Origin: Candidatus Saccharimonadota bacterium | GTDB lineage: Bacteria; Patescibacteriota; Saccharimonadia; Saccharimonadales; AWTP1-31 | Length of the DNA: 38,617 nt | Assembly: GCA_026395435.1 (NCBI GenBank) | Contig: JAPLYT010000001.1 | Span: forward strand, 1 to 38,617 | Direction of reading: 5' to 3' | Part shown: positions 1 to 38,617 of the stretch, one piece after another | Layout: every line of letters begins with the position of its first letter | Numbering within the stretch: the first letter of the stretch is position 1 | Program-made: the position numbers and the translations under genes | Notes under the pieces: generated by a model | The model's input: only the letters and a program-made list of their open reading frames with translations | Told to the model about the DNA's origin: nothing | Databases searched by the model: none

Positions 1-1013
1 GCCTTTGCGGGTGCAGCTTGAGGAGCAGGCACCGGAGGTGAAACTGCTACAGGATTTTGAGCGAATATATACTCAAGTAATACTATTTCGAGTAAACGAT
101 CTGGCTGAGGACTGCCAGCTACTTCAAGTAATGATCGAAGCAGTTGCGCTGTTTGCGCAGACTGCATGGTCGTGTCCTCGAGAATCAGACGACGAATTTT
201 TTGACCAAGTTGCTTAGCGACATTGGCGGATTGTAGTCCGGTAGCTTGAAGTTCTGCTAGTGAATCAAATAATTCTTTAGCAGTACCTTCGGTAATAATT
301 AATACGATAGAATCTAGAGCCGCAGCTGGCGTGATGCCAAGCAATTGCTGCACTTGCAGTTCTGTAATGTGGTCAGAGATGCTTCGGGCTTGGTCAAGTA
401 AACTAATGCTGTCACGAAAACTTCCATCTCCATGTTCAGCAATGAGCGTCAGTGCAGACTCATCAACTTTTAATTTTTCAGATTTGGTAATCATCTGTAG
501 TTGCCCGACGAGAGTCGGAATTTCGATAGGTTTGAAGGTGAAGTGCTGCGTCCGGCTGACGATAGTTTCTGGTAGCTTATGTGCTTCGGTGGTGGCGAGG
601 ATAAAAATAGCATGCTCTGGCGGTTCCTCGAGCGTTTTAAGGAGCGCATTGAACGCTTCACGCGTAAGCATGTGAACTTCATCGATTATGTACACTTTAT
701 ACTTGGCCATTGATGGCAAGATGTGGACTTTATCTCGTAGGTCTCGGATCTCGTCGATTCGTCGGTTACTGGCAGCATCGATCTCAATGATATCCAGATG
801 AGACTGCTGTTCATCATAGGGGATGTCATTTACTTCGTAGGCCAAGATTCGGGCCACGCTGGTTTTACCGACACCACGGGGGCCGGTCAGGAGATACGCG
901 TGACTAATCTTGCTATTCTTTATAGCATTCTTGAGCGTCTCGGTGATGTGCTCTTGCCCGATTATCTCATCAAGTTTCTTCGGCCGATATTTTCGGTATA
1001 ATGCTTGCCCCAT
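1..1013 (-). CDS. dnaX: DNA polymerase III subunit gamma/tau, 3'-truncated by window edge
   Basis: Minus-strand reading frame from ATG at 1013 open to the window edge: MGQALYRKYRPKKLDEIIGQEHITETLKNAIKNSKISHAYLLTGPRGVGKTSVARIL...IIEIDAASNRRIDEIRDLRDKV...VYIIDEVHMLTREAFNALLKTLEEPP. Walker A and DEVHML motifs. Not in the ORF track because it runs off the edge. Confidence 0.95.
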   Translation of the reverse strand, partial: MGQALYRKYRPKKLDEIIGQEHITETLKNAIKNSKISHAYLLTGPRGVGKTSVARILAYEVNDIPYDEQQSHLDIIEIDAASNRRIDEIRDLRDKVHILPSMAKYKVYIIDEVHMLTREAFNALLKTLEEPPEHAIFILATTEAHKLPETIVSRTQHFTFKPIEIPTLVGQLQMITKSEKLKVDESALTLIAEHGDGSFRDSISLLDQARSISDHITELQVQQLLGITPAAALDSIVLIITEGTAKELFDSLAELQATGLQSANVAKQLGQKIRRLILEDTTMQSAQTAQLLRSLLEVAGSPQPDRLLEIVLLEYIFAQNPVAVSPPVPAPQAAPAK

Positions 1014-1216
1014 AACAAATACATGCGTAAAAAGCGTTTGGCTTTTGACTCCTCCTGTCGTTGTCTTAGTATACCGCTTTATGAGGCACGACGGCACACA
1101 TATATGTAGTAGTTTTTATATCTGCCGTATGAGTTGCCCCGCAACGAACTTTAGGGGGATAGGCCCAACAAAATGTATTTCATTTTGCTGGCGCCGTAAG
1201 GGGGCGAGCCCCTTGT

Positions 1217-1726
1217 CTATAGTGCTGCTTCGAGTGCTGCCCATTCGGCGTTCACATCTTCTTCTGGAACGTTGACGCTGACTTGGTCACCTGGTTTTGC
1301 TTTGAAGTACGTTACGCTTGCAAGTAGTACTTGGTATGAATGGTCGCCAACGACCACGAAGTAGTGCCCTTCTCGAAGTTCGAGTGAACCAACGAGTTGT
1401 TTGCGGGCTATTGGGCCAATTTGCTTGTATAAAAATGTTCCGTCATCGGCAATGGTAAGCTTGAGGATATCACCCTGCACCAGTTTTGATTTGCTGGCAT
1501 AGTTGGCCGGTACTGGATATGTCTTGCCGTCGGATCCAACCATGTTCTGTCCATCAAAAACACCTTCGATAACTTTACCGAGGTTGTCGTCTTTGGTGCT
1601 GGTAAGGACCATTGGGTCGTCACCAACAAGACTAATTAATAATTCTTTGGCTGCCGCCAAACTAGTTTCAGCCTCTGAAATCAGGCTCCGCATTCTTTTT
1701 ATTTGTTTCTCTGGTACATCCGCCAT
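1217..1726 (-). CDS. conserved hypothetical protein, 169 aa
   Basis: ORF track; N-terminal helical segment then beta-rich domain (GKVIEGVFDGQNMVGSDGKTYPVPANYASKSKLVQGDILKL). Confidence 0.75.
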   Translation of the reverse strand: MADVPEKQIKRMRSLISEAETSLAAAKELLISLVGDDPMVLTSTKDDNLGKVIEGVFDGQNMVGSDGKTYPVPANYASKSKLVQGDILKLTIADDGTFLYKQIGPIARKQLVGSLELREGHYFVVVGDHSYQVLLASVTYFKAKPGDQVSVNVPEEDVNAEWAALEAAL

Positions 1727-1887
1727 TTTTGTCTCGCTTTGTTTCTCAATTTCCTTTTTTTGTCCACAGTGCTCTCAACACTTAGCCTAAACGTAGCACG
1801 TCATACCACGCCGTGTCAAAGTTTCAAGCATTTTCCTGTGGATAACTAACTTGTGTATATCTATGATTCGTAAAAATAATGAATACT

Positions 1888-2499
1888 CTAGCTTGGATGA
1901 ATTTCGGTAGGCTGAGTGGGCGTATGTAGACTTATGATCGTATCTATAGTCTCGTTTACGTTTTGTACATGAGCAAGAACAGCGTCGGGGTCGGTGTGAT
2001 CTATTTGAGGTACGGTTCTACTCCCATCCCCTATAATGCGGAAGTGATGCTTTAAGCTCTGCTCGACACCATCCCCTTCCTTTTTATATGGCCGAATAGC
2101 ATGGTGTTCAATCACATCTTTTTGCAGAGTTGTAGTAACGGTAATGAAGTTGATCCGATTTGTTGGACTTACAATAGGTTCCCCTTGTCTTATGAATCCG
2201 AATAGACCTCGAGTAGTTGGTCCAGGCTGGCTTTCTGTATCGTATGTTATCCATACAGATGTCTTTGCTTCAGATGATCCTTCTCCTTCAATAATAGTAA
2301 ACTCACTGTATTGCCCAACGCCATCCCGTTCTACGCCTACTGCATCAAACAATGTTGTAATTTTAGCTATCATGCCTTCTTCTAGCGCTAGCGCCAGTCG
2401 ATATTTCTCTATTCGCTCGTTTTCTGCCTGCATAGCCGCTTCTTGAGTCACTTGGCGTTCGTGCAGTAATCTCTCGATAGTCTCTGGATTCATAAACAA
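1888..2499 (-). CDS. hypothetical protein, 203 aa
   Basis: ORF track; upstream GGAAGAGGTATTG before ATG on minus strand. Confidence 0.65.
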   Translation of the reverse strand: MFMNPETIERLLHERQVTQEAAMQAENERIEKYRLALALEEGMIAKITTLFDAVGVERDGVGQYSEFTIIEGEGSSEAKTSVWITYDTESQPGPTTRGLFGFIRQGEPIVSPTNRINFITVTTTLQKDVIEHHAIRPYKKEGDGVEQSLKHHFRIIGDGSRTVPQIDHTDPDAVLAHVQNVNETIDTIISLHTPTQPTEIHPS

Positions 2500-2626
2500 T
2501 ACCTCTTCCTAAATTAAAACTTTATAATAATAATGACGACACGTCAATTATTTACTTTGTAGATCCGAGCTTTTTGTTAAATCCTGACTTTACCGAGGCA
2601 GATACACAGACGATATCCTAGGAATG

Positions 2627-3754
2627 CTACATCGTTACAGAATGGTTGTTAGCAGATGCGGCGTTCTTTTCTAAATCATCAGCGTAGTCAAACCAATATC
2701 CACCGTCCTCACGGGGAGCAACGGCATCTAAAAATGCTGCACCTGTGGTTGCATATATAAGTGCTTCCCCGGCTTTTATCGGGTCATCCAAGTACTCTTT
2801 GCTCGTGCGTATATATTGAGTGATTCTGCCCAATGCGATTCCGATACCACCTTCCCTGAGATCAATTTCAGGTAAAAATAGTTCATCATCGTTGATTCTT
2901 TGGAACCCATCAGTGTGCACTGCTTGTTTTCTCCTAAAGTCATACCACGATTTTAGAGATCTGAACGTTCCTTCTTTTTCTACCCAAAGATCGTCGACTA
3001 AACGAATCTTAAATGCTTCTATCTTTTTAATTTCGGCAGTTCTTTCATCTGAATCACTACCACGGAAAGTGTTCCACTGAGCTTCATTCAACATTTCTGT
3101 CAATGATTCCCTGAGACTTTCTTCGCTGAACATAATTTTCTCTGAGGTTTCAATATCACGACCCACTTCCTGTAATTGTGATCTTGAATATGAAACAAAT
3201 TTATTGGGGCCAAAGCCATGCTTTTCTCTTAATTTATCGTCATACTCAACCGTATCGCCAAATGTAATGAGTGTATCGACATTATCGTGTACTCTCTGAG
3301 GTGCTAAGTCAGGATGTTTACTTCTTAATTTATCCCTAAGTGCCGACCTGCCTGCAACGAGACCCATGGTTTTTAATCCTGAATAGATTAAAGCGATAGA
3401 TCCAAGTAGGTTGAACCCTGAGCCTGCGCTATTTTCCAACACTCGTTCATCGTTTAAGGAATCGATTGTCTTAGCGGTTTTAACTAATTGTGGATCGGCG
3501 TTTTTTGGCAGATCTCCTGATTCTAAAAACGTTCTAATTTTGTCATTATCCGTGGCTGACAGATCGCCTCGTATCGTATCGATTTGAGCTGAAAGCTGAT
3601 CGGCATGTGGCTGATGGCTTGTGTCTAAATACGAACCGACAAGAAAACTCCCTATACTGAGTACTCCTGCAGCGACGGGCTTCCAGATTTCTCGAAGAAG
3701 CGATTGATCGAGCTGTGCCATTGATTGATCTAAACCGGGTGTATTTTCCGCCAC
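2627..3754 (-). CDS. hypothetical protein, 375 aa, with predicted hydrophobic segments
   Basis: Long ORF; hydrophobic stretches PVAAGVLSIGSFLVGSYL and GFNLLGSIALIYSGLKTMGLVAG. Confidence 0.75.
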   Translation of the reverse strand: MAENTPGLDQSMAQLDQSLLREIWKPVAAGVLSIGSFLVGSYLDTSHQPHADQLSAQIDTIRGDLSATDNDKIRTFLESGDLPKNADPQLVKTAKTIDSLNDERVLENSAGSGFNLLGSIALIYSGLKTMGLVAGRSALRDKLRSKHPDLAPQRVHDNVDTLITFGDTVEYDDKLREKHGFGPNKFVSYSRSQLQEVGRDIETSEKIMFSEESLRESLTEMLNEAQWNTFRGSDSDERTAEIKKIEAFKIRLVDDLWVEKEGTFRSLKSWYDFRRKQAVHTDGFQRINDDELFLPEIDLREGGIGIALGRITQYIRTSKEYLDDPIKAGEALIYATTGAAFLDAVAPREDGGYWFDYADDLEKNAASANNHSVTM

Positions 3755-3879
3755 ACTAACTCCTGTTCTAAATAGTTTCTAGCTACACTTATACACTTAT
3801 TATGTGAAAATACAAATAGTGCCATGATAGAAACCGTACTTTTTATGTAAGAAAATATGTAATGATCACGGCATACTAT

Positions 3880-4710
3880 TTATTTTTCGTTGCCGGCGAG
3901 GAGTGGGTGTTTGTAGATCGATCCGGGCATAAGTAAGGCACCAATTGGCTTCCATTGTGCATCTACTCCCTCTCGCATTCTTCCGGAAAATGTGTGTCGA
4001 AGCATTTGTAAAAAGATACCAACCTCGTTGTCACCGATAGTGACATCTTTCAGGAGTACATCAGAATCCATGAGATGATTTTTGTATATTATCTCATCTA
4101 GTGTTGAACTTATAGCTTTTACGATATCTGCTTGCGTAAAATATTGCAGACCATCGAATGATAGTGCCTCTCGAACAAGATCGGCGGCTGAAAGAGCGTA
4201 TCCACTTTTAAGAGCGCTGTATTCGAGTGCTCTAAAGTCAAGAGCTCTTCTTCTGCTCCTGTATTCTTCTTGATCGTTAAGCTGCTCAATGGCTCTAGCC
4301 TCTTCTCTTAGGCCCACGACAAGACTTTCTGCTCTTTCCTTGCTATCATCTACTTTCCAAGTTTCTCTAACGGCGAGAAAATGTTGCGTGTCGAGTTGTG
4401 CAAACGGGCCATGCTCGGCCCTATAACGTTGTTCGTACTTATCGGTTAGTCTCTGTCTGAATGTTACGATATGGCCTTGGTGGCTAATTACAATTTCTGG
4501 ATCTCTAAGTTCTTCCGAATCAATGGAGAGAAAATCGCACACAGCTTCAACGCTAGGCCCGACAATCTCAAGCTCCATTAATTGAGAACCGAGATTGCCC
4601 CAGCTCATGGGTATGACGCCATTACCTTCTGTCATGGCGATAAAAGCTGGATCGTGCTCAACTGCTTCAGATATGCCACGCGTCAATGATCTTAAAGGGT
4701 CTCTACCCAT
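3880..4710 (-). CDS. hypothetical protein, 276 aa
   Basis: Long ORF; AAGGAGTAGTA upstream of ATG on minus strand. Confidence 0.75.
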   Translation of the reverse strand: MGRDPLRSLTRGISEAVEHDPAFIAMTEGNGVIPMSWGNLGSQLMELEIVGPSVEAVCDFLSIDSEELRDPEIVISHQGHIVTFRQRLTDKYEQRYRAEHGPFAQLDTQHFLAVRETWKVDDSKERAESLVVGLREEARAIEQLNDQEEYRSRRRALDFRALEYSALKSGYALSAADLVREALSFDGLQYFTQADIVKAISSTLDEIIYKNHLMDSDVLLKDVTIGDNEVGIFLQMLRHTFSGRMREGVDAQWKPIGALLMPGSIYKHPLLAGNEK

Positions 4711-4766
4711 TACTACTCCTTAGTTTAATTATGATTATATAATGTAAGATAATTCTGAGCAAAAAG

Positions 4767-4812
4767 ATTGTTAGATATACCTAAAAGAGACCTGTTTCCA
4801 GGTCTCTTTTAA
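4767..4812. repeat. direct repeat copy 1 (terminator plus flanking sequence)
   Basis: ATTGTTAGATATACCTAAAAGAGACCTGTTTCCAGGTCTCTTTTA closely matches 6258-6304. Confidence 0.75.
4783..4810 (-). terminator. intrinsic terminator downstream of the 2H phosphoesterase-like gene
   Basis: Minus strand AAAAGAGACCTG-GAAA-CAGGTCTCTTTT: 12-bp arms, GAAA loop, U-run. Confidence 0.8.
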
Positions 4813-4857
4813 GCTACATTACCGAAAACAACTTCAAATCTAAGTGCACTTTAGCTT

Positions 4858-5385
4858 CTAATCCCCAAGAGTTAGGCGTTCTAGGTCAACTACTTTTTTA
4901 CCATCGTATTCGACTATGTAGAGTTCATTAATTCTGCCAGTAATGATTTTGTTTCCATCATTTATATCACCTACGAGTCGTTCAATTTCAGAACGATCAT
5001 TGTTTGTTCCGAGACCAACGTGCGGGATGAACGGGATGTCGTGTCTCAGTTCACTTGAAAGTATGCCGGTATATAGTACGTCATGAAGTTTGTTGATCAC
5101 ATCGAAACCCTGAGATGGAATTAAAAAAGCATGAAAGAATTTTTTTGAGTCGTCTTCAACTAATTTTGCTGAATCGAGTGTAATGTTAAATGCGCCGGTT
5201 CCTTGAATTTTAGTCTTAATATGTCTCGAAAAAGTATCCAGATCCAGTTTTTCCGTTGCAAAAACAATAGTAAAGTGTGGCTCAACCACACCGTAGTATC
5301 TTTTATCTTCTTTACTACGGATAGCTTGAATCCAGTCGTAATCTGGTTTACTGAGTGTTGGATATGCTAGCACAAGGTAAGACAT
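4858..5385 (-). CDS. 2H phosphoesterase / 2'-5' RNA ligase-like protein
   Basis: Two spaced H-x-x-x motifs typical of the 2H fold: PHFTIVF and PHVGLG, about 80-100 residues apart in a 175-aa protein. Confidence 0.7.
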   Translation of the reverse strand: MSYLVLAYPTLSKPDYDWIQAIRSKEDKRYYGVVEPHFTIVFATEKLDLDTFSRHIKTKIQGTGAFNITLDSAKLVEDDSKKFFHAFLIPSQGFDVINKLHDVLYTGILSSELRHDIPFIPHVGLGTNNDRSEIERLVGDINDGNKIITGRINELYIVEYDGKKVVDLERLTLGD

Positions 5386-5394
5386 AACAATAGT

Positions 5395-6045
5395 TTACCA
5401 TTCTCTCGATCTATACACGTGAGACTGTTGCTGGTCTTTGATATGTGTATGCCAGTTCTGCATAAAAACATTTAGTGCATTCAAAACACCGACTCCTATA
5501 CCATGGCTCATTACTTTTGCCAGACCACGCTTACCTTCTTGTTCGAATCCGTAATTAGCTTGAGCTATAAGTTCTTCTAGAGCAGTAAGACTTAGATTAT
5601 CAACGGCTTTATAGACTTTTGATGGTAAACATTCCTCATCTAAAAAGGTCGCTGGTAGATCTAGGAATAACTCGGGTACATGTTCAAACTCGGTACTTCC
5701 TTTAACGCGGTCCAAGTGTTTCGAGCGTTGTAATGTAAATAATTTTCGGCAGATAATTCCTGCCCATACTGAACTCCCGACTCCACATTCAACGAGCCGT
5801 TGTTGAAATTCGGTCTTCGATATGACAACTTGCATCTTCTCTGTTTCCGCTTGACTCGTAAAAGCAATATTACCAACTGTCTGAGCCTGGTCGATGGTAA
5901 TAGAGCCAATAGGTGTTTCACCTTCGTTGGGTATCGGAAAGTCTTCTTCACCACGCCAAGACTCCCATGTTTGGGCACTCATTGCGGTACCAATGCCAGT
6001 AGCACATTCCATATCCCAGTAATTAAATCGAGTATCTATACTCAT
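5395..6045 (-). CDS. hypothetical protein, 216 aa, downstream of structured leader A
   Basis: ORF; GAAAGGATACTATAATG gives an RBS just before ATG at 6045. Confidence 0.75.
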   Translation of the reverse strand: MSIDTRFNYWDMECATGIGTAMSAQTWESWRGEEDFPIPNEGETPIGSITIDQAQTVGNIAFTSQAETEKMQVVISKTEFQQRLVECGVGSSVWAGIICRKLFTLQRSKHLDRVKGSTEFEHVPELFLDLPATFLDEECLPSKVYKAVDNLSLTALEELIAQANYGFEQEGKRGLAKVMSHGIGVGVLNALNVFMQNWHTHIKDQQQSHVYRSREW

Positions 6046-6192
6046 TATAGTATCCTTTCAAATTAAAAAATCAGTCGGTGAAGCCTGATCATAGGACTGT
6101 GCTGAAGCATTATTTGCTCAGGCTTCAACGATATTGAAGCACAGTCCATGTAGACTGAGGAGTAGCTGCAACTGGTTGAAAACTGAAATCAT
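6046..6192 (-). promoter_or_regulatory. structured 5' leader A (candidate riboswitch-like transcription attenuator)
   Basis: Homologous to 9954-10112. Core 6065-6160 on minus strand: CUCAGUCUACAUGGACUGUGCUUCAAUAUCGUUGAAGCCUGAGCAAAUAAUGCUUCAGCACAGUCCUAUGAUCAGGCUUCACCGACUGAUUUUUU. P1 10 bp, two inner hairpins, terminator-like hairpin with U6. Confidence 0.7.
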
Positions 6193-6199
6193 AAATAAC

Positions 6200-6227
6200 A
6201 TTATAACACCAGAACATAGATTGTCAA
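6200..6227 (-). promoter_or_regulatory. sigma70-type promoter for leader A
   Basis: Minus strand TTGACA (6227-6222), 16-nt spacer, TATAAT (6205-6200): both consensus hexamers. Confidence 0.8.
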
Positions 6228-6257
6228 ATATGGTCACCACATTGTTGTATATGAAAT

Positions 6258-6304
6258 ATTGTTAGGCATACATAAAAAGAGACCTGTTTCCAGGTCTCTT
6301 TTAG
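6258..6304. repeat. direct repeat copy 2 (rplL terminator plus flanking sequence)
   Basis: ATTGTTAGGCATACATAAAAAGAGACCTGTTTCCAGGTCTCTTTTA, compare 4767-4812. Confidence 0.75.
6275..6302 (-). terminator. intrinsic terminator after rplL
   Basis: AAAGAGACCTG-GAAA-CAGGTCTCTTTTT on minus strand, about 20 nt after the rplL stop. Confidence 0.85.
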
Positions 6305-6323
6305 TTTTGTAGTAATGTCTAAA

Positions 6324-6698
6324 TTAGACGAGTTCTACAGTTGCGCCAGCGGCTTCGAGAGTTTTCTTAGCTGCTTCTGCGTCTTCTTTTTTAGCTTTTT
6401 CGAGGACAGTTTTTGGAGCACCGTCTACGATTGCTTTTGCTTCACCAAGACCGAGGCCAGTGATTTCTTTTACAGCTTTGATAGCTGCAACTTTTTGTGC
6501 ACCAGCGTCCTTAAGAACGACATCATATTCGCTCTTTTCGTCTGCTGCTGGAGCTGCGTCTGCTGCAGGTCCTGCGACTGCAACTGCTGCTGCAGCTGGT
6601 TCAATGCCGTATTCGTCTTTGAGAATCCCAGCGAGTTCGTTTACTTCTAGTACAGTTAGCCCAACGAGCTGTTCTGCAAATTTCTTTAGATCTGCCAT
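6324..6698 (-). CDS. rplL: 50S ribosomal protein L7/L12
   Basis: [38 protein letters not shown]...[66 protein letters not shown]. Start set at internal ATG 6698 with SD GAAAGGA; the ORF track start at 6758 is too long. Confidence 0.97.
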
Positions 6699-6717
6699 GT
6701 GATTAGTCCTTTCGGGA

Positions 6718-7242
6718 TTAGTTTGCTGCCTTAAGCTCAATTGCTTGAAGGAGACCATGTAGGTTACCAGTAAGACCGCTCATGACACCATTAACTGGTG
6801 AGTTGAGGGTATTGATGATACCTGCGATTAATTGATTCTTGCTTGGCAAGCTTGCGAGTGCGGTGACGTCTGCTGCGCTCATGAATGTTCCATCTGAGCT
6901 GATAGCTCCAACGAATTGTATCGTTGGGTTTGTCTTTGCAAACACGGCAAGTGCTTTAGCGGGAGCGACTTCGTCGGTATCGTTGAAAGCGTAGATTAAT
7001 TGACCTTTAAGTGCGCTGACATCAGCGTCTTTGAGGGTTTCGTTACTCTGCACTGCTTTGATAACGAGTCGGTTCTTTGCGACCTTGACCACGGTTCCGT
7101 CTGCTTTAGCATCGCGGCGAAGTTGCTGTAATGCTTTTACAGTGGTTCCTTGGTAGGCTGCAACAACGGTCATCTTCGAACTTCCAAGCAAGCTTGTTAC
7201 TTCGTCAACGACTTGTTGTTTACTGTCTTTGGTTAGTGCCAT
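6718..7242 (-). CDS. rplJ: 50S ribosomal protein L10
   Basis: [63 protein letters not shown]; adjacent to rplL. Confidence 0.95.
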
Positions 7243-7299
7243 ATAAAATTACCCCTTGGTTATTAGTCAGATCGACCATCCTGACACGTTACCGCCTTA

Positions 7300-7435
7300 A
7301 ACAAAAATGTCCCTGGTGAAACCAGAGACAGATGTTCAAAGCTGAAATAAATTACGTATGTAAGTCATTTCTACCTCGGTAGCGTATTAAGCTATTGCTA
7401 GCTGCTACTGTCTTTGGTAACGATAGCTCCATTTT
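7300..7435 (-). promoter_or_regulatory. L10-type ribosomal protein leader with attenuator hairpin
   Basis: Minus strand CGTTACCAAAGACAGTAGCAGC...GCTTAATACGCTACCGAGGTAGAAATG matches the known L10-leader core pattern (AAAGACAGUAG ... CUUAAU..CUACCGAGG). It is followed by TGTCTCTGGT-TTC-ACCAGGGACATTTTTGTTT. Confidence 0.85.
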
Positions 7436-7455
7436 ACCCCTGTTGAGGGAAATTG

Positions 7456-7800
7456 TCAAACAGATGTTGGGGGTGTAAATATCTCAAGAGTTGCAAGATT
7501 TTGTTCGCCTATTGCTATTACGCCGACAGAACTGCTTACTGTTCCATGTTGTCCATTTAATATCTGGACAATGGTGCTGTCATCATCAAGAGGGCCGTGC
7601 AATGGCCGAACATAGCGCATTGTCTGAAGGCCACCCGAAGTGCTGCTTACGGGAGTCCATGGTCTCATTTCTACATCAGGCTCTGAACTACCCTTAAGAC
7701 TAATTCTCCCTATACGATACGTTTCCGATGGCCATACTTGCCTGAGGGCAACTACTTCTTCTACGCTGTAACCGGTGGATTGTGGATTTTCTGCAGTCAT
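7456..7800 (-). CDS. hypothetical protein, ~114 aa
   Basis: ORF; start taken as MTAENPQSTGYSVEEVVALRQ at 7800 (alternative start 7830 overlaps the upstream ORF). Confidence 0.6.
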   Translation of the reverse strand: MTAENPQSTGYSVEEVVALRQVWPSETYRIGRISLKGSSEPDVEMRPWTPVSSTSGGLQTMRYVRPLHGPLDDDSTIVQILNGQHGTVSSSVGVIAIGEQNLATLEIFTPPTSV

Positions 7801-7807
7801 GATATTT

Positions 7808-7999
7808 TTATAAACTACGCCATTCACCATCTTGTATCATTTTGGCTCTTTTGGTGGCGGCTTCTAGAGCTGTGGCACTAAATGGTAGCGATTCGTGTTC
7901 CACGACTGACTGTTCAATATCAGGGTCACCACCCTGCCTGTAATAGTCTAAATCGGCTTGAGACATCCATAATGGGGATTCAGTAGGATCTGATTTCAT
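7808..7999 (-). CDS. small hypothetical protein, 63 aa
   Basis: ORF directly upstream of and nearly contiguous with the 7456-7800 ORF, same strand. Confidence 0.5.
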   Translation of the reverse strand: MKSDPTESPLWMSQADLDYYRQGGDPDIEQSVVEHESLPFSATALEAATKRAKMIQDGEWRSL

Positions 8000-8046
8000 T
8001 TATTTATAATACCATGTATTTCAGAATAAACAAATACCTGAGCTTG

Positions 8047-9546
8047 TTATATGAATAGCTTGATCGATTGCCCCGTAAGTACACGGAAGTCATATCCTGT
8101 ATTCTCAATTGCCTTGATTAATGAAAATGGCTCAGCTGCCTCAAAACCAATAACGACGCTTCCGGTGTCGAGACCCTGCCCTCGATAATGGAAGAGGCTG
8201 ATATTCCAATTGTCGCCCATCTTTTGCAAGAAATCTTGGAGTGCTTTTGGTCGTTCAGGAAAATTAATTTCATAGAGTTGTTCGTTGTTAGCTTCACTGC
8301 TTTTACCACCAATCATATGGCGAATATGCTCTTTGGTGAGATCGTCGTCCGATAAATCCTGAAACGTATATTGGTGTTGTTTGAGTTTTGAAAGTAGATG
8401 TTGCTTGTCGTTAGCGTCACGAAGATTTATCCCGATGAGGATGGTGGCATCAGATCGTTCATGTAGGCGATGGCTAAACTCGCTGATACTGTGGTCGCCT
8501 ATTATCTCACTACAAAATGCATGGAGGGCACCTGGTTTTTCTGGTAGGGTGACGGCAAATAAGGCCTCCTTGTTGCTGCCCAGCAGAGTTCGTTCTGCCA
8601 CAAACTGTAATCGCTCAAAGGTCATATTGGCACCCGAACAAATGGCAACACACGTGGCTTGGCTCAGATCATTTTCTTTTGAATATTCTTGCAAGCCAGC
8701 AATGCCAAGCGCGCCGGCTGGCTCCACGATAGCCCTCGTTTCCAGATATATTGACTTAATGGCTGCGCAAATCTGATCATTGTTTACGGTGATCATTTCG
8801 TCGACGTACTTTTGGGCTATATCGAATGTGAGCTCTCCGACTTGCTTCACGGCAACTCCGTCAGCAAATATACCCACATGATCAAGCACGATACGCTTAT
8901 CGGCAGCGAGCGATGCTTGCATGGCATTGCTATCATCGGGCTCCACGCCAATGATTTTTATTTCTGGCCGGAGCGTTTTGATGTATTGGGCGATGCCAGC
9001 CAGCATACCCCCGCCGCCAACACATATGAATATATGCGTCACGTCAGGAAGTTGGTCGAGAATCTCAAGTCCGATTGTTCCCTGCCCGGCGATAACGAGC
9101 GGGTCGTCAAATGGGTGTATGTACGTCCGACCTGATTTGGCAACCAATGTTTGAGAATGGTCAAACGCTTCGGAATAACTATCTCCTGAAAGTACCACGA
9201 CTGCTCCGTAACCTTTTACTGCTTCAATCTTAATTGCTGGCGTTGTCCGGGGCATGACAATGATTGCAGAGATACCTAATTTTTGAGCACTCAGCGCAAC
9301 GCCTTGCGCGTGATTCCCCGCACTAGCGCAAATGACACCTCGGTCTTTTTCTTGCTGAGTCAGGCTGGCTATTTTGTTATACGCACCACGAATTTTGAAT
9401 GAGTGAACTGGCTGCAGATCTTCTCGTTTGAGATAGACCTGCGTGCCAAGTTCATTGCTCAGAGTAGCTGCCTTTTCGAGGGGCGTTTTTATAGCAACGT
9501 CATATACATGGGTTTGTTTAGTTTGGTTTACGGGGTCGTTCATCAT
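8047..9546 (-). CDS. ilvA: threonine ammonia-lyase (biosynthetic type, with C-terminal ACT-like domains)
   Basis: VYLKREDLQPVHSFKIRGAYNKIASL PLP-lysine motif, SAGNHAQGVALSAQKLG, GGGGMLAGIAQYIK; C-terminal ACT-like repeats. Confidence 0.95.
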   Translation of the reverse strand: MMNDPVNQTKQTHVYDVAIKTPLEKAATLSNELGTQVYLKREDLQPVHSFKIRGAYNKIASLTQQEKDRGVICASAGNHAQGVALSAQKLGISAIIVMPRTTPAIKIEAVKGYGAVVVLSGDSYSEAFDHSQTLVAKSGRTYIHPFDDPLVIAGQGTIGLEILDQLPDVTHIFICVGGGGMLAGIAQYIKTLRPEIKIIGVEPDDSNAMQASLAADKRIVLDHVGIFADGVAVKQVGELTFDIAQKYVDEMITVNNDQICAAIKSIYLETRAIVEPAGALGIAGLQEYSKENDLSQATCVAICSGANMTFERLQFVAERTLLGSNKEALFAVTLPEKPGALHAFCSEIIGDHSISEFSHRLHERSDATILIGINLRDANDKQHLLSKLKQHQYTFQDLSDDDLTKEHIRHMIGGKSSEANNEQLYEINFPERPKALQDFLQKMGDNWNISLFHYRGQGLDTGSVVIGFEAAEPFSLIKAIENTGYDFRVLTGQSIKLFI

Positions 9547-9581
9547 CTAATGGTACATCCTTGAATGGTATGGGTAAATTA

Positions 9582-9953
9582 TTACGCCGGGAGGTCTGCC
9601 CGATCAGTTCCCTGAGGTACTGTTACTATTGCCGGAATATCAAGGATACCTTCGGTGCCAGAATAGGGTATTAGAACGCCTTCAATCTGTACTCCGTGCG
9701 CGTCTTGATAATGCTTTGCCCACTCTCCTGCTGCTAGCGTACTTACTCGAATAAGACGTTCAAAGTGTGGTGCCATGTCCTCATGTTCCTGTGCGGCTGT
9801 TTGGTATCGGTCAATGTCAAAGCTTAAACGTGCGAGGATCCGTGATAGTTTCTCTTCTTTTGTCCGTGGGTCACGATCTAGAACAGCTTCCTCTTCTTTG
9901 GTATAGGGCCTCACTTTTCGGGGGTTTTCCGTTGTTTCGTATTCAGTAAACAT
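9582..9953 (-). CDS. hypothetical protein, 123 aa, downstream of structured leader B
   Basis: ORF; AAAGGAAGAACTATG gives a good RBS. Confidence 0.7.
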   Translation of the reverse strand: MFTEYETTENPRKVRPYTKEEEAVLDRDPRTKEEKLSRILARLSFDIDRYQTAAQEHEDMAPHFERLIRVSTLAAGEWAKHYQDAHGVQIEGVLIPYSGTEGILDIPAIVTVPQGTDRADLPA

Positions 9954-10112
9954 AGTTCTTCCTTTACATTAAAAAATCAGGCGGTGAAGCCTGATTGTGA
10001 GCTGTGCTAGGCGGTGGTACCGCTCAGGCTTCAGTCATGGTGAAGCACAGCCCTGTAAGTCTGAGGCTGAGAATAATTTGCTGTGTAGTTTTTTGCACGC
10101 GTTGATTCATTA
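9954..10112 (-). promoter_or_regulatory. structured 5' leader B (second copy of the candidate attenuator)
   Basis: Core 9971-10065 on minus strand: CUCAGACUUACAGGGCUGUGCUUCACCAUGACUGAAGCCUGAGCGGUACCACCGCCUAGCACAGCUCACAAUCAGGCUUCACCGCCUGAUUUUUU. Same architecture as leader A. Confidence 0.7.
9971..9996 (-). terminator. intrinsic terminator within leader B
   Basis: Minus strand AATCAGGC-TTCACC-GCCTGATT followed by TTTT: 8-bp stem plus U-run, about 15 nt before ATG. Confidence 0.8.
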
Positions 10113-10118
10113 CATCTA

Positions 10119-10147
10119 GTTATAGCAAGAAGTTACAGATTGATCAA
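10119..10147 (-). promoter_or_regulatory. promoter for leader B
   Basis: Minus strand TTGATC (10147-10142), 17-nt spacer, TATAAC (10124-10119). Confidence 0.65.
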
Positions 10148-10157
10148 GGATACGCGG

Positions 10158-12488
10158 CTAGGACATTTGATTGAGCTTGAACTGTGTGTAGCGTTCTGCG
10201 GCCAGGCGGGTGAGTTCTTCGTCCTCACCTTGATTGACGAATTTCATCGCTTCAGCAAGCATCGGGTGAACCTGGGCGACTTTCTCGTGCATTTGTTGGA
10301 CAAGTTTGCGATAGCCAGGGTGGCCTTGCGGGCTGGTGCGCAATTCGTGGAAGTGGAATGCCTCGCGGGCGTTGTAAGTCATCTTCCATCGCATGCGGTG
10401 TCCGAGAAGCGTGGCATATTGCGCTTCGAGAGCATAGCCTTTTTCTTGGAGCAAGCTATAGAGCCCGAGGCTAATATCGAAGCATTCTTCGAAGAGATCG
10501 ACGAGATCAGCATCCTCAACAAGTTTAGGAAGTTCATAACCGTATCTCGGTGTAAGCTGTTGCCATTCGAGATCATCGACCATGCGGTGTCGTTGGAGGT
10601 CACGGAAAATTCCATAGTCACACACCAAGTCCCAACTGTAGTGGGCTTTCTCGAGAGCTCGCCCTGGTTTGTGTCGACGATTAAGCCGTTCACCGACGTA
10701 TGCGGTCAGGACTGATGATTTCTGGCCATATGACCACTCGGCTACCTGCTGTCTGATCTCATCCAATGATAAGTGGCTTTGGTCGTAGAGCATGTCGGGT
10801 ACGAGATCGAATTCGTTACGTGGCCATACGTCAGTAAGTCGAACGGGCTGCTCGTGTTGGCCGTAGTTTTCGGGGAGTAACTCGTGGGCAATGTCCGCCA
10901 CTGCTTTGGCAGTGTTGGCACGGTAGGCGATGAGTGCCCCACCACGATCTGGCTTGTCGGCTCGCTCGAGGAATGTTGGCAATACCTTTCTGGCTTCTTC
11001 GAGCAGAGCATTCCCGGCAGTAATTGCTTCGGGGAGTGGATCACTCAGTAAATGCATAATGAGGCTTTCAAGTGATTGGCCGGATGCATAGATCCCGACG
11101 GTAGATTTAGTAGCTACCGGTAGTACTGCTCGAATGGCGTCGCAGGCTTGTGCCCGGGTAGCACCTTTCCAGGCGATATCCCGCTCTTCTGCCGGAGTAG
11201 ATGACTGGTCTTGCACGTAGGCGGTGAGCTTGTGAACCATTTCTGAATATTTATCGAAGATACGATCCATGGCATGAATGTATGAGGCTTTGGTGGCGTC
11301 GTCGAAATGAGTCGGCGTGTGATAGCGATAGTTGCCATCAGTGTCTTTTTGATCGAAATAAATATAGCGAGTTGACTGCTCCAGATAGGCTGCCAGTCTG
11401 CCCCACTCAAGTTTTTTGGTCAGCAGATTGCTGGCGTTTTCGAATACAAAATGGAGACCCACTAGTTGCTGGACGGAGTCATCGCCGTAGGCGGTAATAA
11501 CGCGTTGCAATAGTTTCTGGTCTTTGCCGGCAGCCCCTGCAAATTCGTCGAGGATGGTGATACGCATATCGTCACTTCGACGGCTCAAGCGAGCCATGGC
11601 GGCTGCAATCATGGTAGGACTCAGATGTTCCGTGAAGGCATAGACGTCGCCGGAAGCGTCGGTCACGGCATCCTTCAAGAATTCATTTCCACGGGGTGTA
11701 ATGGTGTAATTGCCATCTTTGCTTTTGATGACAAATTTTTCTTTGTCAGACACGACTGCCACTTCAGGAGTGACGGCTTGAAGAACTGGCTTGGCTGATT
11801 TGGCTGGTAGCATAGGCTGTATTGTCTCCCACAGGTAGTTATTGATAGTGTCTATATCGAGTAGCTGACCGCTTCTGACGCAGTCAATTCGCTTAAAATC
11901 TCGCGGGAATAGCTGGCACAGATCGTCGTATACTTCGACTGATTTTTGGAGGTGCGCAAGATCTGCTTCGTGGATGTCGCGCTTTCGATCGGTATATTCA
12001 CGCGTCTCTTTTTGATCGACTAATTGTTGCGCGGTTTCTGCCGGGACTCTAAGCACGAAGCTTTTGTGTGGACGAGGTATTTTGAGCATGACAAATTCGA
12101 GGTTATCGAGCCAGATGAAGTAGCCGCGGCGTTCTTCTTCGTTCCGGAATTTGGTGCCCTGGTGAGCCATGTTGGATCCAGTAAAACGGTTGGCCAGGAC
12201 TACTTTACCCTCGCTGAGTGCCTTTCGAATTTCGGTAGACGCTTCATAGCGATCGAGTGCGTAAAACAGCGAGCCGGTGTATGGACCGACGTCTTCGGCA
12301 GTGCCATATTTTCCGTTGAGATATTCTTTTACAAAAAAACTGGAAGGATGTGAATACTGCGGGAAATCAAACGTCGCTACATCGTAGCCATTATTTCGAA
12401 GTCGCTCGGCCAGCAGCGTAAACTGCGTGCCCTTGCCTGATCCATCGGTCCCTTCTATGACGATAAATAAACCTTCTGTGCTTTGCAT
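10158..12488 (-). CDS. fusion protein: dTMP kinase (N-term) + tandem ThyX-like flavin-dependent thymidylate synthase domains
   Basis: N-term IVIEGTDGSGKGTQFTLLAERLR...ANRFTGSNMAHQG (Tmk). Then two ThyX-like units: ...WGRLAAYLEQSTRYIYFD and ...LQRHRMVDDLEWQQLTPRYGYELP. Start at 12488 (SD GGAAGGACAGATC) preferred over 12509. Confidence 0.85.
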   Translation of the reverse strand: MQSTEGLFIVIEGTDGSGKGTQFTLLAERLRNNGYDVATFDFPQYSHPSSFFVKEYLNGKYGTAEDVGPYTGSLFYALDRYEASTEIRKALSEGKVVLANRFTGSNMAHQGTKFRNEEERRGYFIWLDNLEFVMLKIPRPHKSFVLRVPAETAQQLVDQKETREYTDRKRDIHEADLAHLQKSVEVYDDLCQLFPRDFKRIDCVRSGQLLDIDTINNYLWETIQPMLPAKSAKPVLQAVTPEVAVVSDKEKFVIKSKDGNYTITPRGNEFLKDAVTDASGDVYAFTEHLSPTMIAAAMARLSRRSDDMRITILDEFAGAAGKDQKLLQRVITAYGDDSVQQLVGLHFVFENASNLLTKKLEWGRLAAYLEQSTRYIYFDQKDTDGNYRYHTPTHFDDATKASYIHAMDRIFDKYSEMVHKLTAYVQDQSSTPAEERDIAWKGATRAQACDAIRAVLPVATKSTVGIYASGQSLESLIMHLLSDPLPEAITAGNALLEEARKVLPTFLERADKPDRGGALIAYRANTAKAVADIAHELLPENYGQHEQPVRLTDVWPRNEFDLVPDMLYDQSHLSLDEIRQQVAEWSYGQKSSVLTAYVGERLNRRHKPGRALEKAHYSWDLVCDYGIFRDLQRHRMVDDLEWQQLTPRYGYELPKLVEDADLVDLFEECFDISLGLYSLLQEKGYALEAQYATLLGHRMRWKMTYNAREAFHFHELRTSPQGHPGYRKLVQQMHEKVAQVHPMLAEAMKFVNQGEDEELTRLAAERYTQFKLNQMS

Positions 12489-12527
12489 GATCTGTCCTTC
12501 CCCCACCACAGTTTAGGTCGTCGCGTA

Positions 12528-13232
12528 TTAGTCGCTCGTCAGTCCTTTGATTTTAATTGGTATCCGCCGGGAATCTTTGTGCGCTCTTGGTAGCATTTGC
12601 TCGGGCTTCCAATCTTTGATAATGTCTTCAAGCTTGTCGCTCTTTGCTGATTGGTATTTACCACTGAGCTTCTTGTACTCACTATCAACGGGCCCTGTCT
12701 CGTAGAACACCACCTGTGCGATGCGCTCACCAACAGGCAGAACGACGCTTTCGTGTTGGTTCATGTTATAGATTTCCATGGTCCATCGGTTGATGTAGCC
12801 AGGGTCGCCCCAGCCAGCATCGAGACAAACTGCCACACCATTACGACCCCAGGTGCTTCGTGCTTGCATGGTACTGGTACCTGGTGCTTTGATGCCGATA
12901 AATTCGTGAGTATGAGCTAGTATCCGTTCGCCAGGTCGGAGTACGATGATCGGTTGTTTAGCAGGTACATTCACAAACAAGAGTCGGCCATGTTTCTTAG
13001 CCCATTGTTCATGGATCTCTGCCTTCTGAACTTCGCCAAAATATTGAGCAACAGCTTTTTCTTCGAAGGGATTGTAGAAGCCACCTTCGCTCGGTCGTTC
13101 AGTTCGGTAGTACCAGTTGCCAAGTGTAACATCGACGCTGCTACCTGCAATGTGGGCATCAATATATGGGTGAAATACAATATGACCCTCTTTTATTGCA
13201 TCCTTGATCTGAATGTTACTATATACCCCCAA
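12528..13232 (-). CDS. dcd: dCTP deaminase (dUTPase-like fold)
   Basis: GSSVDVTLGNWYY, ARSTWGRNGVAVCLDAGWGDPGYINRWTMEIYN, LPVGERIAQVVF. Confidence 0.9.
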   Translation of the reverse strand: MGVYSNIQIKDAIKEGHIVFHPYIDAHIAGSSVDVTLGNWYYRTERPSEGGFYNPFEEKAVAQYFGEVQKAEIHEQWAKKHGRLLFVNVPAKQPIIVLRPGERILAHTHEFIGIKAPGTSTMQARSTWGRNGVAVCLDAGWGDPGYINRWTMEIYNMNQHESVVLPVGERIAQVVFYETGPVDSEYKKLSGKYQSAKSDKLEDIIKDWKPEQMLPRAHKDSRRIPIKIKGLTSD

Positions 13233-13377
13233 AGCGATCTCCCTTTTGTTAGCTATATTGTACGAAATATTTCAGCCTTCACGCAAGGACGTCATGCAAT
13301 ATTACAACTACCAGCAACCGGTATCATGCGAGAAATGACTACGTTGCCTAGGTCAGGTATAATACGCGGAGCGTACT

Positions 13378-15060
13378 ATGATACTAAAACAAACCAAAAA
13401 TCTCGTTCATAAAGAATTCCTACTCAAGCTGGTCGCATTTGGCGTACTGGCTAATGGTCTTTTGATCACGCTCAACTCACTTGTATCGCATGTAATATTG
13501 CGAAGACACATCTGGAGGAGTACCTTCGAATTAACCTTTTCACTCGCCGTTGGATTAACCCTAATTTACCTCTCGACGCTCCTAGCTCGGCGAAAACACA
13601 CCGCATGGATCGTGACACTCGCGGTATATACGTTTTCTCTGGGTGCTACAACATCGACGCTAATCGCCCGTGGATTTAACCATGATATCCCACTACTTGT
13701 ACTCGTAAGAGCTATCGCATTACCACTTTTCTTGGTCAGTGCACTTCTTTTGTACAGAAAAGAATTTACAGTCAGAAGTGATATCAAAAGTTTTGCCCTA
13801 ACAATGAGGAGTATTTTCCTCATTTTGAGTATTGCACTACTGTACGGAACAATCGGATTCACGTTGATGGACCAGCGTGATTTTCGGAGAGAAATAAGTG
13901 TGTCTCAAGCTGCCTATTATACGATTGATGAATTTAATATTTTTACGCCACACGCCGTTACACCGCATACCGAACGAAGTCGTGTCTTCCTTGATTCGCT
14001 CGGGTTTGTAGGTGGGATAAGCATGCTTTACGCCAGCATTTCTCTCTTCCAACCTCTTCGCGCACGGTTTCGAGATGAAACAGAACATCGGGAACGTATG
14101 CTGAAACTGTTACAAAACAACTCTGCCAGTAGTGAAGATTTTTTCAAGCTCTGGCCACATGATAAAACATACCTTTTCTCCTCTAACAGTGACGCTGGTC
14201 TAGCCTACCACGTTACTAACGGGGTGGCCATGAGTGTCGGTGATCCTGTGGGAACAGAACAAGGGGTGCATTCATTGATGGGGTCGTATCTTCAGGAGTG
14301 CGCAATTAACGACTGGATTCCAACTTTCATTCATACGGAACCCAAGCATACGCCGTTGTATAAGTTTTTTAAATTTTCGCTCCAAAAAATCGGTGAAGAA
14401 GCAGTGGTAACCATAGATTCATTTCTTCAAACAACAGCAAAAGAGAAATACTTTCGGCAGATATCCAACAAATTCACAAAACAACATTTCGAGACAGAAA
14501 TGCTTCACCCACCTCATAGCGCAGCACTTATCGGCCGACTCAAAACCGTGAGTGATGATTGGTTGGGTCAACCTGGCCGAAGCGAGCGAGGATTTATGAT
14601 GGGATATTTCTCGGAGGAATATATGCAACAATGCCCGCTCATGGTATTACGAGATGATGCGGGCACGATTCAAGCGTTTGTAAATCAAATACCTAGTTTT
14701 GACCCTGAGGAGGCCAACTATGATTTGCTCCGCCAAAGTCGTTCTGCCCCTGGTAATAGCACGGATTTTCTGATGATGGGCTTTATGGCCGAGCTGCATA
14801 AACACGGCTATAAGCGGCTTAATCTTGGCCTGTGTCCTCTTTCTGGATTGGACGCTGACGACACAGAACAAAACGGTGCTGCAGACTCCCTGCTCTCGTT
14901 TGTATATAACAATGGTGATCGCCTATACTCTTTTAGCGGATTGCGGCGTTATAAGGAAAAGTATAACCCAACGTGGTCGAGCAGATACATCGCGTATCGT
15001 GGCGGAGCACGAGGCTTAGCTCGCACCGCACGCGCACTTACTAAAGCGATGAAGCGTTAA
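13378..15060 (+). CDS. MprF-like membrane protein with phosphatidylglycerol lysyltransferase C-terminal (DUF2156-type) domain
   Basis: N-terminal TM helices, then YHVTNGVAMSVGDPVGTEQG, FIHTEPKHTPLYKFFKFSLQKIGEEAVV, FLMMGFMAELHKHGYKRLNLGLCPLSGL. Upstream TATAAT and GGAG. Confidence 0.85.
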   Translation: MILKQTKNLVHKEFLLKLVAFGVLANGLLITLNSLVSHVILRRHIWRSTFELTFSLAVGLTLIYLSTLLARRKHTAWIVTLAVYTFSLGATTSTLIARGFNHDIPLLVLVRAIALPLFLVSALLLYRKEFTVRSDIKSFALTMRSIFLILSIALLYGTIGFTLMDQRDFRREISVSQAAYYTIDEFNIFTPHAVTPHTERSRVFLDSLGFVGGISMLYASISLFQPLRARFRDETEHRERMLKLLQNNSASSEDFFKLWPHDKTYLFSSNSDAGLAYHVTNGVAMSVGDPVGTEQGVHSLMGSYLQECAINDWIPTFIHTEPKHTPLYKFFKFSLQKIGEEAVVTIDSFLQTTAKEKYFRQISNKFTKQHFETEMLHPPHSAALIGRLKTVSDDWLGQPGRSERGFMMGYFSEEYMQQCPLMVLRDDAGTIQAFVNQIPSFDPEEANYDLLRQSRSAPGNSTDFLMMGFMAELHKHGYKRLNLGLCPLSGLDADDTEQNGAADSLLSFVYNNGDRLYSFSGLRRYKEKYNPTWSSRYIAYRGGARGLARTARALTKAMKR

Positions 15061-15791
15061 TATATCGTTTGTAGCTTATTCGCCCGGATATCTTCGTACA
15101 GTTTGATAGATTTATTTTTTAGATCTGCCAGATCGTGATCGTTTCGAATTGTAACGTCTGCTGAAATTTGAGATCGTTCTCGCTCAGTCGGATCGTCTAT
15201 ATCTTGTTCCTCTGCATGAGATCGTTCTATCTCGACAATGATGCCTCCATGCTTTTTGATATTTTCGGCTTCCTCGGCAAACCGAACTCCACCTAAAATA
15301 GCCATACTGCAACCGCTTTTGGTAGCTCGGCGAATAAGCTCATCATTCCAAATTGTTCGTCGAATGCGATTGACGCAGAAGCCACCGATCCACTGCAAGA
15401 TAGCTCGATAATCCGCCTTATTGACTTGAGTGATTTGAGTCTGCACAAGAGCTGGATCCTTTTGGGCAAGATTGATGTATTCGAACAGTTTTTCAAAATC
15501 CCGAGGAACGGTGGTGATTTGTTCTTTGGTGATGACAAACAGTTCTGCCGGATACGTATTACCTAGGACCGCGGCCAAGATATCAGGCAGATGACAGAGC
15601 CATTGGTTAACTGATGCCAAGTCGTCGCTCGCAGGCTCTTCATCCATGAAGAACGTATTGAGCTGAGAAGCAATTTCACTTATCACTTCACTTGATTCAA
15701 ATTGTTGAGCGCTGGGATTAAGTGCAACTAAATTTTGTGCAAGCGTACTTTTGCCATGGCCAATCGGCCCAGTGATTCCAATAATTATCAT
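15057..15791 (-). CDS. P-loop kinase, deoxynucleoside monophosphate kinase-like
   Basis: GITGPIGHGKSTLAQNLV Walker A; later AILGGVRFAEEAENIKKHGG...IEIERSHAEEQDIDDPTERERS. Confidence 0.65.
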   Translation of the reverse strand: MIIIGITGPIGHGKSTLAQNLVALNPSAQQFESSEVISEIASQLNTFFMDEEPASDDLASVNQWLCHLPDILAAVLGNTYPAELFVITKEQITTVPRDFEKLFEYINLAQKDPALVQTQITQVNKADYRAILQWIGGFCVNRIRRTIWNDELIRRATKSGCSMAILGGVRFAEEAENIKKHGGIIVEIERSHAEEQDIDDPTERERSQISADVTIRNDHDLADLKNKSIKLYEDIRANKLQTIY

Positions 15792-15834
15792 GCATCCAGT
15801 ATACCAATCAATCTACAAATCACATTTTCTTCCC

Positions 15835-15859
15835 CTGTTAGAGGTTTCTCCTCTAACAG
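15835..15859. promoter_or_regulatory. 10-bp inverted repeat between divergent kinase genes
   Basis: CTGTTAGAGG-TTTCT-CCTCTAACAG in the intergenic region 15792-15907. Confidence 0.5.
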
Positions 15860-15907
15860 ATATGAATTACGTGATTTGCAATCAACAGCCATGATACTAT
15901 AGAAGTC

Positions 15908-16447
15908 ATGAGCTTAACTCTTATTATTGGACCCATGAAGAGTGGGAAGTCATTGGAACTGATTTCTTTGATCGCTCCTTTTGAATACACTAAAAAACGA
16001 GTCGCAATGGTCCAGCCTGTCAAAAACGTGCGTGACTCAAATGTTGAATCACGTCTTGGATTGAAGCGAGCTGCCCAAAAAGTCACGTCTCTTTCAGAGT
16101 TTTCGGCACAAGCAGACGTAATTGGTATTGACGAGATTCATATGTTTCCCCGAACCGATATATCAGTGCTTAAAGCATGGCTTTTAGATGGAAGAGAGCT
16201 TCTTGTGAGCGGTCTTGACCTTGATTATCAAGGTAGACTAATCCCAATGATTGCTGATATATTAACCCTCAAGCCAGAATTAATTATCGATAAAAAAGCG
16301 GTCTGCGAAATATGCGGTGAATATGATGGCAGGTTCACAACCATCACTCATGACGGTAAACGAATTCGTCGGGGTCTGCCACATGTTGTCCCCGAAGACG
16401 GAACATACGTATTTGGTGTGGCTTGTCGGCAGTGTTTCTTCGGTTAA
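15908..16447 (+). CDS. tdk: thymidine kinase
   Basis: MSLTLIIGPMKSGKSLELIS, DVIGIDEIHMF, GLDLDYQG, two CxxC motifs (CEIC, CRQC). Confidence 0.95.
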   Translation: MSLTLIIGPMKSGKSLELISLIAPFEYTKKRVAMVQPVKNVRDSNVESRLGLKRAAQKVTSLSEFSAQADVIGIDEIHMFPRTDISVLKAWLLDGRELLVSGLDLDYQGRLIPMIADILTLKPELIIDKKAVCEICGEYDGRFTTITHDGKRIRRGLPHVVPEDGTYVFGVACRQCFFG

Positions 16448-17256
16448 GCCGAAACAATTGAGTCAGCTATCATGAACGCGTGCATCGGTGACGTAGCCGA
16501 TATGGTGCCTTTCGGCACGGCCGGACTGCCTGGATAAACCGGCATAATCGTCGAAATATTGTCTGCCCCGATCAAGGCACTCACATGTTCTTTAACAGAG
16601 TTGCAGTGATAAAACGTATCATCAATGTGTAGTGCACGAGTTTTAGATGGTTCGCAATATGTATCGATAATGAATGCGAGTGCATGCCCTTTGCTTATTG
16701 GTCCGGAACCGTCATGGTTACGAGGGAACACAATTCCATCGAAGCAACCCTCAAGATATTGATGTAAGAATGATGTAGTCGAAGTCTCGCATCCAGGTAG
16801 TGTGGACGTATTTGCAACTACATATGCCCCCAGCTCACGCCAGCTTCGCATAATATCTCTTATCTCTTCGATTCCTTCAATAGGATCGACGTGATCATGG
16901 TTCATAAGTGTTTGGATGATAGGCTGAACCGCGTCATCACTGACACTAGTTGCATCATGATAGGTGTTTGATAGATCGAGCTCAGAAAGCGGTATACCAG
17001 CCACACCGAGCAGCGAGCCTTTTGTATGACGAACTACTTCACAGAGGTCGATTGAAGCGACGAATGTCGGTACTTGATCTGGAGTGCGAACAGCTCCAAA
17101 TACGCCTGGTGCCTCAAAAACATCAATGTGGCCATGTGTATCTGCCCAATGATCAACGAGCTCGTCTATAGTTGGGATCGGGTGTTCATGGTCGAGCGAC
17201 ATGCCCGGAAGCCATAGTTCGGCTGTTCGTGGTATTTCTGTTTCAGCAACTGACAT
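16444..17256 (-). CDS. hypothetical protein, possible HAD-like fold
   Basis: 270-aa ORF; segments such as GAYVVANTSTLPGCETSTTSFLHQYL and KTRALHIDDTFYHC weakly resemble HAD-like proteins. Confidence 0.5.
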   Translation of the reverse strand: MSVAETEIPRTAELWLPGMSLDHEHPIPTIDELVDHWADTHGHIDVFEAPGVFGAVRTPDQVPTFVASIDLCEVVRHTKGSLLGVAGIPLSELDLSNTYHDATSVSDDAVQPIIQTLMNHDHVDPIEGIEEIRDIMRSWRELGAYVVANTSTLPGCETSTTSFLHQYLEGCFDGIVFPRNHDGSGPISKGHALAFIIDTYCEPSKTRALHIDDTFYHCNSVKEHVSALIGADNISTIMPVYPGSPAVPKGTISATSPMHAFMIADSIVSA

Positions 17257-17306
17257 AAAGTTCTCCTATAGAAATACCGTACAACACAATTCGACTTTAT
17301 ACAATG

Positions 17307-17408
17307 TCAACTACCCAGTGCTGCCCTAATCGGAAGGGGTCGCCTTTTATTGCTTGCTGGCTTTGCGACTTTGATGCCAACAATAGCGGAATTGGCGTTT
17401 TCGGCCAT
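17307..17408 (-). pseudogene. rplA-derived fragment / 33-codon ORF
   Basis: Hand translation MAENANSAIVGIKVAKPASNKRRPLPIRAALGS*; compare LAENANAVINGIKAAKPASVKGNYF in rplA. DNA 17353-17414 matches 24562-24623 at about 49/62 positions. Confidence 0.55.
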
Positions 17409-17441
17409 TTTTTTTGAAGTATTAATTGCTATAGTTAAGCT

Positions 17442-19766
17442 ATGATAAAAAAGTTCAAACCGTGCATTTTTTTATATGGACTTCTTGCCCTTCCGCTCAT
17501 CTTTATCCCTGACAGGCAAGCTACTTCGGGCAGAGTCCAGCTGTATGTCTGGCTCAGTTTATTGCTTGCCACAGCATTCATTACCGTCAGACTGAGCAGC
17601 TACCGGAATATTTCGCGCTGGTTTTGGTTCGGGTTTACAATGGCTGTCATCCCGATATTCATTACGCTCGGATCGCTTACATTTGGACATAAACCGACGT
17701 ACTTTGTCGGTCTCGAGCCTGACTATATGGGTTTTTTGGCCTGGCTCGGCATAGTGTTCGGCGGCATAATATGGGCACCGTCTATTCAGGAACAGATGAA
17801 ATCAAATGGGTTCACCTATATTTTTGCACTCCTCACTTCTGTATCACTGATCGTAGACCACTATGCGGTTGTGCACGGATTGCCGGCGATCGGCCTAATT
17901 GATTCGAGTGCTAGCCTGGCTGTCGTAGCCAATATCCTGGTCATCTTATCTATACAAAAGAGTCATATTCACCGCGGCTCTTTGGCGGCATTGGTTTTGG
18001 GTACAGTCACTGTAGTATTGAGCCAAAATGTCTTCGGCCTCATTAGCCTATTGGTGATTTTGCTCAGTTCGATGTTGCACCATCGATCCAGCCGGCAGAA
18101 CAAGCTGTACTCGACCGGTCTGATAGTTGGTATAATCGCGATAGTTCTGGTGATGCCACTTCGCTTTACAGGACTGGGTAACAGTAATGTAGTAACCAGC
18201 TGGCATCAGCTTACAACTCTTATCAGCGATTCATATGAAAACTTTAAGCCAAATCAAATTCTGCGTGGCATCGGCCCGGCCTCGTTACCGACAGATATAA
18301 ATAGTCAAAATATGGTTCCCTTAGATGTCGCGCGCAGTCAGTACATTCAGAAAAGTACTTTCGGTAACCATTCGCTACTCTATGATTACTTTGTTTTTTT
18401 TGGCCTGGTAGGGTGTGCAGGTCTAGTGTGGCTTATGGTTATGTCGGTCAGACAATGTGCGATGACACAGTCTCTGCGGTATGCGGCGATCTATGCCTTA
18501 CTGCTGGCACACGCGTTACTGTTTGCACCAAATATTTACATGACGGGGCTGTTTTTCATTATGATGTTCGGCACCTTCTGGCCTGTACGTAAATTCGAAC
18601 CTACGGAGATGACCGCCAATCCACTAGGTATTGTCCTTATTTCGGTATGTTCGTTGACTGTAGCTAGTTCAGTGGTTTTCGGTCTGCATGCTTTTGTATC
18701 GCGACAATACAGGTTGCCTTCCACCAAACCAACATTCACTGAAAACTTGGACTCAAGCATTCAACAGAGCCTGCGGTCTGCCATACAGGAACAACTGAGC
18801 ACCACCAATGCCGCTCGTGGGAGCGCCGTACTCCTGGATGCAAGGTCGGGTGCATTACTAGGAGCCCAAGACGTCACTTCCGCTGATCCATCCGTATGTA
18901 AGGGGCCGACCACCTGCAGTAAAGCATCGCCCCACGCTGCAATATCTGCCTGGGAGCCAGGTTCGGTGGTCAAACCACTACTAATGGCGGCAGTGCTGAA
19001 CGAGAAAAAGGCGGAGCTGAGCGACACGTTCTTGAACCCACCATTCGTTAAGGTTAGCGACCTAGCAGTGTACGATGCGACCCCCCACCAGACGGAAACA
19101 ATCGACCTCCAACGGGTACTCGACTCCTCCCGCAATACGGGCACTATCTATGCCTATAATAGGCTCGGAGATGGCAAAAATGCGAGTAATATCTGGTATA
19201 ACTATCTGACAAAAACCTATGCGTTCGGAAAACCGACCGGGATCGACAGCAGTGAAGACGACGGTTTTATACGCAGCGCCTCTGGAAGTAGAAATATCGC
19301 AAAGCAAAATGCACTTAGTACATTTGGCATAGGATTGACCACTACCCCAGTGCAAATGGCTGCAGCTTACGCGACTCTGGTAAACGGCGGAACGTATATC
19401 ACGCCCCATCTCGTAGGCGGAAGGTCGAAAGTCGAGCGATTACAGGTATTGTCAAAAGAAACCAGCCAGACTATGACAAAGTCATTAATGCAGGTACTGG
19501 CGAAAAACGACCCAGCCATTTCTTACCCAGACTTTCAGGTTGGTGGTAAAACGGGCACCGCCCCGGCCTACTTACGCGATGCCTCGTATAGTGCGGGCGT
19601 AGATATTGGTGCGTTTGTTGGATTTATCCAAAACGAACACCGTTCATATGTTTTATTGATAAAGATTGACCAGCCCCAGACACGAGATTTTGCCAGCCAT
19701 ATTGCTCGTGACGGCTGGAACCGTGCGATTGCAAAACTTATGGAACGAGACCTATTATTTCAGTAA
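17442..19766 (+). CDS. polytopic membrane domain (O-antigen ligase/SEDS-like) fused to penicillin-binding-protein transpeptidase domain
   Basis: About 10 hydrophobic segments in the N-terminal ~400 aa, then a PBP domain with SxxK (EPGSVVKPL), SxN-like (SSRNTG) and KTGT (GGKTGTAP) motifs. Confidence 0.85.
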   Translation: MIKKFKPCIFLYGLLALPLIFIPDRQATSGRVQLYVWLSLLLATAFITVRLSSYRNISRWFWFGFTMAVIPIFITLGSLTFGHKPTYFVGLEPDYMGFLAWLGIVFGGIIWAPSIQEQMKSNGFTYIFALLTSVSLIVDHYAVVHGLPAIGLIDSSASLAVVANILVILSIQKSHIHRGSLAALVLGTVTVVLSQNVFGLISLLVILLSSMLHHRSSRQNKLYSTGLIVGIIAIVLVMPLRFTGLGNSNVVTSWHQLTTLISDSYENFKPNQILRGIGPASLPTDINSQNMVPLDVARSQYIQKSTFGNHSLLYDYFVFFGLVGCAGLVWLMVMSVRQCAMTQSLRYAAIYALLLAHALLFAPNIYMTGLFFIMMFGTFWPVRKFEPTEMTANPLGIVLISVCSLTVASSVVFGLHAFVSRQYRLPSTKPTFTENLDSSIQQSLRSAIQEQLSTTNAARGSAVLLDARSGALLGAQDVTSADPSVCKGPTTCSKASPHAAISAWEPGSVVKPLLMAAVLNEKKAELSDTFLNPPFVKVSDLAVYDATPHQTETIDLQRVLDSSRNTGTIYAYNRLGDGKNASNIWYNYLTKTYAFGKPTGIDSSEDDGFIRSASGSRNIAKQNALSTFGIGLTTTPVQMAAAYATLVNGGTYITPHLVGGRSKVERLQVLSKETSQTMTKSLMQVLAKNDPAISYPDFQVGGKTGTAPAYLRDASYSAGVDIGAFVGFIQNEHRSYVLLIKIDQPQTRDFASHIARDGWNRAIAKLMERDLLFQ

Positions 19767-19786
19767 ATGCGGTTATACTTAAGAGA

Positions 19787-21247
19787 ATGAAGAAACAAAT
19801 TGCTAAACTTAGAGGTTTTATTTGGCATAACCGGCTACTTTTTTCATTGGTGGCTACCTCACTTGTCGCCGGTGCTGCCTTTCTAAATCAACATTTGTAC
19901 GGGTTGATTTTCGTAAGCTTCTTGCCGTTCATATACGCTCTTGAAGAGCTCAAGAAGTACTCAGTCAGATCACTATTAAAAATGTTCTACTTTAGTGGCT
20001 ATATTTTTGCATTGATGGTGCTTATTCTCATATTGCAGCCCGCAGATAGCACCTGGACTCAGTCCCAAGGTGCCGCTGCCGTTTATATTAAAATTTTCGC
20101 CTGGCTAATCAGCGCTGCGGTTTTTGCACTCGGTTCGGTAGTGACTGGCTATTTATGTTATACATTTCGTAACCGGACCGAACGGTTACGTTGGCTTCTG
20201 CTACTTATCTTGCCTCTCAGTGAGCTCATTCGGACGTGGCTTTTTGCTGTGTATAGCTACGGACCTGGCGGCAGCTTGAGCCCTAATTTCAATCTAGGGA
20301 CAATCGGCTTGCCTGCAGCAGCGTCGCCGCTCGTCTTTCTGAGCCGATTCGGGGGCTTGTATGGGTTGAGTTTACTAGTCATTCTTATCAATCTGTTAAT
20401 TTATAAGATGCTCACCTGGAGATACCACGTTGCCATGGCCATACTGGTCCCAGTGGTCGCGCTCAATATTCTGGCATACTATATCTATCAACCAGGCACA
20501 CGGTCTCTTCGGGTGGCTGCGGTTCATCTCAATGAGGATGAAACACTGGAAAAATGGCCGAATATACCTTACCCTGAGCCAGGTACTAACCTCCTGGCAC
20601 TCCCAGAATACTCAGTCTTTCTCAAAGGAGATTTGGCCAAAAAATCAACATCTTTGGGTAACAATACGACAGTGATCACTAGCGTAGAAGCCGGTAGTAA
20701 ACCGCACACCAATGCGCTCACCTATTTCAACAAAAACAGTCAAATTATCAATCAACAAGACAAAACCTATCTCATCCCATCCGGTGAATACATCCCGTAT
20801 TTCTATGAATGGACTCTGAGGTTATTAAAAATGGATGCAGTGGTAACCAACTTCAATAGTAACCTACAGGTAAAAAAAGGCACCACACCAGAACGTGTGG
20901 TCAACGTAGACGGGTATGTTTATGGTGCGCTAGCCTGCTCAGGAGTTGTTAACCTCAGCCAATATACTCAGTTATCGGGCGAGGGTGCTGATGTTCTAGT
21001 TAATGTTGCTTCCCTCTCTTTCTTGAGTAGCGGTAGTACGTATCATATCCAAGAAAAATACTTTGCCCGGTTCCACGCCGTATCAAATGCTCGGCCATTT
21101 GTCCAAGCTTCACGAAGTGGCCAGTCATATATTATCGATAGTAACGGCACTGTCCAGGCATATACATCTGGGAAGACAGCAATCATACAAGGTAGGGTTT
21201 CGTTGGTCGATCGCCGGACACTTCATACGCTGCTACGTATTCTGTAG
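19787..21247 (+). CDS. apolipoprotein N-acyltransferase-like (Lnt/nitrilase fold) membrane protein
   Basis: Multiple N-terminal TMs; LLALPEYSVFL, KTYLIPSGEYIPYFYEW, YGALACSGVV, ADVLVNVASLSFL, RPFVQASRSGQSYIID. Confidence 0.75.
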   Translation: MKKQIAKLRGFIWHNRLLFSLVATSLVAGAAFLNQHLYGLIFVSFLPFIYALEELKKYSVRSLLKMFYFSGYIFALMVLILILQPADSTWTQSQGAAAVYIKIFAWLISAAVFALGSVVTGYLCYTFRNRTERLRWLLLLILPLSELIRTWLFAVYSYGPGGSLSPNFNLGTIGLPAAASPLVFLSRFGGLYGLSLLVILINLLIYKMLTWRYHVAMAILVPVVALNILAYYIYQPGTRSLRVAAVHLNEDETLEKWPNIPYPEPGTNLLALPEYSVFLKGDLAKKSTSLGNNTTVITSVEAGSKPHTNALTYFNKNSQIINQQDKTYLIPSGEYIPYFYEWTLRLLKMDAVVTNFNSNLQVKKGTTPERVVNVDGYVYGALACSGVVNLSQYTQLSGEGADVLVNVASLSFLSSGSTYHIQEKYFARFHAVSNARPFVQASRSGQSYIIDSNGTVQAYTSGKTAIIQGRVSLVDRRTLHTLLRIL

Positions 21248-22438
21248 CCTGGTTTTCGTTTGATGACCCCCACAGAGCAGCAGTACCATACAAGACCATA
21301 ACAATATTTCCATTTGAATATTGATATTATTGAAAAACAGAAACAACAACAAGAATACATATACGTCAAAAATAATTCTGTCTGCGGGCGACTGTAGTCG
21401 TAGTCCTGCAAATATCGCCTGGTACACGATGAACACAAATAACAAAGCTGCCAGTAGACCTCGCTCAACAACGATATCGACGAGATAATTATGGCTACTC
21501 TCAAACTTAATTCCGTCTTTTATGTCTCCCTCCAAGAGAACATATTTAGGCGCATTGTCGTGAATATTGTTTTCGATAGATCCCATACCGCCGCCAAAGA
21601 GTAGCTGAGAATCATTACTAGGGAAACTTGCTTGCGCCAAGTTCATGCGGTATTCAACGCTTCGCGTCAGATAACCGGTATTATAGAGCCTAGAAAAATA
21701 TAACCCCGACAAGGCTACGCTCATTACAGCAAGACCGGCTAGCAGTAGCGAAACTTTTTTATGGGTTAAAATCGATTGGCGATTACTAAAGAGAATGTAG
21801 ACAATGAGTAGCAACAAAGCACTCCTGGTTTGACTCAGCAATAAACAGGCGAAAAGAAACAGTCCACTGCTAACAACAAAGATCCGGGGTAAGGTTTTGT
21901 TGTTGAAGTGCCACAGGGCGAGCATACCACCGAGTGCAAACAAACAAGCGGCATATATCACCTGCGAATGTACAAACCCTAGACGAAGGCTTATGTCGTC
22001 TTGTAGCCAATAGATAAAGCAGATCGACGACCACGCTAAAGTAGCGTAGTATGCGGTCTTGAGTATGCTTACACGATCCAAGGTAGTGAGCCATAAACCA
22101 ATGCAGACACTCGAAAACATTGACGCCAGTGCCGGGTGAACGAGTGGATAGCCAAAAAATGCCTGCCAAAGGCTCGATTGAAAAATCAACGATACGCTAG
22201 AAATGCCCATGAAGAGCATCAAGGCTTTTCGCTTGGCTAGTACTACTAAAAGTTCCCGCCGAAACGACATAATCGATGCAAGTGACAACACCCCGGCAAA
22301 GATTGCGAAGAACCTCCTAAACCAGAAAGCCTGGTACAGGTTTGTCTCCCAATAGAATAGGCCGAGTATCAAACATACGGAGGTCACATATTGGAGGAAT
22401 ACATTGAGAGACGCCGAGAGATGTGATTTTGCTTTCAT
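21233..22438 (-). CDS. O-antigen ligase/polymerase-like polytopic membrane protein
   Basis: Many TM helices; SQTRSALLLLIVYILFSNR and LFGGGMGSIENN...SSHNYLVDIVVERGLLAALLFVFIVY resemble the Wzy/WaaL pattern. Confidence 0.7.
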   Translation of the reverse strand: MKAKSHLSASLNVFLQYVTSVCLILGLFYWETNLYQAFWFRRFFAIFAGVLSLASIMSFRRELLVVLAKRKALMLFMGISSVSLIFQSSLWQAFFGYPLVHPALASMFSSVCIGLWLTTLDRVSILKTAYYATLAWSSICFIYWLQDDISLRLGFVHSQVIYAACLFALGGMLALWHFNNKTLPRIFVVSSGLFLFACLLLSQTRSALLLLIVYILFSNRQSILTHKKVSLLLAGLAVMSVALSGLYFSRLYNTGYLTRSVEYRMNLAQASFPSNDSQLLFGGGMGSIENNIHDNAPKYVLLEGDIKDGIKFESSHNYLVDIVVERGLLAALLFVFIVYQAIFAGLRLQSPADRIIFDVYVFLLLFLFFNNINIQMEILLWSCMVLLLCGGHQTKTRLQNT

Positions 22439-22473
22439 TGTTAAAGCTTATTATGACAAACAAGTGCCGAAAT

Positions 22474-22504
22474 AAAAACAGAGTGCATTACTGCACTCTG
22501 TTTT
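22474..22504 (-). terminator. intrinsic terminator downstream of the 347-aa secreted protein gene
   Basis: AAAACAGAGTGCAG-TAA-TGCACTCTGTTTTTA on minus strand. Confidence 0.8.
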
Positions 22505-22519
22505 CGCTGTTCGAAATGG

Positions 22520-23563
22520 TTAGTTCTGTCTTTCGATCCTGAAGTTAGTTAGGTACCAGGTGCCTTTTGTTGCTTTGAAAGTTCTATAAAGCGGATCTGC
22601 GGCTGTTACACCAGCTTCCGCTTGGAATGACCCGGCCTGTTCTGGGTAGCATATTTCACGGTATTGATTCACGACAGAGCCCTGGTCGCCAACCTTGATA
22701 TCGAGCGCGCCTCCTCGGTTTAGTCGACCAACCTGGTACTCTGCTGTGTCTGTTGCAGATGTTGGTGCAGCTGTGAAGCACATTCGGTAGCCGTTGTTCG
22801 GAAGTGTTTTTGACATAAATTCTACACTCGACTTTGGTCCTCCGCTTAGCTGAAGGACACTCGATGAACCTGAGGGTACAGCCGCAGCGTCACCTGTGAA
22901 GGTGAACTGTGGGTCTTTATTCTTGATTGCATCAGTCAAGCTATAGTAGGTGCTCTTACTAGGTGTTGTCGTGCCCCCATATGAACCATACGAACCATAC
23001 GATGCATAGTCTTCGTTGAGTCGGATCTGGAAGCTAGTAACTTCCCAGCTACCATTGTCAATGGTTACTGACGATATATTTGAACGGTTTAGACCCAGTT
23101 CACTGACTGGCATACAATGTTCTTTATATGAATTCAAAGCGATGTTGCCATTTGCGATACTCAGCTGACCACCCATTCCACCTCCACCCACCTGACTTAA
23201 ACCAATAGATGCCGTAGCGTCTGCACTGGTTGGTTTGAGATTGTAACAAGCCTTGTAATAACCTGAGTTTAGTGTATAAGTATAGCTCAGTTTCGATCCC
23301 TTGCTTAACTGCACGATTTTCTGAGTCTTCTTTCCATTTGGTACTTCGGCGACTACGGCGCCTTGAATTGTCCACTTAGGGTTTGCAGCCCCAATAACGT
23401 CAACGATATTTACACTGTAGACCGTTGTCGCTGCAAATGATCTGATCAAAAAGATGACACCGATTACCGAAAAAACGGCTACCGTAAGTAGTACTCGCTT
23501 CTTAGTAGTATTGTCATTGGCGATTTTAATCCCTTTTTTAGCGGGTTTTTTGTTTGCTGGCAT
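22520..23563 (-). CDS. secreted/membrane-anchored hypothetical with two homologous beta-rich domains
   Basis: Lysine-rich N-term plus TM (VLLTVAVFSVIGVIFLIRSFA); two domains each with YxxCxxxxPTSAxxTAxxxxG...C; YGSYGSYGG linker. Confidence 0.75.
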   Translation of the reverse strand: MPANKKPAKKGIKIANDNTTKKRVLLTVAVFSVIGVIFLIRSFAATTVYSVNIVDVIGAANPKWTIQGAVVAEVPNGKKTQKIVQLSKGSKLSYTYTLNSGYYKACYNLKPTSADATASIGLSQVGGGGMGGQLSIANGNIALNSYKEHCMPVSELGLNRSNISSVTIDNGSWEVTSFQIRLNEDYASYGSYGSYGGTTTPSKSTYYSLTDAIKNKDPQFTFTGDAAAVPSGSSSVLQLSGGPKSSVEFMSKTLPNNGYRMCFTAAPTSATDTAEYQVGRLNRGGALDIKVGDQGSVVNQYREICYPEQAGSFQAEAGVTAADPLYRTFKATKGTWYLTNFRIERQN

Positions 23564-23617
23564 TTTTTTATCCTATATTACTTATTTTACGAATAGTATC
23601 TGATTACTTAACTTGTG

Positions 23618-24304
23618 TCAAACCGCTACTGGTTTTGTGAAGCTTACTATTTTCCATACGTTGTTTATCTGCTGCATGGACGCTGTGCTGACATAGCTTT
23701 TCCCGCTGTAGCTGAACGAGAATTCGACACTACCGATTTCTGGCCCAGCTTGGCTCCATGTTTTTTTATTGAAAGTAACTTTTGTGCCTGCCGGGATGCT
23801 CGATGTATCAACAGCGATATACTTATTGTTTTTCAGACCTTCGTTCTCGATAGATTCAAGTGTCTGACATGCTGCCTGTGGTATACCCTTTACGCCACAG
23901 TATACTGGCTCTGATGGTTGTTCATTTGGTACCGGCGGCGGAGCAGGTATTTGACTACCACCTGGGGTGCTCGGTGTAGGACTCGAGCCAGGAAGTGTGG
24001 CGGGGTCGTTGGTTTGTTCAATTGGAGCCGACACGGCTGGCGATGTCGATTTACCAACCTGTGTGACTGCTGTAGAACCTGGTTGTTGCTTCGACAAGAA
24101 AGCACTACTAATTAAGTAACCACTCAAAAAAGACACAGCAATGGCCGCTATTAGCGAAAAACCCTGCTTCAAACGAGCCGACCCTGGACTTTCCTCGGTA
24201 TATTTTTGGACAATCGCAGGAGTTGAATTAGCAAGTACGACAGAAGAATTGCCTACGGAAGGGCCTGGGACGACTGTTTTCGGCTGGGTTTGATCCGAAT
24301 TCAT
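23618..24304 (-). CDS. single-TM hypothetical secreted protein with Pro-rich linker
   Basis: TM LIAAIAVSFLSGYLISSAFL, then P/S/T-rich linker and C-terminal domain with two Cys (YCGVKGIPQAACQTL). Confidence 0.7.
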   Translation of the reverse strand: MNSDQTQPKTVVPGPSVGNSSVVLANSTPAIVQKYTEESPGSARLKQGFSLIAAIAVSFLSGYLISSAFLSKQQPGSTAVTQVGKSTSPAVSAPIEQTNDPATLPGSSPTPSTPGGSQIPAPPPVPNEQPSEPVYCGVKGIPQAACQTLESIENEGLKNNKYIAVDTSSIPAGTKVTFNKKTWSQAGPEIGSVEFSFSYSGKSYVSTASMQQINNVWKIVSFTKPVAV

Positions 24305-24431
24305 ACACTAACGTTACCATAAGCACCTAGAACTCAGCTATATCTATAGCGATTGACTCTAGGTCTGGGATCGAGTTGGTCTGACTCCGGTAATTACGGC
24401 AGCAATACATGTACATGCGGTGATGCTCGAA

Positions 24432-24462
24432 AACAAAAGTGGCCTGCACATTGGCAGGCCAC
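24432..24462 (-). terminator. intrinsic terminator after rplA
   Basis: GTGGCCTGC-CAATGT-GCAGGCCACTTTTGTTTT on minus strand. Confidence 0.85.
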
Positions 24463-24485
24463 AGAGAGTAATCAAGAATGTCTAA

Positions 24486-25433
24486 TTACTGGACAGTAAC
24501 TTTGATACTTGGACCCATAGTAGTTGCAAGATACATAGTGCGGAAGTAGTTTCCTTTGACACTTGCAGGCTTAGCGGCTTTGATGCCGTTAATGACGGCG
24601 TTGGCGTTTTCAGCGAGTTTTTTGTCGCCGAAGCTTACTTTGCCAATTCCAAGGTGAACGATTCCGGTGCTATCGACACGGAATTCGACACGTCCTGCTT
24701 TTGCTTCTTCAACAGCTTTTGCAACGTTAGGAGTAACGGTGCCGCTCTTTGGGTTAGGCATTAGGCCACGTGGGCCAAGGAGTCGTGCGTATTTACCGAG
24801 TTTAGCCATCATCATTGGAGTAGCGACGAGGACATCGAATTCGATAGTACCTTTGTCGAGAGCGTTGGTGATGGTTTCGATGCCAGTGATATCTGCGCCA
24901 GCTTTTTTAGCTTTTGCTTCATCATCGCCATCAGCGAATACAGCAACACGGACTTCACGACCAGTTCCAGCAGGAAGTACGAGGTTACCACGGATGTTTT
25001 GGTCGGCATGACGAGGGTCAACACCAAGTCGAACATGGAGTTCAACGGTAGCGTCGAACGTAGCTGGGCTTGTCTTGACAGCAATAGCTAGAGCTTCGCT
25101 GAGACTGTATTCTTTATCTTTTTCAACATGCTTTGCAGACTCTTGGAATTTTTTACCACGTCGTTCAAGCAAGCTACGAGTTTTTGGAGCTGGGCCGGCA
25201 GGCTTGCTCTCCGCATCGTCACTTTTGGCTTCTGCTTTGCGGATTTCTTTGGCTTCTTTTTCCTCGGCTTCTTTGAGAGCCTTGGCGCTGTGCTTTCCAG
25301 CTTTTGTGGTTGCTTTCTTCTCAGTTTTTTCTTCAACGACCACTTCAGTAGTATTTACCGCTGGAGTCTCTACTACGGGTGTTTCTATAACTTCTTCTTT
25401 TGCTTTTTTGGTTGTTTTCTTGGCTTCTGCCAT
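24486..25433 (-). CDS. rplA: 50S ribosomal protein L1 with long charged N-terminal extension
   Basis: YSLSEALAIAVKTSPATFDATVELHVRLGVDPRHADQNIRGNLVLPAGTGREVRVAVFADG... The first ~85 aa are K/E/A-rich. Confidence 0.95.
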   Translation of the reverse strand: MAEAKKTTKKAKEEVIETPVVETPAVNTTEVVVEEKTEKKATTKAGKHSAKALKEAEEKEAKEIRKAEAKSDDAESKPAGPAPKTRSLLERRGKKFQESAKHVEKDKEYSLSEALAIAVKTSPATFDATVELHVRLGVDPRHADQNIRGNLVLPAGTGREVRVAVFADGDDEAKAKKAGADITGIETITNALDKGTIEFDVLVATPMMMAKLGKYARLLGPRGLMPNPKSGTVTPNVAKAVEEAKAGRVEFRVDSTGIVHLGIGKVSFGDKKLAENANAVINGIKAAKPASVKGNYFRTMYLATTMGPSIKVTVQ

Positions 25434-25485
25434 AATGTTGTCCTTTCGTGGTGATAACGCCTCTCGGCTCCCACAAATTATTTAA

Positions 25486-25764
25486 TTACTCAAACGAAAA
25501 TGAATCTCTAATCACTCCATGTAGTGCGAATTGACTTAAAAAGTACTGTGCTTGGACACTGCGCCCATCCTCGTGCAGACTGTTTAACCTGTTGAATAGT
25601 TCGGGTTCTAGCGCAAGTGCACTTAACGCGCGGTTAGCCTGAAGTCTGTCTGATTCGGTGAAGATGAGACCTGGTTTTTCACTACTCAGCAGCGCAATGT
25701 GGCCGTTCATTTGACCTTCGTGTAGTGCGTCTTTCATGTCTACTGGCATATCTGGAGTCGTCAT
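25486..25764 (-). CDS. hypothetical protein, 92 aa, between rplK and rplA
   Basis: ORF begins 4 nt after the rplK stop, same strand. Confidence 0.65.
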   Translation of the reverse strand: MTTPDMPVDMKDALHEGQMNGHIALLSSEKPGLIFTESDRLQANRALSALALEPELFNRLNSLHEDGRSVQAQYFLSQFALHGVIRDSFSFE

Positions 25765-25768
25765 TGTT

Positions 25769-26200
25769 TTAGCCTTCGATCTCCACGCCCATACTGCGAG
25801 CGGTACCAGCGACCATTTTTTTGACGGCTGGAATGTCGTCGGTGTTCATGTCGTGAGCTTTAGCTTCGGCAATCTCAGTCAACTGTGTGTCGCTGAGTTT
25901 CTGGGCGAGTTTTTCACTGTTTGGTTTGCCTGATCCTTTTTTGATACCAAGCTTAGCTCGGATAAGGTCGTCTGTAGGTGCGCCGACAACACGGAAATCC
26001 ATGGTGCGGTCATCGTAGATGGTGATATGTGCAGTGACGGTTTGTCCTTGCATATCTTTGGTTGCGTCGTTAAACGGATTGATAAAATCCATCATGTTGA
26101 CACCGTACTGTCCGAGTGTGCTACCAACGGGTGGAGCTGCACTGGCGCGGCCAGCAGGAATTTTCATTTTGAGGTTTGCTTTTACTTGTTTGCCTGCCAT
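25769..26200 (-). CDS. rplK: 50S ribosomal protein L11
   Basis: MAGKQVKANLKMKIPAGRASAAPPVGSTLGQYGVNMMDFINPFNDATKDMQGQTVTAHITIYDDRTMDF; start at 26200 with SD AGGAGATCAA. The ORF-track start at 26380 is too long. Confidence 0.97.
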   Translation of the reverse strand: MAGKQVKANLKMKIPAGRASAAPPVGSTLGQYGVNMMDFINPFNDATKDMQGQTVTAHITIYDDRTMDFRVVGAPTDDLIRAKLGIKKGSGKPNSEKLAQKLSDTQLTEIAEAKAHDMNTDDIPAVKKMVAGTARSMGVEIEG

Positions 26201-26274
26201 TTGATCTCCTAATAATTTGCATAATTTCGATGAAGCAATCGAATGTGTGCGTAACTGACCAATTATACTACAGA

Positions 26275-26538
26275 CTACCCCTGTTGTCCATCGTGATCTT
26301 GAGGGCTTTGCTGAGCTCGTATAATTTCTGTAGATACGACAAACGGTCCCGCCATTATGCCGCCCGTTAACATACCCCAACCAAGACCTTCGACAATCGG
26401 CTCGATGGCAGTATGAGTAAGCTCTGTTCGTGCGAGCACCACAGCAGCGAGGCCACCAATGCAGACTTCTACAGCTTGGACGAGCCGTTTGCCGGCCTTT
26501 TCATATTTCTTAGGTTGTTCTACTTCAGGGTTAGGCAT
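26275..26538 (-). CDS. hypothetical small membrane protein, 87 aa, between nusG and rplK
   Basis: ORF immediately after nusG; two hydrophobic segments. Confidence 0.65.
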   Translation of the reverse strand: MPNPEVEQPKKYEKAGKRLVQAVEVCIGGLAAVVLARTELTHTAIEPIVEGLGWGMLTGGIMAGPFVVSTEIIRAQQSPQDHDGQQG

Positions 26539-26540
26539 GA

Positions 26541-27083
26541 TTAGACTCGTTTAACTTGGAGAGAGTCGAGTTCGACAGGAGTTTCACGACCGAACATGTT
26601 GACCAATACCTTGAGCTTGCCTTTAGCCGGATCGATATCGTTGATCGTACCGTCGAAGCTCTTGAACGGACCATCAGTGATGTTGACCACGTCGCCGATT
26701 TTGTAGTCGATCTTGTGCTTTGGTTGCTCGAGGCCCATGCGCTTGTTGATCTTTTCCATTTCGTCGTCGTCGATAGGTGTTGGGTCGGTACCAGTACCAA
26801 CAAATCCCGTTACACCAGGAGTGTTACGGACGATATACCAAGCATCTTCGGTGAGTTTCATCTGAACGATGACGTATCCTTGGAAGATTCGTTTTTCGAC
26901 TACTTTTCGTTTGCCGTTCTTGATTTCGATCATCTTTTCTTTTGGCACTAAGATCTGGTAGATCTTGTCTTTCATGTCGAGACTTTCGGCTCGTTGGCGG
27001 ATGCTCTCAGCAACTTTTTCTTCGTAGCCGCTATAGGTGTGGATGGCATACCATTGTTTGGTAGTGTCGTATCGTTTGCTCAT
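26541..27083 (-). CDS. nusG: transcription termination/antitermination protein NusG
   Basis: KQWYAIHTYSGYEEKVAESIRQRAE...VEKRIFQGYVIVQMKLTEDAWYIVRNTPGVTGFVGTGTDPTPI plus KOW-like GDVVNITDGPFKSFDG. Confidence 0.97.
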   Translation of the reverse strand: MSKRYDTTKQWYAIHTYSGYEEKVAESIRQRAESLDMKDKIYQILVPKEKMIEIKNGKRKVVEKRIFQGYVIVQMKLTEDAWYIVRNTPGVTGFVGTGTDPTPIDDDEMEKINKRMGLEQPKHKIDYKIGDVVNITDGPFKSFDGTINDIDPAKGKLKVLVNMFGRETPVELDSLQVKRV

Positions 27084-27100
27084 TTTATTTCTCTGTTCCT

Positions 27101-27523
27101 CTACTTAAGAATTAACTTTTTAAATACTTTATCAAGACCGTAGTCGGTAACCGTCACCATAAGACCGAATACGATGGCAAATGCGAACACTGCGAGGGTC
27201 AGCTGACGGGTTTCTTTGCGATCAGGCCATGTCACCAAGCGCAGTTCTTTCCATGAATCGCGGAAATATCGGAGTAGTAATACGCGGGATAATACTCGGC
27301 CAACAAATCGGACTGGTCGGGTTTTGAATGGTCGAAGCAAGAAGCGAAACGGTCGGGCAATGCGAGCGATCAAACGACCAACAAATCGGAATGGCGTACT
27401 TGCTGCACGGGCAGACCTAGCTACAATGCGTGATTTTGGTTTGGCATTATTGGTTTGCTCAGTGCGCTCACGAACGGTTTCAAGTTTTCGTTTGGGCACT
27501 TTTGCGGTGATCTTTTTCGCCAT
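27101..27523 (-). CDS. secE: preprotein translocase subunit SecE with Arg/Lys-rich N-terminal extension
   Basis: C-term FRDSWKELRLVTWPDRKETRQLTLAVFAFAIVFGLMVTVTDYGLDKVFKKLI; upstream of nusG. Confidence 0.9.
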   Translation of the reverse strand: MAKKITAKVPKRKLETVRERTEQTNNAKPKSRIVARSARAASTPFRFVGRLIARIARPFRFLLRPFKTRPVRFVGRVLSRVLLLRYFRDSWKELRLVTWPDRKETRQLTLAVFAFAIVFGLMVTVTDYGLDKVFKKLILK

Positions 27524-27542
27524 TCTTAACTCCTTACCAAAT

Positions 27543-27566
27543 AAAAAACCTACTATGATGAGTAGG
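27543..27566 (-). terminator. terminator/attenuator-like hairpin just upstream of secE
   Basis: Minus strand CCTACT-CATCAT-AGTAGG-TTTTTT, about 20 nt before the secE ATG. Confidence 0.65.
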
Positions 27567-27621
27567 TCGATATGTCAAGGATACCCTATATATGCCCCAG
27601 GAGTCAAGGGGTGATCCGCGA

Positions 27622-28326
27622 CTAACTGTCGATGACTTTGACGGTTGGGCTATAGCCTTTGAGTGCCGAGCGTCGTTTTTTGGCTCCCGGCATGGCGACT
27701 TCAAAGATTTCCCAGAACTCTGGCCCATGGTGAAGCGCTTTGGTATGAGTTAGTTCATGCACCAATACGTAATCGATTAAGTCCCATGGTAATTGCATCA
27801 GGAAAAAGTTGAGGGTGATCTCACCTTTGTTATTGCAACTTCCCCAGCGGGCTTTGAGCTGGCGGACTTGGACGCTTTTATAGTCGAAGCCATGTTCGTC
27901 GGCCAGTGTGCGGAGACGTTTGGGAAGCAGGTTTTCAGCCTGGTCTCGGAGCGCCCGCATGGCTACCTTGCGAGCAGCCGTTTGGACATCGGCGTCACTC
28001 ATGATCTTGGAAGATGGATAGGTGACCCACAGTTCGCTTCCCTTTTGGCGCGTCGAGATAGTCGTCACATCGCTAGCACCTTTGAAATAGAGATGATGAA
28101 ACTTGCCGATCGGTGATCCGCTTTTGATATTCGAAACCGGTGTGTGATGGAGTTGGAGCCAGGCTTTCTTGGACCGGGCAAAAGCAGCGCCAGCGCTATA
28201 CGGCACCCACGTGGGCTGGGTTACTTTGATAATGCCGTCACTAGCAATAGTGATTTTGAGCGACCGAGACCTGGCATGCTTGTGAATTTGCACGTCTCCA
28301 ACGTCTTCAATATGGATGGTTTTCAT
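27622..28326 (-). CDS. YgjP/DUF45-like zinc metallopeptidase
   Basis: LPWDLIDYVLVHELTHTKALHHGPEFWEIF: HExxH plus downstream H. Confidence 0.85.
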   Translation of the reverse strand: MKTIHIEDVGDVQIHKHARSRSLKITIASDGIIKVTQPTWVPYSAGAAFARSKKAWLQLHHTPVSNIKSGSPIGKFHHLYFKGASDVTTISTRQKGSELWVTYPSSKIMSDADVQTAARKVAMRALRDQAENLLPKRLRTLADEHGFDYKSVQVRQLKARWGSCNNKGEITLNFFLMQLPWDLIDYVLVHELTHTKALHHGPEFWEIFEVAMPGAKKRRSALKGYSPTVKVIDS

Positions 28327-28988
28327 TAGCGAATAAGGATATTGCGGCGGCTGTTATCGACGCGACCACCACGGAGCTGACTTGGCACTAAGTTGACGAG
28401 ACCCGGCTTGACTACGCCGACTGCTGCATCGTCGATGGCGACCACTCCAAGTTCATACATTTTTTTGATCACAGCACTGCGCTGAGTGTTGTAGGTATGC
28501 TTACCGCTGAGGACTATGTAATCTTCGTTCTTTGGGTTTTGCATGGTTTGGATATGAGCCTCAAAGGTTTCGCGCGTATACGGCATCGCATATTTGTCGT
28601 CTGATTTGCGGCGATCACGATTGCCGAGTCGAGCGAAGGCGCTTTCGGCATCGATCTGCAGCCAGATAAGGAGTTGTTCGACTTTTGTCTTGCGGGCCAA
28701 GTTGCGAAGCTCACGACGCTGCGCCAAGCGAGAAGCATTGCCGTCAAACACGACGCTGACACCGGCATTCAAGAATTCTTCGGTCATGTAGAGCATGAGG
28801 TGATTGACCAACTCGTTTTCCTGACGGTCATAGCGAGGTTCGGTGAACAGCTCCCCACGGATGCGATCGGCATGCACATGAGCCGCATTGAGCGACTCGC
28901 TGAGTTGACGCGCAAAGTGTGTTTTACCAGATCCTGGGTAACCATAGAGGATAACAAATACGGGTTTGGTGGATATAACTTTGCTCAT
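28326..28988 (-). CDS. P-loop kinase (AAA/zeta-like)
   Basis: FVILYGYPGSGKTHFARQLSESL, VVFDGNASRLAQRRELRNLARK. Start at 28988 preferred; the ORF track start overlaps the divergent gene. Confidence 0.75.
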   Translation of the reverse strand: MSKVISTKPVFVILYGYPGSGKTHFARQLSESLNAAHVHADRIRGELFTEPRYDRQENELVNHLMLYMTEEFLNAGVSVVFDGNASRLAQRRELRNLARKTKVEQLLIWLQIDAESAFARLGNRDRRKSDDKYAMPYTRETFEAHIQTMQNPKNEDYIVLSGKHTYNTQRSAVIKKMYELGVVAIDDAAVGVVKPGLVNLVPSQLRGGRVDNSRRNILIR

Positions 28989-29061
28989 GGGTTTACTTAT
29001 TGTATAACAAATTGGACACATATTGAAGTGTTGTTTAATCGGCGTACAATGTATGTAGATC

Positions 29062-29754
29062 ATGTCACCATCAAGCTTAAGGTTGGAATTACGATTAGAG
29101 GCAGAAAAACTTAGACGTCAAGGTTTTCTATTCTCTGAAATTGCATCAAAACTTGGATTATCTAAATCAACTATCCATGATTGGGTAAGTAAAATAGAGT
29201 TAACAAAAAAAGAACAAACACGTGTTAATGAACACTATCTTCAAATTCAGAAAACTAAAGTAGAACTCATGTCTGCTGCTAATCGAAAAATTAGATTAGA
29301 TAAAGAAGCCATAACATCACAAAAAGCTGAAAAAATTGTATATAAGCTACATTTAAACAAAGAAGAACTGCAATTAGTTTGTGCGTTACTGTTTTGGTGT
29401 GAAGGTAATAAAGATATAAGTTCTGGCTTAAAATTTACAAATTCTGATCCAATTATGATCGAGGTACTCATGTCTTGTCTTCGAAAATCATTTGATTTGG
29501 ACGAATCAAAATTCAGGGCGCTCGTGCATTTACATGACTATCATGATCCAGACACGCAGCTCAGGTATTGGTCAGATGTTACTAAGATTCCACTTAGCCA
29601 GTTCCACAAATATTATCTAAAGAAGAATACAGGAAAAAATAAACATCCTGGATATCCTGGCTGTGTAAATGTGCGGTATAACGATAAACAACTCGGATTG
29701 TTGTTACAAATGCTATATACTAGTTTTGGTAATAAGTATAGGGGTGTCCGTTAA
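29062..29754 (+). CDS. HTH protein with LAGLIDADG-homing-endonuclease-like C-terminal region
   Basis: HTH: EIASKLGLSKSTIHDWVSKIEL; then LLFWCEGNKDISSGLKFTNSDPIMIEVLMSCLRKSFDLDESKF...YWSDVTKIPLSQFHKYYLKK. Confidence 0.65.
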   Translation: MSPSSLRLELRLEAEKLRRQGFLFSEIASKLGLSKSTIHDWVSKIELTKKEQTRVNEHYLQIQKTKVELMSAANRKIRLDKEAITSQKAEKIVYKLHLNKEELQLVCALLFWCEGNKDISSGLKFTNSDPIMIEVLMSCLRKSFDLDESKFRALVHLHDYHDPDTQLRYWSDVTKIPLSQFHKYYLKKNTGKNKHPGYPGCVNVRYNDKQLGLLLQMLYTSFGNKYRGVR

Positions 29755-29814
29755 TGGTTAAACGGCGACTCTCCAAAAGTCGTCCTGTCGGTTCGAATCC
29801 GACCACCCCTGCCA
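29740..29814 (+). tRNA. tRNA-Trp (anticodon CCA), CCA encoded
   Basis: AGGGGTG/CACCCCT acceptor, D-stem CGTT/AACG, anticodon arm CGACT-CTCCAAA-AGTCG, T-arm GTCGG-TTCGAAT-CCGAC, discriminator G, CCA. Confidence 0.95.
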
Positions 29815-29821
29815 GAACATG

Positions 29822-29846
29822 AACTCGACAAATCGTCGAGTTTTTG
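29822..29846 (+). terminator. intrinsic terminator after tRNA-Trp
   Basis: AACTCGAC-AAATC-GTCGAGTTTTTG. Confidence 0.75.
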
Positions 29847-29851
29847 TTTAC

Positions 29852-30589
29852 TTATGAGCGCAAAGATTTTTTGGCGATATAAGGCTGGATGATCAGTGCG
29901 TTGAGATCTATGGATGCGTGGAAAATAATTGGCGCCAAAATACTACCAGTAACAATATACATAGCCAATAGGCCTGCACCAGCCAATGATGCCCCGAACA
30001 CTCCAAAAATTCCCTGATATATATGCATACAGCCAAACCAAACTATGCTGACAACGCCTGTAGCTAGCGGGCTGAGCCCTAGGCTAAGTAAGATTAGCGG
30101 TATAGCTACTCGAAAAAGTAGTTCTTCATTAATCCCTGCACTTAGAGCAAGCCAGAATCCATAACGCCTTTCGTTCGCATTCTTTGGTAGAATTGCTTGG
30201 ACATCACCTATTGTTGCTGTTTTTTCCGAGTTAGACCACCGAGTTTTTTTATAGGTAATCATACCTTGTAATATCCAGCCCACCAAGATGCCTATAGTTA
30301 AGCCGCCAATAAGTACCCAAGGATTTTTTTCTACGATCTCAACGTGTAAATATTTAATTGTGCTGTTTGTCCAGAATGGATTATTTAGTCGACTAAAATT
30401 TTCAGAGAGTAATATATATACAATAGCCGGCAACCCAACTAGGACATACGATTTCGTAAGCCATTTCTTATAGAACGTCAGTCGTTTTTTTGCTGTTTTA
30501 TATTGTTTAAACTCAGTAAAATCTCTTTTGTCTTCAATCACTACATAGACTGTAAGAACAATCATGAAGAGTAAGTATAATTTAGGCAT
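29852..30589 (-). CDS. CPBP family intramembrane metalloprotease
   Basis: NEELLFRVAIPLILL (EExxxR), FGCMHIYQG, FHASIDLNALI; polytopic. Confidence 0.85.
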   Translation of the reverse strand: MPKLYLLFMIVLTVYVVIEDKRDFTEFKQYKTAKKRLTFYKKWLTKSYVLVGLPAIVYILLSENFSRLNNPFWTNSTIKYLHVEIVEKNPWVLIGGLTIGILVGWILQGMITYKKTRWSNSEKTATIGDVQAILPKNANERRYGFWLALSAGINEELLFRVAIPLILLSLGLSPLATGVVSIVWFGCMHIYQGIFGVFGASLAGAGLLAMYIVTGSILAPIIFHASIDLNALIIQPYIAKKSLRS

Positions 30590-30633
30590 AGAGATATGAT
30601 ATCAGTTTTAGCTAACGCTTAGTATCATCCATT

Positions 30634-30673
30634 CCAATTGAAAATATAGTTCTATTATCGTACACGAAGCCCT
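30634..30673. repeat. direct repeat flanking TA module (copy 1)
   Basis: CCAATTGAAAATATAGTTCTATTATCGTACACGAAGCCCT; 34/40 identical to 31272-31311. Confidence 0.75.
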
Positions 30674-30703
30674 TTCAATAACTTTGCACATAAGTCAAAA
30701 AGC

Positions 30704-30967
30704 TTACTTTCTGTATATATCTTTTCGGTGTTGAACTAGCAATATAACAATATTATTTTTCTCGATATCAAATAGGACTCTATAATTTCCTACCCTAAAT
30801 CTGTATTGAGCGTCAGCTGGTTTTGTAAGTGCCTTAGCAAATATCAGCGGGTCTTCTTGGCTTACGAAGAACTCCAGCTTGATTTGCAGACGTTTTTTAA
30901 TTTGCGGGCTAAGTTTTTGTATCGATTTTACAGCAACCTTTTTATAGAGAAGCTGATATTTAGCCAT
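30704..30967 (-). CDS. RelE/ParE superfamily toxin
   Basis: YQLLYKKVAVKSIQKLSPQIKKRLQIKLEFF...YRFRVGNYRVLFDIEKNNIVILLVQHRKDIYRK. Confidence 0.85.
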   Translation of the reverse strand: MAKYQLLYKKVAVKSIQKLSPQIKKRLQIKLEFFVSQEDPLIFAKALTKPADAQYRFRVGNYRVLFDIEKNNIVILLVQHRKDIYRK

Positions 30968-31209
30968 TAAATGGCTCCAAATACCTGTGCGTGGCTGAAG
31001 TATTCTTTACTCTCCCGGGCTTCTTTTATCGTGCTTAGATACTCGGGGTCGGCTACCGCTAAAAGATCTTCTAGTCTATCTAGGTCGATAATTGCTCGTT
31101 CTTTTTTACCGCGACGAGTAACAATAAGTATTTCATCATTGTTTATGGCATCCAATGAATCTGCGAGATTTCCTCGTAATTCTGAGACGGTTAAAGTTTT
31201 GGTACTCAT
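30967..31209 (-). CDS. Phd/YefM-type antitoxin
   Basis: LTVSELRGNLADSLDAINNDEILIVTRRGKKERAIIDLDRLEDLL; immediately upstream of the toxin. Confidence 0.8.
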   Translation of the reverse strand: MSTKTLTVSELRGNLADSLDAINNDEILIVTRRGKKERAIIDLDRLEDLLAVADPEYLSTIKEARESKEYFSHAQVFGAI

Positions 31210-31271
31210 TTCTAAGCTCCTTATTATAATTACAACTCAATTGTACATATGAAGTGTACGTTTGTCAAGAA

Positions 31272-31311
31272 TCAATTCTAAATAAAGTTCTATTATCGAA
31301 CACGATGCCCT
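31272..31311. repeat. direct repeat flanking TA module (copy 2)
   Basis: TCAATTCTAAATAAAGTTCTATTATCGAACACGATGCCCT. Confidence 0.75.
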
Positions 31312-31495
31312 GCCAAACAAAGTAGCTCATCCATCGGATGGGCTCTTTTGTTTGTTGGTGCTCGGGTCGACCACGATCAGCGAACGCAGTGAGCGTAGAG
31401 CATGGCAGCAGTTCGCAAGCTGCTTATTCCAGGTGCCCCGCCCAAAGAATGCGAGTAATCCAAAGATTAGCCATTTTTGTTTCACGGAACTTCTC

Positions 31496-32704
31496 CTATT
31501 GCACGGAAAGATCAAGAATCCGTTGAGCAAACGTTCTAGCAGAATCTATTTCAGATAGTGTTTCTTGAGATGGGGTACGGCCGTGTTTAACTTCTTCGAG
31601 TAGTTTACCGATGTCTTTAGCCGTGGTCGCTACGATGTGGGATAAATTTCGCGGGAGTCTCGGCGACGAACGATCTGTCTCTGTTAGGGGTGCAACTTTA
31701 TCCAAAGCGGTCACACACCGTTCTAACTTTGATATCTCCTCAAATATTTTTTGAGTAGAAGTAATATCATTTCTTTGACCAAGAGCATATAAAGCTATTA
31801 ATGATGGTGAAACGACTGCATTATCAAGTAATTGAGGCCTAACTAGACTGTGAAATGCAAACAGATATCCTGGTAAGTCAACTAATCTCGGATTTGGTAG
31901 AGCTGACCTAAGATAAGGTGCAACTCTATTAAGCGTCGATATACTTTGGACAATCCCAACAGACCCGTAGCCGAGGTTTGAAGCAGCAAATATTGCGAGT
32001 AGCCCTATGCCCAATCTAGGGTCTAACTTATGGTTTTCTAGGCCAAAGGACTCGAGTGGTACTCCGATGCTCCTTGTGCGAGAAAGCAGAAGTCGCGGAG
32101 GAATTTGCATCAAAGAACTGCGTTCTTGGCGTATATTTATTTGATTTATTACGAGGTTTTCGGGTAATAGTAACCCTCTGTCATCGGGGGTGTTAGTAAA
32201 CATTCCAAGTTCGGTTGTTGTCTTTATCTGGCTGCTTGAATTGCAGGATTTGCAGTCATCTATATCTACTGCTAATTCGGCAATGGTAGTATCGCAACTG
32301 AAACAGTGATGAAAGTCGGCTTCTTCAATATAGACTGACCCACTAGAGATCATCGAGTTTATTGTTGGGATTGCCCATTCGGTAAACACATTTTGATCGT
32401 CTGAAAGAACTACTGTCTCTTTGTTGCCTGGCCCGACAATATGTTTGGCAAAATCACTGTTATATTTTATTGCCAAACGATAGTCAGCACTTTCTGACTG
32501 CTGGCTATCGAAAAGTCCAACATTATTCCAGCAATGTACATCTACATCATTACCCTGAAGGTGGTTTAAGGCTTGGGCAGCCAAAATTCCAACAACTTTC
32601 TCTGGTTTTTCATCAATGCTAAAATCTCTATTTTGGATTGCGGCGTTAACGAATACTATTTCGGCAGAAGACATAGGCTCATTCTCGCTACTTTGATAGT
32701 ACAC
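31496..32704 (-). CDS. degenerate class-I aminoacyl-tRNA synthetase-like protein with Cys4 zinc ribbon
   Basis: HHCFSCDTTIAELAVDIDDCKSCNSSS insert; LLLSRTRSIGVPLESFGLENHKLDPRLGIGLLA resembles SRD..WGIPVP of MetRS-like enzymes. Canonical HIGH/KMSKS not seen. Confidence 0.5.
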   Translation of the reverse strand: MYYQSSENEPMSSAEIVFVNAAIQNRDFSIDEKPEKVVGILAAQALNHLQGNDVDVHCWNNVGLFDSQQSESADYRLAIKYNSDFAKHIVGPGNKETVVLSDDQNVFTEWAIPTINSMISSGSVYIEEADFHHCFSCDTTIAELAVDIDDCKSCNSSSQIKTTTELGMFTNTPDDRGLLLPENLVINQINIRQERSSLMQIPPRLLLSRTRSIGVPLESFGLENHKLDPRLGIGLLAIFAASNLGYGSVGIVQSISTLNRVAPYLRSALPNPRLVDLPGYLFAFHSLVRPQLLDNAVVSPSLIALYALGQRNDITSTQKIFEEISKLERCVTALDKVAPLTETDRSSPRLPRNLSHIVATTAKDIGKLLEEVKHGRTPSQETLSEIDSARTFAQRILDLSVQ

Positions 32705-33584
32705 ATTCTAAGACGGCTGCAGCTAGGTCAGTCTCACGGTTGTTGTAGCTATGGTCGGCGTTAGGAATAATCTTGGCTTTACATGGTTTAAGACTCCTTA
32801 ATACCTTCACGGCCTCTTCCGTTGGTATTATGGTTCCGAAGTCGTCGGAACCATAAATTATACTTAACGGATATTCTACAGCCTTAAAGAGCTTAAAAGC
32901 GTTTTTTTCATCAGGTCGTCTAAATGGGAAGACGTCGTAGTTAGAGTTTTGGGTGATCAATTCTTTTAAACTTCCTACGGAAATTGGGTGGTCACCTGGG
33001 AATAGTTCAATAGGCACTATTTGCTTAGGAGTACTATTTTTCATAAACTTTTCTAACCGTCCGAGTAACGTAGGGTTATAGCGAGATAACTGAAGACTAA
33101 CATCATCTCCTCCAGCCGAAAGTATCAAACCCTTTACATTTTTATTGGATTTATGGATATTAGCCCAAAGCACTAATTTATTGGCACCGGTTGAATGACC
33201 GTAGAGGCAGATATCGGTATAGTTATTTTGTTTCGCCCAATTCAGAGCAGCTTCTATATCTAATTCACTTTCTGAAATGTTTTCATAAGACATACCACCG
33301 ATAACTGACTTGCCTTTTGTAGTGTCAAACTTAGTAATATAGCCAGCGCCGCGGTTATTAAATGTAAGCATGTCGACCGAAGCGGATGTTAGTTTATCGG
33401 CTAAGGTATTTGTTAACTTTGGCCAGCGAAGGATCGAGGAGCTACCTGCCCCATGAACGTAAATTAAGAGTTTTTTAGTGCTCGACATTGATGGATTCGA
33501 ATAATGTAACCCCGGAAGTAATAACCCATCAGATGTTGTTAACGATAGATGTTCAAGGACCAGTCTATTATTTTGTATTTTCAT
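32688..33584 (-). CDS. alpha/beta hydrolase
   Basis: LLIYVHGAGSSSILRWPKL, DICLYGHSTGANKLVLWA (GHSTG nucleophile elbow), IIYGSDDFGTIIP, NADHSYN. Confidence 0.85.
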   Translation of the reverse strand: MKIQNNRLVLEHLSLTTSDGLLLPGLHYSNPSMSSTKKLLIYVHGAGSSSILRWPKLTNTLADKLTSASVDMLTFNNRGAGYITKFDTTKGKSVIGGMSYENISESELDIEAALNWAKQNNYTDICLYGHSTGANKLVLWANIHKSNKNVKGLILSAGGDDVSLQLSRYNPTLLGRLEKFMKNSTPKQIVPIELFPGDHPISVGSLKELITQNSNYDVFPFRRPDEKNAFKLFKAVEYPLSIIYGSDDFGTIIPTEEAVKVLRSLKPCKAKIIPNADHSYNNRETDLAAAVLECVLSK

Positions 33585-33613
33585 AAAAATATTGTATCAT
33601 ATTTTTATGAAAA
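33578..33613. promoter_or_regulatory. 36-bp palindrome containing both divergent start codons
   Basis: TTTTCATAAAAATAT-TGTATC-ATATTTTTATGAAAA, 15-bp perfect arms. Confidence 0.8.
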
Positions 33614-34416
33614 ATAGTGTTAGTCGTCAAAAATATACAACCCTAACTAACGGTAAAACCGATCAAGCAACCTACCATGATCGTGATAGTCTGCCATTTG
33701 AGGCTGTATATCCACTTATTGAGTTCAGTGATGATTATATTGAAAAGCAGACAGACCCTAAAAAATTAGAGAAACTTTTATCGAGTAACTTTTGGTATCA
33801 AAAAGCGAATTCGCTACAGCGGAAAGAAATGACCGAGCGGGTAGCCTTGGTAAATAGCAACGTTATGATTATTCTTGATTTTATTAAACAAAAATACGGA
33901 CACTTCGATCAAGAATGTGTTCATATTTCTATAGCCGGCTCTTATCTATATTCTAAAAATCCTGGCGATCTTGATTTAGATGTTGTGCTGGAAGGTTCTT
34001 TCTTTGACTATAGCTATTTTAGTAATGGTATAGAATTGCTTGATAAAACAAATAGCATTAATAAGGTGTCTTTAACTGTTATGGGTTTGGATAATATATC
34101 TGGCGCAAGAAAGATACCCTCTGAGATCGAGAATGAGGGGTTTTTGCATCAAGATACAATCATCCGCGAGACTTTGGTGGCGCCAATGCGCAATGTTACA
34201 GTATATGGTAGACCATTTTTGACACCAGATTCACTAGATAGTAAAAATATTATTGCTCGGATTGCCAGACAACTATACTTTGCCTCCCTGACATTAAAAG
34301 GCCAAATTCCATATTACAAAGAAGAACCATTAAGAAGTAAAAAAGTACTAAGTAGGATCGATGAAGCTCACGATATTCTTGAGTGGCTTTATATGAATAT
34401 ATCTGACAAAAAGTAA
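33607..34416 (+). CDS. nucleotidyltransferase-like protein
   Basis: VHISIAGSYLYSKNPGDLDLDVVLEG: GS...DLDLDV pattern of the NTase fold. ATG at 33607 preferred over TTG at 33592. Confidence 0.6.
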   Translation: MKNSVSRQKYTTLTNGKTDQATYHDRDSLPFEAVYPLIEFSDDYIEKQTDPKKLEKLLSSNFWYQKANSLQRKEMTERVALVNSNVMIILDFIKQKYGHFDQECVHISIAGSYLYSKNPGDLDLDVVLEGSFFDYSYFSNGIELLDKTNSINKVSLTVMGLDNISGARKIPSEIENEGFLHQDTIIRETLVAPMRNVTVYGRPFLTPDSLDSKNIIARIARQLYFASLTLKGQIPYYKEEPLRSKKVLSRIDEAHDILEWLYMNISDKK

Positions 34417-34438
34417 TTAACATAGATACTAAGTGGGT

Positions 34439-35701
34439 TTACGGATCAGTAGCTGGTGCCACAGGTAGTTGTTGCGAGCAGGTAGATTGATTCGGGATAT
34501 TGTTAAATCTATCGCCAATCCAGGCGATAACCTGGTTGGCTGTTTGCTTAGGAATAGCCTGATGCGCCACGTTATCCACCCAAAGACTGTCTACGTTTGA
34601 ACCTGCCTTACAGGCTGATTGGATATACAAAGCTGTGGTGTTTGGCAGTACGACTTTATCAGCCTTGCTCTCTACCACCAGAAGAGGCATGTTCGATTTT
34701 AGAACCGGTGCCGATTGTTTTTTGGCCATTTCTTTCCAGGAGCTGATAGTCACAGGATTCTGGCTATAGAATTTCATACCAAATAGATTTCTAATAAGTC
34801 CAACTAAGCTAGATTGTAGAATGCATTGATTGGCAATTCTTTGAAAGTTATTGAGCCCAGTCTTTGTCATGACATCAGAATTATTGAGACTTTTATTGCT
34901 TGCAGGCCAGGATGTACCTAATAATGGGCCAATTACCCAATCGCCAACAGTACCGTACTGTTCGTTAAACAATGGTACTAATTCAGCGGCTGGTGCCGAT
35001 GCTACGGTGCTAATGAGACGCAAGTCGGGGGCATAAGTTTTCGCCAGACTTGAGCTGAATAATGCCGAATTGCCACCCTGCGAATGTCCCCATACCGCAT
35101 AGTTGTTACTTGTATGCGCCTCACCTACATTACGAGCTGCTCTGACACTATTCAAGACATCATATGCTTCATCTTTTCCTAAAAGGTATCCAGAATTTCC
35201 AGGAGTTCCAAAGCCGGCATAATCGGTTGCTGTGACCACCCATCCCCGGCTAAGCATTTGGCTAATCCAGCTAATATTTTTTACAGGATTATTAAGCCGT
35301 GACGGTGTACATGCATCACCAAGTCCAAGCGTTCCGTGGGCCCATGCAACAATTGGTCTTGGCGTTGCAGCGGTGGTATTGTCTGGGATAAATACCATTC
35401 CCGATGAAAACGTGTAGTCACCAGAACCAGACTGAGTTCCATATAGAATACGTAAGCCATAACCGTTAGGGATTTTTACGCCTAGCGGTTCACTTCTGAC
35501 GATCTCTCCAAGGCGAACTTTCTTCGGCAGACCATCAGTTTTGTAAAATGATTTTATTCGATTTTGATGGGCGTTTACCGTCAATGAATGTATCGACAGC
35601 ACGAGCACGCCTAATGAAATCAGAGTCACAAAAAAGATTAGAAGATATGTAAAGAACCGGCGCACTTTATGGTGTCGCTTCTTATGAATTACTTCTGTCA
35701 T
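34439..35701 (-). CDS. secreted lipase/alpha-beta hydrolase with N-terminal TM
   Basis: N-terminal TM; AVWGHSQGGNSALFSSSLAKTYAPDLRLISTVASAPAAELVPL (GHSQG). Confidence 0.8.
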   Translation of the reverse strand: MTEVIHKKRHHKVRRFFTYLLIFFVTLISLGVLVLSIHSLTVNAHQNRIKSFYKTDGLPKKVRLGEIVRSEPLGVKIPNGYGLRILYGTQSGSGDYTFSSGMVFIPDNTTAATPRPIVAWAHGTLGLGDACTPSRLNNPVKNISWISQMLSRGWVVTATDYAGFGTPGNSGYLLGKDEAYDVLNSVRAARNVGEAHTSNNYAVWGHSQGGNSALFSSSLAKTYAPDLRLISTVASAPAAELVPLFNEQYGTVGDWVIGPLLGTSWPASNKSLNNSDVMTKTGLNNFQRIANQCILQSSLVGLIRNLFGMKFYSQNPVTISSWKEMAKKQSAPVLKSNMPLLVVESKADKVVLPNTTALYIQSACKAGSNVDSLWVDNVAHQAIPKQTANQVIAWIGDRFNNIPNQSTCSQQLPVAPATDP

Positions 35702-35791
35702 AGTGTGTATAGTACCATAGTAAATATAGTCGCTTTAGCTGCTCTAATAAAATATTTGTATTTATTACTTCTTTGTGTAATAATATATGTT

Positions 35792-36070
35792 ATGTATAAC
35801 AAAGATAAACTCGATGCTGTGGTAGGTCCACCTCCAGCTATGTGCCCTGAAGAGCTTTACTCATTGGCTGATTTTGCCGATAAATTTGCCCCAGTGGCTT
35901 TAGCAGTCGCTGCTTTAAGCGGATTTCAAGCATTAAAAGCCCTTCCTGAACGCAACATTACTAGAAGTGCAGTTTTTGTAGTTGGTGCATTTGTTTCTGC
36001 CGCGGTGTTTGAAGGTTCAATGTTCTTAAATGCTGCAAGCGAACGTCACCAATCTCTAAATAATAAATAA
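35792..36070 (+). CDS. small hypothetical membrane protein
   Basis: ORF from internal ATG MYNKDKLDAVVGPPPAMCPEELYSLADFADKFAPVALAVAALSGFQAL; the longer ORF start overlaps the divergent lipase gene. Confidence 0.5.
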   Translation: MYNKDKLDAVVGPPPAMCPEELYSLADFADKFAPVALAVAALSGFQALKALPERNITRSAVFVVGAFVSAAVFEGSMFLNAASERHQSLNNK

Positions 36071-36129
36071 CAAATACCTATATTTTTAGTATAATAGCTC
36101 ATATCATTAATTGATGGGGTTGGTACGTA

Positions 36130-36729
36130 TTGAAAAATAAGAAGTTTAAAATTATGGCGATAATTTTGCTCGTTTTAGCTATTTTTTTAGTTGGTATAAA
36201 ACTCCTTTCGTCAAAATCTAATAAGCCAGACTCTGTCTCTATTAATTCAAAAAGTTCGATTAGTTTTGCCGAAGAATGCAATAACCTAAATCCGGACTCA
36301 ATTAATAAGATTTTTAAATCAAAATCGGTAGAGATAATTAAAGATAGTGTCAGTAAATTAGAAACTTCCAGCAGTAAAGTACTAAGCTGTCCACTAAGAA
36401 TTAAATTTGAAAAGAAAACAAATACGATCGTATTAAAAATTCAGAACTTCAAAAATGAAACTCCTGACACTCAAAAAAAACGGATAGCAGATTTAAATCA
36501 ATCTGCTAAAGAAAAGAACAGCATTTATTCAAACCAAATTATTAACAATGTCGGTGATGCAACGGTCTTTAGCACTCGTAAATTAGCCAGAATAACAGAA
36601 CTTAAGATTGTTACAATTTCCAAAGATAAGACTATAAACACATCACTAAGCTTTGATTCAAGCCAAAAAGAGAACAAAGATATCAGTAAAGATATATTAG
36701 TCCAGCTGAATAAGCAGTTACTCCTTTAA
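36130..36729 (+). CDS. single-TM-anchored extracellular hypothetical protein
   Basis: TTG start, MKNKKFKIMAIILLVLAIFLVGIKLLSS signal anchor, two Cys in the exported part. Confidence 0.65.
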   Translation: MKNKKFKIMAIILLVLAIFLVGIKLLSSKSNKPDSVSINSKSSISFAEECNNLNPDSINKIFKSKSVEIIKDSVSKLETSSSKVLSCPLRIKFEKKTNTIVLKIQNFKNETPDTQKKRIADLNQSAKEKNSIYSNQIINNVGDATVFSTRKLARITELKIVTISKDKTINTSLSFDSSQKENKDISKDILVQLNKQLLL

Positions 36730-36764
36730 GCTTAACGTAATAAGTGGTAAACTTATAAGCGGTT

Positions 36765-38617
36765 ATGTTTAAGATAAAAAAACAAATGGTTAAATACTCA
36801 CTAAGAATTTTGGTACCTTTTTCATTGCTTTCAATTTTTGCGCTACCTGCTCTTATGAATACCCCGGTCCATGCCTTATCAAGCTCTGATTTTGTGACTA
36901 CTTGGAAAACTGATAACCCTGGTGTTTCAAATAGTACTTCGATTACGGTTCCAATGATTGGGGTCGACAATTATAGCGTCGATTGGAACAACGATGGAAT
37001 CTTTGATGAAACTGGCTTAAACGGATCCACTACTCATGATTTTGGATCTGCAGGGACCTACACTATTAGAATCTCAGCGCCTACTGCTAGGATATATTTT
37101 GGCAATAACGGCGACAAAGATAAGATATTAAACATTAGCCAATGGGGTACAACGGCTTGGACTGATTTCTCAGATGCGTTTAGTGGATGTAGTCATATAG
37201 ACGTAACGGCAACAGATTCTCCGGATTTAAGTCAGGCTACTAGCTTGGCGAGTATGTTCAGAACGGCGTCTTCACTGGTCGGTAACTCATCATTCAACAA
37301 TTGGAATACTTCGACGATAACAGATTTGGGAAGTATCTTTTTCAATGATCCGCTCTTCAACCAAGATATTAGCGGCTGGAACACTAGTAATGTAACTTCT
37401 ATGGGTCAAATGTTTCAAGGAGCATCTACCTTCAACCAAGATATTAGCGGCTGGAACACTAGTAAGCTAACTTCGGCGTATTATATGTTTGCCGATGCTA
37501 TAGCCTTCAACCAAGACATCAGTGGATGGAACGTATCTAAGGTAGAAACTTTTACCGGCATGTTCGTTAATGATCCGCTCTTTAACCAAGACATCAGTGG
37601 ATGGAACACGAGCAGTGCAACAAACTTTAGCTGGATGTTTAGTAATACAACTCTATTCAACCAAAATATCGGTGGCTGGAACACCAGCAAAGTTACCGAT
37701 ATGAGCTATATGTTCTATGTTTCTCAAGTTTTCAACCAAGATATCAGTGGCTGGGATACTAGTAAGGTTACCGATATGAGCTATATGTTTACCTATAATG
37801 CTATTTTTAATCAGAATATTACAGGCTGGGATACTAGTAAGGTTACCGATATGAGCTATATGTTTAAACAGGCCTACGGGCTTAACCAGAATTTAGGCCT
37901 TTGGGACGTTACTAGCGTGACCAACATGACCGATATGTTCAAGAGCGTAACGCTACCTACTGCTACCTACGACGCTATACTTATGGGTTGGTCGGCAGAA
38001 ACGCTAAAAAATAACGTAACATTTAATGCCGGTAATAGCCGTTACTGCGCCGTAGAAGCTCGAGATGCAATTACGACCAATTATTCTTGGACAATACAAG
38101 ACGGCGGTCCTTCTATTTGCGATACATCAAACGATGTAACTCTTACTACAACTGATGGAATCGATGTTATTAAGGAAGGAAGCACCGGCTACCAAACCAC
38201 CCAGACTATTACCAACAATGGACCGCTCAGTGTCGATACTATTAATTTTAGTTTGGACCAAAATGACTGTATAAGTATCACTTCTACATCTAACAGTGGT
38301 GATGCTACAACATTAGGTTCCATTACTAGCCAAACCTGGACAGGCTTACTCGAAACTGGCCAGACACTCACTATTACCTACAACGCAGACATCACCTGTA
38401 GTGGTGGAAGTACTATTACGTTTGATAACCCAATAACTAGCATGGCCTACATAGGCTTTACACTAACTGATACCAATTCTTCTAATAACAGCGATAGCGT
38501 CGACCAGACATTAATTTTGGGCGTAGATCTAAGTATTACAACCACCGACAATTTAGATGATATTTTGGAAAATTCCACCGGCTACCAAACCACCCAGACT
38601 ATTACCAACAATGGACC
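36765..38617 (+). CDS. BspA-like DUF285-repeat surface protein with downstream DUF11-like domains, truncated by window edge
   Basis: MFKIKKQMVKYSLRILVPFSLLSIFALPALMNTPVHALS signal peptide; repeats FNQDISGWNTSKVTDMSYMF; then TGYQTTQTITNNGPLSVDTINFSL modules. Open to the edge so absent from the ORF track. Confidence 0.9.
   Translation, partial: MFKIKKQMVKYSLRILVPFSLLSIFALPALMNTPVHALSSSDFVTTWKTDNPGVSNSTSITVPMIGVDNYSVDWNNDGIFDETGLNGSTTHDFGSAGTYTIRISAPTARIYFGNNGDKDKILNISQWGTTAWTDFSDAFSGCSHIDVTATDSPDLSQATSLASMFRTASSLVGNSSFNNWNTSTITDLGSIFFNDPLFNQDISGWNTSNVTSMGQMFQGASTFNQDISGWNTSKLTSAYYMFADAIAFNQDISGWNVSKVETFTGMFVNDPLFNQDISGWNTSSATNFSWMFSNTTLFNQNIGGWNTSKVTDMSYMFYVSQVFNQDISGWDTSKVTDMSYMFTYNAIFNQNITGWDTSKVTDMSYMFKQAYGLNQNLGLWDVTSVTNMTDMFKSVTLPTATYDAILMGWSAETLKNNVTFNAGNSRYCAVEARDAITTNYSWTIQDGGPSICDTSNDVTLTTTDGIDVIKEGSTGYQTTQTITNNGPLSVDTINFSLDQNDCISITSTSNSGDATTLGSITSQTWTGLLETGQTLTITYNADITCSGGSTITFDNPITSMAYIGFTLTDTNSSNNSDSVDQTLILGVDLSITTTDNLDDILENSTGYQTTQTITNNG
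37356..37900 (+). repeat. 75-bp (25-aa) tandem coding repeats
   Basis: TTCAACCAAGATATTAGCGGCTGGAACACTAG... recurs at 75-bp spacing, about 7 copies. Confidence 0.9.
38183..38224 (+). repeat. 42-bp direct repeat, identical to 38576-38617
   Basis: CACCGGCTACCAAACCACCCAGACTATTACCAACAATGGACC appears twice, offset 393 bp (131 codons). Confidence 0.95.

Follow-up and report, generated by a model that had tools for sequence, protein, structure and literature searches.

The element at positions 6046-6227 of the analysed stretch (the window, 38,617 nucleotides of a Saccharibacteria genome) is very probably a ribosome-mediated leucine/isoleucine transcription attenuator of the leader-peptide type, similar in kind to those of trp and leu operons, and this reading replaces that of a riboswitch. 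Most likely, a ribosome translating the leader acts as the sensor and responds to charged Leu- or Ile-tRNA, because the codons of a conserved ORF match the downstream gene. Sequence and comparison among homologs revealed the ORF, its leaderless position, a codon specificity that follows the downstream gene, and covariation in helices P1 and 2:3. The element appears to represent a new attenuator family with a known mechanism (trp/leu/ilv) and unusual wiring: it is predicted to drive either isolated enzymes (LeuA, IlvA, IlvB) or small orphan proteins in apparent auxotrophs for branched-chain amino acids (BCAA).

The window contains two copies of the element, whose features are listed in the table below. 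The initial annotation of copy A had described a promoter, a closing helix, complementary segments and a terminator, all of which were found on the minus strand where it had placed them. The coordinates of its leader anatomy held; what it had overlooked, in both copies, was a leader-peptide ORF. These ORFs comprise 24-28 codons, start 7-8 nt past the -10 box and stop in segment 2. In copy A, the ATG (6192-6190) lies 7 nt past the -10 box and is thus leaderless, the in-frame stop UGA (6120-6118) falls within segment 2, and the 3' end of the P1 5' strand is shared with segment 1. Segments 2 (UGAAGCCUGA, 6127-6118) and 3 (UCAGGCUUCA, 6088-6079) are complementary, and the antiterminator 2:3 and the intrinsic terminator 3:4 are mutually exclusive, as judged from the sequence and from 2:3 covariation. 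The terminator hairpin, with its U6, stands immediately 5' of the RBS of a 216-aa gene. Copy B (9954-10112) is homologous to copy A; the promoter, closing helix, 2:3 and 3:4 are common to both, and the copy B leader ORF ends at a UGA equivalent to that of copy A.

Table. Features of the two attenuator copies and of their putative transcription units (window coordinates).
Feature	Position	Strand	Basis
Copy A promoter, TTGACA-16-TATAAT	6200..6227	-	12/12 sigma-70 consensus
Copy A leader-peptide ORF, MISVFNQLQLLLSLHGLCFNIVEA then stop, Leu type	6118..6192	-	homologous ORF open in 72/73 elements
Copy A P1 5' strand, GGACUGUGCU, codons Gly-Leu-Cys	6138..6147	-	P1 covaries
Copy A segment 2, UGAAGCCUGA, contains leader stop codon	6118..6127	-	2:3 double-sided changes
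Copy A P1 3' strand, AGCACAGUCC	6094..6103	-	pairs with 6147-6138; P1 covariation
Copy A segment 3, UCAGGCUUCA, antiterminator 3' arm and terminator 5' arm	6079..6088	-	sequence, covariation
Copy A segment 4 and U-run (terminator 3' arm)	6065..6076	-	sequence
Copy A predicted regulated gene, 216-aa orphan	5395..6045	-	
2'-5' RNA ligase superfamily protein, next gene of putative copy A unit	4858..5385	-	PF13563, E=2.9e-16
Copy B promoter, TTGATC-17-TATAAC, weaker match	10119..10147	-	sequence
Copy B leader-peptide ORF, MNQRVQKTTQQIILSLRLTGLCFTMTEA then stop, Ile/Leu type, ATG 8 nt past -10	10024..10110	-	sequence and homologs
Copy B attenuator, terminator to U-run ending 9971	9971..10053	-	sequence, folding, homology
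Copy B P1	10053-10044/10008-9999	-	
Copy B segment 2	10033-10024	-	
Copy B segment 3	9994-9985	-	
Copy B predicted regulated gene, 123-aa small protein, C-terminal PYSGTE...LPA motif	9582..9953	-	
ilvA, biosynthetic threonine ammonia-lyase, second gene of putative copy B unit	8047..9546	-	TIGR01124

The covariance-model search suggested in the initial annotation was performed with a model built from copies A and B against 295 genomes of the order (Saccharibacteria). The model matched in 73 of them; at E < 1e-3, about 74 elements were found in 68 genomes, in 5'-UTR position, and most of the homologous elements have a coding ORF shortly downstream. Carriers, which hold one or two elements each, account for about a quarter of the sampled genomes of the order, and the best match beyond the source genome had an E-value of 1e-22. 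Most elements were found again by a second covariance model with an overlapping sample. Outside the order, 380 genomes of the phylum gave two matches (E = 0.002-0.007 per genome), in line with chance expectation. Single-sequence folding was only moderately better than that of shuffled sequences (z = -2.3 and -2.9), and the element is therefore judged real on account of its homologs. A mobile repeat was considered and rejected: the source genome has two copies only, each in a 5' leader. At 41 of the fetched loci, rplJ-rplL (L10, L7/L12) follow the element on its own strand, and in the window rplJL (6324-7242) sits between the two copies.

Rfam searches at the gathering threshold and at permissive E-values gave no credible match to copy A or B, in line with the initial annotation, which had matched the leader to no class; the sole Rfam match in the window was an L10 leader (7293-7435). 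The T-box model found no match in either copy at E-values up to 5. A T-box reading of UGGUACCGC near copy B was also rejected; this sequence is a palindromic hairpin on the opposite strand and is missing from copy A. An Rfam search of the window and 17 homologous loci returned no ilvB-OMG, ilvB or ilvB-II match, and Rfam may hold no such models.

Several features of the leader ORF point to its translation. It is open through codon +6 in 72 of the 73 anchored elements. When start codons (ATG or GTG) 5-11 nt past the -10 box were counted at 57 promoters, each matching the consensus at no fewer than 8 of 12 positions, 56 were in frame 0, none in frame 1 and one in frame 2. Several elements without an ATG have a GTG at the same position, and a TTGACA-like -35 box is present at most homologs. 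Codon -6 specifies Leu in 70 of 73 elements by way of CTC, CTA, CTT or CTG; at Leu codons -6 and -4, neither of which lies in any helix, the amino acid is kept and the third base is variable. Codon choice in the control run is skewed, with CTC and CTA together making up 71% of Leu codons (background, 32%) and ATT 92% of Ile codons (background, 40%). Within the peptide, GLCF and VEA hardly vary. Sensing of Cys or Phe through the near-invariant UGC UUC codons was rejected; their conservation is attributed to RNA pairing, because these bases fall in P1 and 1:2.

The downstream proteins formed LeuA-like (15 loci), IlvA (13), IlvB (4) and RidA (7) clusters, with the leuA, ilvA and ilvB assignments resting on cluster representatives confirmed by NCBIfam and Pfam. 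Leu-type leaders precede leuA-like genes, and Ile-type leaders precede ilvA and ilvB: Ile codons were found in the run at 1 of 15 leuA-like loci and at 15 of 17 ilvA/ilvB loci (Fisher p = 7e-6, an optimistic value because the homologs are related). An operon with a leucyl-tRNA-synthetase-like gene (identity read from sequence) has a Leu-type leader.

Segment 3 was located by its own consensus before the 2:3 helix was scored. Canonical pairs then filled 92.6% of cells in 2:3, with double-sided changes at 7 of 10 pairs, and 97.0% of cells in P1, with double-sided changes at 4 of 9 pairs. For either helix, none of 2000 partner shuffles reached this level; as the shuffles preserve column make-up and not relatedness, these results are strong hints rather than formal probabilities. 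Compensated 2:3 pairings occur, for example, in L083 (UACUGAGGCC with GGCCUCAGUA) and L112 (UGGAGAAGUU with AACUUCUCCA), and a compensated P1 in L096 (CUCAUGC with GCAUGAG); in the third hairpin of the junction, neither sequence nor length is conserved. Covariation among homologs was thus seen in P1 and 2:3, and the initial annotation's central idea of a transcriptional attenuator with mutually exclusive terminator and upstream domain describes an arrangement that is conserved.

Partition functions were computed for leaders on which a ribosome masks 13 nt counted from its A site. The mean probability of 2:3 was 0.34-0.39 for A sites near codons -5 to -1; it did not exceed 0.02 when the A site stood at about codon -6 (-6.3) or further upstream, and was about 0 past codon +1 (codon +2 onward). 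The range that permits the antiterminator at equilibrium, codons -5.5 to 0, includes the Leu codons -4 and -1, but the Ile run (codons -9 to -7) is upstream of it. Within this range, the terminator was still slightly favoured on average, and copy B took the terminator fold at every stall position tested. Plain equilibrium folding thus supports the switch only in part, leaving the Ile codons and copy B outside, and was rejected as a proof of it. Since the terminator is slightly favoured even inside the permissive range, co-transcriptional kinetics would have to be invoked; the misfit may reflect such kinetics, pausing of RNA polymerase, a larger effective footprint, or an Ile run that acts otherwise than modelled.

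We infer transcription, translation, stalling and the direction of the response as follows. The leaderless peptide would begin at the 5' end of the transcript, with the Leu run (copy A) or the Ile and Leu run (copy B) just 5' of the structured region. With ample charged tRNA, the ribosome would reach the stop codon in or just past segment 2 and mask this segment, and 3:4 would terminate transcription. If charged Leu- or Ile-tRNA ran short, the ribosome would stall on the control codons and cover the P1 5' arm and segment 1; segment 2 would then pair with segment 3 as the antiterminator, and the gene would be transcribed. With no ribosome on the leader, P1 and 1:2 would sequester segment 2, resulting in termination. 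In the source organism, an apparent BCAA auxotroph, orphan proteins and IlvA would be switched on by a shortage of leucine or isoleucine.

The element was initially annotated as riboswitch-like with an unspecified ligand, a label that is not retained here because the supposed aptamer overlaps the conserved leaderless Leu/Ile-rich ORF. It is very improbable that the P1 three-way junction serves as an aptamer, whether for a metabolite or for the encoded protein. In favour of an aptamer, P1 and the junction are conserved, P1 covaries, and 41 elements precede rplJ in the same orientation, a neighbour that in the window has an RNA leader of its own. However, an aptamer core would not be expected to vary as the third hairpin of the junction does in sequence and length; what is conserved belongs to the codons of an ORF whose start position is strict, and codon identity tracks gene function; a common autoregulator is excluded, as the encoded proteins differ among loci. 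The near invariance of GLCF and VEA would also suit an arrest peptide similar to TnaC or ErmCL, in which a small molecule, and not hungry codons, would cause the ribosome to stall through the nascent ...GLCFxMVEA. This is highly unlikely, considering that the invariant residues coincide with paired nucleotides and that they vary in L096 (DSCF), L065 (GQCF), L107 (CSSLVGA) and L080 (CPKYIEA), in several cases with compensated pairing, which indicates a constraint on the RNA rather than on the peptide; an arrest peptide would also leave the match between Leu/Ile codons and gene type unexplained.

The absence of KARI and IlvD from nearly all carriers (described below) might suggest a relic, that is, an attenuator inherited from a BCAA-prototrophic ancestor and without regulatory value in auxotrophic epibionts. 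Such a relic is scarcely credible: the open ORFs, compensatory changes, conserved promoters and gene-matched Leu/Ile swaps speak for continuing selection, and different new genes stand behind the element in different lineages.

The genes behind the element include those of BCAA enzymes and of small proteins. The 216-aa protein of copy A has no known role in BCAA metabolism; no relative was found in 148 related genomes or in a GTDB scan, its only Pfam match, Aca2_YdiL, was under the cut-off of that model, and single-sequence AlphaFold gave no usable fold (pLDDT 36). The 9-nt gap to the 2'-5' RNA ligase gene suggests that the two genes are co-transcribed. In the copy B unit, the ilvA product scored 694.9 bits with TIGR01124 (cut-off, 411.3). 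No KARI, LeuA-family gene or IlvD was found by search in the source genome. KARI was absent in 67 of 69 carrier genomes and IlvD in 68 of 69, in searches that were positive in 14 of 14 reference genomes. From these absences, the carriers look like BCAA auxotrophs, and the controlled enzyme would be a lone committed step. A LeuA-family gene was present in 15 genomes, in all 15 directly behind the attenuator. The allosteric LeuA_dimer domain was missing from 6 of 10 LeuA-like proteins scanned, and the regulatory C-domain from 3 of 10 IlvA scanned. At L037, L038, L045, L049, L070 and L072, LeuA-like proteins without LeuA_dimer are encoded directly behind attenuators in genomes with no KARI or IlvD.

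Other loci have a small first gene (50-220 aa). The Leu/Ile content of these small proteins anticorrelates with the leader codons (rho = -0.52, p = 0.005, 27 clusters; the p value is again optimistic, given related homologs); no such anticorrelation was seen in the controls, which were other pairs of residues and the long protein that comes next. Small proteins poor in the sensed residue would fit expression during a shortage of that amino acid. A Y[ASD]G[TDES] motif, usually near the C-terminus, was found in 12 of 39 small first-gene proteins, compared with 0.43 expected, and the N-terminal extensions of three IlvA (L056, L094, L099) contain YAG. Fast-evolving small proteins with a Y[AS]G[TE]E-like motif are encoded at L039, L041, L046, L053, L076, L083 and L112 as well as at 9582-9953 of the window; such first-gene proteins often end C-terminally in ...PA. 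At L041 (G133), the small gene is followed, on the other strand, by one for a branched-chain aminotransferase-like protein (read from sequence). Elsewhere in the window, a single 783-aa ORF (10158-12509, minus strand) seems to be a Tmk-ThyX fusion: its thymidylate kinase domain is followed by ThyX, which Thy1 matched in two stretches. A Phd/YefM antitoxin and ParE toxin pair is located at 30704-31209 (minus strand), and DUF285 repeats (E=2e-89) mark a large, probably surface-exposed protein at 36765-38615 (plus strand).

The element is a compact candidate amino-acid sensor that points to genes wanted when leucine or isoleucine is short, and it may tell tiny Saccharibacteria, apparently unable to make these amino acids, of a falling supply. 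A 2024 review describes the control of differentiation between host-attached and free Patescibacteria as 'completely unknown', with free cells presumably starved (PMC11665869). The puzzle is why genomes without the remaining pathway have retained a BCAA attenuator together with a single committed-step enzyme of BCAA synthesis. The lone committed-step enzymes behind attenuators are LeuA-like proteins, IlvA and IlvB, several without feedback-inhibition domains. It is possible, if rather unlikely, that the Saccharibacteria read the supply from the host, and that at shortage the lone enzymes and the fast-evolving small proteins are expressed to push its BCAA production or otherwise extract BCAA from it, the lone enzymes or their products reaching the host.

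In literature on Saccharibacteria combined with leader peptide/attenuation, BCAA or leaderless, no title or abstract describes the element (subscription journals were mostly outside this search); the literature searched gave no description of the family, its leaderless peptide, the P1 architecture or the occurrence in apparent auxotrophs. Leaderless small ORFs of mycobacteria are reportedly involved in cysteine-responsive attenuation. These ORFs are short and located at transcript starts, as here, but the sensed amino acid, RNA architecture and phylum differ (PMC4633059). A Leu-rich attenuator peptide controls the BCAA genes of Staphylococcus aureus, which possesses BCAA synthesis and CodY, whereas isolated genes without a pathway are found here (PMC5794164). 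The trpL, leuL and ilvL attenuators follow the same four-segment logic (1:2, 2:3, 3:4) with a likewise skewed choice of control codons (theory, PMC1183508). In contrast to them, the present element has a leaderless peptide and a three-way junction, closed by P1, that encloses segment 2 and a variable hairpin; the carriers appear to be without the pathway, and no similarity to any Rfam model was seen. The nearest published parallel is provided by ilvB-II (Corynebacterium), ilvB and ilvB-OMG, RNA motifs that precede BCAA genes and in which BCAA-rich uORFs were recognised later, one of the motifs having at first been rated a weak riboswitch candidate (PMC10272879). The element would thus be a further case in which an apparent riboswitch candidate turns out to be a uORF attenuator; as described, it is set apart from the ilvB-II group by its lineage and by a single scaffold that alternates between Leu and Ile codons and is found before non-BCAA orphan genes too.

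Follow-up and report, generated by a model that had tools for sequence, protein, structure and literature searches.

The window, meaning the whole stretch of 38,617 nucleotides analysed here, carries two similar leaders, A and B, in front of different genes of a Candidatus Saccharimonadota bacterium. An earlier note had interpreted them as a cis-acting RNA switch shared by different genes, which raises the question of what signal this RNA reads and what its targets have in common. On the evidence described below, A and B are very probably ribosome-mediated transcription attenuators for branched-chain amino acids (BCAA).

Leaders A and B and their neighbouring genes

Both leaders are encoded on the minus strand, as are all features of the window given below. 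B begins at the -35 box TTGATC (10147-10142) and ends immediately 5' of the ATG at 9953. Aligned over ~90 nt, A (6060-6150) and B (9966-10055) are 86% identical. Both fold better than shuffled sequence (z -2.7 and -2.9), and a search for their common pattern gave two hits in the 938-kb genome and none in a reversed control. The shared layout described in the earlier note is real, with helices, invariant pair, terminators and promoters all present as stated. Specifically, the promoter sequence claimed for B was recovered in a promoter scan as TTGATC (10142-10147) and, 17 nt further on, the -10 box TATAAC (10119-10124), with a predicted transcription start at ~10112, 1-2 nt 5' of a leader ATG. 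A has a promoter as well (-35 box TTGACA, 6222-6227; -10 box TATAAT, 6200-6205), with the start predicted at ~6193, at the leader ATG.

The 5' arm of helix P1 (GGGCUGUGC at 10045-10053 in B, with the codons Gly-Leu-Cys; GGACUGUGC at 6139-6147 in A) pairs with a 3' arm at 9999-10008 in B (AGCACAGCUC) and 6094-6103 in A (AGCACAGUCC). Comparison of GGACUGUGCU/AGCACAGUCC in A with GGGCUGUGCU/AGCACAGCUC in B bears out the compensatory changes reported previously, an A-U pair becoming G-C and a G-C pair becoming G-U. Strand 2, the 5' strand of the antiterminator, holds the stop codon of a leader ORF (ACUGAAGCC UGA at 10024-10035 in B; GUUGAAGCC UGA at 6118-6129 in A). Its partner, strand 3 (UCAGGCUUCA at 9985-9994 in B and 6079-6088 in A), overlaps the 5' arm of the terminator in B. 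The 'invariant switch pair' UGAAGCCUGA/UCAGGCUUCA of the earlier note does exist and is the same in both leaders (10033-10024 with 9994-9985 in B; 6127-6118 with 6088-6079 in A); it represents the pairing of the terminator's 5' arm with the antiterminator strand, which lies where the ORF ends and includes the stop codon. The intrinsic terminator of B (AAUCAGGC UUCACC GCCUGAUU plus a U-run, 9971-9996) is indeed the stronger one, with 8 bp (AAUCAGGC/GCCUGAUU) compared to 6 bp in A (GAUCAG/CUGAUU plus a U-run, 6065-6090).

The first gene after B encodes a 123-aa protein (P0001; 9582-9953), and A is followed by the gene of a 216-aa orphan protein (P0002; 5395-6045). The view that B precedes an 'unrelated gene' is right for these two first genes, which are unrelated to each other, but the second gene after B is ilvA (8047-9546), encoding the biosynthetic threonine ammonia-lyase (TIGR01124, 694.9 bits; cut-off 411.3), which makes sense of B. 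Directly upstream of B lies a 783-aa ORF (10158-12509) that combines a thymidylate kinase domain with two segments similar to Thy1 (ThyX); genes similar to this ORF flank the leader in other members of the family. Searches with the Rfam covariance models (amino-acid leaders, T-box, riboswitches) returned no match to A or B at gathering score and none of relevance up to E 10. The only Rfam match across the window, above its gathering score, was the ribosomal protein L10 leader (RF00557; 7293-7435) upstream of rplJ.

Leader peptide and alternative RNA pairings

Both leaders contain the short ORF mentioned above, which the earlier note had missed. In B (10024-10110) it encodes MNQRVQKTTQQIILSLRLTGLCFTMTEA, with the control codons Ile-Ile-Leu and the stop codon within the antiterminator strand; in A (6118-6192) it encodes MISVFNQLQLLLSLHGLCFNIVEA, with Leu control codons. 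The idea of a cis-acting RNA switch is correct with regard to the mutually exclusive terminator and antiterminator, but a ribosome translating the Leu/Ile-rich peptide is the most likely reader of the signal.

In A, B and nearly every other copy of the element, the leader ORF runs through P1 into the antiterminator strand. The frame is open into strand 2 in 70 of 71 copies and ends with LCFxx[VIATG][EG]A in 65, the stop codon being located in strand 2 or just 3' of it. Over the ten codons 5' of P1 in the 71 copies, Leu, Ile and Val together account for 51.5% of frame 0, compared to 17.3% of frame 1 and 5.9% of frame 2, and stop codons for 0.1% of frame 0 versus 8.5% and 3.1% of frames 1 and 2. 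Codon -4 is Leu in 68 of the 71 copies, and relative to the downstream genes the control codons favour CUC, CUA, CUU and AUU. Where the promoter match is good, most loci have a predicted transcription start ~0-3 nt from a leader ATG. Shine-Dalgarno sequences are mostly absent at the leader ATG and mostly present at the downstream gene. Most divergent copies outside the model-building set also have leader ORFs rich in Leu, Ile and Val. Several of these lack both GLCF and VEA; here the frame was read by eye, a fixed-frame script having missed it.

Covariation was analyzed in an alignment of 69 copies. Changes on both sides were found in 6 of 9 pairs of P1 and likewise in 6 of 9 pairs of the antiterminator helix between strands 2 and 3 (2:3). 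Jointly, 12 of 18 pairs were double-changed, with 30 double-change cells compared to 5.4 in shuffles, and 96.4% of the cells were paired, compared to 27-43% after sliding of the strands. A further helix, P2 (UUCA/UGAA), was paired in 98.6% of cases, with double changes in 2 of 4 pairs. An intrinsic terminator was present in 66 of 71 copies (versus 9% of shuffles); in 53 copies, the terminator 5' arm shares 4 nt or more with strand 3. P1 pairing is kept in two loci in which the peptide changes from LCF to SCF (L059) or to QCF (L096). Since the peptide changes where P1 covaries, it appears to be the RNA pairing, rather than the peptide sequence, that is conserved. An additional pairing in which codons -7 to -1 would protect strand 2 was considered and rejected as weak, with mean z scores of -0.83 (nucleotide shuffles) and -0.30 (codon shuffles).

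Distribution, downstream genes and alternative explanations

A covariance model built from A and B identified these two copies in the 938-kb genome, with the next matches at noise level, and a single copy in every one of the six remaining family genomes; in total, copies were detected in 65 of 294 genomes of the order. A second model, built from the 69 aligned copies, extended the element to 78 of the 294 genomes, usually with one copy per genome. Three additional candidates in the genome of the window were rejected, two for showing no leader (C6:10709 and C1:4350) and one for scoring only E 5 (C17:222878). No convincing copy was detected outside the order in 379 sampled genomes of the phylum, under strict filters that could miss weak copies; three matches from there (L158, L160 and L161) resemble ordinary terminators that lack a leader ORF. 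When named genomes were scanned for the exact pattern, the matches were mainly Candidatus Saccharibacteria and Saccharimonadales assemblies, so that the DNA of the window almost certainly belongs to a Saccharibacterium; the matches in Collimonas, Neisseriaceae, Erysipelotrichaceae and Bacteroidales fit only part of the model. Viral and phage collections contained no relatives. Note that one full-length element (L125, genome G160) lies on a contig titled 'Chlamydiae bacterium', which our genome set places in the order, so that the title is probably wrong. In another genome (G038), two copies (L076 and L078) with near-identical surroundings (the same small gene, rplJ and rplL) lie near the ends of two contigs and may represent an assembly duplicate or a strain mix.

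We next turn to the genes downstream, with enzymes named by NCBIfam. LeuA-type synthases (15 loci) and small orphan proteins are frequent as first genes, and IlvB or IlvA occur in other loci; rplJ-rplL are located further downstream of the attenuator in many loci of the order. In one genome (G018) the element precedes ilvC-ilvD-leuB-ilvA. At least two Ile codons were found in none of 15 LeuA leaders and in 13 of 17 IlvA/IlvB leaders (Fisher p 7e-6, a statistic that ignores shared ancestry). Per eight codons, LeuA leaders contain on average 0.07 Ile and 5.0 Leu, compared to 2.35 Ile and 2.65 Leu in IlvA/IlvB leaders. The two types occur in tandem in one genome (G193), where a Leu-type leader (LALALLGL) precedes LeuA and an Ile-type leader (IVIIILGR) precedes a small gene and IlvB. 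Of the two leaders in the window, the Ile-Ile-Leu leader B stands before the 123-aa orphan gene and ilvA, and the Leu leader A before the 216-aa orphan gene. The regulon suggested previously, with shared control of different genes, is supported: placement is non-random and the control codons fit the gene. The element combines the features by which attenuators are recognized, namely a control-codon ORF, a codon-pathway match, an intrinsic terminator and a mutually exclusive, covarying antiterminator.

The orphan proteins gave few clues. P0001 belongs to no Pfam, NCBIfam or PHROG family and had no relative in 60 genomes searched. Comparison with a local collection of 2,180 ORFs linked its helical part to the second gene in another attenuator operon, that of genome G064 (L170; E 8e-7), and its tail resembles, by eye, a ~Y-[AS]-G-T-E motif near the C-terminus of several first genes. 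P0001 resembles two neighbouring small genes of the G064 operon joined into one, the helical part being assigned by score and the tail by eye. Structure prediction for P0002 (pLDDT 36) and P0001 (66, helical) identified no function from either model. Many first genes (for example L079, L081, L105, L107 and 9582-9953 in the window) encode small, diverse proteins poor in leucine and lysine; measured against longer neighbouring proteins only, they contain about half as much leucine and 0.4 times as much lysine. In several of them, Y-x-G-[TDE]-E occurs as a C-terminal motif ahead of an [FW]xAN[ML]P-like end.

Three other explanations of the element were weighed. A metabolite-binding riboswitch, in which P1, P2, P3 and a pseudoknot form an aptamer directly sensing an amino acid or a related molecule, would account for the covariation of P1 and for the constant distance of 15 nt that separates the CTG of P1 and strand 2 in 70 of 71 copies. 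However, P1, P2 and strands 2 and 3 account for the conserved letters, while elsewhere in the enclosed region, and in the linker, both sequence and length are variable. An aptamer would also leave the reading frame, the placement of start and stop codons and the run of Leu, Ile and Val codons unexplained, and no Rfam riboswitch matched. This reading, which was dropped when the leader ORF and its codon runs were found, is very unlikely. We consider it equally improbable that the element is an arrest-peptide attenuator, with the nascent GLCFxMVEA stalling the ribosome in response to a small molecule: the C-terminal GLCFxxVEA is kept in most copies, but this conservation follows from the RNA pairing, and the peptide is lost where P1 or strand 2 covary (L059, L096 and divergent copies) while the pairing is kept.

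The remaining alternative is that transposition spread the element as a mobile or palindromic repeat (REP-, RUP- or MITE-like), named in the earlier note as what would overturn its interpretation. Two similar copies, 4 kb apart and in front of different genes, might suggest such an origin. This reading is already contradicted by the distribution: no genome has more than two copies, and in many genera these often occupy conserved sites near rplJ/rplL or BCAA genes. In addition, the copies are bounded by a promoter upstream and by the terminator U-run and a start codon downstream, making a mobile repeat an almost negligible possibility. Attenuation by a ribosome translating the leader peptide is the reading followed below.

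Proposed mechanism and biological role

The attenuation mechanism proposed for A and B builds on what can be read in the DNA, namely an ORF with control codons, alternative pairings, terminators and the agreement between codon type and gene. Transcription would start at or next to the leader ATG, rendering the leader ORF almost leaderless. With leucyl- or isoleucyl-tRNA plentiful, the ribosome would reach the stop codon and cover strand 2, leaving strand 3 to the terminator and the gene off. When this tRNA is scarce, the ribosome would stall on the Leu or Ile codons 5' of P1, allowing strand 2 to pair with strand 3, so that the terminator would be blocked and the gene transcribed. We infer the stalling, the read-through and the role of P1, which might be a protector of strand 2 or part of a pseudoknotted antiterminator. 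A would be a Leu-type switch controlling the 216-aa orphan, and B an Ile-type switch controlling the 123-aa orphan and ilvA.

When nested folding was run with a ribosome masked at the stop codon, 64 of 65 loci preferred the terminator to the antiterminator. In these pseudoknot-free folds, the antiterminator gained the upper hand only if the ribosome stalled between about codons -4 and +2, with its leading edge at P1, and in at most 24 of 65 loci; stalls at codons -5 to -8, the site of the Ile runs, left P1 and the terminator in place. For leader B (12-nt footprint), the antiterminator was ahead only at codons -1, 0 and +2. The mechanism therefore needs either a pseudoknot of P1 and 2:3 or folding kinetics. 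The mean duplex energies (P1 -18.3, 2:3 -18.3 and terminator -10.0 kcal/mol) suggest that the pseudoknot of P1 and 2:3 could be more stable than P1 plus terminator and outcompete it.

Attenuators of the leuL/ilvL type in Proteobacteria consist of a short ORF with Leu, Ile or Val codons and alternative terminator and antiterminator structures upstream of leu and ilv genes. The Saccharibacterial leader resembles them in these features and in its leu/ilv targets, but differs in having no Rfam leader match, in its ORF being predicted as nearly leaderless, in the location of strand 2 inside the P1 helix and in the small orphan genes that often follow. The ilvB-II motif/ilvBNC attenuator of Corynebacterium has a leader ORF with Ile, Leu and Val codons (PMC10272879, PMC11857589), and part of the P1 loop of the motif pairs with a terminator strand as antiterminator (PMC10272879). 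By description, the two are alike in the ORF and in the P1 loop supplying the antiterminator strand, and are set apart by target range: ilvB-II is confined to one genus and to ilvB, whereas the Saccharibacterial elements precede leuA, ilvB, ilvA and orphans. In the LEU element of Actinobacteria, a leucine-codon ORF with a possible pseudoknot lies upstream of leuA, and the Leu codon run pairs with the leuA Shine-Dalgarno box (PMC1262725). The leucine-codon ORF and the possible pseudoknot are shared; what distinguishes the Saccharibacterial element is its covarying antiterminator together with an intrinsic terminator. Open-licence literature on leader peptides in Saccharibacteria or Patescibacteria yielded no leader-peptide attenuator.

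Of 294 genomes of the order, 2 were positive for IlvD (PF00920), compared to 14 of 14 controls. It is absent from the other 292, though IlvA, IlvB or LeuA are common beside the attenuator, and none was found in the genome of the window. IlvD, dihydroxy-acid dehydratase, is needed for the synthesis of all three branched-chain amino acids, so that in the genome of the window the purpose of placing ilvA under such control is hard to see, a point against the proposed mechanism. The switch thus persists mostly in likely auxotrophs; judged from IlvD, most carriers of the attenuator are probably auxotrophic, in which case it would sense supply from outside. Saccharibacteria are thought to obtain amino acids from outside, and Patescibacteria in general have been described as lacking amino-acid synthesis (PMC11665869). 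We tentatively suggest that the attenuator may have been kept as a starvation sensor for external, probably host, amino acids after BCAA synthesis was largely lost, and rewired to fast-evolving, Leu- and Lys-poor small proteins acting in response to host or nutrient loss.

In conclusion, the element adds a covarying RNA family that is absent from Rfam. A conserved Leu/Ile starvation switch would name the genes, many of unknown function, that are turned on at BCAA shortage, and the response of Saccharibacteria to this shortage would thereby become testable.
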